Part shown: positions 1 to 64,000 of the stretch, piece after piece | Position numbering within the stretch: the first letter of the stretch is position 1 | How the letters are laid out: each line of letters starts with the position of its first letter | Assembly (NCBI GenBank): GCA_022865305.1 | Contig: JALHSP010000062.1 | Span: 1-64,000, forward strand | Source of the DNA: Bacteroidales bacterium | GTDB lineage: Bacteria > Bacteroidota > Bacteroidia > Bacteroidales > VadinHA17 | Reading direction: 5' to 3' | Length of the DNA stretch: 64,000 bases | The notes under the pieces: model-generated | What the model was told of the DNA's origin: nothing | The model's input: only the letters and a program-made list of their open reading frames with translations | The model's database searches: none | Made by a program: the position numbers and the translations under genes

Positions 1-1
1 A

Positions 2-979
2 TTTGCACTGTTCCCGTCAGTATTAAGCAAAATGCCACGTTCAGGCGGGTGGCTGAATTCAATCAAAGTAGTCCTTGGATTTATTATGCTGGCATTCAGT
101 ATGAAATTCCTGATGACTATTGACAGTGTTTATTCATTTAGACTCCTTTCGAGGGATATTTACCTTGCGGTTTGGATAGTGCTGTCGTTCCTTCTGGGGC
201 TTTATCTCATGGGCAAAATCAAATTCGTACACGACAGTGATCTTCAGCATATCGGCACATTCAGGTTATTCCTGATAATTGCTGTATTCGTTTTTGTTGT
301 TTACCTTATCACAGGTCTTTTCGGAGCTCCATTAAAAGGATTATCATCTCTTCTGCCATCACAGGAAACATCATGGTTCAGTAACCGGCAGATAATCTCC
401 AACGATAAAACTGACTTTGTCCCGGCTTTTAAGCCGCTAAATACAAGCGAACTATGTTCAGAACCCAAGTATGGAGATATTTTTGATATGCCGCTGGGAC
501 TTACAGGGTATTTTAATTATAAGCAGGGGCTTGCTTGTGCAAAAGAACAGGGCAAGCCTGCATTGATAGATTTTAAAGGGCATGCCTGTGCCAATTGCAA
601 GGTAATGGAAGCAAAAGTATGGTCAGATCCGGAAGTGCTCAGGCGGTTAAAAGATAATTTTGTCATTATTGCACTCTATGTGGATGACAGAACTCAATTG
701 CCGGAAAATGAGTGGTTTGTTTCATCAATTGATGGAAAACAGAAAAAGACCATCGGAAAGCAGAACGAGGATCTTGAGATATCGAAATTCAAAACAAATG
801 CACTCCCGCTTTATGTGATAATCGATAATGATGGTAATCCTCTGAACAAACCCATGCCCACTAATTTAAATGTGGAAGAGTACAAAAGATGGCTTGATGA
901 AGGAGTGGAATTATTCACCTCACCCCAACCTCCCGCTGACGCGGGACAGGCTCTCTCCCAGGGGAGAGGGGCTAAGTAG
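2..979 (+). CDS. dsbD: Thiol:disulfide interchange protein DsbD, C-terminal part (5' end outside window)
   Basis: The frame is open from base 2, and the residues before the first ATG (base 32) already fit the conserved DsbD segment leading into the Gly-Gly-Trp-Leu-Asn motif, so the gene starts upstream of the window. Three membrane segments are visible, then a periplasmic thioredoxin-like domain with the redox motif CANCK (about base 587). In the family, DsbD passes electrons from cytoplasmic thioredoxin across the membrane to periplasmic thiol proteins. The thioredoxin fold is complete up to about base 916. The last 19 residues (Pro/Gln/Gly-rich) are encoded by a dispersed repeat and look like an acquired tail. 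Identity as a DsbD/ScsB-like protein is secure; the exact partner proteins are unknown. Confidence 0.88.
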   Translation, partial: FALFPSVLSKMPRSGGWLNSIKVVLGFIMLAFSMKFLMTIDSVYSFRLLSRDIYLAVWIVLSFLLGLYLMGKIKFVHDSDLQHIGTFRLFLIIAVFVFVVYLITGLFGAPLKGLSSLLPSQETSWFSNRQIISNDKTDFVPAFKPLNTSELCSEPKYGDIFDMPLGLTGYFNYKQGLACAKEQGKPALIDFKGHACANCKVMEAKVWSDPEVLRRLKDNFVIIALYVDDRTQLPENEWFVSSIDGKQKKTIGKQNEDLEISKFKTNALPLYVIIDNDGNPLNKPMPTNLNVEEYKRWLDEGVELFTSPQPPADAGQALSQGRGAK

Positions 980-1032
980 TTAATAATCTTGACATTTTGC
1001 CCCCTTTTCTCTTTGGGAGAAGGGGATGAGGT
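917..1032. repeat. Dispersed inverted-repeat element overlapping the end of dsbD
   Basis: The ends are imperfect inverted copies: ACCTCACCCC at the left and GGGGATGAGGT at the right. Inside are a CCCG/CGGG hairpin and CGGGACAGGCTCTC, followed by a second C-rich/G-rich pair. The left half shares a long core with a sequence on the opposite strand at 57981-58037. The dsbD stop codon lies inside this element. No open frame of its own. It resembles the miniature intergenic repeats common in Bacteroidetes; mobility is not shown. Confidence 0.65.
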
Positions 1033-1056
1033 AAATAAAATAATTGAGGATTATTT

Positions 1057-1698
1057 TCAGAATTTGCCGAACTTAAAAGTTACCATATAACTGAAAGTTC
1101 TGAGGGATTCAACGTCTATTGTATAGGTTCCAGTTTGCCCGACATCAAATTGTGTGGGGAACCTGTAGGAAGCTCCGAAAGCAAGGCGGAAAAACTTTGT
1201 CAGGTTGAGTTCGAGTTCAGCAGAAGGTTCTATCAGGAGAAATGCCCTGGAATCATCGACAAAGTTTTCATTAAAGTCTCTATCCTTTGAGATAAAGGAT
1301 ATTCCACCTGCGCCTAACAATACAGGAAATGAAAAGTGTACAGGTGATCGTGGCAGTAAGATCGGTTCAATATAGAGCCCGCCATAACCACCTGTAAGGA
1401 ATACTTCCCTTTCGAGTGAAGGTTCATAATGGAACTCATTTATAAATCCTGTTCCCCCGAATCCCAAACCGATTGAATGACTTGCAATCCAGGAAATCCT
1501 TCCGCCTAAAAGAATAGCATGATAATTATCAATTCTGGAATACCCTGTCGTAAATGAGATGTATCCGCCACCTGGATTACTCCTTCCTAGTAACGTTTTG
1601 ATCTCTTTGCTTTTATAGTATTGAAATTCAGGATCCTGTGAAATTGCTGTAAGTGAAACCAGGAATAACATCGCGGATATAATACTTATTTTTTTCAT
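1057..1698 (-). CDS. Predicted outer-membrane beta-barrel protein
   Basis: 213 residues with a clear Sec signal peptide (Met-Lys-Lys, hydrophobic core, cleavage near AISQ). The mature part has alternating hydrophobic/polar strands, many aromatic and Gly residues, and ends in Phe (FKFGKF), as outer-membrane barrels do. No specific family was recognised. It is the last gene of the minus-strand set sigma factor / anti-sigma / DUF4097-like protein / barrel, so it may be part of that envelope-stress-like regulon. The preceding 165 bp hold a short barrel-like remnant rather than a promoter I could identify. Confidence 0.7.
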   Translation of the reverse strand: MKKISIISAMLFLVSLTAISQDPEFQYYKSKEIKTLLGRSNPGGGYISFTTGYSRIDNYHAILLGGRISWIASHSIGLGFGGTGFINEFHYEPSLEREVFLTGGYGGLYIEPILLPRSPVHFSFPVLLGAGGISFISKDRDFNENFVDDSRAFLLIEPSAELELNLTKFFRLAFGASYRFPTQFDVGQTGTYTIDVESLRTFSYMVTFKFGKF

Positions 1699-1722
1699 TT
1701 TGATATAAGTTTAATCACATCA

Positions 1723-1863
1723 TTAAAAAACATAAGAAACAGAGATACCAATATCGCCGGGTATTAAACTGACAAATGCAGGTATCGTTAATTCGACATA
1801 TTGTTTAATGTTTACACCAATAAAAGGACAGAGGAAAAGCATCGGAGTTGCACAGGGATCAAA
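1723..1863 (-). pseudogene. Possible remnant: C-terminal strands of an outer-membrane barrel
   Basis: Directly after the stop of the DUF4097-like gene, and in the same frame, 46 sense codons run to a TAA at 1723-1725. The translation has no signal peptide but reads like the last strands of a barrel: an alternating pattern (YVELTIPAFVSLIPGDIG) and a terminal Phe (SVSYVF). An internal ATG at 1842 would give 39 residues. It may be the leftover end of a deleted barrel gene. It could also be chance, because the piece is short. Confidence 0.3.
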
Positions 1864-2949
1864 TTATTTTAAGTAAATATTACCTCTTGTGGCATCAATA
1901 ATTACTTTCCGGTTTCCGGGATTCCTGCCTACTGTTCCAAAGGTCATATACTCTTTTTTCTCTTCGTTAAGAGTTTTCTTTTCAATTCTCGAGTCTTTTT
2001 CAGGCAAAACAAGAAATGAATTTACGTGCCTGATATCAATGTTATAAGATACAGCCGGATCGAAAACCAGATTTATATCTGTATAACCCGAATTTATTGT
2101 CAGCAGTTCGAAAGTCTTATCTATCAAATCGGCATTCAGGCTGCCGTATTTAGTTTCAATGTTAAGCTCATTTGACAGCTCTTCAATTCTGAAATCCGTG
2201 AAATATGAGTTTCCCCTGACAGAATTGACTTTACCTATAAAGAATTTGTCTCTTCTTGATTCGGTATTGATCTTTCCTGCCCTGTTAAGATTGAACCTGG
2301 AGGAGACTGAAGTTATGGTAAGATCCTGAGACTCACCTATCACAACCTCCGAAAATGAGGCATCAATATCCCCGCCCGTGATCTTATTTATTGTTGCATC
2401 GCAAAAGGTCAGCTCTATACCGCTTGTTTTATTCAATGAATTGGCCTTGAATGAACCGTTAGACAGACTAAGTGAAAATGTACCTGTATTATCTTCCATA
2501 TAAACATCGCCATACTTGTTAATGATTCTCATATTAAGATATTCCGGTGCATTAATGAAATAGTTAATCTGAATCCTGGATTCATATGGTATCAGTTTAC
2601 TGGTCATTCCCTTAAAACTCTCGAACAACATGCTGATATTCTGTGTAAAATCAGTCTGAGCCCTGACCAGGTAGCTTGTCTCGGAAATATTAATTTCAAT
2701 TCCCTGGAACATTTTATTGAGCCTTTCCTGATTTGATGCAAAAGCTTCTACCTCAACCCTCACTGACAATGAATCTGTTTCCCATGGTGTAATGTGGATA
2801 GCCCCGTATTTGTTGTTCAATTCGAGGGTCATATCCCTGTTTACCTGTACAGTTTTACGGAATGTTCTTTTTTCCGAATATGACTGACCGGAAACCAGAA
2901 ATGGGAAAAACAGAAATATTATAGATGAAGTAAATAATCTATAGCGCAT
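1864..2949 (-). CDS. DUF4097-like secreted adhesin/beta-helix protein
   Basis: About 361 residues from the ATG at 2949, which gives a good signal peptide (MRYRLF, hydrophobic stretch, LVSGQS). ATGs at 2955 and 2979 are in frame, but the longer form overlaps the upstream gene by 41 bp. The mature protein has repeated beta-rich segments with the pattern 'NKYGAIHI', 'NKYGDVYM', 'TKYGSLNA' and ends in 'RGNIYLK', typical of DUF4097/putative auto-transporter-adhesin-head proteins. These often sit next to anti-sigma factors in Bacteroidetes operons, as here. The molecular function is not known. Confidence 0.7.
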   Translation of the reverse strand: MRYRLFTSSIIFLFFPFLVSGQSYSEKRTFRKTVQVNRDMTLELNNKYGAIHITPWETDSLSVRVEVEAFASNQERLNKMFQGIEINISETSYLVRAQTDFTQNISMLFESFKGMTSKLIPYESRIQINYFINAPEYLNMRIINKYGDVYMEDNTGTFSLSLSNGSFKANSLNKTSGIELTFCDATINKITGGDIDASFSEVVIGESQDLTITSVSSRFNLNRAGKINTESRRDKFFIGKVNSVRGNSYFTDFRIEELSNELNIETKYGSLNADLIDKTFELLTINSGYTDINLVFDPAVSYNIDIRHVNSFLVLPEKDSRIEKKTLNEEKKEYMTFGTVGRNPGNRKVIIDATRGNIYLK

Positions 2950-3484
2950 GGTCATCGTTCTTTTCCTTATCATTTTCATTTTGTTTTAGAATGTTAAGCA
3001 TATCTTCAAGCAGCCGGATCTTTATCCGGTAATTATTTATTAAAGCTTCAAAAACCTCCTGGTTAGCAATATTATCTTTAAGATCTTTTTTGATGTCTGT
3101 ACAGATACTGTCAATTTCCGACAGGTCCTTAAAGAGTTCTTTTTCAATATCGGGGTAATCTGTCAGTAAAGGAGTAGCCTCAGTATAAAGATTGTTAACC
3201 AGGTTGTTATAGTAAATTTCAGTCTCTTTCAGATGAGGATCAGTCTTCTCAAGAATAGCATTGATTTCTTTATTGCTGTATAGAGACTTCCCTTTATTTT
3301 CCCAGACATAATACATAGCTGCAGTCCCGAGAATAACCACAATCATTGCTGCAGCAGAAAGCCATATCAGGGGAGTTTTTCCTTTCCTCACACCCATTTT
3401 TATCCTTTTCCAGGTATCCGGAGAAGGAGAATATTTGTCCAGATCTTTTCTATTGTTTCTGATATAATCTTCAATTTTATCCAT
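2939..3484 (-). CDS. Membrane-anchored anti-sigma-like protein
   Basis: 181 residues. A short cytoplasmic N-terminus with 'SPSPDTWKRI' precedes one membrane segment (about residues 38-61: hydrophobic, ending YYVWE), then a helical, Glu/Lys/Asn-rich periplasmic region. This arrangement and the position immediately after an ECF sigma gene fit a Bacteroidetes anti-sigma factor that holds the sigma factor at the membrane. No zinc motif (HxxxCxxC) is present. The start lies only 4 bp after the restored stop of the sigma gene (3489), and the 3' end overlaps the next gene, which shows tight translational linkage. Confidence 0.65.
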   Translation of the reverse strand: MDKIEDYIRNNRKDLDKYSPSPDTWKRIKMGVRKGKTPLIWLSAAAMIVVILGTAAMYYVWENKGKSLYSNKEINAILEKTDPHLKETEIYYNNLVNNLYTEATPLLTDYPDIEKELFKDLSEIDSICTDIKKDLKDNIANQEVFEALINNYRIKIRLLEDMLNILKQNENDKEKNDDHAL

Positions 3485-3488
3485 ATCC

Positions 3489-4028
3489 TTAATTTTTTGA
3501 GATCAGATTTCTTAATTTATCTTTTGCCCGGGAATACTGCGATTTTGAAGTTGATTCGGATATTCACAGTATCTGGGAAATTTCAGTGTGATCGTAACCT
3601 TCGAGCAGGTAAAGAGTTAAGATAATCCTGTAACCGTCAGGCAATAATTCAATAGCCTGGAATATCTTACCTGAATCATATATAACTTCTGGTTCTGCTT
3701 CAGGTATGTTGACGGGCAGGGTCTCAAAGTATACAAAATCAATTTTCTTTTTCCTTAGCTGGTTTATGCACCGGTTAATGACGATACTTTTCAGCCAGGC
3801 ACCGAATGTTGATTCAAACCTGAATGATCCTATATTTCTGAAACATTCAATAAATGCCTCCTGAAGCATGTCTTCCGCGTCTTCTCTGTTATTCATAATC
3901 CTGTGTGCCAGGTTAAACATAGCTTTTGAATACTGGTTATACAGACTGAACTGGGCTTTGCTGTTGCCTCTAATGCATTCCTCAATCAATTTTGCATGTA
4001 TATAATTGTCCGGATAATTCACCTGCAC
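3489..4028 (-). pseudogene. ECF sigma-70 factor interrupted by an in-frame TGA
   Basis: The gene reads as a normal ECF sigma factor: region 2 ('NNREDAEDMLQEAFIECFR'), then region 4 ('LLPDGYRIILTLYLLEGY', 'HTEISQIL'). A TGA at 3564-3566 then stops translation after 154 residues. Past it the same frame continues for 24 codons with the rest of the region 4 helix-turn-helix ('ISESTSKSQYSRAKDKLR') to a TAA at 3489. The intact sigma factor at 45251 has Gly at that place ('ELLGIDTNTSKSQYSRAK'), so a GGA to TGA change is the simplest explanation. The short product would lack the recognition helix. It may be a real nonsense mutation, a sequencing error, or (unlikely) readthrough. Confidence 0.85.
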
Positions 4029-4044
4029 GATTTACCTGTTAATA

Positions 4045-4072
4045 AAGACAAACGGATAATGTAAGGGTTGCA
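4045..4072 (-). promoter_or_regulatory. Candidate ECF-type promoter of the sigma operon
   Basis: Read on the minus strand the sequence is TGCAACC-N15-TGTCTT, ending 17 bp before the sigma ATG. The other ECF sigma gene of this window has TGCAACC-N16-TGTCTT upstream (45205-45233). The shared motif upstream of two sigma genes suggests autoregulation, as many ECF factors do. It is inferred from two copies only. Confidence 0.45.
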
Positions 4073-4088
4073 CTTTTTGGAAGGATAA

Positions 4089-5693
4089 TTACAACTTTTT
4101 TCTTAAAGGTATTGCTATGAAAACCAAAATCACTATAAAAATACTTATAACAGAAGAAATTCGCATCAGAAAGTCACCATATCGCACATAAGGAGTAATT
4201 TTTGTTTCCGAGGAGATATCCCCTCTTATTACTGATTCAGTCCACCATTCCGTTTCCTGAGTTCTGCGGCCTCTTATATCAATGATACATGAAATTCCGG
4301 TATTGGCAGCTCTCGCCACCTGTCTTCGCGTTTCAATAGCTCTTAATGAGGCATATGAAAGATGCTGCCTGTACCCATTGGTATTTTTCCACCATCCGTC
4401 ATTTGTGATAATAAACAGTGCTTCTGCACCATTCCTGACGTATTCTGCCACATAATTTCCAAAAACAGACTCATAGCAGATTATCGGAGCTATTGTCTGT
4501 TTATTTTGAGGATGTTCAAAGCAGGTTCTCTCCTTCTGAATGCCGTATCCCCATTTTGTGCCTCCAAGCTCCGGCAGTATATTACTTAAAAGTTTCTGAA
4601 GACCTGCAGAAAACTCCATCTCTATACCGGGCACCAGCTTGGACTTATGATAAATTCCGATTGTTTCACCGGTATCGATTTCAAAAGCAGAGTTGAAATG
4701 ATCGAAATAGTAACCTGAAGAGTCTGATTTGACAGATGAGTCAGAGGGCATTTTGCTCAGGCTATAATTAATCCTTGAGCTTACCAATCCTGAAATAACA
4801 CTTATGCCGGGATGTTGCCTGGTAAATTGCTTTATCATCATGATATATTTGTTTTCACCCAGATATTCTTCATTAACAGGATCATCCACAGTTGTTTCAG
4901 GAGTGAGTACCCAGTTTGTGTTTTTTGTAATATTTTTCTCTGCCAGTTCGATGACATTTCTCAGTTGTATTTCAAACGGAACAGAGAATTTTTCGGTATA
5001 GGGATCACTGTTCGGTTGAATGATCAGTACTTCGGTTTTTCCGGTCGCAGAGTCGTTGACAGTGTAGAACCTTATCAGTGAGAAAGCTGATGGGATAATA
5101 ATTACTGCCAGCCATATCCATAGGAATAATTTTTTTCTACTCATTCTCCCGGAAGATTTGACCAGGAAGAGAGTCAGAAAAAGATTTGAGCTTAATATCC
5201 AGAATGAGCCGCCTCCGACTCCGGTAACCTCGTACCACTGGATAAAAAGAATATCTTTTGAAAGCCCGTTGCCCAGGTTAGCCCATGGTGACAGGTACAC
5301 GGTATTAAGAGAAAGAAATTCAAAAGCAAGCCAGAAAGAAAAGAGTGCAATAAATCCCGGGAGATTTCCGGCTTTTATCCTGACGATATGAGCGAGCCAT
5401 AAAATTAAAGCCATCAGAAATGCTACTCCTATGATAGCACCGATAGCTGCCGTGATACTGACCACTCTTATCCATCCAAGAGTCATGATATTGAATACGA
5501 TAAAACCGGGAAACAGATAATCAATAAGTGCACTTGATCTGTATTTCCCGGAATTTTCGAAAAGATGGTTTTCGATCAGGAAGAACGGAACAAATGAAAA
5601 AAGGAGAACAAGTCCTGAGCACCAGATGCTCCAGGCAAGTCCTGAAATAATTCCACCGGTAACCGACAGTGCAGTAAGTAGATATTTATTCAT
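4089..5693 (-). CDS. lnt: Apolipoprotein N-acyltransferase Lnt
   Basis: 534 residues. The N-terminal half holds several membrane helices; the C-terminal half is a nitrilase-type domain. The three expected catalytic residues are visible in context: Glu in 'LTPETTVDD', Lys in 'YHKSKLVPG', Cys in 'IICYESVFG'. Lnt adds the third acyl chain to the N-terminal Cys of lipoproteins at the inner membrane. The length matches the family (about 510-540). The start overlaps the stop of the upstream transporter gene by 4 bp (ATGA), so the two are translated together. Confidence 0.93.
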   Translation of the reverse strand: MNKYLLTALSVTGGIISGLAWSIWCSGLVLLFSFVPFFLIENHLFENSGKYRSSALIDYLFPGFIVFNIMTLGWIRVVSITAAIGAIIGVAFLMALILWLAHIVRIKAGNLPGFIALFSFWLAFEFLSLNTVYLSPWANLGNGLSKDILFIQWYEVTGVGGGSFWILSSNLFLTLFLVKSSGRMSRKKLFLWIWLAVIIIPSAFSLIRFYTVNDSATGKTEVLIIQPNSDPYTEKFSVPFEIQLRNVIELAEKNITKNTNWVLTPETTVDDPVNEEYLGENKYIMMIKQFTRQHPGISVISGLVSSRINYSLSKMPSDSSVKSDSSGYYFDHFNSAFEIDTGETIGIYHKSKLVPGIEMEFSAGLQKLLSNILPELGGTKWGYGIQKERTCFEHPQNKQTIAPIICYESVFGNYVAEYVRNGAEALFIITNDGWWKNTNGYRQHLSYASLRAIETRRQVARAANTGISCIIDIRGRRTQETEWWTESVIRGDISSETKITPYVRYGDFLMRISSVISIFIVILVFIAIPLRKKL

Positions 5694-6580
5694 TTAAAGT
5701 TCCTTCTTACATTTTTCAGTAATCCGGGCCGGTTGATTAAATTGACACCTGCAAGTATCAATATAACAGAAACCAGCATTGAGGATGAGAGGTGTTCGTT
5801 ATCAGCAATGCCCCATAAAGTTGCAACAACAGGAATAAAATAAGTCACAATTGAAGCGAATACAGGAGAAGTGTCTCTTATGAGCAGATAGAAAAGAGCA
5901 AGAGCAACAGCACTTCCAAATACGGAAAGTATTGCAATAAATCCAAGATTTCTAAGCCAGTGTTCTGTTTCCATGGCTGCCTGGATATCAGTAAAGAGGA
6001 GCAGAACCACAGCAAAGGGGCTTAAAAAAAAGAATGCAAGAGAAGTGATCTGTAATCCGTTAATTCCCTTTACTTTGCTGACCTCATTTGAGCTGATTCC
6101 ATATAGCAATGTTGCAAGTACGACATAAAGTCCGTAATAGTTAAATGTAAAGGACCCGCTGTAAAGAAGTCCGATTGCTCCCAGCAAGCCCAGAAAAACT
6201 CCGGCAATTTGTGACCTGATAGCTTTCTTTTTATAAAACCATATACCTATTACAAGGGTGAAAACCGGGCTCAGCGAATTTAACATGCCAGCCAGCGAAC
6301 TGTCAATTTTTGTCTGCGCTAATGGAAACAGAAATGCAGGGATTCCGCTGCCCAGAAATCCGATGATTATGACCGAACGGAAATTATCCTTATTAAGTTT
6401 GTTTAAATTTCGGATAGCTATGGGAAGAAGGCAAAGAAAAGCTATAATTACCCTTAATGACGCAATCTGGAATGTTGAAAAGGATTCGAGTCCCTTCTTC
6501 ATTAATATATAACTGGTTCCCCATATTACTGACAGGGCAGCAAGAACTAACCAGTGCCATATTTTCCGTCTTTCCGGCAT
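5690..6580 (-). CDS. EamA/DMT-family transporter
   Basis: About 296 residues with ten predicted membrane helices in two EamA repeats, and 'WGTSYILMKKGLESFSTFQ' near the start, as in drug/metabolite exporters. The ATG at 6580 is preferred: the ATG at 6595 lies within the last bases of a good promoter -7 element, so the transcript would start after it. It is the first gene of a pair with lnt. The substrate cannot be predicted from sequence. Confidence 0.85.
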   Translation of the reverse strand: MPERRKIWHWLVLAALSVIWGTSYILMKKGLESFSTFQIASLRVIIAFLCLLPIAIRNLNKLNKDNFRSVIIIGFLGSGIPAFLFPLAQTKIDSSLAGMLNSLSPVFTLVIGIWFYKKKAIRSQIAGVFLGLLGAIGLLYSGSFTFNYYGLYVVLATLLYGISSNEVSKVKGINGLQITSLAFFFLSPFAVVLLLFTDIQAAMETEHWLRNLGFIAILSVFGSAVALALFYLLIRDTSPVFASIVTYFIPVVATLWGIADNEHLSSSMLVSVILILAGVNLINRPGLLKNVRRNFK

Positions 6581-6594
6581 AATAAATAGATCCA

Positions 6595-6625
6595 CAAAAT
6601 TAGCAGAAGAAGTTAGTGCCGGAAA
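6595..6625 (-). promoter_or_regulatory. Bacteroidetes-type promoter for the EamA-lnt pair
   Basis: On the minus strand the sequence is TTTC-N19-TAATTTTG, one base off the TTTG-N19/21-TAnnTTTG consensus. The expected start point is near 6588, just before the ATG at 6580. This favours the shorter start of the transporter and implies a very short leader. Confidence 0.5.
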
Positions 6626-6723
6626 TATATTGCGGAATACTTTTTAATTATCATTTGTTTACCACTGTTAAAATACAGTTCATCTATTCTTTTCCTGCAC
6701 TGATGAAAATGGGGAATATATTA

Positions 6724-6754
6724 TTGTTTATTGCATCAAAATAGTATAATTTTA
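6724..6754 (+). promoter_or_regulatory. Possible promoter of the small T9SS cargo gene
   Basis: ATTG-N20-TAATTTTA lies 38 bp before the ATG at 6793. The match to TTTG-N19/21-TAnnTTTG is partial, so this is only a candidate. Confidence 0.3.
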
Positions 6755-6792
6755 CAGGGATGTTTGGTTACTGATTGTAGAAATATCCGCAG

Positions 6793-7281
6793 ATGAAACG
6801 GTGCATTTTTATTTTAATAACAGCATTTCTTGCAGGTGCTGCATTGGCACAGCAGTTAAAGCAGGAGGTAATTGCAAGCGCCGGCGGATATAATGTTAAT
6901 GGAGGTCTTTCAATAAGCTGGACCCTTGGAGAAACAATTGTCCCGACATTCAGATCTCAGGATGGGACATTAATCCTTACACATGGATTTCAGCAGAAAC
7001 TTATCTGGACCACCATTCAGGAAAACCTTGAGGATATTGTTAAGATCACCCTGTTTCCCAATCCGGCAAGCGAGATTGTGAATCTTCAGTTTGACAATCC
7101 GGTTGATGGAGAGATAATTGTATATCTACTTGATACACAGGGCAGACTTGTTAAAACAGATGTTATTGGAGCAGCGACTGTTGAAAAGCAGGTTAATCTC
7201 CAGGATCTTCCGGCAGGTGTTTATTATTTTAAGCTGACTAAAGGTAAACTTTCAAATGTATATAAAGTTGTAAAAGTTTAA
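6793..7281 (+). CDS. Small T9SS cargo protein with type A C-terminal sorting domain
   Basis: 162 residues: signal peptide (to about ALAQ, residue 20), a short domain with 'ASAGGYNVNGGLSISWTLGE' followed by 'LTHGFQQ', then a C-terminal sorting domain of about 75 residues. The latter has 'LFPNPAS', 'VYLLDTQGRLVK' and 'LPAGVYYFKLTKGK', ending in Val-Lys-Val. In this family the C-terminal domain directs secretion through the type IX system and is removed during anchoring. The protein is small with almost nothing but the two modules, so its surface role is unknown. A strong terminator follows. Confidence 0.85.
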   Translation: MKRCIFILITAFLAGAALAQQLKQEVIASAGGYNVNGGLSISWTLGETIVPTFRSQDGTLILTHGFQQKLIWTTIQENLEDIVKITLFPNPASEIVNLQFDNPVDGEIIVYLLDTQGRLVKTDVIGAATVEKQVNLQDLPAGVYYFKLTKGKLSNVYKVVKV

Positions 7282-7328
7282 AGAAGCTTTTACTGTCCAA
7301 AAGCAATTTTTCCATTCTTTTCATGGCT

Positions 7329-7355
7329 GCCCCGAGCGAAGTCTCGGGGCTTTTT
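7329..7355 (+). terminator. Rho-independent terminator after the T9SS cargo gene
   Basis: A perfect 8-bp stem GCCCCGAG / CTCGGGGC with a 6-base loop is followed by TTTTT. It lies 47 bp after the cargo gene stop. It also shows that the long open frame beginning at 7323 is not the true start of the next gene. Confidence 0.85.
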
Positions 7356-7442
7356 GCTTTGTTAAATTGTGTTAAATCAGCAGGATCGTTAAATCCGAGC
7401 TTCCATTTTAATTATCTTGTAACTGCAAAAAATAGGAAATTC

Positions 7443-8645
7443 ATGAAAGCATTCATCCGGATTGTGCTGGCACTGTTGTTATTTTCAGGTTGCAGTGATA
7501 GTGAGGAAAAGCTTATAAAAAAGGCTGATAAATTACATGAGGATATCCTTACGGTTGACACACATTGTGATACTCCGATGGAAATTGTAGAAACCGGATT
7601 CGACCTTGGAATAAAGCATGATGAAGGTTGTGTCGATTTTCCCCGAATGGCTGAAGGAGGTCTTAATTGTGAATTCTTTGCAGTATTTATTGGCCAGGGA
7701 CCAAGAAATGATTCAGCATACAACCAGGTACATCAGGAAGCACTCAGAGTATTCAATTCAATTCATAAAAACGTTGATAAGAATTCAACAATGGCAGAAA
7801 TAGTTTACTCTCCTGACGATGCTTACCGGGTGAAAAAGAATGGAAAAATTGCAGCATTCATCGGAGTTGAAAACGGGTATCCAATCGGTAAAGATATTAC
7901 CAGGATAAAACAATTCTATGATCTGGGTGCAAGATATATAACTCTTTGTCACTCAGGCAATAATGATATTTGTGATTCTTCTTCCGATCCGAAAGGTCCT
8001 GAACATAACGGACTTTCTGCTTTTGGAACAGAGGTTGTAAAGGAGATGAACCGTATAGGAATGATGATTGATGTTTCACATATGTCTGACAAGGCATTCT
8101 ATGATATTATTAAAACATCCGGAGCTCCTGTTATTGCATCGCATTCATCCTGCAGGGCATTATGCTCGAGCCCGAGAAACCTTACAGACGATATGCTGCT
8201 TTCCCTTAAATCAAACCGGGGAGTAATTCAGATATGCATCCTGAGCAGCTATATCAAGACGCCGGAACCAAATCCTGAGCTGGAAAATAAGATGAAAGAG
8301 ATAAGGGATAAGTATGGTGATCAAAAAGCTCTTTCTGATGAGCAGAGAAAGAGCATGCGGGAAGAAATCCGGGAAATCCGGAACAAGTACAGGAAACTAG
8401 CTACAGTAGCCGATGTCGTTGACCATATCGACCATGTTGTCCAGGTAATCGGCATTGACTATGTCGGAATCGGGACAGATTTTGATGGAGGGGGAGGTGT
8501 TGATGGCTGCAGGTCAGTTGCGGAAATGAAAAATATAACCGTCGAATTATTAAAGCGGGGTTACTCAAAAACAGATATAGCTAAAATATGGGGTGGCAAT
8601 ACTATGAGAGTATTACGTGAAGTGCAGGAGCTTGCCTCTATTTAA
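7443..8645 (+). CDS. M19 (renal dipeptidase-like) membrane dipeptidase, lipoprotein
   Basis: 400 residues from the ATG at 7443, which opens a lipoprotein signal peptide (MKAFIRIVLALLLFSGC). The upstream in-frame ATG at 7323 is inside a terminator and is rejected. Metal-site signatures of family M19 are present: 'DTHCDTP' (His-x-Asp), 'GVENGYP' (Glu), 'IDVSHMSD' and 'IASHSS' (His), and 'IGTDFDGGGG' near the end. M19 enzymes cleave dipeptides with a binuclear zinc centre. As a lipoprotein it probably acts in the periplasm or at the outer membrane. An insert around 'SDEQRKSMREEIREIRNKY' is Lys/Glu/Arg-rich. Confidence 0.9.
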   Translation: MKAFIRIVLALLLFSGCSDSEEKLIKKADKLHEDILTVDTHCDTPMEIVETGFDLGIKHDEGCVDFPRMAEGGLNCEFFAVFIGQGPRNDSAYNQVHQEALRVFNSIHKNVDKNSTMAEIVYSPDDAYRVKKNGKIAAFIGVENGYPIGKDITRIKQFYDLGARYITLCHSGNNDICDSSSDPKGPEHNGLSAFGTEVVKEMNRIGMMIDVSHMSDKAFYDIIKTSGAPVIASHSSCRALCSSPRNLTDDMLLSLKSNRGVIQICILSSYIKTPEPNPELENKMKEIRDKYGDQKALSDEQRKSMREEIREIRNKYRKLATVADVVDHIDHVVQVIGIDYVGIGTDFDGGGGVDGCRSVAEMKNITVELLKRGYSKTDIAKIWGGNTMRVLREVQELASI

Positions 8646-8654
8646 ATCCTGCAC
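8622..8654. terminator. Possible bidirectional terminator between converging genes
   Basis: GTGCAGGA (8622-8629) and TCCTGCAC (8647-8654) form a perfect 8-bp stem spanning the end of the dipeptidase gene, with the convergent VOC gene ending at 8665. The loop is long (17 bases) and the T run is weak, so the call is tentative. Confidence 0.35.
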
Positions 8655-8664
8655 CTTGTACTTC

Positions 8665-9741
8665 TTATACTTTTACCCTCGAGAATCTAAGGGTCTTTAA
8701 AATCCAGTCTGGCAGCGGTTTAAAGGGATCTCTTTTCTTCAGATCCAGGTACCATCCGATCTTTTTCAGAACAGGAATTTTATGTGTCTCTACAAACTCT
8801 ATGAGTGTGCCATCAGGATCCTCGATATATGAAAAATGACCGGCTGCTTCTCCCATATCGAAGGCGGTTCCCTCGTGACTTTTTTTACTGTCAACAGTAA
8901 ATGGAAATCCTTTGTCTTCACAATATTCCTTCAATTTATCCATACCTCTCATATCATAACAGAGGTGGATAAATCCCGGATCACCCCATAGCCGTCCTTC
9001 ATAAATTTTTTTACCCGGATTATTTACCCTGCATAAAAGCTCGATTTCGCTCTGGCCCAGGATCCGGCTGAATGGTCCGGCAAAAGGTTCCGATCTTCTT
9101 AACAGTATCCTGCGGCATTCATACTCTCCCCCTGAAAGATTTGCCAGATCAGGGAATATTCCTGTTGAATCATAGACTACTTTATCATATCCAAGTATGT
9201 CAGAATAGACAACTCTTGACTTTTCAATATCCGTTACCCCGATTATTGCTCCGTATGTCCCCCCCGATATTTTATTCTCTTCCATAAACCAGCCGCCGGC
9301 TTCCACAATCTGAAATAAATTTCCGTATGGATCTTTCAGGAAGAATGTCGGTTTCCCTGAAGGATCTTCAGATGGGGCATTCAGAACATTGACGCCATTT
9401 TTCTGGAAGATATCATATGCAGCACTTAAATTTTTTGTTTTCATTTTGCAGGCTGCTATTCCCAGGTCGCCAATCCTTATTTCTTCTTTCTTTAGCAATG
9501 GTTCTCTCCCTTTATATTGCCATATTTCAAAACCTCCGCCACTCTGAAGGTTGAAAGCCAGGACAGCGTGCCTGCTCCTGGGTTCCCCACCTGTATAAGG
9601 AAGCATTAATTTTGCCTCGGCTTCCTCTTCAAATATCCTGCAATCCATTCCAAACCTTTGGATATACCATTTCCAGGCTTCTTCAAGGCTCACTACGCCG
9701 ATCCCCATTTGCTGGATGCCGCATAAAACATATTCTTTCAT
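8665..9741 (-). CDS. VOC-superfamily protein with two glyoxalase-type domains
   Basis: 358 residues containing two vicinal-oxygen-chelate units: about residues 8-150 (ending 'FFLKDPYGNLFQIVE') and about 165-325 (ending 'YIEDPDGTLIEFVET'). Both ends carry the Glu expected as metal ligand. The overall layout resembles 4-hydroxyphenylpyruvate dioxygenase-like or lactoylglutathione lyase-like proteins, but no substrate can be assigned. It is the third gene of a minus-strand group: acyltransferase, short-chain dehydrogenase, VOC protein. The shared arrangement hints at lipid or polyketide-like chemistry, which is only a guess. Confidence 0.8.
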   Translation of the reverse strand: MKEYVLCGIQQMGIGVVSLEEAWKWYIQRFGMDCRIFEEEAEAKLMLPYTGGEPRSRHAVLAFNLQSGGGFEIWQYKGREPLLKKEEIRIGDLGIAACKMKTKNLSAAYDIFQKNGVNVLNAPSEDPSGKPTFFLKDPYGNLFQIVEAGGWFMEENKISGGTYGAIIGVTDIEKSRVVYSDILGYDKVVYDSTGIFPDLANLSGGEYECRRILLRRSEPFAGPFSRILGQSEIELLCRVNNPGKKIYEGRLWGDPGFIHLCYDMRGMDKLKEYCEDKGFPFTVDSKKSHEGTAFDMGEAAGHFSYIEDPDGTLIEFVETHKIPVLKKIGWYLDLKKRDPFKPLPDWILKTLRFSRVKV

Positions 9742-9761
9742 TGGAAAATTATTAGGTTTAA

Positions 9762-10568
9762 CTATGTTGGTTTAACTTTATCTGCAATTCTGAAAAAGAG
9801 CCAGGGACAATACCTTCTTATATGAAGCAGTATTAATTCGCCCCTCCCGACAAGAATTTCCCTCTTGTTTCTTTTAATGCCTCTTATTATTATTCCGGCT
9901 GCCTTTTCGGGTGTTATCCCATTTGCCAGTCCTTCATCCATTTTTCCTTGTTCCTTACCCTTTGAATCCAGGGCATGAAATGAAATATTAGTCCTTACCC
10001 TGCCAGGAATGATGACGGAGGATCTGATATTGAATTGTTTGTTTTCCAGGTAAAGTGTTTCAAAAAATCCATGGAGTGCTTGTTTTGAAGCGGAATAAGC
10101 TGAACGAAGCGGAAATCCAAACCTTCCGGAAATACTGCTTGTTGCAAGAATATGTCCTGACCGCTGCCTGACCATATATGGCAATACTGCTTTGGTTAAA
10201 GCGATTGTCCCGAAATAATTGATTTCGAATATTTTACGATCAAGCCATAAAGGCATTTCATCAATCCTTGCTCTCTGGCTTATGCCACCTATATTGAGCA
10301 GGAAATCGATGTGTCCCAGTGAATCAATCTGTTGCCGGACAATCTCTTCAATTCCGGTGGTGTCAGAAAGATCAAAGGGTATGCATATTACATTCGATGA
10401 CTTTTCCCCGCAGGCAGCTTTAACCCTTTCCAGTCCCGGTAAATCATTTGATGAGGCCAGAACTTTAGCTCCCAGTTTAATAAATTCATATACAAGCGAT
10501 TCTCCGATACCTGATGATGCCCCGGTTATCCAGGCAACTTTATCCCTGAACAATTCAGATTTTCTCAT
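9762..10568 (-). CDS. Short-chain dehydrogenase/reductase (SDR)
   Basis: 268 residues with a Rossmann fold: 'GASSGIGES' for the nucleotide, catalytic Ser in 'SSISGRFGF', and 'YSASK' as the Tyr-x-x-x-Lys pair. The usual 'NNAG' motif is replaced by 'NIGG' (in 'LLNIGGISQRA'), which is uncommon. A basic C-terminal stretch suggests membrane contact, as in DltE/DHRS7-like SDRs. It starts 2 bp after the stop of the acyltransferase gene and ends 20 bp before the VOC gene, so the three form an operon. Substrate unknown. Confidence 0.85.
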   Translation of the reverse strand: MRKSELFRDKVAWITGASSGIGESLVYEFIKLGAKVLASSNDLPGLERVKAACGEKSSNVICIPFDLSDTTGIEEIVRQQIDSLGHIDFLLNIGGISQRARIDEMPLWLDRKIFEINYFGTIALTKAVLPYMVRQRSGHILATSSISGRFGFPLRSAYSASKQALHGFFETLYLENKQFNIRSSVIIPGRVRTNISFHALDSKGKEQGKMDEGLANGITPEKAAGIIIRGIKRNKREILVGRGELILLHIRRYCPWLFFRIADKVKPT

Positions 10569-10569
10569 A

Positions 10570-11898
10570 CTATATTCCTGAAATAAGATTTATTAATTCA
10601 TTGTGGTTATTTTTCAGAAGAATGAATTCTTCATCATTTTTCTTTATGTAATTTCTTATCCTGAATCCACCGATTATTCTTCTGAAAAGTATATTATAGT
10701 TCCAGGCAAAGATTCCTGTTACAGGAATAATAAGGAAGATAAGTATTGCCAGCCACCAGGGAGAGAAGATTATCAGGCAGATTATCAGGTATATTGGTAA
10801 GAAAATAAAGGCGAGTGCCAGCGAGATTCCAAACCGGATTGTGCTGTGAAACTGTAAATCCTTTATCTTCTTTATCTTGAATTCAGGTATAGCAAGAAAA
10901 GTAAGTGTAAAAATATTTCCGAAGATATAAACGGGTAAAGTGAAAATCAGGCCGGCAAGTCCTGCTGCAAGCCAGCCCAGCGGGTGTTTCTTTTTTTCAA
11001 GAAGCCTGTAACTTGTATTCAGTTTTTTGGCTTTTTCTTTTATCTGCAGACTAAGGGAACATATCTTTTTGTAAATGGGCAGATCTGTCATCTTAAGTCG
11101 ATTAAGTTTTTCGATTAAAATCCTGTCTCTGAATATCTTTGGGGATCTGACATCATCACTGTATTTGCCATTTATTATGCTTCTTAATTCATCGATAGCT
11201 TCATAATCCTCCTCCGATTCAATATGCACCATAACACTTTTCATTTCACCCGAGAGGCGGCTTCGCAATTCATTAAGGGCTCTTTCAGGGTTCTTTCTGT
11301 ACAGCTCAACGAAATCAGATACTTCTAAAGGTATTCCATAGACAACTGAAAGCACCTGCCTGAATCTTGTATAATTAGAGTATTCAATCCCCACCGGTAT
11401 GATCTTTATACTGAGTTTGAAGCCGGTTGCTTCATCTGCCTGGGAAGCAACTCTGCAGATACCTTTTTTAAGTTGTCTGAGTCTTCTGAATCCTGCATGA
11501 TCACCTTCGGGAAGTATTACCAGACCATTTTTGTTGTTAATTACATCGATGGTTTTAAGAAATACCTCATCATTGGCTTTAAGGCTGCTGAATCCGTCCC
11601 TGATCCTGTAAACGGGTAGAATTTTAAGAAAATATAATAAGGAAGCCATTACTTTTCTCTTAAAAATATCAGCACGAGCCAGAAATACAGGCTGTCCATT
11701 AGAGGTGAAAAGAACGGCAAGTGCATCCATAAGAGCATTCTGATGGTTAGGTGCATAAATAATGTGACTATCAGGATTTATATTTTCCCTGCCGAGGACA
11801 ATAATCTTCCTGTAGAAAATCTTATTATGCCAAATTCCGACGAAGTATTTCAATAATGCGTACCCTACCGAATACTTCTCAATATTATCCTTCCCCAT
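10570..11898 (-). CDS. Glycerolipid acyltransferase (PlsC/Gpt2-like)
   Basis: 442 residues. The acyltransferase block has 'APNHQNALMDA' (His-x5-Asp form of motif I, as in yeast Gpt2-type enzymes) and 'ILPEGDHAGFRRLRQLKKG' as the substrate-binding motif. The C-terminal third has membrane helices (around 'LGWLAAGLAGLIFTLPVYIF' and 'FLPIYLIICLIIF'). Such proteins transfer acyl chains to glycerol-3-phosphate or a related acceptor. First gene of the operon with the SDR and the VOC protein. The acceptor is not known. Confidence 0.8.
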   Translation of the reverse strand: MGKDNIEKYSVGYALLKYFVGIWHNKIFYRKIIVLGRENINPDSHIIYAPNHQNALMDALAVLFTSNGQPVFLARADIFKRKVMASLLYFLKILPVYRIRDGFSSLKANDEVFLKTIDVINNKNGLVILPEGDHAGFRRLRQLKKGICRVASQADEATGFKLSIKIIPVGIEYSNYTRFRQVLSVVYGIPLEVSDFVELYRKNPERALNELRSRLSGEMKSVMVHIESEEDYEAIDELRSIINGKYSDDVRSPKIFRDRILIEKLNRLKMTDLPIYKKICSLSLQIKEKAKKLNTSYRLLEKKKHPLGWLAAGLAGLIFTLPVYIFGNIFTLTFLAIPEFKIKKIKDLQFHSTIRFGISLALAFIFLPIYLIICLIIFSPWWLAILIFLIIPVTGIFAWNYNILFRRIIGGFRIRNYIKKNDEEFILLKNNHNELINLISGI

Positions 11899-12052
11899 TT
11901 AATGAAAGATCAGGTTGCAAAACCGGACCGGATAATAACCGACGGTTGTAACAGGTTGTTTGCAAGATAAAAAAAATGAAGCGCTGCCAAAATAATTCTT
12001 ATCAATTTAATAAGATTTTTTAAGAATTTTAAGACTTTATACTGATTTGTGC

Positions 12053-12445
12053 TTACTGGTAAATATCTTCTCTTAACCTGTTAATGTTTCTTCTTTCTTT
12101 TTTAGTCGGTCTGCCTGATCCTTTTTCCCTGTACCATGATCCATCCGATTGTTTTTGGACAAGTTTCATTTTTTCCTCCCCGGTTGTCAGATCATCAATA
12201 TAATTTGGAGCAAGTTTTGCTGAAACACGTTTCTCAACCGGCACTATCACTTTATACCTTAAAATGGCGGGCGGCTTTTTCACAGTGATGATCTCATTTT
12301 CCGCGACAATCCTTGATGCTTTAACCTCATGATCATTTATCAGAATTCTTCCTTTTCTGCAGGCCTCTGAAGCCATGCTCCTGGTCTTGAATATTCTGAC
12401 CGCCCAAAGATATTTATCAATCCGGATAGGTTTAATGCCAGTCAT
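12053..12445 (-). CDS. S4-domain RNA-binding protein (HslR/Hsp15-like)
   Basis: 130 residues starting with an S4 RNA-binding domain ('IRIDKYLWAVRIFKTRSMASEACRKG' split across residues 6-31; 'RILINDHEVKAS' next). A basic C-terminal tail ends the protein. This is the layout of the heat-shock protein Hsp15/RqcP family, which binds the 50S subunit carrying nascent chains. It follows pth on the same strand with a 37-bp gap, which fits a ribosome-rescue theme. The exact choice between Hsp15 and RqcP is not certain. Confidence 0.82.
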   Translation of the reverse strand: MTGIKPIRIDKYLWAVRIFKTRSMASEACRKGRILINDHEVKASRIVAENEIITVKKPPAILRYKVIVPVEKRVSAKLAPNYIDDLTTGEEKMKLVQKQSDGSWYREKGSGRPTKKERRNINRLREDIYQ

Positions 12446-12482
12446 TTACATCAGAGGTATCTAATAATAAGGGAAGTTAATT

Positions 12483-13085
12483 TTATGGATTGTTCTTATT
12501 CTTCCCGTCGGAGTGAATTTTCCCGGCTTTATTAAATTTGGTCATTGTCAGTTCGAGGCCGGAAGTGCCAAAAGACCGTATCATCTCAATCACGATAGAA
12601 ATTCTTTCATCAATAAATTTCTTTTCTTCATTATTCCATGTTCCGAGAACAAAATTTACCTGTGATCCTTTCCGAAAGCCATTCCCTATCCCGATTCTGA
12701 TCCTTGCATAATCATTTGTTGATAGGATTGCAGTGATATGGGCAAGTCCGTTATGCCCTCCGTCGCTTCCCCCTGGTCTCATCCTGATACTTCCCGGGGG
12801 AAGGGCAATATCGTCAACAATGACGAGCATATTTTCAATGGGTATTTTTTCCTTTCTTAGCCAGTATCTGACTGCATTGCCGCTAAGATTCATAAAGGTG
12901 GAAGGTTTAAGAAGAATAAATTCCCTGCCTTTATATTTTATTGAACAGACAGCACCGTAACGCCTGTCTGTAAAAAAAGTATCGGATGCTGATGCCATAG
13001 CATCCATTACAGAGAATCCTATATTGTGACGTGTATCTTTATACTCATCGCCGATATTCCCCAGGCCAACTATCAGATATTTCAT
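12483..13085 (-). CDS. pth: Peptidyl-tRNA hydrolase
   Basis: 200 residues; the family is about 190-200. The start 'MKYLIVGLGNIGDEYKDTRH' supplies the substrate Asn and the catalytic His; 'STFMNLSG' and 'MLVIVDDIALPPG' supply the other Asn and the Asp, and 'GGSDGGHNGL' is also conserved. It releases peptides from prematurely dropped peptidyl-tRNA. It lies 24 bp after rplY, in the common rplY-pth order, and is probably transcribed from the rplY promoter. Confidence 0.95.
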   Translation of the reverse strand: MKYLIVGLGNIGDEYKDTRHNIGFSVMDAMASASDTFFTDRRYGAVCSIKYKGREFILLKPSTFMNLSGNAVRYWLRKEKIPIENMLVIVDDIALPPGSIRMRPGGSDGGHNGLAHITAILSTNDYARIRIGIGNGFRKGSQVNFVLGTWNNEEKKFIDERISIVIEMIRSFGTSGLELTMTKFNKAGKIHSDGKNKNNP

Positions 13086-13109
13086 TGTGCCTGATTATTA
13101 GACAGGTGA

Positions 13110-13817
13110 TTAGGCTTTTTTCTCCTTCTCTTTCTCTTTCTCTTTTCCTTTCTCCTTCACTTTTCCTTTCTCATCAGCAGAAGCTTCAGCCGGTGTTACA
13201 GCACCTTCAGCGCCTTCAGCGGCAATTGCAGCTGCGGCTGCGGCTGCAGCTGCCTCTTCTTCTTCTTTCTGTATAACACGGGATGTAGCGATTGAAAGCA
13301 CAGTGGTAATTTTGGGATCGAGTAATTCTATCTTATCGAATGATAAATCTCCTACTTTTATTGAGTGGTGAAGCTTTACATCGGTAACATCTACAGTCAG
13401 AAATTCGGGAAGATCATTTGCCAGCCCTTTTACTTTCAGGTTTCTCTTTTTTACAATTAATTTGCCACCGGCCTTAACACCAACAGATTCGCCCGTGACC
13501 GTGACAGGGACATTGATCGTAACAGGTTTATTATCAAATATCTCGATGAAGTCGGCATGCAATATTTTGTCACTGACAGGGTGGAACTGAATATCCTGTA
13601 AAACGGCTTTATATTCTTTTCCTTCAAGATCGATTTTAACCAGATGAGCTTCGTGGGTATAAACAAGATTCTTAAAGCTGTTCTCATGGGCATGGAAATG
13701 GATGTTTTTTTCTTTCCCGTAAATAACACATGGAACATTTCCTTCTTTTCTGATCAGTTTGGTATTTTTCTTCCCCAGTTCTTTTCGGGGTTCTCCTTTA
13801 ATCTCAATCGTTTTCAT
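13110..13817 (-). CDS. rplY: 50S ribosomal protein bL25 (CTC form)
   Basis: 235 residues. The N-terminal part is a normal L25 domain ('EPRKELGKKNTKLIRKEGNV', 'VPCVIYG'), followed by the TL5/CTC-type beta domain. It binds 5S rRNA. The C-terminal 55 residues are low-complexity: a Glu/Ala run and then a Lys-Glu-Gly repeat (end 'KEKEKEKKA'), longer than usual. The matching DNA has short repeats and could slip. A clear promoter and a palindrome lie in the leader (13844-13934). The gene is followed by pth. Confidence 0.93.
   Translation of the reverse strand: MKTIEIKGEPRKELGKKNTKLIRKEGNVPCVIYGKEKNIHFHAHENSFKNLVYTHEAHLVKIDLEGKEYKAVLQDIQFHPVSDKILHADFIEIFDNKPVTINVPVTVTGESVGVKAGGKLIVKKRNLKVKGLANDLPEFLTVDVTDVKLHHSIKVGDLSFDKIELLDPKITTVLSIATSRVIQKEEEEAAAAAAAAAIAAEGAEGAVTPAEASADEKGKVKEKGKEKEKEKEKKA
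13115..13172. repeat. Low-complexity hexanucleotide-like run in the 3' end of rplY
   Basis: Imperfect repeats of TTCTCC/TTTCTC encode the Lys-Glu-rich end of bL25. A GC-rich trinucleotide run (13221-13268, GCTGCG/GCAGCT) upstream encodes the Ala stretch. Both are prone to replication slippage. They are coding and in frame. Confidence 0.6.
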
Positions 13818-13843
13818 TTATTTAATAGTTATTGTGCTACTCA

Positions 13844-13864
13844 AAGTTATCGTCGCGATAACTT
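13844..13864. promoter_or_regulatory. Perfect palindrome in the rplY leader
   Basis: AAGTTATCG-TCG-CGATAACTT is a perfect 9-bp inverted repeat with a 3-base centre. It lies about 27 bp before the rplY start and some 35-50 bases after the predicted transcription start. It is not followed by T residues on the minus strand. It could be an operator or an mRNA hairpin controlling bL25; neither is shown. Confidence 0.5.
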
Positions 13865-13903
13865 CCCATTACACGAACGACATTGTTTTTAAAAACAGGA
13901 CTG

Positions 13904-13934
13904 CAAATATATGACAAAGGAATCAGAATACAAA
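13904..13934 (-). promoter_or_regulatory. Bacteroidetes-type promoter for rplY-pth
   Basis: On the minus strand the sequence reads TTTG-N19-TATATTTG, an exact match to the Bacteroidetes housekeeping consensus. The -33 element overlaps the 3' end of prs. The start point would be near 13897, giving a leader of about 80 bases that contains the palindrome at 13844-13864. Confidence 0.7.
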
Positions 13935-14861
13935 ATTTGTACTGATTGACTGATTTGAATTTACTGCCAGTATGGTTGTTGCGAAAATCTCGGCTATTGA
14001 AAGGACTTTTATTTTTTCGGAATTATTTATTAAAGGTACAGAGTCAGTAACAACAAGCTCCTCGATGGCAGAATTATTAATACGTTCCACGGAATTTCCT
14101 GAAAGAATAGGGTGAGTGGCAAAAGCTCTTATACTTTTTGCACCCTTTTCCTTCATCATGTCAGCTGCCAGGACAAGTGTACCGGCAGTATCAACCATAT
14201 CATCGATGATAACCACATTTCTGCCTTCAACTTCACCTATTACTGACATTTCCTCAATTACATTCGGTTTTTTACGAAGCTTATAGCATAATACCATTTC
14301 CGATTGGAGATGACGCGAATAGGCATTAGCTCTTTTTGAACCACCCATGTCGGGTGCTGAAACAGTAAGATTACCAAGCTTAAGGTTTTCAATATATGGA
14401 GCAAATATTGCCGAACCGAAAAGATGATCAACAGGAACATTAAAGAATCCCTGTATCTGATCGGCATGAAGGTCCATGGTAATTATCCTGTCTACTCCGG
14501 CAGTACTCAGAAGATCAGCTGACAGCTTGGAGCCGATTGACACTCTGGGGCGATCCTTGCGGTCCTGCCGGGCAAAACCATAATAGGGGATAACAGCGAT
14601 AACTTTATATGCGGAAGCCCTTTTCGCAGCATCAATCATCAATAACAACTCAAAAAGATTGTCAGCAGGAGGGTTTGTTGACTGAATGATAAAAACCATA
14701 TCACCCCGGACTGATTCATCAAAACATGGCTGAAATTCACCATCGCTGAATTCAGTTACCGAACTTTTCCCGAGCTCAACTCCCAGCTCACCTGTAATCT
14801 TTAATGCCAGTTGTCTGGAAGATCTGCAGGAAAAGATTTTCATGGGTGCTTTTCCGTACAT
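13923..14861 (-). CDS. prs: Ribose-phosphate pyrophosphokinase
   Basis: 312 residues, the normal length for this enzyme, which makes PRPP from ribose-5-phosphate and ATP. Motifs: 'YGFARQDRKDRPRVSIGSK', 'TMDLHADQIQGFF', and the PRPP loop 'VVIIDDMVDTAGTL'. An ATG at 14843 (MKIFSCRSSRQ) is an alternative start. It is followed on the same strand by the rplY promoter, so the genes are adjacent but probably not one transcript only. Confidence 0.95.
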   Translation of the reverse strand: MYGKAPMKIFSCRSSRQLALKITGELGVELGKSSVTEFSDGEFQPCFDESVRGDMVFIIQSTNPPADNLFELLLMIDAAKRASAYKVIAVIPYYGFARQDRKDRPRVSIGSKLSADLLSTAGVDRIITMDLHADQIQGFFNVPVDHLFGSAIFAPYIENLKLGNLTVSAPDMGGSKRANAYSRHLQSEMVLCYKLRKKPNVIEEMSVIGEVEGRNVVIIDDMVDTAGTLVLAADMMKEKGAKSIRAFATHPILSGNSVERINNSAIEELVVTDSVPLINNSEKIKVLSIAEIFATTILAVNSNQSISTNFVF

Positions 14862-14928
14862 TTATTTATTATAAAGTTGTTATTAACCTTTTAACTGTAG
14901 ATTACAAAATTAACCATTCCTTATAATT

Positions 14929-15537
14929 TCAGAGATCATTTGATAAATTGTTGATAGATTCTTCAATGTATTTCAGAATTTCTTCTCTGCCTGTTCTCTT
15001 TGGTACTGATGAAATGAAAGTGACTGGTAATATTTCCCAGTTTTTAAGCATCTCCTTATTGTACTTATTTATCGAATTAATAAGAGCGGAGGGGCTTAAT
15101 TTATCGCTTTTGGTAAAAACCCTCGCAAATGGTACCTGGGTCACCCCCAGGAATTCCATGAATTCAATATCCGATTTCTGCGGTGCAATTCTTGAATCAA
15201 GAAGTACGAAGAGTGATACCAGATTTTTTCTTTTCTTTATGTAATCATATACTGCTTTTATCCATCCTTCTCGTAATCTGGCAGATACTTTTGCGTAACC
15301 ATAACCGGGAAGATCCACCAGGTACCAGCTTTCATTTATCAGAAAATGATTAATTGTCCTTGTCTTTCCCGGATGACCTGAAGTTTTTGCCAGCTTCGAC
15401 CATCCGGTCAACATGTTGATAAGCGATGATTTACCAACATTTGATCTTCCGATAAATCCGAATTCAGGCTTTGAGGAAGCAGGACATTGTTTTAGTGAAG
15501 TACTGCTTTTTATGAAGCAAGCTGAACGGATTATCAT
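14929..15537 (-). CDS. engB: Ribosome-biogenesis GTPase EngB/YsxC
   Basis: 202 residues with all GTPase motifs in order: G1 'GRSNVGKSSL', G2 Thr in 'PGKTRTINHF', G3 'DLPGYGYAKV', G4 'TKSDKL', G5 'ISSVP'. The family acts in late assembly of the 50S subunit. The gene ends 67 bp before prs. Confidence 0.95.
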   Translation of the reverse strand: MIIRSACFIKSSTSLKQCPASSKPEFGFIGRSNVGKSSLINMLTGWSKLAKTSGHPGKTRTINHFLINESWYLVDLPGYGYAKVSARLREGWIKAVYDYIKKRKNLVSLFVLLDSRIAPQKSDIEFMEFLGVTQVPFARVFTKSDKLSPSALINSINKYNKEMLKNWEILPVTFISSVPKRTGREEILKYIEESINNLSNDL

Positions 15538-15546
15538 TATTATCAG

Positions 15547-16317
15547 CTAATTAAGGTCATTATAAGGCAGCTCTATCTTTTTGTAGATCAAAAGCCTGTT
15601 GGCGTGTAATGTTGTGGTTTCTCCAATTACTCCTACATAGGCGGGCTTCGTTGATCCTGTCTTTCTGAGGGTAAGGGTACCTATCCCATCCATGGTGTTA
15701 ATGGGTTTACACCTGCTTGTATCAAAACGGCCATCCGTAAATTCACCCCGGTAAAACTTTCCCTTTTTCCCTTTATCTGATAACTCCAGACTTATCCTGT
15801 ATCTGCCTGTGGTATTATATTCATCACGGATATTGATCACGATTTCCGGATAACCACCAACCAGCTTGCCATTTTTTTCATATTCTTCCAGGAACGGAGT
15901 CCTCAATCCCTTGATATAACCGATTTTTGCCCTCAACTCTCCTGTCCTGTAGTATTGTTTCTGAATTCCGTCAATTGTATCATTTTTGAAAGGAGTGGAC
16001 CTGAATACCTGGCCAGCTTCATAATACCACTTTGCTGAGTCCTGTCTCATTCCATTCTCATACCAGAAAGTCTGGTGCAATTGCCCTCCCGCATAATAGG
16101 TTTTCGTTAATCCGTGCCGTACTCCGTTTTTAAAGGTAACCTCCTTTAAAAGACTTCCGTTACTCATGTATTGCTTGATTCCCGTATAACCCGTATCAGG
16201 CACGGAAATAGTTTCATTTTCAGTTTTGGAATCCTTTTTCCCGGATCCTTTACCTGTGCATCCTTCAATAATAATGAGAAACAAAACAAAAAGAAATGTT
16301 CCTGATAGTGATTTCAT
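15547..16317 (-). CDS. Lipoprotein with MORN-like (YwqK-type) repeats
   Basis: 256 residues with a lipoprotein signal peptide (lipobox around LIIIEGC, residue 20). The middle part has repeats of the form 'G…L..EVTFKNGVRHG', 'YYAGGQLHQTFWYENGM', 'YYEAGQVFRSTPFKND', 'YYRTGELRAKIGY', typical of MORN/YwqK repeats that often mediate protein or lipid contact. The C-terminal part is not recognised. It lies 5 bp after manA and 9 bp before engB, so the three are co-transcribed. Function unknown. Confidence 0.75.
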   Translation of the reverse strand: MKSLSGTFLFVLFLIIIEGCTGKGSGKKDSKTENETISVPDTGYTGIKQYMSNGSLLKEVTFKNGVRHGLTKTYYAGGQLHQTFWYENGMRQDSAKWYYEAGQVFRSTPFKNDTIDGIQKQYYRTGELRAKIGYIKGLRTPFLEEYEKNGKLVGGYPEIVINIRDEYNTTGRYRISLELSDKGKKGKFYRGEFTDGRFDTSRCKPINTMDGIGTLTLRKTGSTKPAYVGVIGETTTLHANRLLIYKKIELPYNDLN

Positions 16318-16322
16318 GGTGA

Positions 16323-17336
16323 TTAGTTGTTTAATGATTGCCGGCTTAAATTTGTTTTAATAAAGATTTCGAGCAATTTTGATTCCGGTACAGGTTCAAG
16401 CATGACTTCTTTAATCATTGCAGGAAGAAGGACCGTTTCTCCCTTTGTAACAGGTTCAGAATTGCCATCCCAACGGATCAGAAATTCACCGTCGATACAA
16501 ATATATACAACAAAAGAGTCGATCAGGTTATAATCTTTTTCAATCCTTTCATTGAAACTGATTATGTTGGTGTTAAAGAATTCACAGCTCACGAGATTTT
16601 CTGTTTTGTTCAGAATTAATTCCTTTTTAATTTTATTTTTTCCTGTAGCTGCAAAATCGATTGCATCAAGAGCAAGCTCTGCATGAAGCTCTCTGGATTT
16701 TCCGTTCGGGTTCTTCCTGTTCCAGTCAAAAATTCTGTAAGTAATATCTGAGGTCTGTTGTATTTCAACAAGAACAATACCTGCTCCGATAGCATGAATC
16801 CTGCCTGCAGGAGTGAAAAAAGTATCTCCCGGAACAGGATTTTCAACATTCATGAGGTCTGCGATATTGCCATTTTTTACTGACTCGATGTAATATTCTC
16901 TGGTAACAGGATCTTTAAAACCTGTGAAGATTTTGGAGTTCCTTTCACTCTCGAGAATATACCACATTTCAGTTTTTCCATATGCCTGGTGCCTCTCTTT
17001 TGCCAGGTTATTACCGGGATGTACCTGAATTGAAAGATCCTCTCTGGCTTCGATTAGTTTAATAAGCAACGGGAATTCATTGCCGAATTTTTCGAAAACG
17101 GTATCTCCCGTAATGTCTCCCATGTATACTTCAATGAGCTCTTCGATATTGTTGCCTGCCAGAAATCCGTTGCAGACTACCGAAAGGTTATCAGAAACTG
17201 CAGATAATTCCCAGCTTTCGCCATATTTAAGATTGGGATCGGCTTTTTTATGATATCGGTTAACCAGAGCAGCACCACCCCAGATTTTCTCTTTTAAGAA
17301 CGGTTCTAACTTTAACGGGTATAGTTCTGACATCAC
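16323..17336 (-). CDS. manA: Mannose-6-phosphate isomerase, class I
   Basis: 337 residues; a cupin fold. Zinc-site elements are visible: 'SIQVHPGN' (Gln/His), 'EMWYILE' (Glu), and 'TFFTPAGRIHAIG' (His). It interconverts mannose-6-phosphate and fructose-6-phosphate for GDP-mannose and glycan building. First gene of a minus-strand run with the MORN lipoprotein and engB. Two ATGs open the frame (17336 and 17333). Confidence 0.92.
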   Translation of the reverse strand: MMSELYPLKLEPFLKEKIWGGAALVNRYHKKADPNLKYGESWELSAVSDNLSVVCNGFLAGNNIEELIEVYMGDITGDTVFEKFGNEFPLLIKLIEAREDLSIQVHPGNNLAKERHQAYGKTEMWYILESERNSKIFTGFKDPVTREYYIESVKNGNIADLMNVENPVPGDTFFTPAGRIHAIGAGIVLVEIQQTSDITYRIFDWNRKNPNGKSRELHAELALDAIDFAATGKNKIKKELILNKTENLVSCEFFNTNIISFNERIEKDYNLIDSFVVYICIDGEFLIRWDGNSEPVTKGETVLLPAMIKEVMLEPVPESKLLEIFIKTNLSRQSLNN

Positions 17337-17367
17337 TCGGGGAGTTAAGATTAGTACTTACAAAGGG

Positions 17368-17477
17368 AAAGTGCCTAGAGCGCCTAGAGTACTTAAAGTT
17401 ATACGTTTATTAGTTATATATTTAAATTTTTTCATCTCATTTTAGATACTTAAACTTTAGTTCACTTTAGGCACTTT
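17368..17477. repeat. Imperfect inverted repeat between manA and udk
   Basis: The left arm AAAGTGCCTAGAGCGCC and the right arm, read on the other strand, AAAGTGCCTAAAGTGAAC share their first 10 bases and more with mismatches. The centre is AT-rich and also holds a near-inverted pair (TACTTAAAGTT and GATACTTAAACTTTAG). This resembles intergenic repeats seen in Bacteroidetes. No coding frame. Confidence 0.55.
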
Positions 17478-17499
17478 ATAATGCAAATTACTATTTTTG
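17466..17499 (+). promoter_or_regulatory. Possible udk promoter
   Basis: TTTA-N22-TATTTTTG, with the -7 element ending 32 bp before the udk ATG. The -33 match and the spacer are imperfect, and the -33 part lies inside the inverted repeat. Confidence 0.35.
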
Positions 17500-17531
17500 A
17501 TAATTGATTAATATTACAAAATTACAAATTT

Positions 17532-18152
17532 ATGCTGATTGTTGGTATAGCCGGTGGTACAGGTTCCGGAAAAACTACTGTTGTGAAAAAAGTACTGGAG
17601 GGCTTCCCGAATGATGAGGTTATTGTAATACCACAGGACGCTTATTATAAGGATAACCGTAATATAACTCTGGCAGAGAGGCAAAAAATTAATTTTGACC
17701 ATCCCGATTCAGTTGAATTCACTTTACTTATAGATCATCTTAAACAACTGAAAAAAGGAAAATCAGTAGAGATGCCCATTTATTCCTATCTTACATGTCT
17801 GAGGGCAAAAGAGACAATTACTTTGAAGCCGGCAAGGGTTGCACTTGTTGAAGGAATATTGATACTTACTGATAGCGGATTACGCAATATGCTTGATATC
17901 AAGGTTTTTGTTGATGCTGATGCTGACGACCGGCTGGGTCGCGTTATACAACGCGATATTGTTGAACGCGGAAGATCAGTTCTCCAGGTGCTTGACAGAT
18001 ACCACGATACAGTCAAGCCGTCTCATCTTCAGTTTATTGAACCCTCAAAACGATATGCTGATATTATTATTCCCGGGGGAGGAGAAAATCAGGTTGGAAT
18101 TGAAGTGCTTATCTCAATAATTGAAAAGCACTTATTAAAAGAAAAATCATAA
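17532..18152 (+). CDS. udk: Uridine/cytidine kinase
   Basis: 206 residues with a P-loop 'GIAGGTGSGKTTV' at the very start, then 'VIPQDAYYKD', 'NFDHPDSVEF' and 'VEGILIL', all typical of Udk. It makes UMP/CMP from nucleosides in pyrimidine salvage. Length is normal. The exonuclease gene begins 4 bp after its stop, so they are probably one transcript. Confidence 0.93.
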   Translation: MLIVGIAGGTGSGKTTVVKKVLEGFPNDEVIVIPQDAYYKDNRNITLAERQKINFDHPDSVEFTLLIDHLKQLKKGKSVEMPIYSYLTCLRAKETITLKPARVALVEGILILTDSGLRNMLDIKVFVDADADDRLGRVIQRDIVERGRSVLQVLDRYHDTVKPSHLQFIEPSKRYADIIIPGGGENQVGIEVLISIIEKHLLKEKS

Positions 18153-18156
18153 ACAT

Positions 18157-18882
18157 ATGCTTGAAAACATCAAGGTTGAGGATGTATTGTTCATCGATAT
18201 TGAAACGGTTCCGGCAGGATCATCCTTTAATACCCTCGATCCTGCAATACAGGTTCTGTGGGAAAAAAAATCCAGGATGTTCCGGACTCCTGAGCAATCT
18301 GCTGAAGATTCTTATGAAAGGGCAGGGATATATGCAGAATTCGGAAAAATTATCTGCATCTCAGTCGGATTCATTAAAGAAAAGAATCCATTTGGTTTCA
18401 GGTTAAAATCATTTTACGGCGATGACGAGAAATCTCTTCTCAATGAATTTTCAGGGCTGCTGTTAAAATTTTCAAAACCAGGCAGGGATGCTGTTTTATG
18501 TGCACATAACGGTAAAGAATTTGATTACCCATATATTGCCCGAAGGATGATTGTAAACGGACTCGTTTTGCCCGGGATTCTGGATAACGCCGGAAAGAAA
18601 CCATGGGAAATAAAGCTGCTTGATACAATGGATCTGTGGAAATTCGGCGACTTTAAAAATTATACATCCCTCGAACTCCTTACCTCGATTCTTGGCATTC
18701 CATCACCAAAAGATGATCTTGATGGCAGCATGATTGCAGGGGTTTATTATGGAGAGAAAGACTTAGCAAGAATAGTCCGTTATTGTGAAAAAGATGTCCT
18801 GGCTGTCGCACAGGTATTGTTAAGATTTATGAATCTTCCGGGTATCCCTGACGATAGGATTGAATCCGTAACAATATTTTAG
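18157..18882 (+). CDS. Predicted 3'-5' exonuclease, PolB-exonuclease-like (DEDDy)
   Basis: 241 residues. Exo I 'FIDIETVP' (Asp/Glu), Exo II within 'VLCAHNGKEFDYPYIAR' (Asp), and Exo III 'YCEKDVLAV' (Tyr-x3-Asp) give the DEDDy pattern. The protein has no polymerase domain. Homologues are annotated as stand-alone exonucleases related to the DNA polymerase B proofreading domain. It probably works in DNA repair or turnover; this is from family knowledge only. Confidence 0.82.
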   Translation: MLENIKVEDVLFIDIETVPAGSSFNTLDPAIQVLWEKKSRMFRTPEQSAEDSYERAGIYAEFGKIICISVGFIKEKNPFGFRLKSFYGDDEKSLLNEFSGLLLKFSKPGRDAVLCAHNGKEFDYPYIARRMIVNGLVLPGILDNAGKKPWEIKLLDTMDLWKFGDFKNYTSLELLTSILGIPSPKDDLDGSMIAGVYYGEKDLARIVRYCEKDVLAVAQVLLRFMNLPGIPDDRIESVTIF

Positions 18883-18896
18883 ATACCAATAATCCC

Positions 18897-19685
18897 TCAG
18901 GTATCCAGCATATCCAGGAGCGCTTGCGAGGCTGCTTCCGGATTATCTGAATGGAACCAGTGCCCGGCTTTTTTTATTACTCTTATCTCTGCTGCCGGAA
19001 AAAGTCTTGTTATTGCGTTGTAATCTTCCTTCAACAGATATTCGGAATATTCTCCTTTAAGAAAAATAACCGGAAATCCGGTAATCTGCTGCGTGGATGG
19101 CAATCCTTCCACAATTTTATCAAGGTTATTCAGGAGGGCCCATGCATTGAGCTTCCAGAAAAATTTCTTATTCTCATCTCTTTGCAGGTTCTTGAGGATA
19201 AGGCTTCTGACTTTTCCGGAAGGGATCCTTTCAGCTAACAGCTTGTCAGCATCAGTGCGGGATGCAGCTTTTGAAACATCAGTATCGATAATTGATTTAA
19301 GGATTTCATAATACTCGTTATAAGCCTGAGCTTTATTTTTTTCATCACCGAAAGGAGAAATATCTGCAATCATCAGACCCTGAATCATTTCAGGCCATTT
19401 CATTGCGAATTTCATGGCTGTTTTGCCTCCCATACTGTGCCCTGCCAGAAAGAATTTTCGGAGATCCAGCTCTGTTATAAGCTCATAAAGATCATTGCTC
19501 ATTGAATCATAATTATGAATCTCATCGTGAGGGGAGAGGCCATGGTTTCTCTGATCCGGTAAATACACAGTAAAACTTGTACTGATTTTTTTTGCAATTG
19601 TTAACCAGTTGTCAGATGATCCGAATAATCCATGAAGAATTATGAGTGGAGGTCCTTCTCCGATTTTCCTGTAAAACAATCTCAT
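18897..19685 (-). CDS. Alpha/beta hydrolase (YbfF-like esterase)
   Basis: 262 residues from the ATG at 19685 ('MRLFYRKIGEGPPLIILHG'). The longer frame from 19796 would overlap pdxJ by 103 bp and add an unrelated sequence, so it is rejected. Features: oxyanion region 'HGLFGSSDNW', nucleophile elbow 'AGHSMGGKTAM', and catalytic His in 'KKAGHWFHSD'. It lies 8 bp after pdxJ. The natural substrate is unknown. Confidence 0.85.
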   Translation of the reverse strand: MRLFYRKIGEGPPLIILHGLFGSSDNWLTIAKKISTSFTVYLPDQRNHGLSPHDEIHNYDSMSNDLYELITELDLRKFFLAGHSMGGKTAMKFAMKWPEMIQGLMIADISPFGDEKNKAQAYNEYYEILKSIIDTDVSKAASRTDADKLLAERIPSGKVRSLILKNLQRDENKKFFWKLNAWALLNNLDKIVEGLPSTQQITGFPVIFLKGEYSEYLLKEDYNAITRLFPAAEIRVIKKAGHWFHSDNPEAASQALLDMLDT

Positions 19686-19693
19686 CGGATATG

Positions 19694-20410
19694 TTAACTG
19701 GTTAATTGCCGTTTGTACATTTGTATTGTATTCTCCAGGCCCAGGTAAATAGCATCCGAGATAAGAGCATGTCCGATCGACACCTCCTTCAGCCATGGGA
19801 TGTTCCTGTACAAATAATTAAGATTATCAAGGTTCAGGTCATGACCAGCATTGACTCCGAGTCCTGCATCCCTGGCTATTTCTGCTGCTCTTATGAAAGG
19901 ACGGATAGCTTCCGCAGCATTTTTCATAAAGGAAGATGCATATGGTTCTGTATAGAGTTCTACCCTGTCAGTTCCTGTAATGACTGCATTTTCAATATTA
20001 ACAGGTTCAGTGTCAATAAACAGAGAGGTTCTGATCCCTTCTTTTTTGAAAGTTGATACAACATCAGTAAGGAAGGTTCTGTTTTTCAGTGTATCCCAGC
20101 CTGCATTTGAGGTAATTGCATCATGTCTGTCCGGAACCAATGTCACCTGGTCAGGTTTAACAGAAATTACCAGGTCGATAAAACTGTCTGATGGATTGCC
20201 TTCGATATTGAATTCAGTTTTGATTATTGGCCTGATTTCAAGGACATCTTTGTACCTGATGTGTCTTTCGTCGGGACGAGGATGAACCGTAATACCATCC
20301 GCCCCGAAAAGCTGGCAGTTTATTGCAGCATTCAGAACATTTGGTATATTGCCTCCCCTTGCATTTCTTAACGTTGCAATCTTGTTGATATTGACGCTTA
20401 ATTTTGTCAT
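19694..20410 (-). CDS. pdxJ: Pyridoxine 5'-phosphate synthase
   Basis: 238 residues from the ATG at 20410 ('[20 protein letters not shown]'), the family length; an upstream ATG at 20452 gives a poor N-terminus. Conserved parts include '[16 protein letters not shown]' and '[15 protein letters not shown]'. It condenses 1-deoxy-xylulose-5-phosphate with 3-amino-2-oxopropyl phosphate in vitamin B6 synthesis. The neighbouring divergent CBS-nadK-porG order is common in Bacteroidetes. Confidence 0.95.
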
Positions 20411-20449
20411 AAAATAATAATAAGATTTGTCCGTATTGTTATTGTAGTG

Positions 20450-20457
20450 CAAAATTA
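20450..20457 (-). promoter_or_regulatory. Candidate -7 element for pdxJ
   Basis: TAATTTTG on the minus strand lies about 40 bp before the pdxJ ATG. No good -33 element was found, so confidence is modest. Confidence 0.35.
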
Positions 20458-20514
20458 ATATAACTGCCTTTTTTTTTAGTATTTTAGTTGAAAATTAAGA
20501 GGAGAGTACTCATA

Positions 20515-21180
20515 ATGGTTGCCAAGGACCTGATATCAGAGATAATACCTTCACTGAAAACATCAGATACGGGACAGACTGCCCTGAACTGGATGGAGAT
20601 ATTCAGGATCTCACATTTACCTATAGTTAACAACCAGGATTTTCTGGGGCTTATCTCCGATGCAGATATTTATGATATGAACCAGCCTGAGGAACCAATT
20701 GGTAATCATGAGCTTACAATATTAAAACCGTATGTAACTACCGATCAGCACCTTTTTGAGGTTATAGGTCTTGCGTCAAGGCTCAAGCTATCGGTTGTTC
20801 CTGTACTTGATGCCAAAAACCATTATAAGGGAATAATAAAAACAAGTGATCTGATACGGCATATAGCCGGAATTTCTTCAATGGACCAGCCGGGCGGCAT
20901 AATTGTCCTGGAAATGATTGACAGGGATTATTCTCTTTCACAGATTGCACAGATAGTTGAAAGTAATAATATTAAGGTTCTCAGCATGTATATTACATCT
21001 CCGTCGGATTCAACAAAGCTGGAGGTGACGCTTAAAGTGAATACCACTGATCTTTTAGCGGTGATCAGGACATTTGAGCGCTATAATTACAATGTGAAAA
21101 CATGGGTTACAACAGACGACTCAATTGATCAGTTTTATTCTGAGAGGTTTGATCTTCTTATGAAATATCTTAATATCTGA
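20515..21180 (+). CDS. CBS-domain protein
   Basis: 221 residues from the ATG at 20515. This start follows an AAGAGGAG ribosome-binding site at 20497-20504; the TTG at 20488 lies before that site and is rejected. Two CBS domains (about residues 1-60 and 70-125) are followed by an ACT-like segment ('VLEMIDRDYSLSQIAQIVES'). CBS pairs usually sense adenine nucleotides. The gene lies 6 bp before nadK and is conserved there, so it may relate to NAD or nucleotide sensing. Confidence 0.82.
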   Translation: MVAKDLISEIIPSLKTSDTGQTALNWMEIFRISHLPIVNNQDFLGLISDADIYDMNQPEEPIGNHELTILKPYVTTDQHLFEVIGLASRLKLSVVPVLDAKNHYKGIIKTSDLIRHIAGISSMDQPGGIIVLEMIDRDYSLSQIAQIVESNNIKVLSMYITSPSDSTKLEVTLKVNTTDLLAVIRTFERYNYNVKTWVTTDDSIDQFYSERFDLLMKYLNI

Positions 21181-21186
21181 GAAATT

Positions 21187-22062
21187 ATGCTGGAAAGAGT
21201 CGCTATTTACAGCAAGGAAAATAATTCAAAAACAAGGGAAGGGGTCCAGAGGCTGGTTAATGAATTTAAAAGGAGAGGTATAAAAATTCAGATTTATCAG
21301 AAATCGGGAGATGTAAAAACTGGTAAAGAAGAATTAATAGAATGTTTCACTGACCTGTCGACTTTGTCAGACTTGCCTGATATTATTTTAAGTGTGGGTG
21401 GTGATGGAACATTCCTTGAGACTGTACTTAAAGTGAAGGATATGGGGATCCCCGTTGCGGGTGTTAATACCGGCAGAATGGGTTTTCTGGCAAATATTCC
21501 AAGCGAAGAAATAGGTCATTCAATCGATATGTTAAATGACGGGGAATTTGAAGTAATAGAAAGATGCCTTCTGGAAGTCTCGCGGCCGGTTGATTTATTC
21601 CCGGGAGAATCTGCAACAGCATTAAATGAGATAACAATTCAGAAAGCCAACCTCAGTATGATAACTATCAATGTCTTTATGGATGATATTTATCTTAATA
21701 CTTACTGGGCTGACGGATTGATAGTGTCAACTGCAACAGGTTCAACAGCATATAACCTGAGCGTTGGCGGACCAATATTATCACCTGAAGATGAAAGTAT
21801 TATAATTTCACCTATATCACCTCATAATCTCACAATCAGACCTATCATCCTTTCCGGCGACAGCAAACTCAGGATGATTATGGAAGCAAGAAACAACGAG
21901 TATCTTGCCACATGCGATTTCAGATCAAAACGTCTTCCGCTCAGCGAGGAAATTCATATTGTAAAATCACCGGTGAAACTGAAAACTGTGATGCTGAAAG
22001 ACAGGGATTTTTACAGCACCCTGAGAAACAAACTGATGTGGGGGGCAGACAAAAGGAACTGA
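21187..22062 (+). CDS. nadK: NAD kinase
   Basis: 291 residues with the GGDG motif ('LSVGGDGTFLE'), 'NTGRMGFLAN', 'ALNEITIQ', and 'DGLIVSTATGSTAYNLS'. It phosphorylates NAD to NADP. Normal length. It lies between the CBS protein and the PorG-like genes. Confidence 0.95.
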   Translation: MLERVAIYSKENNSKTREGVQRLVNEFKRRGIKIQIYQKSGDVKTGKEELIECFTDLSTLSDLPDIILSVGGDGTFLETVLKVKDMGIPVAGVNTGRMGFLANIPSEEIGHSIDMLNDGEFEVIERCLLEVSRPVDLFPGESATALNEITIQKANLSMITINVFMDDIYLNTYWADGLIVSTATGSTAYNLSVGGPILSPEDESIIISPISPHNLTIRPIILSGDSKLRMIMEARNNEYLATCDFRSKRLPLSEEIHIVKSPVKLKTVMLKDRDFYSTLRNKLMWGADKRN

Positions 22063-22106
22063 AACATTAATTGAGATAAACTTCATTTTATTTAACATTA
22101 GATTAT

Positions 22107-22114
22107 TATATTTG
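22107..22114 (+). promoter_or_regulatory. Candidate -7 element before the PorG-like genes
   Basis: TATATTTG, an exact TAnnTTTG, 26 bp before the ATG at 22141. A -33 partner is weak (TTTT with a 17-base spacer). Confidence 0.4.
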
Positions 22115-22140
22115 TATCTGTAAAATATAAAATAGCTGTT

Positions 22141-22893
22141 ATGAAACGGTCCGTAATGATCATATTGGCATTTCTCCTAGCAGTTCCATTTTCTCAGGGA
22201 CAATTATGGAAAATGAGACGATGGGAGGTCGAAGCTGGTATTGGACCATCTCTGTTCTTCCCGGATATCGGCGGATTTTCAAGAAATAAGAACCTTCTTG
22301 GATTCCGTGATATGAATTACCGGCAGACAAGATTCGACATAAACGGAAGTGTGAGGTACAGACTCACAAGACAATTAAATGCAAGAATAAACCTGGCCGG
22401 TGGACTTCTTCATTCAACAGATACAAGGGGATCCAATGAAGGCAGGGAGTTGGAAGCATCCACTACATTTTATGAAGCAGCCCTTCTTGGGGAATTTTAT
22501 TTTATAAAAAATAAAGCGGAAACAAGCTATTTGTTTTTAAAAGGAAAATCCAGGCGCCCTCTTATAACCTTATTGACATCACTCGATATTTATGCTTTTA
22601 CTGGTATGGGCGGGTTTTATTATTCCGTTAAAGGGAATGATGCACTGGAGGCTCTTGGAATGGAAAAAGGAGGATTAACTGCTGTTATCCCCGGAGGAAT
22701 AGGTGTAACACTTATCTATAATCCCAATCTGAATTTCGGTATTGAACTGGGAGGCCGATACACATTTACTGATTTCCTGGATGGATATACTTCGCAATAT
22801 TCTGAAGCAAATGACGTTTATTATTTTTTGAACTTTACTGTTATTTATAAGCTGAAATCAGGACCGCATGGTTTGCCTCGTCTCAGAAGATAA
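22141..22893 (+). CDS. PorG/DUF6089-like outer-membrane protein (first copy)
   Basis: 250 residues with a signal peptide (to about SQGQ, residue 20) and a beta-barrel-like mature part. Its opening 'WEVEAGIGPSLFFPDIGG' and its closing 'GIELGGRYTFTDFLDGYTS' resemble the PorG family, and the next gene is a better match. Two adjacent relatives suggest duplication or a two-protein unit. The C-terminus (LPRLRR) is basic. Confidence 0.65.
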   Translation: MKRSVMIILAFLLAVPFSQGQLWKMRRWEVEAGIGPSLFFPDIGGFSRNKNLLGFRDMNYRQTRFDINGSVRYRLTRQLNARINLAGGLLHSTDTRGSNEGRELEASTTFYEAALLGEFYFIKNKAETSYLFLKGKSRRPLITLLTSLDIYAFTGMGGFYYSVKGNDALEALGMEKGGLTAVIPGGIGVTLIYNPNLNFGIELGGRYTFTDFLDGYTSQYSEANDVYYFLNFTVIYKLKSGPHGLPRLRR

Positions 22894-22911
22894 TAAGCGG
22901 GATCTTTTTGA

Positions 22912-23589
22912 ATGAAAAAAATACCTTGGATTTTATTTTTCGCCTGCATTTCATTGCCTGCAGCCGGACAGAGGAATTCTGATTATGGTATTTTTGCCGG
23001 AGTCTCATCCTACATCGGTGATATAAATCCGAACAGGCTAATGTATTCACCTCTTCCGGCAGGAGGTCTTTTATACAGGTACAGTTTTCATCCGAGATAT
23101 GCTCTCAGAACTAATATTTTTTTTGGCGGACTCCGAGCCGATGACCTGGATTTTAATAACAATTTCCAGATTAACAGGGCAGCTTCCTTTTCAGGGAGCA
23201 TTGGTGAGTGGGCGCTTCAGTTCGAATTCAATTTTTTACCATATACAACCCAGGGTAAGCTTTGGGATTTTTCGCCATATATTGCCGGAGGCGTCGGAAT
23301 TGCATTTATTAATACAACATCATTCACGTATATACCTGTCATCCCTTTCTCAATAGGAATTAAAGCAAATATTTATAAAAATATGGGGCTTGAAGCTGAA
23401 TACGGTTTTCGTAAGACTTTTTATGATAACTTTGACGGCTTGAGAGATATGATTGCTCCATCTGATTATGCATGGAGCCATAATAATGACTGGTATTCGT
23501 TTGCAGGTATTGCACTTACCTGGAAAATCTACAACAAATTAGCCGGTTGTCCGGCTTACAGCGATGTGGATGGAAAAAGAAGACGCTAG
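22912..23589 (+). CDS. porG: PorG-like T9SS outer-membrane component (DUF6089)
   Basis: 225 residues. Signal peptide (ending AAGQ), then the family hallmark 'YGIFAGVSSYIGDINP' and 'YRYSFHPRYALRTNIFFG'. The C-terminal 'IYNKLAGCPAY' is also typical. In Porphyromonas the porG gene lies directly before uppS and bamA, as here. PorG sits in the outer membrane and binds the PorK/PorN ring of the type IX system. The stop is 2 bp before the uppS start. Confidence 0.8.
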   Translation: MKKIPWILFFACISLPAAGQRNSDYGIFAGVSSYIGDINPNRLMYSPLPAGGLLYRYSFHPRYALRTNIFFGGLRADDLDFNNNFQINRAASFSGSIGEWALQFEFNFLPYTTQGKLWDFSPYIAGGVGIAFINTTSFTYIPVIPFSIGIKANIYKNMGLEAEYGFRKTFYDNFDGLRDMIAPSDYAWSHNNDWYSFAGIALTWKIYNKLAGCPAYSDVDGKRRR

Positions 23590-23591
23590 TT

Positions 23592-24338
23592 ATGCTATTA
23601 AAAGACCAGATTGATAATAACAAGTTGCCCGTTCATGTAGCAATAATTATGGATGGTAACGGCAGATGGGCCAGGCAGCATGGCATGGAAAGAATAATCG
23701 GGCACCACCGGGGAGTTGACTCGGTAAGAAACATAATTGAGACTGCCGCCGAGCTTAAAATTAAATATCTTACATTATATGCATTCTCGACAGAAAATTG
23801 GAGAAGACCGGATGAAGAAGTTTCTGCGTTGATGGAAATTATGGTACAATCACTTAATAATGAGACAGATACGCTACTAAAGAATAATATCAGGCTTGCT
23901 GCAATAGGCGATTTAGACAGACTTTCAGATAATGTAAAAGCCAGATTGTCTGAGACAATTCGATTGACTTCAAAATCGAATGGATTAAATCTCATTGTGG
24001 CGCTCAGCTACAGTTCCAGGTGGGAAATTGCTGAAGCAGCCAGGAGGATAGCTTATGATGTAAGCTGCGGAAGAACAAAACCGGAATCTGTTAATGAAGA
24101 AGAATTTGAAAAGTATCTTTCAACATCCGGGATCCCGGATCCTGATCTGATGATAAGGACCAGCGGAGAATTAAGAATTAGTAATTTCCTTTTATGGCAG
24201 CTTGCTTATACTGAATTATTCTTTACTGAAAAACTTTGGCCTGATTTTGGTAAGGAAGATTTTTATAGTGCAATAATTGATTTCCAGAAAAGAGAAAGAA
24301 GATTTGGAAAAACGAGTGAACAAGTTTTGGAAAAATAA
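23592..24338 (+). CDS. uppS: Isoprenyl transferase (undecaprenyl diphosphate synthase)
   Basis: 248 residues from the ATG at 23592. The frame is open further upstream inside porG, but the ATG directly after the porG stop fits the family length. Signature 'IIMDGNGRWARQHGMERI' with catalytic Asp, 'YLTLYAFSTENW', and 'DLMIRTSGELRISNFL'. It makes the lipid carrier for peptidoglycan and surface glycans. Confidence 0.95.
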   Translation: MLLKDQIDNNKLPVHVAIIMDGNGRWARQHGMERIIGHHRGVDSVRNIIETAAELKIKYLTLYAFSTENWRRPDEEVSALMEIMVQSLNNETDTLLKNNIRLAAIGDLDRLSDNVKARLSETIRLTSKSNGLNLIVALSYSSRWEIAEAARRIAYDVSCGRTKPESVNEEEFEKYLSTSGIPDPDLMIRTSGELRISNFLLWQLAYTELFFTEKLWPDFGKEDFYSAIIDFQKRERRFGKTSEQVLEK

Positions 24339-24345
24339 TGGTTTA

Positions 24346-26862
24346 ATGGCAGTAAAAAGATTAAAACGGATTTTTGCAGCACAATTCCTGATTGTTTTAA
24401 GTCTTTCAATTGTTGCTCAGGAAAAACAGGAAATTATTGACTTTATGACTTCGGAGGATTATATAATTGGTGGCGTTACTGTATCCGGGGTCAGATTTCT
24501 TGATATAAATGCAATTATAGGACTATCCGGTTTAAGAAAAGGATATGAGATTACAATCCCTGGTGACGCTGTGACAAAAGCTGTTCAGAAGTTATGGCAA
24601 CAGGGGCTTTTTTCTGATGTAAAGGTAACAATTGAAAAAGTTGTTTCAGATACTGTGTTTCTTGATATTTTCCTTCAGGAAAGACCACGGGTATCATCTG
24701 TCAGGTTCAATGGATTGAAAAATACTGAAACACAGGACCTCGTGGAAAAGATAAATCTTCCGGTAGGTTCCCAGATCACTGCTTATGTTCTTAATAATAC
24801 CAATAAGATAATAAAGGACCATTTCATTGAAAAGGGATTCCTTAATACAACAGTTGATTTTGTTCAGAAAGATGATCCGGATTTGCCTAACAATGTTATT
24901 CTTAATATCAACGTCGATAAAAAGGAAAGAGTTAAGATCGGAGAAATCACTTTTATTGGAAATGACAATTTTGACGTTAAAAAGCTTCGCCGGCAGATGA
25001 AAGGTACAAAACAAAAGAATTTTAATTTCTTCAAAGCGTCAAAATATATTGGTGAAAAATACGAGGAGGATAAGGAAAAGCTTTATACATTTTATAATGA
25101 TAACGGATTCAAGGATTTCACAATAATATCCGATTCACTTTATCCAATCTCTGAAGACCGTGTCGGACTGTTATTAAGGATTGAAGAGGGAAATCAGTAC
25201 TTCCTCAGAAATGTTGACTGGGTCGGAAACAGTGTATACAGGAAAGAAGATCTGAATAAAGTATTTAATGTAGAGAAGGGATCGATCTATAATCAATCTC
25301 TTATTCTCGACAGACTTAAGGGTACTGCAGGTGCTGCAGATGCCGTAAGCAACCTCTACCTCGATTATGGATACCTTTTCTCACAGCTTACGCCGGTCGA
25401 ATCTGAAATTGAAGGTGATTCCATTGATCTTGAGATAAGAATATATGAAGGTGAACAGGCTTATATAAATGATGTAATAATTTCAGGGAATACAAGGACA
25501 AACGAACATATTGCACGGCGCGAACTCTATACCAAACCGGGTGACCTTTTCAGTAAAGAGAATATATTAAGATCCATTCGCCAGTTGGGTGTACTTGGCC
25601 ATTTTGATCCTGAAAAGATTAATCCAACTCCGCTTTCTGATCCCACCAACGGAACTGTGGATCTTCTTTATAAACTTGAAGAAAAAGCAAACGACCAGTT
25701 TGAGATATCCGGAGGCTGGGGTGCAGGTATGCTTGTGGGAACTGTAGGCGTCAGTTTCAATAATTTTGCGATGCGGAACTTCTTTAACCTGAAGGAATGG
25801 CGGCCTTATCCAAGTGGTGACGGCCAGTCTCTCAGAATCAGAGCCCAATCAAATGGCCGGGTTTTTCAATCATATAATGTTTCGTTTATCGAACCCTGGC
25901 TTGGAGGTAAGAAACCCAACACTTTCTCAGTTTCCCTTTACCGGTCGATGATGACAAACGGGAAGAAAAAGGGTGAAGATGGCCGCCAATCTATGATTAT
26001 TGATGGTGCTACCATGGGTTTGGGAAAAAGACTTGAATGGCCCGATGACTTCTTTTCACTTTACGGAGAGTTGAGCTATCAAAGGTATAATCTGAATAAC
26101 TATAGTGTTTACTCGTTCCTTTTTCAGAATGGTCAGTCTAACCTCCTGAGTCTTACAGGAAAACTGCAAAGGTTTTCTACTGGCCCCAACCTTATTTATC
26201 CGAAAAACGGATCATCTTTTACGCTTTCAGTGCAGGCTACCCCTCCTTATTCATTTATAGGTGGTAAGGACATGTCGGATGTAACTGATGAGGTAAAATA
26301 TAAGTGGATTGAATTCCATAAATGGATATTTAAAGCAGATTATTATTTTCCTCTGCTGAAGAATGAAAAGCTTGTCCTTAATTCCCGGTTTTCTTTCGGG
26401 TACCTCGGACATTATAACAAGGATATAGGACCCTCGCCTTTTGAGAACTTTTATCTGGGAGGCGATGGAATGACAGGATACAGTTTCTATGGGCGTGAAG
26501 TAATTGCCCTGAGAGGGTATACCAATGGATCTTTAACTCCTACCGACGCTGTCAGTGGAGCTGCATCAGGTAACGTCTATTCAAAAATTACTTTTGAGCT
26601 CAGGTATCCGATTTCACTTAACCCTCAGGCGACAATATATGCTCTGGCATTCCTTGAATCAGGAAGAGCATGGAATAAGTTAAAAGAATACAATCCGTTT
26701 AAGATGAACCGCTCAGCAGGTATTGGTCTCAGAGCTAACCTTCCGATGTTCGGATTACTTGGTATAGACTGGGGTTATGGATTTGATGAAGTTCCTGATC
26801 CAGTCCGTAATCCAAGCGCAAATAAATCACAATTCCATTTTGTTATAGGTCAGCAATTTTAA
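24346..26862 (+). CDS. bamA: Outer-membrane assembly factor BamA
   Basis: 838 residues from the ATG at 24346, which starts a signal peptide (cleaved near SIVAQ). The frame extends upstream into uppS, but the ATG at 24277 would overlap it. Several POTRA domains fill about residues 40-440 (for example 'VRFNGLKNTETQDL', 'ITFIGNDNFDVKKL', 'DVIISGNTRTNEHI'), followed by a 16-strand barrel with 'LRGYTNGS' (the VRGF/Y loop) and the C-terminal Phe 'HFVIGQQF'. It inserts outer-membrane proteins. Two Skp genes follow. Confidence 0.95.
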   Translation: MAVKRLKRIFAAQFLIVLSLSIVAQEKQEIIDFMTSEDYIIGGVTVSGVRFLDINAIIGLSGLRKGYEITIPGDAVTKAVQKLWQQGLFSDVKVTIEKVVSDTVFLDIFLQERPRVSSVRFNGLKNTETQDLVEKINLPVGSQITAYVLNNTNKIIKDHFIEKGFLNTTVDFVQKDDPDLPNNVILNINVDKKERVKIGEITFIGNDNFDVKKLRRQMKGTKQKNFNFFKASKYIGEKYEEDKEKLYTFYNDNGFKDFTIISDSLYPISEDRVGLLLRIEEGNQYFLRNVDWVGNSVYRKEDLNKVFNVEKGSIYNQSLILDRLKGTAGAADAVSNLYLDYGYLFSQLTPVESEIEGDSIDLEIRIYEGEQAYINDVIISGNTRTNEHIARRELYTKPGDLFSKENILRSIRQLGVLGHFDPEKINPTPLSDPTNGTVDLLYKLEEKANDQFEISGGWGAGMLVGTVGVSFNNFAMRNFFNLKEWRPYPSGDGQSLRIRAQSNGRVFQSYNVSFIEPWLGGKKPNTFSVSLYRSMMTNGKKKGEDGRQSMIIDGATMGLGKRLEWPDDFFSLYGELSYQRYNLNNYSVYSFLFQNGQSNLLSLTGKLQRFSTGPNLIYPKNGSSFTLSVQATPPYSFIGGKDMSDVTDEVKYKWIEFHKWIFKADYYFPLLKNEKLVLNSRFSFGYLGHYNKDIGPSPFENFYLGGDGMTGYSFYGREVIALRGYTNGSLTPTDAVSGAASGNVYSKITFELRYPISLNPQATIYALAFLESGRAWNKLKEYNPFKMNRSAGIGLRANLPMFGLLGIDWGYGFDEVPDPVRNPSANKSQFHFVIGQQF

Positions 26863-26885
26863 TTATGAACATTAAATTCAAAATT

Positions 26886-27401
26886 ATGAAAAAGATAAGT
26901 TTTTTAATCGGGATATTAGTTCTGAGTACAGCCATGGCTGTAGCCCAGAAGTATGCATTTGTCGATTCTGAATATATCAGGAAAAATATACCGGCTTTTA
27001 CAACCGCACAGGAACAACTGGATAAACTTTCACAGCAATGGGAAAAGGAAGTAGCTGACGGTTACGCAGTTGTTGAGCAGATATATAAATCCTATCAGAA
27101 TGAGTCTGTACTGCTTTCACAGGATATGAAAACAAAACGGGAAGAAGCAATCATCGCCAAAGAAAAAGAGATGAAAGAGCTTCAGAATAAATACTTTGGT
27201 ATGGAAGGTGATTTGTTCAAGAAAAGAGAAGAACTGGTAAAGCCCATCCAGGATGAAATTCTGAAAGCTATAAAGGATATAGCCGTCGAGGGTAGTTATG
27301 CAGTTATCTTTGATACTGCTTCTGGAGGTAATATTCTCTTCGCTAATCCCAAGTTTGACATCAGCGATCAGGTGCTTGAAAAATTAGGTTATAAAAATTA
27401 A
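26886..27401 (+). CDS. OmpH/Skp-family periplasmic chaperone (first copy)
   Basis: 171 residues from the ATG at 26886 (the ATG at 26865 gives a poor start). Signal peptide (cleaved near AVAQ), a long coiled-coil middle (Glu/Lys/Gln-rich), and 'VEGSYAVIFDTASGGNILFANP' near the end, as in Skp/OmpH. It carries unfolded outer-membrane proteins to BamA, which lies just upstream. Confidence 0.9.
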   Translation: MKKISFLIGILVLSTAMAVAQKYAFVDSEYIRKNIPAFTTAQEQLDKLSQQWEKEVADGYAVVEQIYKSYQNESVLLSQDMKTKREEAIIAKEKEMKELQNKYFGMEGDLFKKREELVKPIQDEILKAIKDIAVEGSYAVIFDTASGGNILFANPKFDISDQVLEKLGYKN

Positions 27402-27406
27402 ATAAT

Positions 27407-27414
27407 TACTTTTG
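27407..27414 (+). promoter_or_regulatory. Candidate -7 element between the two skp genes
   Basis: TACTTTTG matches TAnnTTTG and lies 27 bp before the second skp ATG. No clear -33 element was found, so it may only boost or not matter. Confidence 0.3.
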
Positions 27415-27441
27415 CAAAATTAAATTAATAAAATACTTGAA

Positions 27442-27954
27442 ATGAAAAGATTTTTAGGAATTGCATCCCTTTTATTTTTGTTCGCTTTTACAGGGCAGGC
27501 ACAAAACTTTAAGTTTGGGCACATAAACAGTGATGAATTAATACGGGCCATGCCCGAATTTGATTCTGCTACCAAACAGCTCGAAGCATTTCAACAGGAA
27601 CTTATAAATAATCTTGAGCTGATGACTGTAGAACTGAATAACAAAACTGATGCATACCAAAAAGAGAGCAAGAACCTGACTGACATTGTAAAACAGACGA
27701 AAGAACAGGAGCTTTACGATATGAACAGGAGGATACAGGAATTCCAGACAAATGCCCAGGAGCTCCTTCAGAATAAGAATGTAGAACTATTTCAACCTAT
27801 CTATACAAAAGTTGATAAAGCTATTAAAGATGTAGGCAAAGAAAACAGTTTTGTTTATGTTTTTGATGTTGCTAAAGGTTCCCTGTTATATTTTGATGAA
27901 ACCAAGAGCACTAATGTAATGGCTCTTGCCAAAGCAAAGCTTGGACTGAAATAA
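27442..27954 (+). CDS. OmpH/Skp-family periplasmic chaperone (second copy)
   Basis: 170 residues: signal peptide (to about GQAQ), coiled-coil body, and the C-terminal 'VYVFDVAKGSLLYFDE', parallel to the first copy. Tandem skp genes after bamA are normal in Bacteroidetes and also found in Porphyromonas. A strong terminator follows. Confidence 0.9.
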   Translation: MKRFLGIASLLFLFAFTGQAQNFKFGHINSDELIRAMPEFDSATKQLEAFQQELINNLELMTVELNNKTDAYQKESKNLTDIVKQTKEQELYDMNRRIQEFQTNAQELLQNKNVELFQPIYTKVDKAIKDVGKENSFVYVFDVAKGSLLYFDETKSTNVMALAKAKLGLK

Positions 27955-27971
27955 TTCAGATATCTAAAACC

Positions 27972-28004
27972 AATGACCATCCTTAACGGGATGGTCATTT
28001 TTTT
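27972..28004 (+). terminator. Rho-independent terminator after the second skp gene
   Basis: A perfect 11-bp stem AATGACCATCC / GGATGGTCATT, 6-base loop, and a run of seven T. It ends the porG-uppS-bamA-skp transcript. The murI start codon is only 15 bp after it. Confidence 0.9.
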
Positions 28005-28018
28005 AATGTGTCACTAAA

Positions 28019-28819
28019 GTGAAAGAACAACCAATCGGGATTTTTGATTCAGGAGTCGGAGGGCTTACTGTCGCTCATGCCGTCAAGCAGATTCTGCCAG
28101 GAGAAAGCCTGGTTTATTTTGGAGATACAGCACACCTTCCTTATGGTGATAAATCTGCTGATTCTATCAAATCATATTCACGTCGTATAACTGAATTTCT
28201 TCTCGAGCATAATTCAAAAGTGGTCCTTGTTGCATGCAATACTGCCTCATCATCTGCTTTTGATACCCTCAGGAAAGAATTTAATGGAAAAACAATCCTT
28301 ATCGATGTAATTGATCCTGTTGTAGATTACCTGAGCACAAGAAATTTCCATAAAATAGGCGTTATCGGCACTAAGAGAACAATCAGTTCAGGAACTTATG
28401 AAAAGAAACTAAAAGAAAAATCTCCCGTAACAAATGTTGTTTCATTAGCTACACCATTACTGGTACCAATGATCGAAGAAGGATTCATTTTTGACGATAT
28501 CAGTAATGCAATAATACGAACTTATCTCTCTGAAAAATCGCTGACGGGTATAGAAGCACTGATACTTGGCTGTACCCATTACCCGATTATTAAAAACCAG
28601 ATAAGCAAGTTTTTCAATTTTAATGTTGAAGTTGTCGATTCAGCAAGAATTGTGGCCACTGCGCTCAGGGAAACTCTTGAGAAGAATAACCTCCTGAACG
28701 AAAAAAGCAAAGTATCGGATCAGTTTTTCGTTTCGGATTACACACCTTATTTTGAGAAAATTGCAAAGATGTTCTTCGAAGGTAATATCAACCTTAAGAG
28801 GGCTGATATCTGGAGCTGA
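28019..28819 (+). CDS. murI: Glutamate racemase
   Basis: 266 residues. It starts with GTG (28019) because the only nearby ATG (28006) meets a stop after three codons; the resulting start 'MKEQPIGIFDSGVGGLTV' is the normal family opening. Catalytic Cys are in 'VACNTASS' and 'LGCTHYP'. It makes D-glutamate for peptidoglycan. The gene lies immediately after a strong terminator, with no room for its own promoter, so its expression needs explaining. Confidence 0.93.
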   Translation: MKEQPIGIFDSGVGGLTVAHAVKQILPGESLVYFGDTAHLPYGDKSADSIKSYSRRITEFLLEHNSKVVLVACNTASSSAFDTLRKEFNGKTILIDVIDPVVDYLSTRNFHKIGVIGTKRTISSGTYEKKLKEKSPVTNVVSLATPLLVPMIEEGFIFDDISNAIIRTYLSEKSLTGIEALILGCTHYPIIKNQISKFFNFNVEVVDSARIVATALRETLEKNNLLNEKSKVSDQFFVSDYTPYFEKIAKMFFEGNINLKRADIWS

Positions 28820-28825
28820 TCTTTT

Positions 28826-28899
28826 TACCCCCCAACCCCCCTGGGTGGGGGCTAAATTGGTGCACTGAATTACCCCCCCTTTAAGGGGGCAGGGGGGTA
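28826..28899. repeat. C/G-tract inverted repeat before korA
   Basis: The left end TACCCCCCAACCCCCCT and the right end, read on the other strand, TACCCCCCTGCCCCCTT are imperfect inverted copies, each followed by a G tract. This is a hairpin-rich intergenic element of the kind found scattered in Bacteroidetes. No coding frame. Confidence 0.6.
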
Positions 28900-28950
28900 T
28901 GCTAATGCCAAAACATGACCAAAATCATACACATTTTTAAATAATAATGT

Positions 28951-28980
28951 GTTGCTTCAAATTTTAATAAACTAATTTTG
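28951..28980 (+). promoter_or_regulatory. Candidate korAB promoter
   Basis: GTTG-N18-TAATTTTG; the -7 element is an exact TAnnTTTG, and the -33 element and spacer are slightly off. The start point would be near 28987, giving a leader of about 55 bases. Confidence 0.42.
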
Positions 28981-29041
28981 TATATCCTAAGCAATTGATT
29001 AAGTGTAATAAAGCCATATAGCTAATTTTAGAAGTTTTATC

Positions 29042-30886
29042 ATGGGTAAAAACTCAAAGGTTATAAAAAGAGAAGAAGTAGTTATCCGCTTTTCAGGCGA
29101 TTCGGGTGATGGTATGCAACTTACGGGCACCCTTTTTTCTGATACTGCTGCTATATTCGGTAATGACCTGTCAACTTTTCCTGATTATCCGGCGGAAATT
29201 CGTGCTCCGCAGGGAACAGTCGGAGGAGTATCCGGATTTCAGGTACATCTGGGACATTCTGAAATCAATACTCCCGGAGATTTTGCGGATGTTCTTGTTG
29301 CAATGAATCCGGCAGCAATAAAAGCCAATGCAAAGGGGATCAGACAGGGAGGTACGATTATCTTCGATAAAGATAATTTCACGGATAAGAATATTGAGAA
29401 GGCAGGATATAACCACGATCCTCTTGCAGAAGAAAAACTTGAACACTATAATGTCATCGCAGCACCCATCTCCTCGATGGTCAAAGAAGCACTGAAAAAC
29501 TTTGGACTCGATCCGAAATCGGTGGTGAGAACAAAAAATATGTTTGCTCTTGGAATGGTTTATTGGCTTTTCGACAGAAAACTAAAATATACCGAACAAT
29601 ATTTTGATAAAAAATTTGCTGAAAGACCTGAAATAGCTGAGGCAAATAAAGTTGCTTTAAGATCGGGATACTATTATGCTGAGACAATAGAAGCATTGAA
29701 TCCTGTTATTAAAATTGAACCGGCACAAATTGCACATGGTACATATCGGAATATTTGCGGCAATGCTGCAACAGCCTGGGGATTCCTGGCAGCCGCCGAA
29801 AAAGCAGGACTGAAGATTTTTATTGGATCATATCCGATAACTCCTGCAACAGGCATTCTGGAGGAGATGGCAGCACGTAAAGATCTGGGTGTCAAGAGTT
29901 TTCAAGCTGAGGATGAAATAGCGGGTATTTGTACCGCTCTGGGGGCAAGTTTTGCTGGAAACCTCGCTGTCACCTCCACATCAGGTCCCGGTCTCGCATT
30001 GAAGTCGGAAGCTATCGGCCTTGCTGTAATGGCTGAACTGCCAATAGTGGTGGTTAATGTTCAAAGAGGAGGTCCTTCCACAGGCCTACCAACAAAAACA
30101 GAACAGGCTGACCTGATGCAAGCTCTCTATGGCAGAAGCGGCGAATGCCCTGTTGTGGTAATTGCTGCAAGTACACCTTCCGACTGCTTCCAGTTTGCTT
30201 TTGAAGCAGCAAGAATTGCTCTGGAACATATGACCCCCGTTCTTCTTCTTACCGACAGCTATCTTGCTAACAGTTCTGAGCCGTGGAAGATACCAGAGAT
30301 GAACAAGTTGCCGAAAATAAATCCTCCTTATGCTGATAAAAAGGAAATCCCATTTCTGCCTTATAAACGTGATTGTAATACACTTGCACGGTCATGGGCA
30401 ATTCCTGGCACACCAGGACTTGAGCATAGGATAGGCGGGCTTGAGAAGACAGTCAAAGGAACCGTTTCATATATTCCCGAAAATCATGAACAGATGGTGA
30501 AGATCAGGGCTGAGAAAGTGGAAAAAATTGCAGATGAAATTCCGGATCTCATAGTTTACGGTGAAGACTCGGGTGACCTTCTTTTAACAGGCTGGGGTGG
30601 TTCCCGCGGTTACCTGATAACCGCAGCACAAGAACTGCAGGCTGAAGGATATAAGGTAAGTCTTGTTAATTTCAACTATATCAATCCCTTGCCAAAAAAT
30701 GTCAGGGAGGTATTCAGTAGATTTAAAAAGATAGTTGTTGCGGAATTAAATATGGGACAGTTTGCTGATTATCTGCGTATTAAACACTATGGATTTGATT
30801 TTAAGCAGATCAATAAAGTTCAGGGGCTGCCATTTACAATTAAAGAAATAAAAGAAAAATGCATTAAAATTCTGGAGGGTGAATAA
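29042..30886 (+). CDS. korA: 2-oxoacid:ferredoxin oxidoreductase, fused gamma-alpha subunit (2-oxoglutarate-type)
   Basis: 614 residues. The N-terminal gamma domain ('FSGDSGDGMQLTG') is fused to the alpha domain ('GSYPITPATGILEEMA', 'FQAEDEIAGICTALGASFAG'). Together with KorB it oxidises a 2-oxoacid, most likely 2-oxoglutarate, to the acyl-CoA with ferredoxin reduction. The pair occurs in many anaerobic Bacteroidetes. The KorB start lies 2 bp after this stop. The substrate (2-oxoglutarate or a branched 2-oxoacid) is inferred from the family. Confidence 0.9.
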   Translation: MGKNSKVIKREEVVIRFSGDSGDGMQLTGTLFSDTAAIFGNDLSTFPDYPAEIRAPQGTVGGVSGFQVHLGHSEINTPGDFADVLVAMNPAAIKANAKGIRQGGTIIFDKDNFTDKNIEKAGYNHDPLAEEKLEHYNVIAAPISSMVKEALKNFGLDPKSVVRTKNMFALGMVYWLFDRKLKYTEQYFDKKFAERPEIAEANKVALRSGYYYAETIEALNPVIKIEPAQIAHGTYRNICGNAATAWGFLAAAEKAGLKIFIGSYPITPATGILEEMAARKDLGVKSFQAEDEIAGICTALGASFAGNLAVTSTSGPGLALKSEAIGLAVMAELPIVVVNVQRGGPSTGLPTKTEQADLMQALYGRSGECPVVVIAASTPSDCFQFAFEAARIALEHMTPVLLLTDSYLANSSEPWKIPEMNKLPKINPPYADKKEIPFLPYKRDCNTLARSWAIPGTPGLEHRIGGLEKTVKGTVSYIPENHEQMVKIRAEKVEKIADEIPDLIVYGEDSGDLLLTGWGGSRGYLITAAQELQAEGYKVSLVNFNYINPLPKNVREVFSRFKKIVVAELNMGQFADYLRIKHYGFDFKQINKVQGLPFTIKEIKEKCIKILEGE

Positions 30887-30887
30887 T

Positions 30888-31910
30888 ATGGAAGAAACTC
30901 AGACATTTCAGTATACTCCGAAAGATTTTAAAAGTGATCAGGAAGTAAGATGGTGTCCCGGCTGCGGCGATCATGCTGTGCTGAATGCTGTTCAGAAAGC
31001 ACTGTCAGAACTTGGTATTCCAAAAGAGAAATTCGCTTTCATTTCGGGAATTGGCTGTTCATCAAGATTTCCATATTATATGGACACTTACGGATTTCAT
31101 GGGATTCATGGCCGGGCATCAGCCATTGCTTCCGGAGTTAAAATAGCCAATCCCGAACTTTCAGTATGGCAGATAACCGGTGACGGAGATGCTCTTGCAA
31201 TAGGTGGAAATCACTTTATCCATGCTATCCGCCGGAACATAGATCTTAATATCATATTGTTTAACAACCAGATATATGGACTTACCAAAGGACAGTACTC
31301 TCCTACGTCCGAAAAAGGTCTTGTTACAAAAACCTCTCCTTTCGGAACAATTGAAGAACCATTTTCAGTCGGAGAATTAGTCATCGGAGCAAAAGGAAAA
31401 TTCTTTGCTCGTACAATTGATGCCAATGTTACTCTTTCAACCCAGATATATATCGAAGCTGCACAACATAAAGGTACCTCGGTAATTGAGGTTCTTCAAA
31501 ACTGTATCATTTTCAATGATGGTATTCACGACGTTGTAGCAGGCAGGGAAGTAAGGGACGACAGAACAATTATCCTGAAGCATGGTGAACCGATGATATT
31601 CGGGAAAGATAGGAACAAAGGACTGGTACTGGACGGACTAAAACTCAAGGTAGTAACTTTAGGCGAGAATGGAATCTCTGAAAAAAATCTTCTTGTTCAT
31701 GATGCTCATGAATCCAATCCGGGAATTCAATATATGCTGGCAAATATGAAATATCCTGAATATCCGGTAGCATTGGGAGTCATCCGGTCAGTAGATGGGC
31801 ATACATATGATGCTGATGTCGAGGAACAGATAAAAAGTGTTCAGAAGGATGCAAAGATTAAATGCATGGATGATCTGATGGTAAGCGGATCTACATGGAA
31901 AGTGGAATAA
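30888..31910 (+). CDS. korB: 2-oxoacid:ferredoxin oxidoreductase, beta subunit
   Basis: 340 residues from the ATG at 30888; a GTG at 30879 is less likely. 'WCPGCGDHAVL' supplies cluster Cys, and 'GDGDALAIGGNHFIHA' with 'NIILFNNQIYGLTKGQ' makes the thiamine-diphosphate site. It forms the catalytic partner of KorA. The next gene follows after 88 bp and belongs to the receiver/ATP-grasp pair. Confidence 0.92.
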   Translation: MEETQTFQYTPKDFKSDQEVRWCPGCGDHAVLNAVQKALSELGIPKEKFAFISGIGCSSRFPYYMDTYGFHGIHGRASAIASGVKIANPELSVWQITGDGDALAIGGNHFIHAIRRNIDLNIILFNNQIYGLTKGQYSPTSEKGLVTKTSPFGTIEEPFSVGELVIGAKGKFFARTIDANVTLSTQIYIEAAQHKGTSVIEVLQNCIIFNDGIHDVVAGREVRDDRTIILKHGEPMIFGKDRNKGLVLDGLKLKVVTLGENGISEKNLLVHDAHESNPGIQYMLANMKYPEYPVALGVIRSVDGHTYDADVEEQIKSVQKDAKIKCMDDLMVSGSTWKVE

Positions 31911-31998
31911 CACTTTTAACCCACCCGGTCCATTTATTCACGCGGTTATTGGGAATTTTAGTAATTTTACATCCTGATTTTTCTCTCTTTACCGCTCA

Positions 31999-34900
31999 AT
32001 GGACGAAAAAGATCAAATAAGCCCTGAATTTCACCGTTTGCTGCATGAACAGCATGAACGGTTAAAGGAGCTTGGATGTATCAATCAGACCACTTATATT
32101 CTAAAGGAAGGTAAGCCGATAGAAGAGACTCTCCAGCAGATAGTGCTGCTTTTACCTGCGGCCTGGCAATACCCAAAGTATACCGAAGCACGTATAACCT
32201 ACCGTGATAAAATATTTGAAACGCCCGGTTTTCAGGAGACAGCCTGGAAAATGAAACAGGAATTCAGCACTATTGACAGCGAAGATGGAGTTATAGAGAT
32301 CAGCTATACACAGGAATTCCGCTTTGAACATGAAGGTCCTTTCTTAAAAGAGGAGAGGGATCTTATCCAGAATATTGCCGGCTTGATAACAGGGTATATT
32401 AACAGTTCCAAAGCGCGTGATATCATACTAAAGAGGCAGGTGCCCGGGGAAGATGTTGAAGATCTTAAAGATTTGTCAAGCAGACAGCTGCTTCAGAAAT
32501 TCCTTGAACGCCATAATGCAGAGCGTGATGTTTTCCACGACCTGCAGCCTTTCAAGGTGAAGGAGATACTGCTAGTAGCAAACCTGTATGATGCCTATTC
32601 GATCGAAGGTGAGGGAAGATTCGCTGACCATATGCTTGGTGAGTACCACCAGATGAGCCTCACTTCTCTTCCGCGTTTAACCGGAGTATCCAGTGAGGAA
32701 GAGGCTTTTAAGAAGTTAAAGGCAAGACATTATGATATGGTAATTATTATGATCGGCCTTTATAAGGAAGGCTCGATGATGCTTTGCAGAAAGATCAAGG
32801 ACAAATATCCATATCTCCCTACATTCCTTCTCCTGAACAACCCTGAAGACGTTCCATATGTCAGGAAGCAGAAAGCTGCAGGGGTGCCCATCGATAATTA
32901 TTTTGTCTGGACAGGAGAATCAAAAGTGTTTTTCGCAATGGTCAACCTTCTTGAAGACAGGGTGAATGTCGATAATGATACAAAAAAGGGACTCATCGGA
33001 GTTATCCTGCTTGTCGAGGATTCGGCCGAATACTATTCCAGTTATCTTCCGATGCTTTATACCCTTGTCATGGAACAAACCAGGAATCTTATCGAGGATG
33101 TTTCCACAGATGAGCTGTATAAAGTATTAAAGCTTAAAGCGAGGCCAAAGATACTTCTTGCATTAAACTGGGAGGATGCAATAACCATATTCAACAAATA
33201 TGAGAATAACCTGTTGTGCGTGATTTCCGATCTCCGTTTCCCGAGAAACGGGGAGTACCATGATACGGCAGGTTATGAGCTCATTAAGCATATTAAGGGC
33301 ATATTACCGAATATTCCCACAGTGATTCAGTCATCCGATCCTGAAAATGCCAGATATGCCTATACTTTGAAATCAAATTTCATAAATAAGAATTCTGAAA
33401 GCCTGATGCAGGATCTGAAATCCTTCATAAGCTATTATATCGGGTTCGGGCATTTTGTTTACCGCGATGACAAAGGCCGTCAGATTGCAGTGGCAAAATC
33501 GATGAAAGAATTCGAGGCATATCTTGAAACAATTCCTGAGGATTCACTGGAATATCATGCCATGAGGAACCATTTTTCACAATGGCTCATGGCACGGGGA
33601 GAAGTGAAAATTGCCAGACAGATAAATCCGTTAAGGGTTTCCGAATTCAGCAGCGTTAAAGAACTTAGGGAGTATCTTCTCGATCTCGTAAGAAAACGGA
33701 GACGCGAGATGAATAAAGGCCGGGTTGTTAATTTTGAGGAATCTGCACTGGCTGATGAGACCAATGTGGTCAGCCTTTCCAGCGGGTCACTCGGAGGTAA
33801 GGGAAGGGGACTTGCCTTTATTAACACTTTGATTTATAGTTTTGAGCTTGGCAGACTGCTCCCCGGTATTAATGTTAAAACTCCGGTAACGGCAATCATT
33901 GGCACCGATGAATTTGATATGTTCATGGAGCGCAATCATCTCTGGGATAAAATAAAAGAGGAAAAAGATTATTCTGTACTGCAGAAGCTGTTCATTAACG
34001 GTAACCTCAGCTATACTCTGGAGAAAGAATTAAGGATATTCCTGAAACATATCAACAAACCCCTGGCAGTGAGATCATCCAGCTTGTTCGAGGATTCTCT
34101 TAGCCAGCCATTTTCAGGAATTTTCGGGACTTATCTCCTTCCCAATAACAACCCCGAATTTGAGATCAGGCTGCGACAGCTGACAGGAGCTATTAAGCTC
34201 GTTTTTTCTTCTATTTATTCAAAAAGTTCACGTACCTATTTCGAGGCTATCAATTATAAGATCGAACTGGAGAAAATGGCTGTGGTTATACAGGAAGTTG
34301 TGGGAAACAGGTTTGAGAATACCTTCTACCCTCATATCAGCGGCACGGCTCAATCCTATAACTTTTATCCTGTTTCACACATGACACCGGAAGATGGTGT
34401 TGCAGTGGTGGCAGTGGGCCTCGGGCATTATGTGGCAGAGGGAGAAAGAGCATTCAGATTCTCTCCGGCATACCCGAATCTGGATATCATTTCTCATAAA
34501 GATCTTTATAAGAACTCACAGGTCCATTTTTATGCTGTTGATATGGCAAAACAGGATGTTAACCTTCTCGATGGAGAAAAGGCCGGTCTTGTTTCCCTCG
34601 ATATCAGCAAAGCTGAATCACACGGCACTCTGAATCATTCAGCATCAGTTCTGAATATCGATAATGACACAATAGTTCCCGGACTTGACAGCCCGGGCCC
34701 GCGGGTTATTAATTTTGCCGATATCCTGAAATATAACTATATCCCGCTTGCATCAACCCTTAAGACCATTCTTGAGGTGGTTGAGGAAGCCACAGGTAAT
34801 CCGTCGGAAATAGAGTTCGCAGTTGACTCGACTAAGGATAAAGACGGGAATGCATCTTTTTATCTGCTCCAGATTAAACCATTAATCGGAAGTGGAGCAG

Positions 34901-35445
34901 GATATAATATTGATCCTGAAAGCATTAACTATAATGATCTGATCCTTGAAACTAAAAAGAGCATGGGCAACGGAGTGATCAGCGATATTTCAGATATTGT
35001 ATATATAGAATCGGAGGATTTCAATAATCTGCGGACTATAGAAATGGCAGAGGAAATTGACAGGATCAATGAGAATATGATGAAGGAGAACCGTCATTAT
35101 ATGCTTATTGGTCCCGGACGCTGGGGTTCAAGAGACAAATTCCTGGGGATACCTGTTGTATGGCCTCAGATATCTAATGCTAAAGTAATTGTCGAGGTCA
35201 GTCTTCCGGATTTTCACCTCGATGCATCACTTGGATCTCATTTTTTTCATAATGTTACATCTATGAATGTTGGTTATTTTTCAATTAATCCGGTTTTGCA
35301 TGAGGGAGTAATTTACTGGGAAAAGCTTAAAAAACAAGAGATTATTGAGCAGGGAAGATTCTTCAGGCATATACGGTTTGAAAAGCCGCTGTTAATTAGA
35401 ATGGACGGGAGGAAAGGTATTGCTGTTATCTCAATGGATCAATAA
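31999..35445 (+). CDS. Sensor/receiver-like/PPDK-N-type ATP-grasp protein (1148 aa)
   Basis: No described function recognised. Domains in order: a GAF-like N-terminal unit (about residues 15-140, with 'LLPAAWQYPKYTEARI' and 'EGPFLKEERDLI', as found before some histidine kinases); a degenerate receiver (about 186-320, no acceptor Asp); a second receiver-like domain (about 335-475) that keeps 'LLVEDS', the acceptor Asp411 in 'VISDLR' and Lys464 in 'FINKNS'; then a pyruvate-phosphate-dikinase N-terminal ATP-grasp (Lys601 in 'GSLGGKGRGL', Arg692 in 'AVRSSSLFEDS', 'LLQIKPL' 956-962). The C-terminal module has 'IGPGRWGS' (1037-1044) and 'GSHFFHN'. It lacks the phospho-His and PEP/pyruvate domains. 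The start follows korB by 88 bp and a paralogue comes next. Confidence 0.8.
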   Translation: MDEKDQISPEFHRLLHEQHERLKELGCINQTTYILKEGKPIEETLQQIVLLLPAAWQYPKYTEARITYRDKIFETPGFQETAWKMKQEFSTIDSEDGVIEISYTQEFRFEHEGPFLKEERDLIQNIAGLITGYINSSKARDIILKRQVPGEDVEDLKDLSSRQLLQKFLERHNAERDVFHDLQPFKVKEILLVANLYDAYSIEGEGRFADHMLGEYHQMSLTSLPRLTGVSSEEEAFKKLKARHYDMVIIMIGLYKEGSMMLCRKIKDKYPYLPTFLLLNNPEDVPYVRKQKAAGVPIDNYFVWTGESKVFFAMVNLLEDRVNVDNDTKKGLIGVILLVEDSAEYYSSYLPMLYTLVMEQTRNLIEDVSTDELYKVLKLKARPKILLALNWEDAITIFNKYENNLLCVISDLRFPRNGEYHDTAGYELIKHIKGILPNIPTVIQSSDPENARYAYTLKSNFINKNSESLMQDLKSFISYYIGFGHFVYRDDKGRQIAVAKSMKEFEAYLETIPEDSLEYHAMRNHFSQWLMARGEVKIARQINPLRVSEFSSVKELREYLLDLVRKRRREMNKGRVVNFEESALADETNVVSLSSGSLGGKGRGLAFINTLIYSFELGRLLPGINVKTPVTAIIGTDEFDMFMERNHLWDKIKEEKDYSVLQKLFINGNLSYTLEKELRIFLKHINKPLAVRSSSLFEDSLSQPFSGIFGTYLLPNNNPEFEIRLRQLTGAIKLVFSSIYSKSSRTYFEAINYKIELEKMAVVIQEVVGNRFENTFYPHISGTAQSYNFYPVSHMTPEDGVAVVAVGLGHYVAEGERAFRFSPAYPNLDIISHKDLYKNSQVHFYAVDMAKQDVNLLDGEKAGLVSLDISKAESHGTLNHSASVLNIDNDTIVPGLDSPGPRVINFADILKYNYIPLASTLKTILEVVEEATGNPSEIEFAVDSTKDKDGNASFYLLQIKPLIGSGAGYNIDPESINYNDLILETKKSMGNGVISDISDIVYIESEDFNNLRTIEMAEEIDRINENMMKENRHYMLIGPGRWGSRDKFLGIPVVWPQISNAKVIVEVSLPDFHLDASLGSHFFHNVTSMNVGYFSINPVLHEGVIYWEKLKKQEIIEQGRFFRHIRFEKPLLIRMDGRKGIAVISMDQ

Positions 35446-35457
35446 AAACATAAAATT

Positions 35458-38430
35458 ATGACGATCATTGAAGGAATCCTGGATCTGCAGAAATATGATT
35501 TTACCGACACATCATTCAACCTTCTTATGCAGAAACGGATCCACCGTGTTCTGATGATATGCAGTAATTATGATAATTACATGCTTGAGGAGGATGGCAG
35601 GATAGATGAGCAGATATTTAATGAATATGTTTCACTCAACCTCCGGTATCCTCCTACATTTGTTCAGACAGATAACGCAGAAGATGCTTTTAATATCCTT
35701 AAAGAAGGAAATGTTGACCTGGTAATTTCTATGCTGAGCCTGAAAGGCACAGATGTCTTTGCCCTGGCAAAAAAAATTAAATCACAATATGAAAATATTC
35801 CGATTGTAGTGCTTACATACTTTTCGCGGGAAGTATCCCTCCGGCTCGAGGGGGAAGATTTAAGCGCCATTGATTATGTTTTCTGCTGGTTGGGTGATGC
35901 GTCTCTTATCCTGGCAATCATTAAGCTGATAGAGGATAAAATGAATGCTGAACATGATATTGAAAATATAGGAGTTCAGGCAGTTATAATTGTCGAAAAC
36001 TCCATAAGGTATATTTCATCATACCTGCCGAATATTTACAGAATAGTCCTTTTGCAATCGCTGGATTTCCAGCGGGAAGCCCTGAATGAACACCAGAGAA
36101 TGCTTAAAATGAGAGGCCGTCCTAAAATACTCCTTGCAAACAACTTTAACGATGCTCTCAATCTTTATAAGAAATATAAATATAATGTCCTGGGTATAAT
36201 ATCGGATATCAGCTATAAAAGAGATAATATGAATGATGAAAATGCTGGTATAGAGCTCTGCAAAGTTGTTATGGCTGATGATGATAAAGTTCCGTTTCTC
36301 CTTCAATCTTCAAGCTCAGAACATAAGAGACTGGCTGAAGAGCTCGGAGCAGGATTTATAAACAAATATTCCAAATCCTTATCTATCGAGTTACGCAACT
36401 TTATAATACAAAACCTTGCCTTTGGTCCTTTTGTTTTCAGGAATCCTGACACTATGGAACCGATTGCAATAGCGACTGACCTCCAAAGTCTTCAGCAGAA
36501 GCTGCTTACAGTACCTGACAATACCCTTGAGTACCATGCAACAAGAAATCATTTTTCAAAATGGTTGAATGCCAGGGCACTTTTCCCTGTTGCCCAGATG
36601 TTCAAATATATCAGGAAAGAAGATTTTGAAACCCTTGATGAAATGAGACGGTTTCTTTATATCGCGATCTCAAGCTTCCGTCTTGGGAAAGGCAGGGGGG
36701 TTATAGCTAAATTTGACAAGACAAGCTTTGATGAATACCAGATTTTCTCACGTATCGGAGATGGATCTATTGGCGGGAAAGCCAGGGGGCTTGCTTTCAT
36801 TAACAGGATTATAAAAAATAACAAACTGTTCAATAAGTTTCCTGACGTTCTTATTACCATCCCTCGAACTGTCGTTTTAAGCACCGATATCTTCGATGAA
36901 TTTATGGATCATAATAATCTCTATTCGGTAGCTCTCTCCGACCTTTCTGACGATGAAATCCTTAACAGGTTCATTAATGCGGAATTGCCTGGACGGGTAT
37001 ACCAGGATTTTTATGCTTTTCTTGCTGTTTCACGAAATCACCCTGTTGCTGTAAGATCTTCAAGCAAACTGGAAGATTCACATTATCAGCCCTTTGCTGG
37101 TGTCTATTCTACTTATATGATTCCCAGGCTTGCTGATAACAAGCTAATGGTTAAAATGTTATCAGACGCTATTAAAGAGGTCTATGCTTCAGTATATTAC
37201 AAAGGAAGCAAGGCATATATGACTGCAACATCCAATGTAATTGATGAAGAAAAGATGGGAATCATACTGCAGGAGGTTTGTGGTAACAGACATGGTGATA
37301 TTTTCTATCCAACATTATCAGGTGTTGCACAATCGATTAATTATTACCCGATTGGATCTGAAAAGGCTGAAGACGGGATTGCAAATGTTGCATTTGGCCT
37401 GGGGAAGCTTATTGTTGAGGGAGGATTATCACTTCGGGTCTGTCCGCGACTTCCTAAAAAAATTCTTCAGCTCTATTCTCCCGAAATTGCTTTAAGAGAC
37501 ACACAAAAAGAGTTTCGTGCACTCGATCTGAATATTAATAGCTTTGTCCCATCCACAGACGACGGCGTCAACATACTTAAAATAGACATTAAGGATGCAA
37601 ACAATGACGGCGCCATGAGATATGTAGCTTCAACTTATGACCATAACAATAATATCCTCCGTGATGGAATAATTCATCCGGGCCTCAGGATAGTTACTTT
37701 TGCCGGTATCCTGCAGCACAATTTGTTCCCTCTGGCAGAAATTCTCACCACTCTACTTGATCTTGGGCAAAAGGAAATGAATAATCCGATTGAAATAGAA
37801 TTTGCTGCTAATCTCGAGACACCCTCAGGCACTCCCGGGATTTTCAATTTCCTGCAGATAAGACCTATTGTTCATACAGATGAGACTTATAACATTAGCC
37901 TCGAAAATGTTAAGACGGAGGATACAATCATATTCTCCGAATCAGCCCTGGGTAATGGTATTTTTAAAGATATTCATGATCTTATCTATATAAAACCCGA
38001 TTCGTTCAACGCGGCTCAGAATAAAAATGTCGCTTTAGAAATTGAAAAAATCAACTCACTGTTGGTCAAACAGGGAGCTGGATATGTCCTAATAGGCCCG
38101 GGAAGATGGGGTTCTACCGATCCATGGCTGGGTATTCCTGTAAAATGGCAGCAGATTTCAGCCGCCAGGATAATAATTGAATCAGGGCTAAAGAATTACA
38201 GGATAGATCCAAGTCAGGGAACCCATTTCTTCCAGAACCTTATTTCATTCCGGGTCGGCTATTTTACCATTAATCCATATATTAATGAAGGTTATTATAA
38301 TATAGATTTTCTGAACAGCCTAAATGTGATTTATGAAGACAGCTTTTTAAGACATGTAAGATTTGAAAAACCTCTCGATATTATGATTGATGGGAAGAAA
38401 CATAAAGGGGCGATCATGAAACCAAAATGA
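35458..38430 (+). CDS. Receiver-like/PPDK-N-type ATP-grasp protein, paralogue (990 aa)
   Basis: Paralogue of the preceding gene without its GAF-like part. A degenerate receiver (about residues 30-165) comes first, then a receiver-like domain (about 173-310) keeping Asp250 ('IISDIS') and Lys303 ('FINKYS'); the acidic pair is reduced to 'VENS'. The ATP-grasp has Lys441 ('GSIGGKARGL'), Arg533 ('AVRSSSKLEDS') and 'FLQIRPI' (798-804), and the same C-terminal 'IGPGRWGSTD' and 'GTHFFQN' module. No phospho-His or PEP-binding domain. It starts 12 bp after its partner, so they are made together. Databases would probably call it a PEP/pyruvate-binding protein; its job is not known. Confidence 0.8.
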   Translation: MTIIEGILDLQKYDFTDTSFNLLMQKRIHRVLMICSNYDNYMLEEDGRIDEQIFNEYVSLNLRYPPTFVQTDNAEDAFNILKEGNVDLVISMLSLKGTDVFALAKKIKSQYENIPIVVLTYFSREVSLRLEGEDLSAIDYVFCWLGDASLILAIIKLIEDKMNAEHDIENIGVQAVIIVENSIRYISSYLPNIYRIVLLQSLDFQREALNEHQRMLKMRGRPKILLANNFNDALNLYKKYKYNVLGIISDISYKRDNMNDENAGIELCKVVMADDDKVPFLLQSSSSEHKRLAEELGAGFINKYSKSLSIELRNFIIQNLAFGPFVFRNPDTMEPIAIATDLQSLQQKLLTVPDNTLEYHATRNHFSKWLNARALFPVAQMFKYIRKEDFETLDEMRRFLYIAISSFRLGKGRGVIAKFDKTSFDEYQIFSRIGDGSIGGKARGLAFINRIIKNNKLFNKFPDVLITIPRTVVLSTDIFDEFMDHNNLYSVALSDLSDDEILNRFINAELPGRVYQDFYAFLAVSRNHPVAVRSSSKLEDSHYQPFAGVYSTYMIPRLADNKLMVKMLSDAIKEVYASVYYKGSKAYMTATSNVIDEEKMGIILQEVCGNRHGDIFYPTLSGVAQSINYYPIGSEKAEDGIANVAFGLGKLIVEGGLSLRVCPRLPKKILQLYSPEIALRDTQKEFRALDLNINSFVPSTDDGVNILKIDIKDANNDGAMRYVASTYDHNNNILRDGIIHPGLRIVTFAGILQHNLFPLAEILTTLLDLGQKEMNNPIEIEFAANLETPSGTPGIFNFLQIRPIVHTDETYNISLENVKTEDTIIFSESALGNGIFKDIHDLIYIKPDSFNAAQNKNVALEIEKINSLLVKQGAGYVLIGPGRWGSTDPWLGIPVKWQQISAARIIIESGLKNYRIDPSQGTHFFQNLISFRVGYFTINPYINEGYYNIDFLNSLNVIYEDSFLRHVRFEKPLDIMIDGKKHKGAIMKPK

Positions 38431-38494
38431 AGTGTCTGAAGTTGAAAGTATGATAGTAAGATGCTAATTTATTTTACCAGATAATAAAATTATT

Positions 38495-38899
38495 ATGGAA
38501 ACAGCAACAACGATTTATAAAGGAGATTTGCGAACCGAGATTACTCATGTCAGGTCAGGAAGTATTATAACTACTGATGCTCCTGTTGACAATAAAGGGA
38601 AAGGGGAATATTTTTCACCAACCGATATGGTTGCTTCTGCTCTGGGGAGCTGTATATTTACTATAATGGGTATTGCTGCCAGGGAGCATGGCTTCTCAAT
38701 CGATGGAGCCACATGTAAAATAACCAAGATAATGACCGAAAGCCCCAGGAAAATAGGAGAAATCAAAATAGAATTTGACTTTACCGGAAATGAATTTACA
38801 GACAGGCAGAAAAAGGTGCTGGAATACTGCGTTAAAACCTGTCCTGTTGCACTTTCATTAAATGAATCAGTTATTCAGAATGTCACGTTGCTATTTTAA
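38495..38899 (+). CDS. OsmC/Ohr-family peroxiredoxin-like protein
   Basis: 134 residues with the two redox Cys of the family in 'ALGSCIFTIMG' and 'VKTCPVALS', and 'SPTDMVASALGSC' between. These proteins reduce organic peroxides or are used in sulfur chemistry. It converges on fabD, with a 14-bp gap. Confidence 0.88.
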   Translation: METATTIYKGDLRTEITHVRSGSIITTDAPVDNKGKGEYFSPTDMVASALGSCIFTIMGIAAREHGFSIDGATCKITKIMTESPRKIGEIKIEFDFTGNEFTDRQKKVLEYCVKTCPVALSLNESVIQNVTLLF

Positions 38900-38913
38900 T
38901 GGCAGTCTCATTT

Positions 38914-39795
38914 TCAGAACAATGCGCTTTCTGTTGCGATATCTTTATTGATCTTTTTTATCAGGCTCTGCAGCACGCAACCAGGGCCAACCTCAGTGAA
39001 TTCAGTTGCTCCGTCACCTATCATGTTAATTATGCTTTGTGTCCATTTTACAGATGATGTAAGTTGTGAAACCAGGTTGGTTTTTATTACTTCCGGATTA
39101 TCGGAGGGTCTGGCATTAACATTTTGATAAACTGGGCATACAGGTTTACTGAAAACCGCTGATCTGATTGCTTCCTCCAGTTCCACCCTTGCAGGTTCCA
39201 TAAGGGGTGAATGAAAAGCACCTCCCACTGCAAGTTTGAGAGCTCTTTTAGCACCTTTTTCTTTTAGAATCTCAATAGCCTTATCAATCCCTTCGTTTGA
39301 ACCGGAAATAACTATCTGCCCCGGGCTGTTATAATTGGCAGGAACTACAACCTCATTAATAGAAGCACAGACATTCTCAACTGTCCTGTCATCGAGACCA
39401 ATAATTGCTGCCATTGTTGAAGGAGTCTTATCACAGGCTTTCTGCATCGCGATGGCTCTTTTAGAAACAAGAATGAGTCCTGCTTCGAAAGAAAGAGCCA
39501 TGTTAGCAACCAGCGCTGAGAATTCACCGAGTGAATGACCTGCAACCATATCGGGCTTGAAGTTATTTCCAAGTATAGCAGCAAGAATTGTTGAATGAAG
39601 AAATATGGCAGGCTGAGTGACTTTAGTCTGTTTCAGATTTTCCTCCGTTCCGAAAAACATCAAATCAGTAATCCTGAATCCTAGTATTGAGTTTGCCTTT
39701 TCGAAGAGATCTTTTGCGAGAGGAGATTTGTCATAAAGATCTTTACCCATTCCTGTGAACTGAGCTCCCTGTCCGGGGAAAACATATGCTTTCAT
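38914..39795 (-). CDS. fabD: Malonyl-CoA:ACP transacylase
   Basis: 293 residues. 'FPGQGAQFTGMGKDLY', the nucleophile 'GHSLGEFSAL', 'SPGQIVISG' and the active His in 'AVGGAFHSPLM' are all typical. It loads malonyl groups on ACP for fatty acid synthesis. Length is slightly below the usual 300-310. Confidence 0.95.
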   Translation of the reverse strand: MKAYVFPGQGAQFTGMGKDLYDKSPLAKDLFEKANSILGFRITDLMFFGTEENLKQTKVTQPAIFLHSTILAAILGNNFKPDMVAGHSLGEFSALVANMALSFEAGLILVSKRAIAMQKACDKTPSTMAAIIGLDDRTVENVCASINEVVVPANYNSPGQIVISGSNEGIDKAIEILKEKGAKRALKLAVGGAFHSPLMEPARVELEEAIRSAVFSKPVCPVYQNVNARPSDNPEVIKTNLVSQLTSSVKWTQSIINMIGDGATEFTEVGPGCVLQSLIKKINKDIATESALF

Positions 39796-39824
39796 AAAAT
39801 GTTATTATATATTTTTTATAGATT

Positions 39825-39909
39825 CCCGCAGATAACACAGATTTACACGGATCTTTTAAAAACTGTCACCGGACTGCCTGAAGGCAGGTAAGTCTGCGTT
39901 ATCAGCCGG
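39825..39909. repeat. Intergenic inverted repeat between folE and fabD
   Basis: The left end CCCGCAGATAACACAG and the right end, read on the other strand, CCGGCTGATAACGCAG match at 13 of 16 bases. The middle has a small GCCTGAAGGC hairpin. This 'CGCAGATAACACAGATTTAC' motif is a familiar scattered intergenic sequence in many Bacteroidetes; recurrence was not tested here. Confidence 0.5.
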
Positions 39910-39916
39910 AAAAGAA

Positions 39917-40564
39917 TCAATGCAGTTTAGAACTGATAAGATGAATAAATTCTTCGCGGGTGTTCAGATTACTGAGGAAAATGCCGGTAAACGCTGATGT
40001 TGTTGTTACTGAGTTTTGTTTCTGAACACCTCTTATCTGCATGCACATATGCTGAGCTTCAATTACAACAGCGACTCCCAGTGGTTTAAGACAATCCTGG
40101 ATACAATTTCGTATCTGAGTGGTAAGTCTCTCCTGAACCTGCAACCTTCTGCTGAAAGCTTCAACAACCCTTGCTATCTTGCTAAGTCCGGTAATATATC
40201 CGTCGGGAATATAGGCGACATGAGCTTTACCAAAAAAGGGTAACATATGATGTTCGCACATGGAATAGATGTCAATATCTTTGACCAGAACCATTTGCCT
40301 GTATTCCTCTTTAAACTTTGCCGAGTTTATTATTTCACATGGATTCTGGTTATAACCCATTGTAAGGAAATTCATGGCTTTTGCAACCCTTACAGGAGTT
40401 CTTTGAAGACCTTCCCGGTCAGGATCTTCTCCAATAAGCTTCAACACTCTGTAATAGATTGCGGAAAGCTCTTTAATGTTCTCCTCATTCCACGATTCTA
40501 TCTTATTATACCCGTTTGAGGTAATTCCATTACCGTTACTGATAGGTTCAATTTTTTTAGCCAT
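39917..40564 (-). CDS. folE: GTP cyclohydrolase I
   Basis: 215 residues. '[15 protein letters not shown]', the zinc Cys/His in '[11 protein letters not shown]', '[10 protein letters not shown]' and the Cys in '[12 protein letters not shown]' are present. It opens GTP to dihydroneopterin triphosphate. The start overlaps the queD stop by 8 bp, so the two are co-expressed for folate/queuosine pterin synthesis. Confidence 0.95.
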
Positions 40565-40967
40565 AATATTCTATAGAGTTATTTTCAGTCTCTTCTATCT
40601 TTATACAATGAAGCTGTGCCCCTTCCTTTTCTATAAATGGTTTAAGCTGGTTCCAGACAGCAATCGCAAGATTTTCACTTGTGGCAATTTTGCCTTTCAT
40701 AAAGTCAACTTCAAGATTTATGTTCTTGTGATCGATCTTTTGAATGACTTTCTCCAGAATTATCTTCTTAAGGGTGTCAATATTAATGACAAATCCAGTC
40801 TCTTCAGATAATTCACCCTTAACAGTCACAAATAATTCATAATTATGTCCGTGCCAGTTTGGATTTGAACATTTTCCAAAAATCTTCTGGTTTTTCTCAT
40901 CTGTCCAGTCCTGCCTGAACATCCTGTGAGCAGCGCTGAATCTTTCTCTGCGCGTCAGGTAAATCAT
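40557..40967 (-). CDS. queD: 6-carboxy-tetrahydropterin synthase (QueD/PTPS family)
   Basis: 136 residues. Zinc His in 'FSAAHRMF' and '[11 protein letters not shown]', and the catalytic Cys in 'FGKCSNP'. This family turns dihydroneopterin triphosphate into 6-carboxy-tetrahydropterin (QueD) or 6-pyruvoyl-tetrahydropterin. Linkage to folE supports the first step of preQ0/queuosine synthesis; no queC or queE is in the window, so assignment is by family. Confidence 0.85.
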
Positions 40968-41075
40968 ACAACAGGGTGTTTATAATTAATTATTAGCCAG
41001 CAAATTTGATCTTTTTAAATCATAAAAGCAATATATTTATACAGTTAATTTATAAGAAAGCATTTTCCATATTTT

Positions 41076-41756
41076 ATGCCATTGAAGATATTATTGGTGA
41101 CTGCCACGTCTGCCGAAGCTGATGCTTTGAAAAATATTCCTGAAATCAGGATATTCCCTGATGGATTTTTATTTGGCAGGCATGAAATCAGACTTCTTGT
41201 ATCAGGGGTCGGTTCAATTTCAACCGCATGGGCGATGACCAAATGGCTTTCTGCCAATCCGAAACCCGATCTTGCCATAAATGCCGGTATAGCAGGGAGC
41301 TACAGAGAAGATATTATAAAAGGTGAAGTAGTAATCCCGGTTTCAGATTGTTTTGCGGATGCCGGAATTGAAGCTGGAAACGACTTCATTACACTTGCTG
41401 AAGCCGGGTTGGAGAGTCCCGATAAATTCCCCTTCAAGAGAGGAATTATTATTGCCGATAACAAATATATTACTCTTGCAGTAAGTCATTTAAAGCCGGT
41501 CAGAGCAATTACTGTAAATACTGCAACCGGATCTGCTGCAACAATTGAAAAACTAATAAGAAAATTTAATCCCGATATTGAAACGATGGAGGGTGCAACT
41601 TTTTTCTATATTTGCACCGGAGAAAGAATTCCTTTTCTGGCAATCAGGGCTATCTCAAATAAGGTAGAACCTCGTGATAAAAGCAAATGGGACATTCCTC
41701 TTGCTATTTCTAATCTGTCAGAAAAACTTAAAGAAATTATCTTAATGCTGGATTGA
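41076..41756 (+). CDS. mqnB: Futalosine hydrolase
   Basis: 226 residues of the nucleoside phosphorylase/hydrolase fold ('GVGSISTAWAMTKWL', 'INAGIAGSY', 'ETMEGATFFYICT'). It removes the base from futalosine in the alternative menaquinone pathway. The assignment is backed by mqnD beginning 4 bp after the stop. Confidence 0.88.
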   Translation: MPLKILLVTATSAEADALKNIPEIRIFPDGFLFGRHEIRLLVSGVGSISTAWAMTKWLSANPKPDLAINAGIAGSYREDIIKGEVVIPVSDCFADAGIEAGNDFITLAEAGLESPDKFPFKRGIIIADNKYITLAVSHLKPVRAITVNTATGSAATIEKLIRKFNPDIETMEGATFFYICTGERIPFLAIRAISNKVEPRDKSKWDIPLAISNLSEKLKEIILMLD

Positions 41757-41760
41757 TAAA

Positions 41761-42597
41761 ATGAAAATGACATTGGGTTTCTCTCCATGTCCGAATGATA
41801 CCTTTATTTTTGATGCAATGGTACATGGGAGGATTGACACGGAAGGATTGGAGTTTGATTATTTTCTTGCTGATGTTGAGGAACTTAACAGAAAAGCTTT
41901 TACTTCGGAGGTTGATATTACAAAGATGAGTTACTATGCTTTTGCATATGTGGCTCAAAATTATCTTATCCTTGATTCTGGCAGTGCCCTGGGTTACAGG
42001 AACGGTCCACTGGTTATAAGTAAACAAAAAATCAGTACATCTGATCTGGCTGATTTAAGGATTGCAATACCCGGCAAATTTACTACAGCCAACCTGCTTT
42101 TCAGTCTGATGTGGCCGGAAGCAACCAATAAAACCGAATACCTTTTTTCAGATATAGAGGATGCCCTCCTGAAAGATGAAGTCGATGCAGGACTTATTAT
42201 CCACGAGACAAGGTTCACATATCATAAAAAAGGACTTCATAAGGTTGCAGATTTGGGAGAATCCTGGGAGAAACTTACCGGCCTTCCAGTTCCCCTCGGG
42301 ACAATTGTAATTAACAGGAATATACCTGACGACATAGCTTTAAAAGTTAACCGCATTGTCAAAAGAAGCCTGGAATATGCTTATCATGATTCGATGGTTT
42401 CATATGATTTTGTAACCAGTCATGCAAGAGAAATGGACAGTACTGCCATGAATAATCATATTAAGCTTTTTGTCAACAAATACACTTCTACCCTGGGCAG
42501 TGAAGGGAAAAAAGCAATCAAGGAATTGTTCAGGATTGCCAGAGAGAAGGGGTTAATCCCTGAAATGCCGGAACAGATCTTTCTGACCTCACTCTAA
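41761..42597 (+). CDS. mqnD: 1,4-dihydroxy-6-naphthoate synthase
   Basis: 278 residues. The start 'MTLGFSPCPNDTFIFDAM' is the family signature (PBP-like fold). Together with mqnB it makes the menaquinone head group. Other mqn genes are not in the window. Confidence 0.92.
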   Translation: MKMTLGFSPCPNDTFIFDAMVHGRIDTEGLEFDYFLADVEELNRKAFTSEVDITKMSYYAFAYVAQNYLILDSGSALGYRNGPLVISKQKISTSDLADLRIAIPGKFTTANLLFSLMWPEATNKTEYLFSDIEDALLKDEVDAGLIIHETRFTYHKKGLHKVADLGESWEKLTGLPVPLGTIVINRNIPDDIALKVNRIVKRSLEYAYHDSMVSYDFVTSHAREMDSTAMNNHIKLFVNKYTSTLGSEGKKAIKELFRIAREKGLIPEMPEQIFLTSL

Positions 42598-42703
42598 TTG
42601 AAAATTCTCTAAAGTATTTAATAATTTCAGGAAAGTACAAGGGAGTGTAATCCTGCTAGATTCCTTTTTTGTAATTTTACACTTAAGCATTTAAGTTTTA
42701 GAG

Positions 42704-43276
42704 ATGAATTTAAAGGATATTGTATTTAAAACCCGTTCATACAGGCGGTTCGATGGATCGCACAGGGTAAACATCAAGACACTTGAAGATCTTGTTGATC
42801 TTGCTCGATTATCTGCATCCGGTGCAAACCGGCAACCTCTGAAATATCTGATCTATAACACTCCTGAAGATTGTAAAAGAGTCTTTCCATCTATTATCTG
42901 GGCTGCTTATCTCAAAAACTGGGACGGGCCGGAACCAGGGGAAAGACCTTCAGGTTATATTATTATTCTCGGCGACAGATCAATAACTGAAGTATTTGGT
43001 GTTGACCATGGAATAGCAGCCCAAAGTATAATGCTGGGAGCTACTGAAGCCGGACTGGGAGGATGCATGATAGCATCGATAAAACGAGATTTGCTTCGTG
43101 ATGAATTTAAAATTCCGGACAGGTTTGAAATACTGTTGATCCTGGCGTTGGGTAAGCCGGTAGAGAAAATAATTATTGATGAAATAAAAGATGGTGATGT
43201 GAAGTACTGGAGGGACAGCGATAAAAATCATCATGTGCCAAAAAGGCCTCTAAGCGATCTGATAATTAAATTATAA
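42704..43276 (+). CDS. Nitroreductase-family flavoprotein
   Basis: 190 residues with the family pattern: 'TRSYRRFDGS', 'SASGANRQPLKYLIY' (FMN site), 'GIAAQSIMLGATEAGLGGCMI' and 'ALGKPVE'. Such proteins reduce nitro groups, flavins or quinones using FMN. It overlaps the next gene by 1 bp. Substrate unknown. Confidence 0.85.
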   Translation: MNLKDIVFKTRSYRRFDGSHRVNIKTLEDLVDLARLSASGANRQPLKYLIYNTPEDCKRVFPSIIWAAYLKNWDGPEPGERPSGYIIILGDRSITEVFGVDHGIAAQSIMLGATEAGLGGCMIASIKRDLLRDEFKIPDRFEILLILALGKPVEKIIIDEIKDGDVKYWRDSDKNHHVPKRPLSDLIIKL

Positions 43277-44010
43277 TGAATGAACCAGACGTAAAAAAAT
43301 GTTTTTTTATAATATTCCTGCTATTTGTTTTCACTCAATCAGGATGCAGCCAGGAGCTACAAAAAGAAGGTGTGAAAATACTGTTCCATGGACTTGTGAT
43401 GGATGCAAAAACTCAAACTCCTCTTGCCAGTTCCCAGATAACTATAAACAGGTCATTTTCATCAATCAGCGGTGATGATGGAAAATTTGCTTTTTATGTC
43501 AGCAGGAATGACACTGTAATATTCAGCAGGATTGGTTATAAGTCAACAATCCTGTTAGTAAGTGATACACTTGTGGGCAAAGAATATGTTGCTGGCGTTT
43601 ATATGCATTCTGATACCTTGTTGATAGGCGAGGTGATTATTATACCACGGTTTACAAACCTTAAATCAGAATTGTTGAATTCAAGGACAAGCCTAAGCCC
43701 TGAAATGGAAAATGCCAGGTATAATCTTGAAATTTCTGCATACCAGGGTCGTATAACGCAGAATAAGCTTGGAGATCCTGCAGTTAATTATGAGTATTTG
43801 CGGCAGAAGCAAAGAATTAATGCTTACGAAAAAGGGGGTATTCCTTCTGAGCGGATTGTAGGTATTAGTCCGTTTTTGCTTGTTCCTGCAGCTTACCTTC
43901 TGATACACGGATTACCTGAAAAACCAGCTCCCTTGCAACCACAACTGACTGATCAGGATGTGAATCAGATATATAAGAAATACCTCGAGACTCTGAAGAA
44001 GAGGAAATAA
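43276..44010 (+). CDS. Lipoprotein with carboxypeptidase-regulatory-like domain
   Basis: 244 residues; a lipoprotein signal peptide (lipobox near TQSGC, residue 24), then a domain like CarboxypepD_reg ('GLVMDAKTQTPLASSQITI', 'SGDDGKFAFYV', 'RIGYKS'). The C-terminal half is helical and Leu/Asn/Lys-rich. Its function is unknown; the beta domain is often used for binding or as a plug-like unit. Confidence 0.75.
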   Translation: MNEPDVKKCFFIIFLLFVFTQSGCSQELQKEGVKILFHGLVMDAKTQTPLASSQITINRSFSSISGDDGKFAFYVSRNDTVIFSRIGYKSTILLVSDTLVGKEYVAGVYMHSDTLLIGEVIIIPRFTNLKSELLNSRTSLSPEMENARYNLEISAYQGRITQNKLGDPAVNYEYLRQKQRINAYEKGGIPSERIVGISPFLLVPAAYLLIHGLPEKPAPLQPQLTDQDVNQIYKKYLETLKKRK

Positions 44011-44035
44011 GGAAAATTATTGATCTGGTAAATAT

Positions 44036-44101
44036 GGTACTCGGTTCTGGGTTCTCGTTATATATCAAAACCCAGGCACCTAGCACCGAGGACCGAGCAC
44101 C
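44036..44101. repeat. Inverted repeat at the end of the lipoprotein gene
   Basis: The left arm GGTACTCGGTTCTGGG and the right arm, read on the other strand, GGTGCTCGGTCCTCGG match at most positions. The right half itself repeats 'CACCTAGCACC…GAGCACC'. A hairpin element between converging genes, similar to scattered repeats in Bacteroidetes. No coding frame; recurrence was not tested. Confidence 0.5.
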
Positions 44102-44123
44102 TTCTATTAATGTTTACAAGGTT

Positions 44124-45035
44124 TTATCCCTTATAGAATATTGCTTTAATGATTTGGCTTGCCATTTTGGGATTTTCTTTCATCCTTCGAGTACAATATC
44201 CAAACCATTTTTCTCCGAAGGGAACATACACCCTCATTGTATGTCCGTCATTTACAATAGATTCACGAAGCTTCGGCGTGACGCCATAAAGCATCTGGAA
44301 TTCATAAAGATACTTTGGCACATTGTATTTTTTTATTAGTTTATAAGCGCCATCAACTAATGGCTTATCGTGTGTTGCGATACCGACATGTATCTTGTTT
44401 TTCAACAGAAATTCGAGATCCTCGAGATAATGCATGTTTATCTCCTCATACTTTTTATAAGAAATTGCTTCCGGTTCAACATAGATACCTTTGCAGAGCC
44501 TGAAGCTTAATGGATTTGATTCGCTGTTAAGATCAGCCATGCCTTTCAGATCGTCAAGTGTCCTTTTAAGATATGCCTGTACGACCAGTCCTACATTAGC
44601 CGGGAATTCCAACTTCAGTCTGCGGAAAAGTTCGATTTCCATATCAGTACACGGAGAATCTTCCATATCAATCCTTATAAAACCATTATAAGATGCTGCT
44701 TTAACAATAATTTCCCTAATATGATTATAACAGATATTTTTATCAATCAACAAGCCGAAACTTGTAGGCTTAATCGAAAAATTTCCGTCAATGTCATTTT
44801 TATATGAAACATCGATGAGGTTGAGATACTCTCTTTTATTGGCTTCTGCTTCATCGAGATTCTTAATAAACTCCCCTAGAACATCAAGTGTAACCTTAAT
44901 GTTTTTACTGTTCAGATCCTTCGATACCCGAATAGCATCCTCAATGGTTTCACCCGAAATATATGAATGTGAAAATATCCATACAAATTTCTTTGGAAAA
45001 TAAGGCAAAATAGCAGCAATGAATTTGTTGAACAT
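44124..45035 (-). CDS. Proline dehydrogenase
   Basis: 303 residues of a TIM-barrel PRODH domain: 'VTLDVLGEF', 'IRIDMEDS', 'RLCKGIYVEPEA', 'YEFQMLYGV' and 'YCTRRMKENP' (the Tyr-x-x-Arg-Arg pattern that binds proline). It is the stand-alone FAD enzyme, not fused to P5C dehydrogenase. It diverges from the sigma factor gene at 45251. Confidence 0.92.
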   Translation of the reverse strand: MFNKFIAAILPYFPKKFVWIFSHSYISGETIEDAIRVSKDLNSKNIKVTLDVLGEFIKNLDEAEANKREYLNLIDVSYKNDIDGNFSIKPTSFGLLIDKNICYNHIREIIVKAASYNGFIRIDMEDSPCTDMEIELFRRLKLEFPANVGLVVQAYLKRTLDDLKGMADLNSESNPLSFRLCKGIYVEPEAISYKKYEEINMHYLEDLEFLLKNKIHVGIATHDKPLVDGAYKLIKKYNVPKYLYEFQMLYGVTPKLRESIVNDGHTMRVYVPFGEKWFGYCTRRMKENPKMASQIIKAIFYKG

Positions 45036-45118
45036 AATATACTTTTGTTGATAAGCTTTTCTTCTCTTTTTTAATTAAACTGCGAATTAAATTGATTTTG
45101 ATTCAATTTCAAATGACC

Positions 45119-45158
45119 TTTGTCATTGAAAAAAGGTGATTTGTCAATGAAAAAGGTG
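45119..45158. repeat. Pair of direct repeats in a divergent promoter region
   Basis: TTTGTCATTGAAAAAAGGTG and TTTGTCAATGAAAAAGGTG, spaced 21 bp (two DNA turns). The first also forms AATGAC-CTTT-GTCATT with the bases before it. They lie between the divergent proline dehydrogenase and ECF sigma genes, before the sigma promoter motif. This spacing would suit a dimeric regulator on one DNA face. Confidence 0.5.
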
Positions 45159-45204
45159 TAATGACATATGAATTTATTTATTTTGAATAAATTTTTTCAG
45201 AATA

Positions 45205-45233
45205 TGCAACCATTTTTTCTGATGAAATGTCTT
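45205..45233 (+). promoter_or_regulatory. Candidate ECF-type promoter of the second sigma operon
   Basis: TGCAACC-N16-TGTCTT, ending 17 bp before the sigma ATG at 45251. The first sigma operon has TGCAACC-N15-TGTCTT at the same distance (4045-4072). It is the best shared signal in the window for sigma-factor autoregulation. Confidence 0.48.
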
Positions 45234-45250
45234 AAAAATGTCCTCAGTTT

Positions 45251-45814
45251 ATGATGAGTGACCATCAAATAATAGAGGGTTGTGCGAAACATGACAGGAA
45301 GGCGCAACAGGTGCTGTACGATAAGTATTCGCGTTTGTTGCTGGGGATTTGTCTGAGGTATTCGAACGACAAAGCTGAAGCTGAGGATATATTGCAGGAA
45401 AGTTTCTTAAAGATATTCATTAATATAAAGGATTTTTCAGGAACAGGTTCTTTTATAGGTTGGTTAAGAAAGGTGGCAGTCAATACATCAATTACTCATT
45501 ATCACAAAAACCTGAAATTCAGGTATCATGTTGAAATTGATGAGTATGTGTCTGTTGAGACAGGAGTTACCAGTTTTGAGGAAGACTTTTTTACTTCCGA
45601 TGAACTTTATAAAGTATTGAATGAGCTACCCGCTGGTTACAGGATGGTTTTTAACCTTTACGCTATTGAAGGATATAAGCATAAAGAAATTGCTGAACTC
45701 CTGGGCATCGATACAAATACATCGAAATCTCAGTATAGCAGGGCAAAAGCGGTAATCAGGCAAAAGCTGGAGAAACTTGATAAATTGAAAAAAAGCTATT
45801 CAGCAGGTGATTAA
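45251..45814 (+). CDS. ECF sigma-70 factor (intact)
   Basis: 187 residues. Region 2 ('YSNDKAEAEDILQESFLKIF', 'SFIGWLRKVAVNTSI') and a complete region 4 ('LPAGYRMVFNLYAIEGYKHK', 'EIAELLGIDTNTSKSQYSRAK'). An alternative start is the second Met. It is followed 27 bp later by a protein with an anti-sigma-like N-terminus. It serves as the standard for the broken sigma gene at 3489-4028. Confidence 0.92.
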   Translation: MMSDHQIIEGCAKHDRKAQQVLYDKYSRLLLGICLRYSNDKAEAEDILQESFLKIFINIKDFSGTGSFIGWLRKVAVNTSITHYHKNLKFRYHVEIDEYVSVETGVTSFEEDFFTSDELYKVLNELPAGYRMVFNLYAIEGYKHKEIAELLGIDTNTSKSQYSRAKAVIRQKLEKLDKLKKSYSAGD

Positions 45815-45841
45815 TAAAAAAGTGATTGAATTATAGATACG

Positions 45842-47176
45842 GTGAAAGGGAAGAAAGAAGATAAGGATTTAAGAGAGTTGTTCAGGCAGAAGCTTGAAAA
45901 CGCAGAGGTCATTCCATCTCCGTCTGTCAGCACAGTTCTGATGCGCAGGCTCGGAAGAAATGAATTTCTGCATTTCAATCCTGCACGATTCAACATATGG
46001 TATCTGGGTGGGATTGTGGCTGCAGGAGCTGCCCTGGCAATTATCCTGAGTTCCCGTTCGGGTAATAATGACACGATTCAACCACAACAACCGGCCTCAG
46101 AAATTAACGAAATTGTTAATTCAGATAACCTGATTTCTGCTCCAGAGCAACCTGTTCTTCAAAATGCTGATGAAAATAATAAAAACACTGTAATAACGGA
46201 CAGGAAACCGGGTGTCATACAATCTGAAGTGGATAACAATTTAAAAGGTGGAATGAACAATGCTATCCGGGGAAACAACAATGTATCTCCGGCAGGTGTG
46301 ACCGGAACAATGCCGAAAAATGGATTATTCCGCGAATCAATAGCTGATAAGGACAAGCTTCAGAGCGGCTACAGGGCAGATGGATGCTTAATTGAATCAT
46401 CTGTGACGGAAGGGTGTCCTCCATTAAGAGTAAAATTCAGCAGCAAAGCTGGCTCTAACGGCACCTGCCGGTGGACTTTTGGTGATGGTGGTTATTCAAA
46501 TGAAACAGATCCTGAATGGATATTTGATGTTGAAGGAGAATACGAAGTAACCCTTAATGTGTTTGATTCCAATAAATTACTATCTGTTTCATCTATAATC
46601 ATAACTGTCCGTCCAAAACCAAAAGCACTTTTTGAAATAAGTCCTGAAAATGCCATAATTCCCATTGATGAAATCCGGTTTCTTAATTTCTCTTCAGGAG
46701 CAGTGAAATTCAGGTGGGATTTTGGCGACGGGAATTATTCTGAGCTCTATGAACCGGTCCACTCTTATAATAAATTCGATAAATATAATGTTCACCTGGT
46801 GGTATTTTCGGAATATGGATGTTCCGATTCTCTGATTGTTATGAATGCTTTTGCCGGATCGGGATATTTCATTAAATTCCCGAATGCATTTATACCTAAT
46901 CCGACCGGGCCTTCCGGAGGTTATTACTCTACTAAGAGCGATGAAGCCGCACAGGTGTTTCACCCTGTTCAGTCGGGAGTGGCTGACTATCAGCTAAAAA
47001 TTTTCAGTAAGCTTGGTATCCTGATTTTTGAAAGCAATGATGTGAATATTGGCTGGGATGGATATTTTAAAGGACAGCTGAGCGAATCCGGCGTTTACAT
47101 CTGGAAGGTCCGCGGAAATTTCATAAATGGTGAACCTTTCACTAAAATGGGAGATGTAACTCTGCTTAAGAATTAA
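45842..47176 (+). CDS. Anti-sigma-like/PKD/type B CTD surface protein
   Basis: 444 residues, starting with GTG. The first 55 residues ('DLRELFRQKLENAEVIPSPS', 'STVLMRRLGRNEF') look like a cytoplasmic anti-sigma N-terminus, and a membrane helix follows (about 56-74). Then come a Gln/Asn-rich linker, two PKD-like domains ('CRWTFGDGGYS', 'FRWDFGDGNYS') and a C-terminal domain with 'FPNAFIPNPTGPSGG', 'LKIFSKLGILIFES', 'GWDGYFKGQLSESGVYIWKV', typical of gliding-associated type B sorting domains. It sits between a sigma factor and a PorP/SprF gene. A type IX cargo normally has a plain signal peptide, so the long N-terminus is odd. Confidence 0.75.
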   Translation: MKGKKEDKDLRELFRQKLENAEVIPSPSVSTVLMRRLGRNEFLHFNPARFNIWYLGGIVAAGAALAIILSSRSGNNDTIQPQQPASEINEIVNSDNLISAPEQPVLQNADENNKNTVITDRKPGVIQSEVDNNLKGGMNNAIRGNNNVSPAGVTGTMPKNGLFRESIADKDKLQSGYRADGCLIESSVTEGCPPLRVKFSSKAGSNGTCRWTFGDGGYSNETDPEWIFDVEGEYEVTLNVFDSNKLLSVSSIIITVRPKPKALFEISPENAIIPIDEIRFLNFSSGAVKFRWDFGDGNYSELYEPVHSYNKFDKYNVHLVVFSEYGCSDSLIVMNAFAGSGYFIKFPNAFIPNPTGPSGGYYSTKSDEAAQVFHPVQSGVADYQLKIFSKLGILIFESNDVNIGWDGYFKGQLSESGVYIWKVRGNFINGEPFTKMGDVTLLKN

Positions 47177-47359
47177 TCACTTCCTGTAAAAATATTTGAA
47201 AATCATTTTATTCCTGTTAATAAAATAGAGTTTGTTGTTAACTGTTTTTTATTTTGTGTAGTCAAATTCTTGATAAAAGGTATCACTTTTAGGGGAAATT
47301 TACGTTTAAATGATAATGAATATTAAATTCATTTAATTATTTTCGTGATTTTGAACCTT

Positions 47360-48361
47360 ATGGGATCGATCTTGTTTCAGAGAACTAAATATATATTTAT
47401 ACTGTCATTTATCCTTCTTGTAGATAGTCTTGGCCAGGATCCTACATTTTCCCAGTTTTATGCGAACGCATTATATCTTTCTCCCTCTTTTGTCGGAGCG
47501 ACCGAAGAGTACAGAATTTCTCTGAACTACAGAAACCAGTGGCCAGCCGTTCCCGGGGTATTCCATACTTACAGTATCAGTTTTGATAAGGCGCTACCTA
47601 ATTTTAATTCAGGTATCGGAGTACTGGCAACTTACGATGTTGCCGGATCAGGAGACCTTACCACTACCAATATAGGTTTGCTTTATTCATACGATTTTAA
47701 TATTAACAAGGATTGGCATATACGACCCGGAGTAAATTTTAAGTTCTATTATCTGGGTCTGGATATCTACAAGCTTATTTTCAACAGTCAGATAACGGGA
47801 AGCGGAACAACACCGCCTATAACTCCACCACCATTTGATAACGTGGCCGATGTTGATTTTGCGACATCGGCGCTCGTTTATAATGACAGGATATGGGCAG
47901 GCTTCACGCTTGATCACCTCCTCGTACCAAAAACATCTTTTTATGGTGATGATGCAACTGTTCCGATCAAATTCAACTTTTACGGAGGGGTCCAGGTTAT
48001 GAGGAAAACGAGGTTAAGGGTTAAAATGCAAGAGGTTCTTTCTGTTGCCCTCAACTTCCAGAAACAGGCTAAATTCTATCAGTCAGATGTGGGTTTATAT
48101 TATTATAAGGATCCCCTGATCTTCGGATTATGGTACAGAGGAATTCCATTTGCTACTTCCCAGGCTGGCGATGCAATAATTGGACTTTTAGGTATAAAAA
48201 CGAATCAGCTTCATATAGGTTACAGTTACGACTTTACTATTTCAAACCTTATCGCTTCAACTGCAGGGGCACATGAAATATCCCTGGTTTATGAATTCAC
48301 TGCATCCAATATTTCTCCTCAGCGCAGGAAGATCAGATCTATCCCGTGCCCTGAATTCTAA
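47360..48361 (+). CDS. PorP/SprF-family T9SS outer-membrane protein
   Basis: 333 residues from the ATG at 47360, with a signal peptide (cleaved near SLGQ). The family signature 'DPTFSQFYANALYLSPSFVG' follows, then barrel strands and 'RNQWPAVPGVFHTYSISFD'. PorP/SprF proteins work with type B CTD cargo and anchor it at the surface; the preceding gene is such a cargo, 183 bp upstream. An upstream GTG at 47345 is less likely. Confidence 0.88.
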   Translation: MGSILFQRTKYIFILSFILLVDSLGQDPTFSQFYANALYLSPSFVGATEEYRISLNYRNQWPAVPGVFHTYSISFDKALPNFNSGIGVLATYDVAGSGDLTTTNIGLLYSYDFNINKDWHIRPGVNFKFYYLGLDIYKLIFNSQITGSGTTPPITPPPFDNVADVDFATSALVYNDRIWAGFTLDHLLVPKTSFYGDDATVPIKFNFYGGVQVMRKTRLRVKMQEVLSVALNFQKQAKFYQSDVGLYYYKDPLIFGLWYRGIPFATSQAGDAIIGLLGIKTNQLHIGYSYDFTISNLIASTAGAHEISLVYEFTASNISPQRRKIRSIPCPEF

Positions 48362-48471
48362 ACTCCTGATTATTACCCGGAACCGGTATAATATATTTAC
48401 ATAATTGTACTATTGTGCCATTATGCCGCAAAACACTTTCCATTGCCGCCATTCATAATAATTTCCAGTCA

Positions 48472-48506
48472 TTTGGTCACCTAATGTATTTATTTGTTTA
48501 TATTTG
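48472..48506 (+). promoter_or_regulatory. Candidate promoter for the OmpH-like gene
   Basis: TTTG-N23-TATATTTG; both elements are exact but the spacer is longer than the usual 19-21. The -7 element ends 35 bp before the ATG at 48542. Confidence 0.4.
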
Positions 48507-48541
48507 CGCCTTATTATTGTTTAACAAATATTCAATTTGAG

Positions 48542-49141
48542 ATGAAGAAACTATCCCTGATTCTGTTTGTTATTATTTTTCTGGCAATTGCTGCGCTGTT
48601 TATTCTGCATTTCACCGGAAATAAGAATAACAATAAAAGCGATAATTCAGGAATCGTTACTGAGGTCCCGGTACAGGGAATTGCCTTTATAAATATAGAT
48701 ACTGTCATTTTTAAGTTTGATATGTTCTTTGACAGGAGGGAAGATCTTATGGCAAAACAGAAAAAAGCAGAGACAGAACTTAACTCCAGGGGAAGTCAGT
48801 ATGAGAAAAACGCCAAAGACTATCAGGATAAGATAAATAAAGGCCTTGTTACCAGGGCAACGGCAGCAGAGATGGAACAAGGTTTGCTGCAGCAGCAACA
48901 GGAACTGGTGACACTTCGTGATAAGCTTCAATCGGATCTCCTTGAAGAAGAACAGGTTATGAACCGCCAGATTATTGAATATATTACTTCATTCCTTGAA
49001 GCAAATAAATCAGAATATCAATACCAGTATATACTGGGCAAAAGTTTTGGCAGTGTTGTCCTTTATGGTGATAGCACATATGATATTACGCAAAAGGTAC
49101 TTGATGCTATAAACAAAAAGTACCAGGCAGAGAAAAAATAA
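48542..49141 (+). CDS. OmpH/Skp-like protein with N-terminal membrane anchor
   Basis: 199 residues from the ATG at 48542. One hydrophobic N-terminal segment (about residues 3-22) lacks a clear cleavage site, so it may stay in the membrane. The body is coiled-coil, like OmpH/Skp ('MAKQKKAETELNSRGSQYEK', 'YILGKSFGSVVLYGDSTYD'). This is a third Skp-type gene, far from bamA. It lies 5 bp before the glycosyltransferase gene. Confidence 0.75.
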   Translation: MKKLSLILFVIIFLAIAALFILHFTGNKNNNKSDNSGIVTEVPVQGIAFINIDTVIFKFDMFFDRREDLMAKQKKAETELNSRGSQYEKNAKDYQDKINKGLVTRATAAEMEQGLLQQQQELVTLRDKLQSDLLEEEQVMNRQIIEYITSFLEANKSEYQYQYILGKSFGSVVLYGDSTYDITQKVLDAINKKYQAEKK

Positions 49142-49146
49142 TAACT

Positions 49147-50409
49147 ATGGGTTTCGCCTCAGCCTGGCTTACAGAAAGGGCATTATTCCCCGGGTTAATT
49201 AATGAGGCGCCTGATAAAAAGACAGGTATAATTGTTGTTATACCTGCTTTTAGTGAACCCGGAATCACGACACTTCTTGATTCTCTGGCAATCTGTGATG
49301 AACCTGATTGCAAAGTTGAAATCCTGATAATTATAAATGCTCCATCCGATGCGGATGCAGAAAGCCTGGAAAACAATAACATATGCATTGCAAATATTGA
49401 AGCATGGAAGAAAAAACATAACAATTGTTTCTTCCGGCTTTTTGTTTTTGATGCAGGAAAACCTTCAATAAAAGGATGGGGTGTCGGACTCGCACGAAAA
49501 ACCGGGATGGATGAAGCTGTCCGGCGTTTTGATGCAATTGATAAACCCGAGGGGGCCATTGTTAACCTTGATGCGGACTGCCTGGTTGAAACAAACTATT
49601 TTACTTCTATCTGTAATGACCTTGTGGAAAATAAGGAGAGAGCCGCCTGTTCCATTTATTTTGAACACCCGGTGACAGGGAATGATTTCCCGGGTAGTAT
49701 TTATAAGTACATCATCTTATATGAGTTACATCTTCGGTATTATCTTCAGGGACTTAAATACTCCGGTTTTCCGTACGCTTTTCATACTGTAGGTTCAGCT
49801 ATTGCTGTTAAAGCATTTCATTATATAAAGGTCGGAGGGATGAATCGTCGGCAAGCCGGGGAAGATTTCTATTTTATTCAGAAACTTGTGCCGCTTGGCG
49901 GATATTTTGCACTTAATAAAACTACAGTATTTCCCTCTCCCCGGGAATCCTTGAGAGTGCCTTTCGGGACAGGACCAGCAATTACCAGGCTGGTTGGCAG
50001 CATTGAACCATTGCTGCTGACTTATAATACTAAAGCTTTCAGGGAACTAAAGTTGTTATTCGGTACAGTATTAAAACTTTTTAAAAGCAGCGCGGTTGAA
50101 ATTCATAATTATTATGAGAACCTGCCTCCGGGATTAAAATCTTTCATAAATGAAAAAGAATGGTCAGCAAAAATTTCCGAGATAAGCAGAAATACATCCG
50201 GAGAGGAATCATTCAGAAAAAGATTTTTCGCATGGTTCAACATGTTCCGAATTGTAAAGTATCTGAATCATACTCATTTGGAGCTTTTTGAAAAGAGATC
50301 TGTTGAAGAATCTGCATCAGAATTGCTGAAAATTACAGGAAAGGAGTTGCTCCCGAAAGATCCCAGGGAAATTCTTATTTACTATCGTATGTTGGAAAGA
50401 GACTCTTAA
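49147..50409 (+). CDS. Family 2-type glycosyltransferase
   Basis: 420 residues. The N-terminal nucleotide-sugar domain has 'GIIVVIPAFSEPG', 'ILIIINAPSDAD' and the DxD-like 'IVNLDADCLVE'; 'MNRRQAGEDFYFIQKL' follows as the acceptor-site Glu-Asp. The C-terminal part is helical and has no clear membrane helix. It probably adds a sugar to a surface polymer. The 3' end overlaps the convergent ftsB-like gene by 4 bp. Confidence 0.75.
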   Translation: MGFASAWLTERALFPGLINEAPDKKTGIIVVIPAFSEPGITTLLDSLAICDEPDCKVEILIIINAPSDADAESLENNNICIANIEAWKKKHNNCFFRLFVFDAGKPSIKGWGVGLARKTGMDEAVRRFDAIDKPEGAIVNLDADCLVETNYFTSICNDLVENKERAACSIYFEHPVTGNDFPGSIYKYIILYELHLRYYLQGLKYSGFPYAFHTVGSAIAVKAFHYIKVGGMNRRQAGEDFYFIQKLVPLGGYFALNKTTVFPSPRESLRVPFGTGPAITRLVGSIEPLLLTYNTKAFRELKLLFGTVLKLFKSSAVEIHNYYENLPPGLKSFINEKEWSAKISEISRNTSGEESFRKRFFAWFNMFRIVKYLNHTHLELFEKRSVEESASELLKITGKELLPKDPREILIYYRMLERDS

Positions 50410-50744
50410 TTGTTTTTTCTTGTGATTTTCCGGTCTTCATGAGGAGTAAGAATTATGTAGAGGTCTTCATCAGGCTTTTTCATGCGATATTGTTCCCGGG
50501 CAAATTTCTCAAGGTTGTGATCATCAGTTTTTAGTTCCTGGAGCTTCTTTTTATCAATCTCGATACGTTTTTGGTAGTACTCCTTATCGCTTTTAAGTCG
50601 ATGTAATTCACGCATCTCTTTGTATCTGGCTATCAGGTTGTTTGAATCTAATAGTAAAAGCCATATAAGAAAAATCAGGATTGTAAGAAGGTATTTATTC
50701 CTGAGTACGGGAGGGATTTTATTAATGAGCTTGAACCTTATCAT
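50406..50744 (-). CDS. FtsB/DivIC-like septum formation initiator
   Basis: 112 residues: short cytoplasmic start, one membrane helix (about 19-37), and a long coiled coil (MRELHRLKSDKEYYQKRIE…) with 'EKFAREQYRMKKPDED' near the end, a pattern typical of FtsB/DivIC. It acts in the division complex. It is last in the minus-strand group FKBP - thiF - thiS - ftsB. Confidence 0.8.
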   Translation of the reverse strand: MIRFKLINKIPPVLRNKYLLTILIFLIWLLLLDSNNLIARYKEMRELHRLKSDKEYYQKRIEIDKKKLQELKTDDHNLEKFAREQYRMKKPDEDLYIILTPHEDRKITRKNN

Positions 50745-50767
50745 CCTGTTACTAACCTGCGATTTTT

Positions 50768-50971
50768 TCAGCCACCACTCATGAGATATAGCATTTGAAC
50801 ATTATCTCCATTGTGTATAATTGTTGAATCGTATTTTTCTTTTGATATTAATACATTGTTAATCTTGATAATTCTCATTCTGAAGGAGAACTTCTTTACT
50901 CTTATCATTTCACTGACACTTATTGTTTCCTGAGGAAATTCTTCTTCCCTGTTATTCAATAGTATTTTCAT
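50768..50971 (-). CDS. thiS: Sulfur-carrier protein, ThiS/MoaD-type
   Basis: 67 residues from the ATG at 50971, ending in the Gly-Gly needed for adenylation and thiocarboxylation. The length (66-67) fits ThiS better than MoaD (about 81). It follows thiF by 13 bp. In Bacteroidetes thiS usually sits with thiG and thiH for thiazole synthesis; neither is here. Next to the tungsten AOR it could serve as a MoaD-like donor for the pterin cofactor. The start inside the thiF end (51043) is rejected. Confidence 0.8.
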   Translation of the reverse strand: MKILLNNREEEFPQETISVSEMIRVKKFSFRMRIIKINNVLISKEKYDSTIIHNGDNVQMLYLMSGG

Positions 50972-50984
50972 TTCCTGGTACAAA

Positions 50985-51575
50985 CTATTTCTTTTTCTCC
51001 ATGAGAATTTCAACCACAACATTGGCCTGCATATTTGCAACAATACCTACACGCGGTGCCATTGGTGGCAGATCATCTGTCACGTCCGACGATTCATCAC
51101 CGCAAATATATAATGTATCATCGATTTTCCTGCACCTGATTGTGTCATTCTTTCCCCAGCCGGCCAGTCCCGATGCAACTACCAGGGGAATGCCTGGCAT
51201 CCTGGTCTGAACTGTTTCTATCAGCATCTCTTTCATTTCGGCACTGTCAAAAGCTTCGACAATGATATCGCACCCTGAAAATATTTCAGTAATATTTGAT
51301 TTATCCAGCTTTTTCTGGTGAATTAAAACACTGGTATCAGTATTAATTCGGTTCAGATTTTCTTTCAGGGCTGTTGTTTTCATCATGCCAACCTGATCTG
51401 AAAAAAAATACTGCCGGTTTAGATTACGTTCTTCAATGATGTCATGATCTGCTATCACAAGTGTACCGATCCCGCTTCTAGCAAGTGCAACAGCACAATT
51501 TGAACCGAGACCTCCTGCTCCTGCGATCCCGACCCTGAAGCGGCCCAAATGATTCTTAATTTCGGAAAATCTCAT
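50985..51575 (-). CDS. thiF: ThiF-type adenylyltransferase for the sulfur carrier
   Basis: 196 residues, the short ThiF form. ATP site 'GIAGAGGLGSNCAVALARSG', 'IADHDIIEERNLNRQYFF', and 'EAFDSAEMKEML'. No zinc Cys pairs of the long form. It adenylates the C-terminal Gly of ThiS/MoaD. The adjacency to thiS makes the pair certain; whether it serves thiamine or the tungsten cofactor is open. Confidence 0.88.
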   Translation of the reverse strand: MRFSEIKNHLGRFRVGIAGAGGLGSNCAVALARSGIGTLVIADHDIIEERNLNRQYFFSDQVGMMKTTALKENLNRINTDTSVLIHQKKLDKSNITEIFSGCDIIVEAFDSAEMKEMLIETVQTRMPGIPLVVASGLAGWGKNDTIRCRKIDDTLYICGDESSDVTDDLPPMAPRVGIVANMQANVVVEILMEKKK

Positions 51576-51611
51576 ATACTCTTATTTCAGTCGGATAGCC
51601 GGAATTTCAAT

Positions 51612-52097
51612 TTATTTGCCGGGTCCGGCTTTTACGCTGTCAAGCTCAATTGTCCATAGAATTGGTGTATAACCTGCTACTATGCCAGGTATACCCTCAA
51701 ATCCCCAGGCAAGACTCGAAGGAGTAAGAAATCTTGATTTTCCTCCCGCCTTCATATATCTTAAGCCTTCATCAACACCAAGTCTAACGTCGTCAAATGT
51801 TCCAATGACATATTTATAGGGGGTGGTGTAAGGATCATTGCGATCAAATTCGACGTAATCAAGAAAAGTTGCTATGTACTTGAAATAAACAGTATCCAGA
51901 TCAATAGGTGACCGACCTGTTCCTGAAAGGAGTTCAATATAAAATAATCCGCTCGGGGTGAGTGTATAAACAGTATCTCCGAGAGATTTTACATATTCAT
52001 CAATCATTTTGCGCTCATGCTCTGCCCATTTATTAGTTTCACAGCCTGTTAATAGCAGTGCCAGCATAAAGAGGCAGATTACTTTGAATTGCTTCAT
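51612..52097 (-). CDS. FKBP-type peptidyl-prolyl isomerase lipoprotein
   Basis: 161 residues from the ATG at 52097 (lipobox LLTGC; an ATG at 52109 adds four residues). FKBP features: 'YTLTPSGLFYIELLSGTG', 'GVDEGLRYMKAGGKSRFLTP', 'YTPILWTIELDSV'. It is likely an outer-membrane or periplasmic prolyl isomerase lipoprotein. It diverges from the AOR gene, with a 152-bp gap. Confidence 0.82.
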   Translation of the reverse strand: MKQFKVICLFMLALLLTGCETNKWAEHERKMIDEYVKSLGDTVYTLTPSGLFYIELLSGTGRSPIDLDTVYFKYIATFLDYVEFDRNDPYTTPYKYVIGTFDDVRLGVDEGLRYMKAGGKSRFLTPSSLAWGFEGIPGIVAGYTPILWTIELDSVKAGPGK

Positions 52098-52195
52098 TGC
52101 AGTCGTCATTAAAATAATTGCAAGATACTAACCTTTCAGGCTTTTTGCAATATAACATACTGATTAATATCATGCTAAACATAATAATAATATTT

Positions 52196-52203
52196 TAACT
52201 TTG
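52196..52203 (+). promoter_or_regulatory. Candidate -7 element of the AOR gene
   Basis: TAACTTTG (exact TAnnTTTG) about 46 bp before the ATG at 52250. The -33 element is not clear. Confidence 0.4.
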
Positions 52204-52214
52204 AATTTATAGTC

Positions 52215-52228
52215 ACCGGCTGACCGGT
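52215..52228. promoter_or_regulatory. Palindrome in the AOR leader
   Basis: ACCGG-CTGA-CCGGT is a perfect 5-bp inverted repeat near the predicted transcription start of the AOR gene. It could be a small operator or a leader hairpin. Short palindromes occur by chance, so this is a lead only. Confidence 0.3.
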
Positions 52229-52249
52229 TAAATCTATAATCACTCATTC

Positions 52250-54403
52250 ATGGACATAAAGTCGATAAAAGCACAGCTTAAGCTGTTAAAGGGCTGGGAT
52301 TATAATTGGACACCCCTCAACCGGGGTTATACTGATAAGATACTCTATATTAATGTTGGTGCCCCGGAAATAAAAGAAAAAGATGTCCCTCTGGCGATGA
52401 AAGAAAAATTTATCGGTGGTAAAGGTTATGGATTGAGACTTCTCTGGGATGCCACAAAACCTGATACGAAATGGGATGATCCTGAAAATGAGATTATTAT
52501 TTCCTCTGGCCCGATAGGAGGAATAACTCAGTATTCAGGAACCGGGAAATCGCTTGTCGTAAGTCTCTCTCCTCAAACCGGCTCAGTAATGGACAGTAAT
52601 GTGGGTGGATTTTTCGGCCCATTTCTTAAATTTTCAGGATTTGATGCTCTGGAATTGCAGGGAAAAGCTCAGAATGACGTGATAATATTTATTGATGGAA
52701 TAAACCATAAAGTTGAGATATTTGATGCTGCGGCTGAAGCTGTTAATAGTCACCTTCTTGTCGAGCAGCTTACCGAAATCTTTGCTGATAATGATAATGA
52801 AAAAAAGAACATCGGTATTGTTTCATCAGGATCTGCTGCTGAACATTCACTTATTGGAATGCTGAACTTCAGTTTTTATGATCCAAAACGGAAAAAGGTA
52901 CGGCTAAAGCAGGCAGGAAGAGGAGGTATTGGAACTGTTTTCCGGAATAAGAAAATAAAAGCGATAGTATGCAAAATACCCGGAGTAAAAGGTAACCTTA
53001 ATAATGTGGTTGACCTGGAAGCTATTATGGAAAGAGGCAGAAGGTTTAACAGGGAGATGCGCGAGCTCGATGATAAACAGAGCCAGATGCGCCAGGCAGG
53101 TACCGCACACCTGATGGAAATAATGAACGATCATGATCTTCTGCCTGTGATGAATTATAAATATGGCAGTCACCCCGATGCTTTTAAGATTGATTCGTCA
53201 GTCTGGAAAAGAAACTTCACACAAAATATACCAGATGGTTGCTGGATTGGCTGCAACATGTCATGCTGTAAAGGAGTTGACGATTTTGAAATAAAAACAG
53301 GTCCTTATAAAGGACAAAAAGTCATTGTTGACGGTCCTGAATATGAGAACGCCGCTGGTCTGGGATCGAACTGCGGGATTTTTGATCCGGACTACGTTAT
53401 TGAAACAAATTTTTACTGTGATACTTATGGTATTTGCACAATTACCTGGAGTACGGCAACGGCTTTTATCATGGAATGCTTTGAGAATGGTATTCTGAAT
53501 ATCGAGAGAACAGGTGGTCTTGACCTGAAATTTGGTAATTCAAAAGCTGCCCTTGAAATGCTGCACCAGGTTGCCGGAGGTGAAGGATTTGGTAAGATTG
53601 CCGGAACAGGTGTACGTAAAATGAAAGAGCTTTTTATTAAAAACGGCTGGGGTGACGCTGCGTTTCTGAATGATATCGCCATGGAAAATAAGGGGCTTGA
53701 ATATTCCCAGTACATGTCAAAAGAATCTCTCGCCCAGCAGGGTGGTTTTGCCATGACAAACAAAGGCCCCCAGCACGATGAAGCTTGGCTGATATTTATG
53801 GATATGGTAAACAACCAGATACCAACTTTCGAAGATAAAGCCGAAGCATTGCATTATTTCCCGATGTTCAGGACATGGTTTGGACTGGTAGGTCTCTGCA
53901 AACTTCCGTGGAACGATGTTGAACCTGAAAACAATGCCCAGACCAACGAACCGGCAAAAGTACCAGAGCATGTTGATAATTATGTGACTATTTATAAGGC
54001 AGTTACTGGTCGCGAATTTGATAAGAAACGACTCCTGGAAGATTCTGAAAGGATATATAATTTTCAGAGGATTTTTAACCTGAGAAGAGGTTTTGGAACA
54101 AGGATACATGACAGGCAACCTTACCGTGCAGCAGGGCCTGTAACTAAAGAAGAATATGAATCCCGGGCTGAAAGGTATGATAAGCAATTGAGAGAAAAGG
54201 TTGGCATCGATACTGAAGGAATGACAACTGAGGAAAAAATGAAGATCCTGCGGAAATACAGGGAAGATCAGTATGAAGGACTGGTGGATGCTGTCTATGA
54301 GCGCCGGGGATGGAATAAAAATGGTGTCCCAACAATCGAATTCCTGAAAAAGATAGGCATGGATCTTCCTGAAGTGATTGATGTCGTAAAAAACTATCAG
54401 TAG
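52250..54403 (+). CDS. aor: Tungsten-containing aldehyde:ferredoxin oxidoreductase (AOR family)
   Basis: 717 residues, longer than typical AOR (about 600). N-terminal domain: 'KFIGGKGYGLRLLWD', 'SGPIGGITQYSGTGKSLVVS', 'DSNVGGFFGPFLKFSGFDAL'. The first three Cys of the [4Fe-4S] site sit as Cys331-x3-Cys335-x3-Cys339 ('GCWIGCNMSC'), instead of the Cys-x2-Cys-x3-Cys I know from Pyrococcus AOR; the fourth is probably Cys550 ('GLCKLPW'). It would oxidise aldehydes to acids and reduce ferredoxin. The wtpABC tungstate transporter and the pterin genes downstream fit a tungstopterin. The natural aldehyde is unknown. Confidence 0.85.
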   Translation: MDIKSIKAQLKLLKGWDYNWTPLNRGYTDKILYINVGAPEIKEKDVPLAMKEKFIGGKGYGLRLLWDATKPDTKWDDPENEIIISSGPIGGITQYSGTGKSLVVSLSPQTGSVMDSNVGGFFGPFLKFSGFDALELQGKAQNDVIIFIDGINHKVEIFDAAAEAVNSHLLVEQLTEIFADNDNEKKNIGIVSSGSAAEHSLIGMLNFSFYDPKRKKVRLKQAGRGGIGTVFRNKKIKAIVCKIPGVKGNLNNVVDLEAIMERGRRFNREMRELDDKQSQMRQAGTAHLMEIMNDHDLLPVMNYKYGSHPDAFKIDSSVWKRNFTQNIPDGCWIGCNMSCCKGVDDFEIKTGPYKGQKVIVDGPEYENAAGLGSNCGIFDPDYVIETNFYCDTYGICTITWSTATAFIMECFENGILNIERTGGLDLKFGNSKAALEMLHQVAGGEGFGKIAGTGVRKMKELFIKNGWGDAAFLNDIAMENKGLEYSQYMSKESLAQQGGFAMTNKGPQHDEAWLIFMDMVNNQIPTFEDKAEALHYFPMFRTWFGLVGLCKLPWNDVEPENNAQTNEPAKVPEHVDNYVTIYKAVTGREFDKKRLLEDSERIYNFQRIFNLRRGFGTRIHDRQPYRAAGPVTKEEYESRAERYDKQLREKVGIDTEGMTTEEKMKILRKYREDQYEGLVDAVYERRGWNKNGVPTIEFLKKIGMDLPEVIDVVKNYQ

Positions 54404-54423
54404 ATAATCAGTCCAGAATCTTC

Positions 54424-54990
54424 ATGCAGACATTAGTCTCTTTTCTGCGAGGTGTGAACATGGCCGGCCATAATAAGATAAAGATGACCGATCTTATTGT
54501 GCTTTTTAAAAAACTGGGTTTTAAGGATGCGGAAACGTATATTCAGAGCGGCAATGTCATTTTTTCCAAACCTGTTGGCCTTACAACAAAAGAAATTGCC
54601 TCGAAAATTGAGGGAGCAATCAACAGGAAGTTTGGGTACAGTATTGCTGCGATTGTCAGGACTGAAAAGGAACTGAGAAAAGCAGTTGCGGTGAATCCAT
54701 TCCTATCCGAAAAAGATTTTGATCCGGCAAAAATGGCTGTATTATTCTTAGCTGAAGAACCTTCTTCAGACCAGATTGCGAGAGTTGCAAAAGTCGATTA
54801 TCCACCTGATAAATTTCGGATTTCAGGAAGCGAGATCTACATTTATTGCCCCAACGGATTTGGGAAAACAAAAATTTATACCGGTTTTTTCGAAAATAAA
54901 ATGAAGGTAGTTGGTACCGGAAGAAACTGGAAGACAATAAATACCCTCCTGAAATTGCTGAAAACAGGTAATTCACAGGTGTCCTGTTAA
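54424..54990 (+). CDS. DUF1697 protein
   Basis: 188 residues. 'VSFLRGVNMAGHNKIKMTDL' and 'AETYIQSGNVIF' are the DUF1697 opening. The family is widespread and its function is unknown. It lies 21 bp after the AOR gene and 131 bp before the tungstate transporter, so it may be transcribed with the AOR gene, without a proven link. Confidence 0.85.
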   Translation: MQTLVSFLRGVNMAGHNKIKMTDLIVLFKKLGFKDAETYIQSGNVIFSKPVGLTTKEIASKIEGAINRKFGYSIAAIVRTEKELRKAVAVNPFLSEKDFDPAKMAVLFLAEEPSSDQIARVAKVDYPPDKFRISGSEIYIYCPNGFGKTKIYTGFFENKMKVVGTGRNWKTINTLLKLLKTGNSQVSC

Positions 54991-55010
54991 GTATTCTTTT
55001 CTTTCATTTT

Positions 55011-55043
55011 TTTCCCAACCGATATTCAAATGTTTTACATTTG
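55011..55043 (+). promoter_or_regulatory. Candidate wtpABC promoter
   Basis: TTTC-N21-TACATTTG, with an exact -7 element and one mismatch at -33. The -7 element ends 78 bp before the wtpA start. Confidence 0.45.
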
Positions 55044-55121
55044 CTTTTAAGCGTATTTGATAAATTATCATAAGAGTCAAGAAAGATCCATCGGTTAATT
55101 ACACGAAATATCTGACAGAAA

Positions 55122-56075
55122 ATGAGGACAGTTATAAGGTTGCTGGTCATAGCTGCAATAATTGTTGCAGGTTGTAAAAACAGGGGATCTGTAAAGCCAA
55201 AAGAGATAATTATCTTCCATGCAGGCAGTCTTTCTGTTCCATTTAAACAACTTGCTGATGAGTATGAGAAAAAAAATCCCGGAATAAAAATCCTCAGGGA
55301 AGCAGCAGGCAGCCTGGTTTGCGCCCGTAAAATCACCGAGCTTAAGAAACCATGCGATATAATTGCTTCAGCCGACTATTTTGTTATAAATGAGCTTCTA
55401 ATACCTGAATATACAAACTGGAGTATCAGGTTTGCAACCAATGAAATGGTTTTATCATTCACCGATAAGTCCCGGCATGCCGATGAGATTAACTCTGATA
55501 ACTGGTATGAAATAATTTTTTTAAAGGATGTTGTATATTCACGGGCTGACCCTGATGCTGATCCTGGCGGATACAGAACAGTGTTTACTTTAAAACTTGC
55601 TGAAAAATATTATGGGCAGGAAGGGCTCGCTGACAGATTAATGGCAAAAGATATTAATTATATCAGACCAAAGGAGGTAGACCTTATTGCTTTACTCGAA
55701 TCCAATGCAGTAGATTATGTATTTATCTATAAATCGGTTGCAATACAACATGACCTGAAATATGTTAAACTTCCTCCCGAAATAAATCTTTCTGATCCGA
55801 AGTATAATGAATTATATAATACTGTATCACTTGAAGTGACAGGCAGTTCAGCCGACAGCAGGATATATATTAAGGGAGAATACATTAACTATAGTCTGGC
55901 TGTGCTGAAGGATGCGCCGCATAGTGCTGAAGCAATAGAATTTATCTCGTTTTTACTTGGCAACGAGGGGATGGATATTTTCAGAAAGAACGGACAGGAC
56001 CCGATTATTCCGTTCAGTACCGAACGACCTGATCTTATCCCTGAAGAGCTTCAAAAATATTTAACTTTAAAATGA
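55122..56075 (+). CDS. wtpA: Tungstate/molybdate-binding lipoprotein (WtpA/ModA-type)
   Basis: 317 residues. A lipoprotein signal peptide (lipobox IIVAGC) precedes the binding domain with 'FHAGSLSVPFKQLADEY', 'REAAGSLVCARKI' and 'YSRADPDADPGGYR'. The sequence fits the WtpA (tungstate) form better than the classic ModA. It lies upstream of a permease and an ATPase; with an AOR next door, tungstate is the likely substrate. Confidence 0.85.
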   Translation: MRTVIRLLVIAAIIVAGCKNRGSVKPKEIIIFHAGSLSVPFKQLADEYEKKNPGIKILREAAGSLVCARKITELKKPCDIIASADYFVINELLIPEYTNWSIRFATNEMVLSFTDKSRHADEINSDNWYEIIFLKDVVYSRADPDADPGGYRTVFTLKLAEKYYGQEGLADRLMAKDINYIRPKEVDLIALLESNAVDYVFIYKSVAIQHDLKYVKLPPEINLSDPKYNELYNTVSLEVTGSSADSRIYIKGEYINYSLAVLKDAPHSAEAIEFISFLLGNEGMDIFRKNGQDPIIPFSTERPDLIPEELQKYLTLK

Positions 56076-56093
56076 AATGAAGAAATAATTGAT

Positions 56094-56903
56094 ATGATTA
56101 AGTACAATCCTTTTAACTGGATAATTCTAATTCTTTCTTCGCTGGTGCTTTTATTTATCCTGGCTCCGCTGGCAGGGATGTTGCTCGATACCACCGGAAA
56201 GGAATTTTTCGAGACAGTTAAAGACAGGGAAGTCCAGGAAAGTATCTGGCTTACTTTATGGGTCTCATTTGCTGCCACATTCTTTTTTGCCATAGGATCT
56301 ATCCCGCTTGCATGGTTGCTTGCACGAAAGAAATTTCCTTTGAAGAATGTGGTTCAGGGGATTATTGATCTCCCGGTAGTTTTACCTCATACTGCAGCAG
56401 GAATTGCTATACTTGGCTTTATTTCAAGGGATGGCTTTTTGGGTAAAACAGCAGATATTCTGGGACTGACACTTATAAACAATCCGGCGGGAATTGCCCT
56501 GGCAATGGCATTTGTAAGTTTACCATTCCTTATTAATTCCGCCCGTGATGGTTTTGCAGCAGTCCCTGAACGGCTTGAAAAAGCAGCACTCACCCTTGGT
56601 GCAAGCCGGTCACGGGTCTTTTTCACCATATCCCTTCCACTGGCATGGAGAAGCATCATGACAGGATTCATAATGATGTTTGCCAGAGGTATGAGCGAAT
56701 TCGGTGCAGTGGTCATTGTCGCATACCACCCTATGATTGCTCCCGTTCTTATTTATGAAAGGTTCAGTTCATTCGGACTTAAATATGCCAGACCAGCCTC
56801 TGTCCTGTTTATAATAGTTGCCCTTGCAGTTTTTATCCTGTTGCGGCTCATATCAATAAGAAAAAAGGAAATTCACATATCTTCTGATGCTGAAACTTAT
56901 TAA
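56094..56903 (+). CDS. wtpB: Tungstate/molybdate ABC permease
   Basis: 269 residues with about six membrane helices and the EAA-loop near 'EKAALTLGASRSRVFFTISLP'. It forms the membrane channel of the Wtp/Mod system. The wtpC gene starts 17 bp before its end. Confidence 0.85.
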   Translation: MIKYNPFNWIILILSSLVLLFILAPLAGMLLDTTGKEFFETVKDREVQESIWLTLWVSFAATFFFAIGSIPLAWLLARKKFPLKNVVQGIIDLPVVLPHTAAGIAILGFISRDGFLGKTADILGLTLINNPAGIALAMAFVSLPFLINSARDGFAAVPERLEKAALTLGASRSRVFFTISLPLAWRSIMTGFIMMFARGMSEFGAVVIVAYHPMIAPVLIYERFSSFGLKYARPASVLFIIVALAVFILLRLISIRKKEIHISSDAETY

Positions 56904-57945
56904 CATAAGCAAGAAGCTGGGCAATTTTGCTCTTACAGATATCAATATTGATATACATGATGGGGAATATTATGTCCTGCTTGGAAGATCAGGATCAGGT
57001 AAAACACAGCTCCTGGAGCTTATTGCCGGACTTAATGATCCGGATTCCGGCGAGATATGGCTTAATAATAAAAATGTTACAAAAAAGAAAATCCAGGAAC
57101 GCAATGTGGGTCTTGTTTTCCAGGATTATGCAATCTTTCCGAATATGACGGTTTTTGGAAATATTGCTTATTCCCTTCATTCCCGAAAACCCGGGAAGAA
57201 AGTAATAAACCAGAAAGTCTGGCAGGTCGCTGAAGAAATGAATATAGCTCATCTATTAAACCGTTTTACTCATAATCTTTCCTGCGGTGAACTGCAGAGA
57301 GTTGCACTTGCCCGTACTCTTATAACATCTCCCAGGCTGCTTCTGCTTGATGAACCAATGGCTTCAATTGATGCAAGTCTGAAAGATGATATTAAAAGAA
57401 CACTCCGCCATCTGAACAGAAAGGGACTTACCATTGTTCATGTAACTCACGATTACCGGGAAGCATTAAGCCTTTCCAGCCGGGTTGGAGTAATACATAA
57501 CGGACATATCATTCAGGAGGGCTCCCCTGCTGCTGTATTCCGCAAACCTGTCAACAAATTTGTTGCAAGGTATGCCGGGATTAAGAATTTTTTCAGGGTA
57601 AAATTCTTCCGGGAAGCAGGCAGATTCAAAGCAAGGTGTGATGGCAACCTGGTATTTACCCTTTCGGAGGATTCTTATCCGTCTGAGGGACTTTTAATCC
57701 TGAGAAGTGATGGTATAAAACTCTATAATTCAGAACCATTATCGGGATTTGATAATTGCTTTAAAGGGATTGTGAAGGAAATAATTCCATCAGAATATGG
57801 TATGGAAATAATGGTGAATGCAGGTGAAATTTTTTACATTGATATATCAGTTAATGATTTTAAAATACTGCAGATAGGCGAGTCGTCGGAAGTGTGGATT
57901 ACATTCCCGCCTGAATCCGGGATCGCTCTGCCAGGAAGTGTATGA
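56887..57945 (+). CDS. wtpC: Tungstate/molybdate ABC ATPase
   Basis: 352 residues. Walker A 'GRSGSGKTQLLE', Walker B 'RLLLLDEPMAS', and H-loop 'VTHDYREA' are present. The signature motif is 'LSCGELQRV', with Cys in place of the first Gly of LSGGE. A C-terminal TOBE-like domain (about residues 240-350) fits an anion-binding regulatory part. It overlaps wtpB by 17 bp. Confidence 0.87.
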   Translation: MLKLINISKKLGNFALTDINIDIHDGEYYVLLGRSGSGKTQLLELIAGLNDPDSGEIWLNNKNVTKKKIQERNVGLVFQDYAIFPNMTVFGNIAYSLHSRKPGKKVINQKVWQVAEEMNIAHLLNRFTHNLSCGELQRVALARTLITSPRLLLLDEPMASIDASLKDDIKRTLRHLNRKGLTIVHVTHDYREALSLSSRVGVIHNGHIIQEGSPAAVFRKPVNKFVARYAGIKNFFRVKFFREAGRFKARCDGNLVFTLSEDSYPSEGLLILRSDGIKLYNSEPLSGFDNCFKGIVKEIIPSEYGMEIMVNAGEIFYIDISVNDFKILQIGESSEVWITFPPESGIALPGSV

Positions 57946-57980
57946 AACCAACCGGTGGCCGGCAACAGGAGGACGATTGA

Positions 57981-58037
57981 TCCCCCTCCTGGGAGAGCCT
58001 GTCCCGGCCGAAGGACGGGAGGTCAGGGGTGGGTTAG
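57981..58037 (-). repeat. Second copy of the dsbD-tail repeat family
   Basis: On the minus strand this piece reads ACCCACCCCTGACCTCCCG, then CCGGGACAGGCTCTC and CCAGGAGGGGG. It shares the ACCTCCCG…CGGGACAGGCTCTC…CCAGG core with 917-1032, in the opposite direction. It lies between wtpC and moeA. The two copies are clearly related, while the hairpin loops differ. Confidence 0.65.
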
Positions 58038-58064
58038 ATGAAGGAAAAATGAGAATAGTTGAGT

Positions 58065-59246
58065 ATGGAAATAATAACATTTGAAGAAGCACATGAGATC
58101 GTGATGAATTCAGCCTTCAGTACTGGGAATGAGACAATTTCATATTCTGACTCTTTTAACCGTATACTTGCCGAAGATGTCGTAAGCGATATCGATATGC
58201 CACCTTTCAGCAAGTCATCGGTAGATGGTTTTGCTTGCCGTCAACCGGACCTTAATAATGAACTTGAAATCGTGGAGACCATTCCTGCGGGCAAGGTACC
58301 AGAGAAAGCAATAGGCAAAAATCAGTGCTCAAGGATAATGACCGGTGCTGCGGTACCATCAGGTGCCGGTTGTGTTATCATGGTTGAAGATTCAAAGCTG
58401 CTTCCTTCAGGTAAAATTAGGTATACGGGATCTTTCTTAAAAGAGAATATTGCCAGAAAAGGTGAAGATGTGAAAGAAGGAGATGTGGTTCTTAAATCCG
58501 GTAAAGTGATCAGGCCTCAGGATATTGCAGTAATGGCTTCTGTCGGGCATACTTCAGTAATTGTCAGTAAAATGCCGCGTGTGGCAGTTATAAGTACAGG
58601 TAGCGAGCTTGTCGAACCTTCCGAGATTCCCGGTATTTCGCAAATAAGAAACAGCAATGCCTGCCAGTTAATGGCCCAGGTTGAAAGGGCAGGAGGTAAT
58701 TGGAAATATTATGGCATAGCAAAGGATGATGAAAACGAAACATTTCTAATTGTTGAGAAGGCAATTTCCGAGAATGATATAATCCTGATTACCGGAGGTG
58801 TTTCAATGGGTGATTTCGATTTTGTTCCCTCGGTGTTAGAGAGGGCAGGTGTCAGGTTACTTTTTACAAGGATTGCGGTTCAGCCCGGTAAACCCACCAC
58901 ATTCGGGATTCATAAAAAAACACTGGTATTTGGTCTCCCAGGTAATCCGGTATCATCATTTATTATATTTGAACTTCTTGTGAGACCTTTAATATCAAAA
59001 ATGACAGGAAGCCGATGGGTTCCTGTTTCCTGGTCACTTCCCATGAAGGAAAACTTTACCAGGAAATTTACCGAAAGAATGGCATTTATACCAGTCAGGA
59101 TAACAGGTGATGGTATGGTATCCCCGGTTGAGTTCCATGGATCCGGACATATTTCCGCACTTCCTGGATCTGATGGTATCATTACGATGCCTGTCGGAAT
59201 AAAAATACTTGAAAAAGGCAGATTAGTATATGTACGACAGATTTAA
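58065..59246 (+). CDS. moeA: Molybdopterin molybdenumtransferase (metal insertion)
   Basis: 393 residues from the ATG at 58065; a TTG at 58059 is less likely. 'RIMTGAAVPSGAGCVIMVED', 'VISTGSELVEP', 'ITGGVSMGDFDFVP' and 'VFGLPGNPVSS' are the family motifs. It inserts molybdate or tungstate into the adenylylated pterin. It overlaps moaA by 17 bp. Confidence 0.93.
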   Translation: MEIITFEEAHEIVMNSAFSTGNETISYSDSFNRILAEDVVSDIDMPPFSKSSVDGFACRQPDLNNELEIVETIPAGKVPEKAIGKNQCSRIMTGAAVPSGAGCVIMVEDSKLLPSGKIRYTGSFLKENIARKGEDVKEGDVVLKSGKVIRPQDIAVMASVGHTSVIVSKMPRVAVISTGSELVEPSEIPGISQIRNSNACQLMAQVERAGGNWKYYGIAKDDENETFLIVEKAISENDIILITGGVSMGDFDFVPSVLERAGVRLLFTRIAVQPGKPTTFGIHKKTLVFGLPGNPVSSFIIFELLVRPLISKMTGSRWVPVSWSLPMKENFTRKFTERMAFIPVRITGDGMVSPVEFHGSGHISALPGSDGIITMPVGIKILEKGRLVYVRQI

Positions 59247-60030
59247 CAGGTCAATAGATTATCTCCGGATTTCGGTAACCGACCGGTGTAACCTGAGATG
59301 CCGGTATTGCATGCCGGAAGAAGGCATTCATCTTCTCAGGCATGAGGATATACTCTCATTTGATGAAATCACGGGTTTTACCAGAGTTGCTGTAGCCAAA
59401 GGCATAAGGAAGGTAAGGATAACAGGGGGAGAACCACTGGTAAGAAAAGGAATTGTAACGCTTGTTAAAATGATTGCCGGAATAAAAGAAATCGTTGATC
59501 TGTCGATGACAACCAATGGGACGCTTTTAAAGCACTTTGCCGGTGATCTGAAAAAAGCCGGTTTGCACAGGGTCAATATCAGCCTGGATACTATCGATCC
59601 CGAAAGGTTTGAATACATTACACGGGGAGGGAATATTAATGATGTTTTCGAAGGAATTGATGCAGCAAAAAAATCAGGAATTCTCCCCGTTAAAATCAAC
59701 TGTGTTGTTAAAGAATCGAAGGAGGAAGAGGATGCACGTGGTGTTACGGAATTTTGCCTGAAAAACGATCTGGAGATAAGATATATACGTCAGATGGATC
59801 TGGTTCAGGGACATTTTTCTGCAGTGGACGGAGGAACAGGTGGCAACTGTGCTTTATGCAACCGGTTGAGACTCACTGCAAACGGAAAGCTCAAACCTTG
59901 TTTGTTCAGCGACATCGAATTCGATGTCAGGGATCTGGGATATGAAAAAGCTATTATGAAAGCAGTGGGGGTGAAACCCGAAAGCGGATCAAATAATTTA
60001 ACAGGAGGATTTTTTAATATAGGAGGTTAA
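59230..60030 (+). CDS. moaA: GTP 3',8-cyclase, short MoaA form
   Basis: 266 residues, against about 330 for typical MoaA. The radical-SAM cluster 'CNLRCRYCMPEEG' and the second cluster 'CALCNRLRLTANGKLKPC' (both three Cys) are intact, and the end 'FFNIGG' has the Gly-Gly needed for activity. The missing 60 or so residues lie between the barrel and the second cluster. This short form also appears in other Bacteroidetes and is probably functional. It makes the pterin precursor from GTP. Confidence 0.88.
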   Translation: MYDRFNRSIDYLRISVTDRCNLRCRYCMPEEGIHLLRHEDILSFDEITGFTRVAVAKGIRKVRITGGEPLVRKGIVTLVKMIAGIKEIVDLSMTTNGTLLKHFAGDLKKAGLHRVNISLDTIDPERFEYITRGGNINDVFEGIDAAKKSGILPVKINCVVKESKEEEDARGVTEFCLKNDLEIRYIRQMDLVQGHFSAVDGGTGGNCALCNRLRLTANGKLKPCLFSDIEFDVRDLGYEKAIMKAVGVKPESGSNNLTGGFFNIGG

Positions 60031-60035
60031 TAGTT

Positions 60036-60482
60036 ATGAAGAATCTTACACATACTGATAAGCATGGAAAAGCTGTTATGGTCGATGTCGGAGATAAAGA
60101 GATCCTGACCAGGATAGCAAAGGCAGATGGCCATATAATGCTTTCATCCGGGACTGTAAAGCTGATTAAACAAAACCAGCTTAAAAAAGGTGATGCTCTG
60201 ACAGTAGCACAAATTGCCGGCATAAATGCTGCAAAACAAACCCAGGCTCTTATCCCTTTGTGTCACAATATAACTCTCGATAATATCAGGGTTGATTTAT
60301 CAGTTGATAATAAAGGTGTAAAAGCTGAAAGCGAGGTAAGATGTACAGGCAGAACAGGTGCTGAAATGGAAGCATTAACCGCGGTTTCCGTTTCCCTGCT
60401 TACCGTTTATGACATGTGCAAGGCAGTTGACGGGAATATGGTAATTGAAAATATAAAACTGATCGAAAAAATAAAGAAATGA
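60036..60482 (+). CDS. moaC: Cyclic pyranopterin monophosphate synthase
   Basis: 148 residues. 'KAVMVDVGDKEILTRIAKAD', 'IPLCHNITLDNIRVDL' and 'GRTGAEMEALTAVSVSLLTV' with the catalytic Lys region 'DMCKAVDG' are typical. It acts after MoaA. It overlaps mog by 4 bp. Confidence 0.95.
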   Translation: MKNLTHTDKHGKAVMVDVGDKEILTRIAKADGHIMLSSGTVKLIKQNQLKKGDALTVAQIAGINAAKQTQALIPLCHNITLDNIRVDLSVDNKGVKAESEVRCTGRTGAEMEALTAVSVSLLTVYDMCKAVDGNMVIENIKLIEKIKK

Positions 60483-60994
60483 ATCTTCCTGATAAATTCG
60501 AAGCACTTATTATAACTCTTAGCGACAGGGCTCACAGGGGAGAATATAAGGACCTGAGCGGACCGAAAATAAAGGAAAGGCTTTCGGAGTATTTTGAATC
60601 GCAGAACTGGAGTATCAATATTAATCTTGCCATGATACCTGATGATTCTGTCATCCTGGATGAGTTATTGAAAAGTGCGGGTGGTATTTATGATATTATT
60701 ATTACCACCGGTGGTACAGGAATCGGACCGAGGGATATCACTGTCGAAACGGTTAAGCCCCTTCTTTCAAAAGAGATTCCCGGGATCATGGAATTCATCA
60801 GGGTAAAATACGGATCCGGGAATCCAAATGCTCTTTTAAGCCGGGGTATAGCCGGTATTACAGGAAAATCGCTGATTTACACCCTACCGGGATCTGTCAA
60901 AGCTGTTGATGAATATATGACTGAAATACTTAAAACACTGAAGCATACCATATTTATGCAGTATGGTATCGATATGCATTCGAAAAATCAGTAA
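60479..60994 (+). CDS. mog: Molybdopterin adenylyltransferase (Mog/MoaB)
   Basis: 171 residues with 'TLSDRAHRGEYKDLSGPKI', 'ITTGGTGIGPRDITVE' and 'TLPGSVKAVDE'. It adenylates molybdopterin before metal insertion by MoeA. The convergent T9SS plug gene overlaps it by 7 bp at the 3' end. Confidence 0.92.
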   Translation: MNLPDKFEALIITLSDRAHRGEYKDLSGPKIKERLSEYFESQNWSININLAMIPDDSVILDELLKSAGGIYDIIITTGGTGIGPRDITVETVKPLLSKEIPGIMEFIRVKYGSGNPNALLSRGIAGITGKSLIYTLPGSVKAVDEYMTEILKTLKHTIFMQYGIDMHSKNQ

Positions 60995-62277
60995 GACAGA
61001 CGATTAAGAGTATTTGTTATTTTGGTGCCGATGATCCTGTCATAACGATCCTGGGGATTTCTGTAATACATCAGGATCAGGTAATCATTTTCAGTTTCAT
61101 AATGGTTCCCCTCAAATCTTGCCGAAGTAACCTCAGGATCACCATCTTTCAAAAATACATATTCATAATTGTACCAGCCCTGCTTTAGAAGCAGTGTACA
61201 TTCATATTGTTCTTCTTCCGGATTGAAAATCATCTGGTTATTATTATTGAGCGACCAGTCAGTAAGGCCTCCTGACACATACATTTTCCCTCCGGCAAGC
61301 ATATATTTTGAAATAAGTGTAAAATATACACTTATATAATCTGCATCAGTTTCAGGATCCCTGCCCTCCTGCACGGCAATATAATATTTCCCGTTGAAGT
61401 CCTGCCAGTAAAAATATGGTTTATACTCCCTGCTCTCGGAAGGAAAGAGATAGACATGGTAATTTGGAGCCATATAATCTATCCTCTTTACAAATTCCGA
61501 CTGATACCGTATGCTTTTAATATCAAAATACCGGAATTCATTTCCGCCGCTGAAAATATTCTTTTCAGATAATGCATTGTATTTAAGTTCATTATTGCCA
61601 AAAAAATCGGGTTTCAGATTCTTTTTTGAATTGTTCCAGCGTCCATTCTGAAGTATAAAAGCATAAACATTCCTGTAAGGATCAATTATATCATTGCCGG
61701 CAAGATTCACGGTAAAGTCAACCTGCTGGCTGGCATTATTATCAGAAGTCATCTGTGGCCTGTGCGTGGTGACATCTATCTTCACCTTATCTTCGGTTAT
61801 TATAAAACGCTGAGTAAGAATCGGTTTGTCAGGATCTCCAATGGGATAGACAGAAAGAATATAATTCCCCGATAGTTTCAAATTAATCCTTTCGTTCGGG
61901 AAAAGGAGTTTGTAATGAAAATAATTTACAGTAGTATTGAAAGAGGGCTTAAAGTCCTCAATCCGGTTTTCGGGGAATCCGTCAAGATAATCATTCGGGA
62001 AAACATCAGATTTTTTCCAGTCCTTGTCACAATGAATAAATGTATAATCAAAAGTTTCGGAGTTATCTCCGGGGAGATCAAAATGCAGGACCAGCTTTTC
62101 ATCACTGTTTAGTTTGATTACAGGATAAGAAAGATTCCATCCCTCCTTATAAAGCTGAACTGTTTTGATCCTCTGATCGAATACTTGATTTGAGTAAACC
62201 TCGGGATCGCTATCCCCCGAAAATACCGAGGTTAAAGGCAAAAAGAATGCATATAATGTGATTAAGTATCTGTACAT
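60988..62277 (-). CDS. Type IX secretion plug protein (DUF5103)
   Basis: 429 residues from the ATG at 62277, which starts a signal peptide (to about VFSGD). The frame is open to 62340 but gives a poor N-terminus. 'TVQLYKEGWNLSYPVIKLNS', 'FDYTFIHCDKDWKKSD' and the ending 'GTKITNTLNRLSY' match the DUF5103 family, now named T9SS plug. In Flavobacterium the plug protein closes the SprA channel when no cargo is bound. Confidence 0.85.
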   Translation of the reverse strand: MYRYLITLYAFFLPLTSVFSGDSDPEVYSNQVFDQRIKTVQLYKEGWNLSYPVIKLNSDEKLVLHFDLPGDNSETFDYTFIHCDKDWKKSDVFPNDYLDGFPENRIEDFKPSFNTTVNYFHYKLLFPNERINLKLSGNYILSVYPIGDPDKPILTQRFIITEDKVKIDVTTHRPQMTSDNNASQQVDFTVNLAGNDIIDPYRNVYAFILQNGRWNNSKKNLKPDFFGNNELKYNALSEKNIFSGGNEFRYFDIKSIRYQSEFVKRIDYMAPNYHVYLFPSESREYKPYFYWQDFNGKYYIAVQEGRDPETDADYISVYFTLISKYMLAGGKMYVSGGLTDWSLNNNNQMIFNPEEEQYECTLLLKQGWYNYEYVFLKDGDPEVTSARFEGNHYETENDYLILMYYRNPQDRYDRIIGTKITNTLNRLSY

Positions 62278-62303
62278 ATTAAGTAGTTTCGGGAAACAGT
62301 TAA

Positions 62304-62311
62304 CAAAAATA
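62304..62311 (-). promoter_or_regulatory. Candidate -7 element for the plug gene
   Basis: TATTTTTG on the minus strand, 26 bp before the ATG at 62277. No good -33 partner; tentative. Confidence 0.35.
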
Positions 62312-62342
62312 GTGCAAAATTGTAATATCATATTTAACATAT

Positions 62343-62375
62343 TTTGCGAATTATAATCAGCTATTTATACTTTTG
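62343..62375 (+). promoter_or_regulatory. Bacteroidetes-type promoter for the nqr operon
   Basis: TTTG-N21-TACTTTTG, an exact match to both elements with an allowed spacer. The -7 element ends 63 bp before the nqrA ATG. Confidence 0.65.
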
Positions 62376-62438
62376 TATCCATTGTTAATTTATTAACAGA
62401 ACTCTTTTCCTGAAGAATTATTATTAATTTCATTATAA

Positions 62439-63791
62439 ATGTTCAGATCAATTAAGTTGAGGAAGGGGCTTGATATCCGGTTAGGCGGTATTGCTGAAAA
62501 GGTCCTTGCCGGAGAAGTCAATCCTGTTAAGTATGGCGTAAAACCGGTTGACTTCCCCGGACTGATCCCGAAACTGAATGTCAAACCCGGTGATAAAGTG
62601 AAGGCAGGATCGCCTCTCTTTCACGATAAGATTCATCCTGAGATTTTATTTACGTCACCTGTCAGCGGAAGCGTGTCATCAATTGTAAGAGGTGATCGGC
62701 GTAAATTACTTGAAATAGTGGTTGATAAGGAAGGTGATGATTACGTTGATTTTGGCAAGGCAGATCCGGAAAAACTAACCAGGGAAGAGATAAGGGAACA
62801 TCTTCTCCTTTCAGGTCTCTGGCCTTCAGTCAGGCAACGACCCTATCATGTGATAGCAAATCCGCAGCAAGTGCCTAAATCGGTTTTTATTTCAGGTTTC
62901 GACACTGCACCGCTTGCTCCTGATTATAACTTTATAATGGGAAACTCCTCAGTATCAGAATTCAGGCACGGAATAGCTTCTCTTTCAAAACTTACAGATG
63001 GTAAGATCCATCTTGTTCTGAATGGGCAGGGAACTGCATCAGAAGCATTTACTGAAACGCCCGGAGTGGAGATCTCATATTTTTCAGGCCCTCATCCCGC
63101 AGGAAATGTTGGAGTTCATATTCATCATCTCGATCCTGTTAATAAAGGTGAAAATGTCTGGTATGTGAATTTTCAGGATGTAATGGCGATAGGAAGGCTT
63201 TTTGAGAAAGGAGTTTATAATCATGAAAGAATAATTGCTTTAACAGGTTCAGAAGTGCTTAAGCCTCATTATTTTAAAATTCGTTCCGGAGCTTCAATCG
63301 CAACACTGGTAAAAGACAATGTAAAACATGGGCACCTCAGATATATTAGCGGGAACGTTTTAACAGGAACAAAGATCGATTCTGACGGTTACCTGGGATA
63401 TTATGATTCACAGGTCACGGTTATTCCTGAAGGAGATTACTATGAATTATTCGGATGGGCAGCGCCCGGTATTAATAAATATAGTTTTTCACGGACATTT
63501 GCATCCAGCCTGTTCCCCCAAAAGAGTTACAAACTTGATACGAATCTGCATGGAGGGGAAAGAGCTTTTGTAGTTACAGGTCAGTATGAAAAAGTTGTCC
63601 CGATGGATATTTATCCCATGCAGCTGTTTAAGGCTATCCTGGCCGGTGATATTGACATGATGGAAAATCTTGGTATCTATGAAGTTGCTGAAGAAGATTT
63701 TGCACTATGCGAATTTATTTGTCATTCCAAAATAGAAATTCAGTCAATTGTGAGAGAAGGCCTTGATCTGATGATAAAAGAGATGAGTTAG
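62439..63791 (+). CDS. nqrA: Na+-translocating NADH:quinone reductase, subunit A
   Basis: 450 residues, the normal length. 'KLRKGLDIRLGGIAEKVL', 'DKVKAGSPLFHDKIHPEI' and 'IAVVTG'-like barrel-sandwich repeats identify NqrA; the C-terminal 'LCEFICHSKIEIQSIVREG' is also typical. NqrA is the cytoplasmic subunit of a six-protein Na+ pump that oxidises NADH. nqrB follows after 22 bp. Confidence 0.95.
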   Translation: MFRSIKLRKGLDIRLGGIAEKVLAGEVNPVKYGVKPVDFPGLIPKLNVKPGDKVKAGSPLFHDKIHPEILFTSPVSGSVSSIVRGDRRKLLEIVVDKEGDDYVDFGKADPEKLTREEIREHLLLSGLWPSVRQRPYHVIANPQQVPKSVFISGFDTAPLAPDYNFIMGNSSVSEFRHGIASLSKLTDGKIHLVLNGQGTASEAFTETPGVEISYFSGPHPAGNVGVHIHHLDPVNKGENVWYVNFQDVMAIGRLFEKGVYNHERIIALTGSEVLKPHYFKIRSGASIATLVKDNVKHGHLRYISGNVLTGTKIDSDGYLGYYDSQVTVIPEGDYYELFGWAAPGINKYSFSRTFASSLFPQKSYKLDTNLHGGERAFVVTGQYEKVVPMDIYPMQLFKAILAGDIDMMENLGIYEVAEEDFALCEFICHSKIEIQSIVREGLDLMIKEMS

Positions 63792-63813
63792 TAAATTGAG
63801 ACAATAGAAAATA

Positions 63814-64000
63814 ATGAACTCCTTAAGAAAGAAATTAGATAAACTAAAGCCCCATTTTACGGAAGGGGGGAGGTTCTCAAAATTGCGTTCAGTTTTTGAA
63901 GGATTCGAGTCTTTTATATTTGTACCCGACAAAGTAACTTTTAAAGGATCGCATATAAGAGACAGTATTGATCTTAAACGGACAATGACTGTCGTTCTGA
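63814..64000 (+). CDS. nqrB: Na+-translocating NADH:quinone reductase, subunit B (5' part)
   Basis: 62 codons before the window ends. The start 'MNSLRKKLDKLKPHFTEGG' and 'FEGFESFIFVPDKVT', 'HIRDSIDLKRTM' are the conserved beginning of NqrB, a membrane subunit with a covalently bound FMN. The rest lies outside the window. Confidence 0.9.
   Translation, partial: MNSLRKKLDKLKPHFTEGGRFSKLRSVFEGFESFIFVPDKVTFKGSHIRDSIDLKRTMTVVL

Follow-up and report, generated by a model that had tools for sequence, protein, structure and literature searches.

The window analyzed here, the whole of a 64,000-nucleotide stretch from a Bacteroidales genome (contig JALHSP010000062.1, positions 1 to 64,000), carries two large genes, which we call P1 and P2, downstream of korA and korB, all on the forward strand like every feature given below. 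The korA gene (29042..30886) encodes the alpha subunit of a 2-oxoacid:acceptor oxidoreductase (TIGR03710, 654 bits against a cut-off of 482.75), and korB (30879..31910) encodes the beta subunit, with a TPP_enzyme_C match above its cut-off and a PorB_KorB match of 237.2 bits, somewhat below the cut-off of 261.9; the identity given to this pair in an earlier, sequence-only reading of the stretch agrees with these profile matches. As that reading had also described, P1 (31999..35445, 1148 aa) and P2 (35458..38430, 990 aa) are adjacent and intact open reading frames, P1 following the end of korB at 31910 after 88 bp and P2 following P1 after 12 bp. P1 comprises an N-terminal sensor-like domain, two receivers, a DUF5752-like segment, a PPDK_N ATP-grasp domain, and a C-terminal module, and P2 comprises two receivers, a linker, PPDK_N, and the C-terminal module; the two proteins are 36% identical. 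A scan for promoters and terminators gave no excess over shuffled sequences. Elsewhere in this genome, PPDK_N was matched only within a 915-aa frame on contig C34, an ordinary PPDK-like protein in which the domain is combined with PEP-utilizers (PF00391).

Domains, invariant residues, and distribution of the P1/P2 family

PPD is the name used here for the P1/P2 family, and residue counts refer to an alignment of 71 proteins (the two from the window and 69 relatives) in P1 numbering, with a further check set of 27 proteins from other families of the same phylum. At the N terminus of P1, a GAF/PAS-like domain (residues ~9 to 145, 32023..32433) is discernible from model topology only: its modeled secondary structure, with two helices, four strands, and a helix, would fit a sensor domain of small size without proving one. 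The earlier assignment of this region as GAF-like found no backing in Pfam, where four N-terminal segments matched no GAF family at E ≤ 10.

Each protein contains two receivers, of which one is degenerate. In P1, receiver 1 (~187 to 325, 32557..32973) has Met251 at the phospho-Asp position, and receiver 2 (~333 to 481, 32995..33441) is complete (E340, D341, D411, S445, and K464); in P2, receiver 1 (~27 to 165, 35536..35952) has Met92 at the phospho-Asp position, and receiver 2 (~173 to 320, 35974..36417) bears E180, N181, D250, S284, and K303, i.e., asparagine at the D341 position. The Pfam profile Response_reg recognizes P2 with 41.5 bits, above the cut-off of 30.2, and P1 with only 19 bits, below it. 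Across the alignment, the acceptor position of receiver 1 is methionine in 70 of the 71 rows, the remaining one (L121:145-2874) having no receiver 1, and the residues of receiver 2 are retained in nearly all rows (E340, 70/71; D341, 65/71; D411, 70/71; S445, 71/71; K464, 70/71). P2-like proteins of other families in the phylum, 17 in number, have threonine at the acceptor position of receiver 1, and their receiver 2 is again complete. The two receiver-like domains per protein proposed earlier are therefore present, but only the second is a complete one; because receiver 1 has methionine at the phospho-acceptor position, receiver 2 alone looks phosphorylatable, judging from its residues. No histidine kinase that might serve as a partner of receiver 2 was seen by eye near the genes in 45 + 16 clusters. 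In P1, receiver 2 is joined to the ATP-grasp domain by a segment (~484 to 575, 33448..33723) resembling DUF5752 (PF19027), which covers less than half of that profile and scores 30.2 bits when searched alone, against a cut-off of 23, and 21.9 bits, below the cut-off, within the whole protein; P2 reaches 15.0 bits, also below it.

The PPDK_N domain (PF01326; P1 residues 597 to 962, 33787..34884; P2 residues 437 to 810, 36766..37887) is matched with 119.8 bits in P1 and 120.2 bits in P2 (E values of 2e-34 and 1.6e-34), against a cut-off of 27. The key lysine (K601 in P1, K441 in P2) and arginine (R692, R533) noticed earlier proved invariant in all 71 proteins, as did E939 and Q958 (P1 numbers), and the Lys, Arg, Glu-Asp, Glu, and Gln of the ATP-grasp are likewise unchanged in the 27 proteins of the check set; we take the Lys, Arg, Glu, and Gln to have the ATP-site roles assigned to these residues of PPDK_N. 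The basic residue two positions after the Gln is lysine in 22 of the 23 rows with a long N terminus, compared to 3 of the 48 without one. The reported absence of the other dikinase domains held up, in that no PEP-utilizers (phospho-His) or PEP-barrel family was matched in whole P1 and P2 at E ≤ 1 or in their C-terminal segments alone at E ≤ 10 in Pfam. Dikinase-type NCBIfam models give at most 51.9 bits with P1 and P2, against cut-offs of at least 500, and the ligases PigC and RedH are among the NCBIfam entries matched weakly. PPDK_N with its conserved Lys, Arg, Glu, and Gln is what P1 and P2 have in common with PEP synthase and pyruvate phosphate dikinase; neither a PEP barrel nor a phospho-His domain was detected in P1 or P2. 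The model of complete P1 (pLDDT 81.9, pTM 0.61) has structural matches to rifampin phosphotransferase, HpeI, PPDK, and PleD receivers. The best of these in the PDB are rifampin phosphotransferase (5hv1, 5hv2, and 5hv3) and HpeI (9goj), which have a PPDK-type ATP-grasp in common with P1. Rifampin phosphotransferase also comprises domains for its substrate and for the phospho-His, where P1 and P2 carry receivers and a C-terminal module without a match.

This C-terminal module (P1 residues 963 to 1148, 34885..35442; P2 residues 811 to 990, 37888..38427) contains the motifs GPGRWGS and HFFxN and is, as first noticed, conserved in both genes. R1041, W1042, D1046, and H1081 (H923 in P2) are invariant in all 71 proteins and equally in all 27 proteins of the check set; E1066 and S1077 are also unvarying in the 71 rows. 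Modeled alone from a 68-row alignment, P2 residues 804 to 990 reached a pLDDT of 91.3 and a pTM of 0.89, and a Foldseek search of the PDB with this model gave no chain at E ≤ 0.001 (best, 3.3e-2, with a TM score of 0.19) and no phospho-His protein among the best 50 of 601 matches. Pfam gave zero matches at E ≤ 10 to the two window copies, and hhalign against 26 phospho-His domains of the PPDK/PEPS/EI type gave a probability of 0.9%, in a comparison that had no positive control. On the hhalign and Foldseek results, we rejected the module as a recognizable phospho-His domain. The module as a free-standing domain was rejected as well, since all 33 matches to it in 99 genomes lie inside PPD-family proteins. 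Because a form of ~580 aa holds just PPDK_N, its sole Pfam match, followed by the C-terminal module, these two parts make up the core of the family. PPD is an uncharacterized family in which an ATP-grasp domain and a conserved module of unmatched fold are preceded by variable N-terminal domains; for its form from the Bacteroides record L133, NCBIfam gave no match at E ≤ 1e-20.

Relatives of P2 (matches at E ≤ 1e-20) occur in 54 of 60 genomes in the relatives sample, the window's genome being counted, and in 17 of 99 genomes across the phylum, i.e., 16 of 98 when the own genome is set aside. They are found in 58 of 61 genomes of the genus of L133 and in 100 of 111 of its family, and the best 80 of 313 relatives (named records) include Bacteroides, Parabacteroides, Phocaeicola, Chlorobiota, and Marinimicrobia. 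The P1-P2 pair is kept in other genomes, as the earlier reading had wanted checked, and in three members of the window's genus (G013, G014, and G015), P2 is present with no P1 after korB. P1-type genes without P2 were seen in L031, L034, L115, and L118, with neighbors that by eye resemble nuoE, nuoF, and a gene for a large formate-dehydrogenase-like protein.

korAB and GDH as genomic neighbors

In the window's genus, korAB lies within 3 kb of PPD in 29 of the 31 family-bearing genomes, the exceptions being G016, with korAB at 3.1 kb, and G026, whose contig begins inside korB; here, synteny is largely kept from bamA to folE on contigs of sufficient length. Of the 22 family-bearing genomes elsewhere in the order, only 3 have korAB within 3 kb, each with GDH alongside as well, and in the phylum sample, korAB adjoins PPD in none of the 15 PPD-bearing genomes examined. 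The consecutive order korA-korB-P1-P2-gdh was found in L028, L029, L032, and L088, with a 110-aa open reading frame between korB and P1 in L032. We rejected korAB as the defining partner of PPD, given that its adjacency is mostly lineage synteny (29/31 in the genus versus 3/22 in the order and 0/15 in the phylum), so that the co-occurrence of the genes with korAB, which was to be checked, holds within the genus but not much beyond it. The sequence-only reading had envisaged a sensory phosphorylating protein with the oxidoreductase as a possible target: the sensory ATP-grasp without dikinase acceptor domains stands, whereas phosphorylation of the oxidoreductase gained no specific support. That reading was right on the kind of protein and probably wrong on its main partner.

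GDH genes, counted as matches to PF00208, which also covers other amino-acid dehydrogenases, lie within 2.5 kb of PPD in 15 of the 16 PPD-bearing genomes among the 98 others of the phylum sample (14 of 15 genomes in one distance survey, plus G068, with GDH 141 bp away). In the one exception, G073, GDH is on the same contig, ~47 kb off. Counted by locus, GDH is present in 16 of 20 and absent from L159, L165, L166, and L173, the last on a contig that ends 208 bp from the PPD gene; no open reading frame in these 20 loci was labeled KorA/B, MurI, OsmC, FabD, or FolE, all of which were queries in the same BLAST. At the order level, 9 of the 22 PPD-bearing genomes outside the window's genus have GDH within 3 kb, including the three with korAB, and 13 do not, several of them on short contigs; a wider locus set, in which some loci may repeat one contig, has GDH in 35 of 107. 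The gene orders observed are gdh-PPD, gdh-PPD-gdh, gdh-PPD-gdh-PPD, and gdh-short core-PPD, and in Bacteroidales, the gdh/PPD pairs are divergent or convergent, a variety that argues against one frozen gene block. Four of the GDHs compared with NCBIfam fall into two subfamilies, one of 444/445 aa (PRK14031 and PRK14030, above cut-off) and one of 428 aa, closest to GdhA_Arch, below cut-off.

Within the window's genus, GDH adjoins PPD in 0 of 31 genomes; in the window's own genome, two GDH genes lie near each other on a different contig, and the 12 kb around them contain no PPD. Co-loss of PPD and GDH was considered and rejected, as 17 of 19 Bacteroidales genomes that lack PPD keep GDH, compared to 16 of 17 that bear it; in the phylum sample, PF00208 is matched in 73 of 82 PPD-less and in 17 of 17 PPD-bearing genomes. 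If PPD acts on GDH, not every lineage requires it, and its action may be in trans. Gene adjacency itself reveals neither the direction of an effect nor its chemistry.

Bacteroides loci and a candidate for a trans-acting GDH factor

In the family of L133, 28 loci were hand-picked, of which 21 have GDH within four genes of PPD and 7 (L223, L225, L226, L227, L228, L229, and L231) do not. In nine loci of Bacteroides and relatives, PPD comes immediately 3' of a GDH of the 444-aa type, in convergent orientation and at a distance of ~60 to 300 bp: L212, L217, L220, L222, L232, L233, and L236 of the 28, together with L133 and L139 (L220 was counted after ignoring a 101-aa overlapping open reading frame). 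At several loci, including L112:3742-5853, an oligopeptidase-like gene (best NCBIfam match, oligopeptidase B, below cut-off) lies between a 445-aa GDH and PPD.

This placement is reminiscent of a 1996 study in which a 3-kb downstream segment reportedly restored GdhA activity in Escherichia coli in trans, with transcription unchanged. PPD genes are ~3 kb long, i.e., of the size of that segment. Reversible inactivation of the GDH of Bacteroides fragilis, too, was reportedly found in work from 1987. The 1996 study, by Baggio and Morrison, concerns the GDH of Bacteroides thetaiotaomicron and is cited in the reference list of PMC4539542; a passage of the same article describes three two-dimensional gel spots for one GDH protein in B. 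fragilis and suggests isoforms for such spots generally. P1/P2 relatives are candidates for the trans-acting GDH control factor of Bacteroides, and we offer this as a lead. A link of PPDK_N/receiver proteins to GDH was not found in the open papers covered, which included passages of PMC12596196, PMC4595636, and PMC5552732. When the B. thetaiotaomicron locus tags BT_1970-1973 were looked for in the literature, BT_1971 alone turned up, as a catalase, and we draw no inference from it.

Proposed role of PPD and alternative explanations

On balance, and with slightly more confidence than doubt, we propose that PPD proteins are sensor-controlled ATP-grasp regulators that act on GDH and, in a wider sense, on the 2-oxoglutarate/glutamate node fed by KorAB. 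Because Kor and GDH make and use 2-oxoglutarate, the associations with korAB and with GDH may reflect one theme. Information on the nitrogen or redox state would come in through the N-terminal domains together with the one receiver that is complete (D411 in P1, D250 in P2), and this signal would gate the use of ATP. A phosphoryl or pyrophosphoryl group, or ATP-driven remodeling, might then be passed on via the C-terminal module with its invariant Arg-Trp, Asp, and His, whose output would switch GDH activity. Of these steps, we are least sure of the chemistry at GDH. More tentatively, and with considerable doubt, we speculate that PPD is a sensor/receiver-gated ATP-grasp switch whose C-terminal domain of new fold phosphorylates GDH with the help of its invariant His, that it is the Bacteroides factor of 1996, and that some relatives add a nucleotidyltransferase for a second modification. 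GDH is one of the main entry points for ammonia in Bacteroidales, an order to which abundant gut bacteria belong. Were it controlled by PPD, the old result that GDH activity depends on a neighboring gene would have a candidate for that gene, one that offers an ATP site, an input for signals, and residues for mutagenesis, and dikinase-type ATP-grasps would gain a regulatory use, combined with a C-terminal domain for which no PDB match was found.

The alternative that survives best, although we judge it unlikely, is that PPD regulates several 2-oxoglutarate enzymes (Kor, GDH, and perhaps NADH/ferredoxin enzymes) or is merely co-expressed with them and has another protein target, GDH not being its specific one. 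The adjacency of korAB in the genus and in three other genomes of the order, the P1-type genes next to nuoE/nuoF-like genes (named by eye), and the lack of co-loss of PPD with GDH all point this way, but the proximity of GDH in 15 of 16 phylum genomes, in varied arrangements and with korAB in 0 of 15 examined, is harder to reconcile with it. PPD could serve more than one target around 2-oxoglutarate, and it would then be understandable that its neighbor is korAB in certain lineages but GDH elsewhere.

Somewhat less probable still, and compatible with an action on GDH, is the idea that the C-terminal module represents a phospho-His domain that has diverged very far, with ordinary dikinase half-chemistry from ATP to His and transfer of the phosphate to an acceptor. 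In the swivelling domain of PPDK, the His stands at the start of a helix that follows a strand; the model likewise places the invariant H1081 at the beginning of a helix preceded by a strand, and its (S/T)-H context looks alike by eye. This likeness is set against the negative hhalign comparison, with its missing positive control, the Foldseek search, and the Pfam search of the window copies described above. An improbable reading, which we rank just behind, makes PPD a metabolic enzyme whose ATP-grasp would phosphorylate or ligate some small compound derived from glutamate or 2-oxoglutarate, with the receivers as on/off control; it accords with rifampin phosphotransferase and HpeI as the best PDB matches and with the weak matches to PigC and RedH, but PPD has no known substrate domain, and tandem paralogues with sensor-like N termini appear more like regulators. 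A transcriptional role, in which the receivers would act at this level and P1 and P2 would control the expression of gdh or kor, is very improbable despite the receiver domains and the divergent gdh-PPD pairs, because Pfam scans of P1 and P2 gave no DNA-binding family and the invariant ATP site would be left unexplained.

Post-translational control of the glutamate/2-oxoglutarate node is known from the nucleotidyltransferases GlnD and GlnE and from mycobacterial GarA/OdhI. One form of PPD, of ~1060 aa (L174:6374-9562 and L176:7011-10178), also has a nucleotidyltransferase domain, a C-terminal NTP_transf_2 over its cut-off, whereas the window proteins have no match to such a domain and the chemistry of an ATP-grasp is unrelated. 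The gene for this form is found downstream of GDH, immediately so in L176 and with a short-core gene intervening in L174, and is followed at both loci by genes that by eye resemble a histidine biosynthesis cluster. Such a form would suit covalent modification in nitrogen control and proves nothing for P1 and P2.

A receiver and a PPDK_N protein have also been connected genetically. According to passages of PMC4001038, disruption of either of the nitrate-cluster genes DVU0246 (PPDK/ATP-grasp) and DVU0247 (receiver) allows Desulfovibrio vulgaris to grow in 100 mM nitrate, and this shared phenotype is a genetic link between such an ATP-grasp and a receiver. Like PPD, the pair combines a PPDK_N protein with a CheY-like receiver, here encoded by adjacent genes; unlike PPD, DVU0246 has the mobile domain of PEP-utilizing enzymes, its receiver is a separate protein, and those passages mention no GDH with the two genes (PMC4001038).

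Other relatives vary in front of the core. A 1550-aa relative of P1 (L053:3714-8363) appears by eye to repeat the sensor-like N-terminal domain several times, with no GAF match, and in an 878-aa relative (L056:7869-10502), another N-terminal domain, KaiC/RadA-like by eye, replaces the receivers; PPDK_N is the only domain matched in the latter, which keeps the GPGRWGS and HFF motifs.
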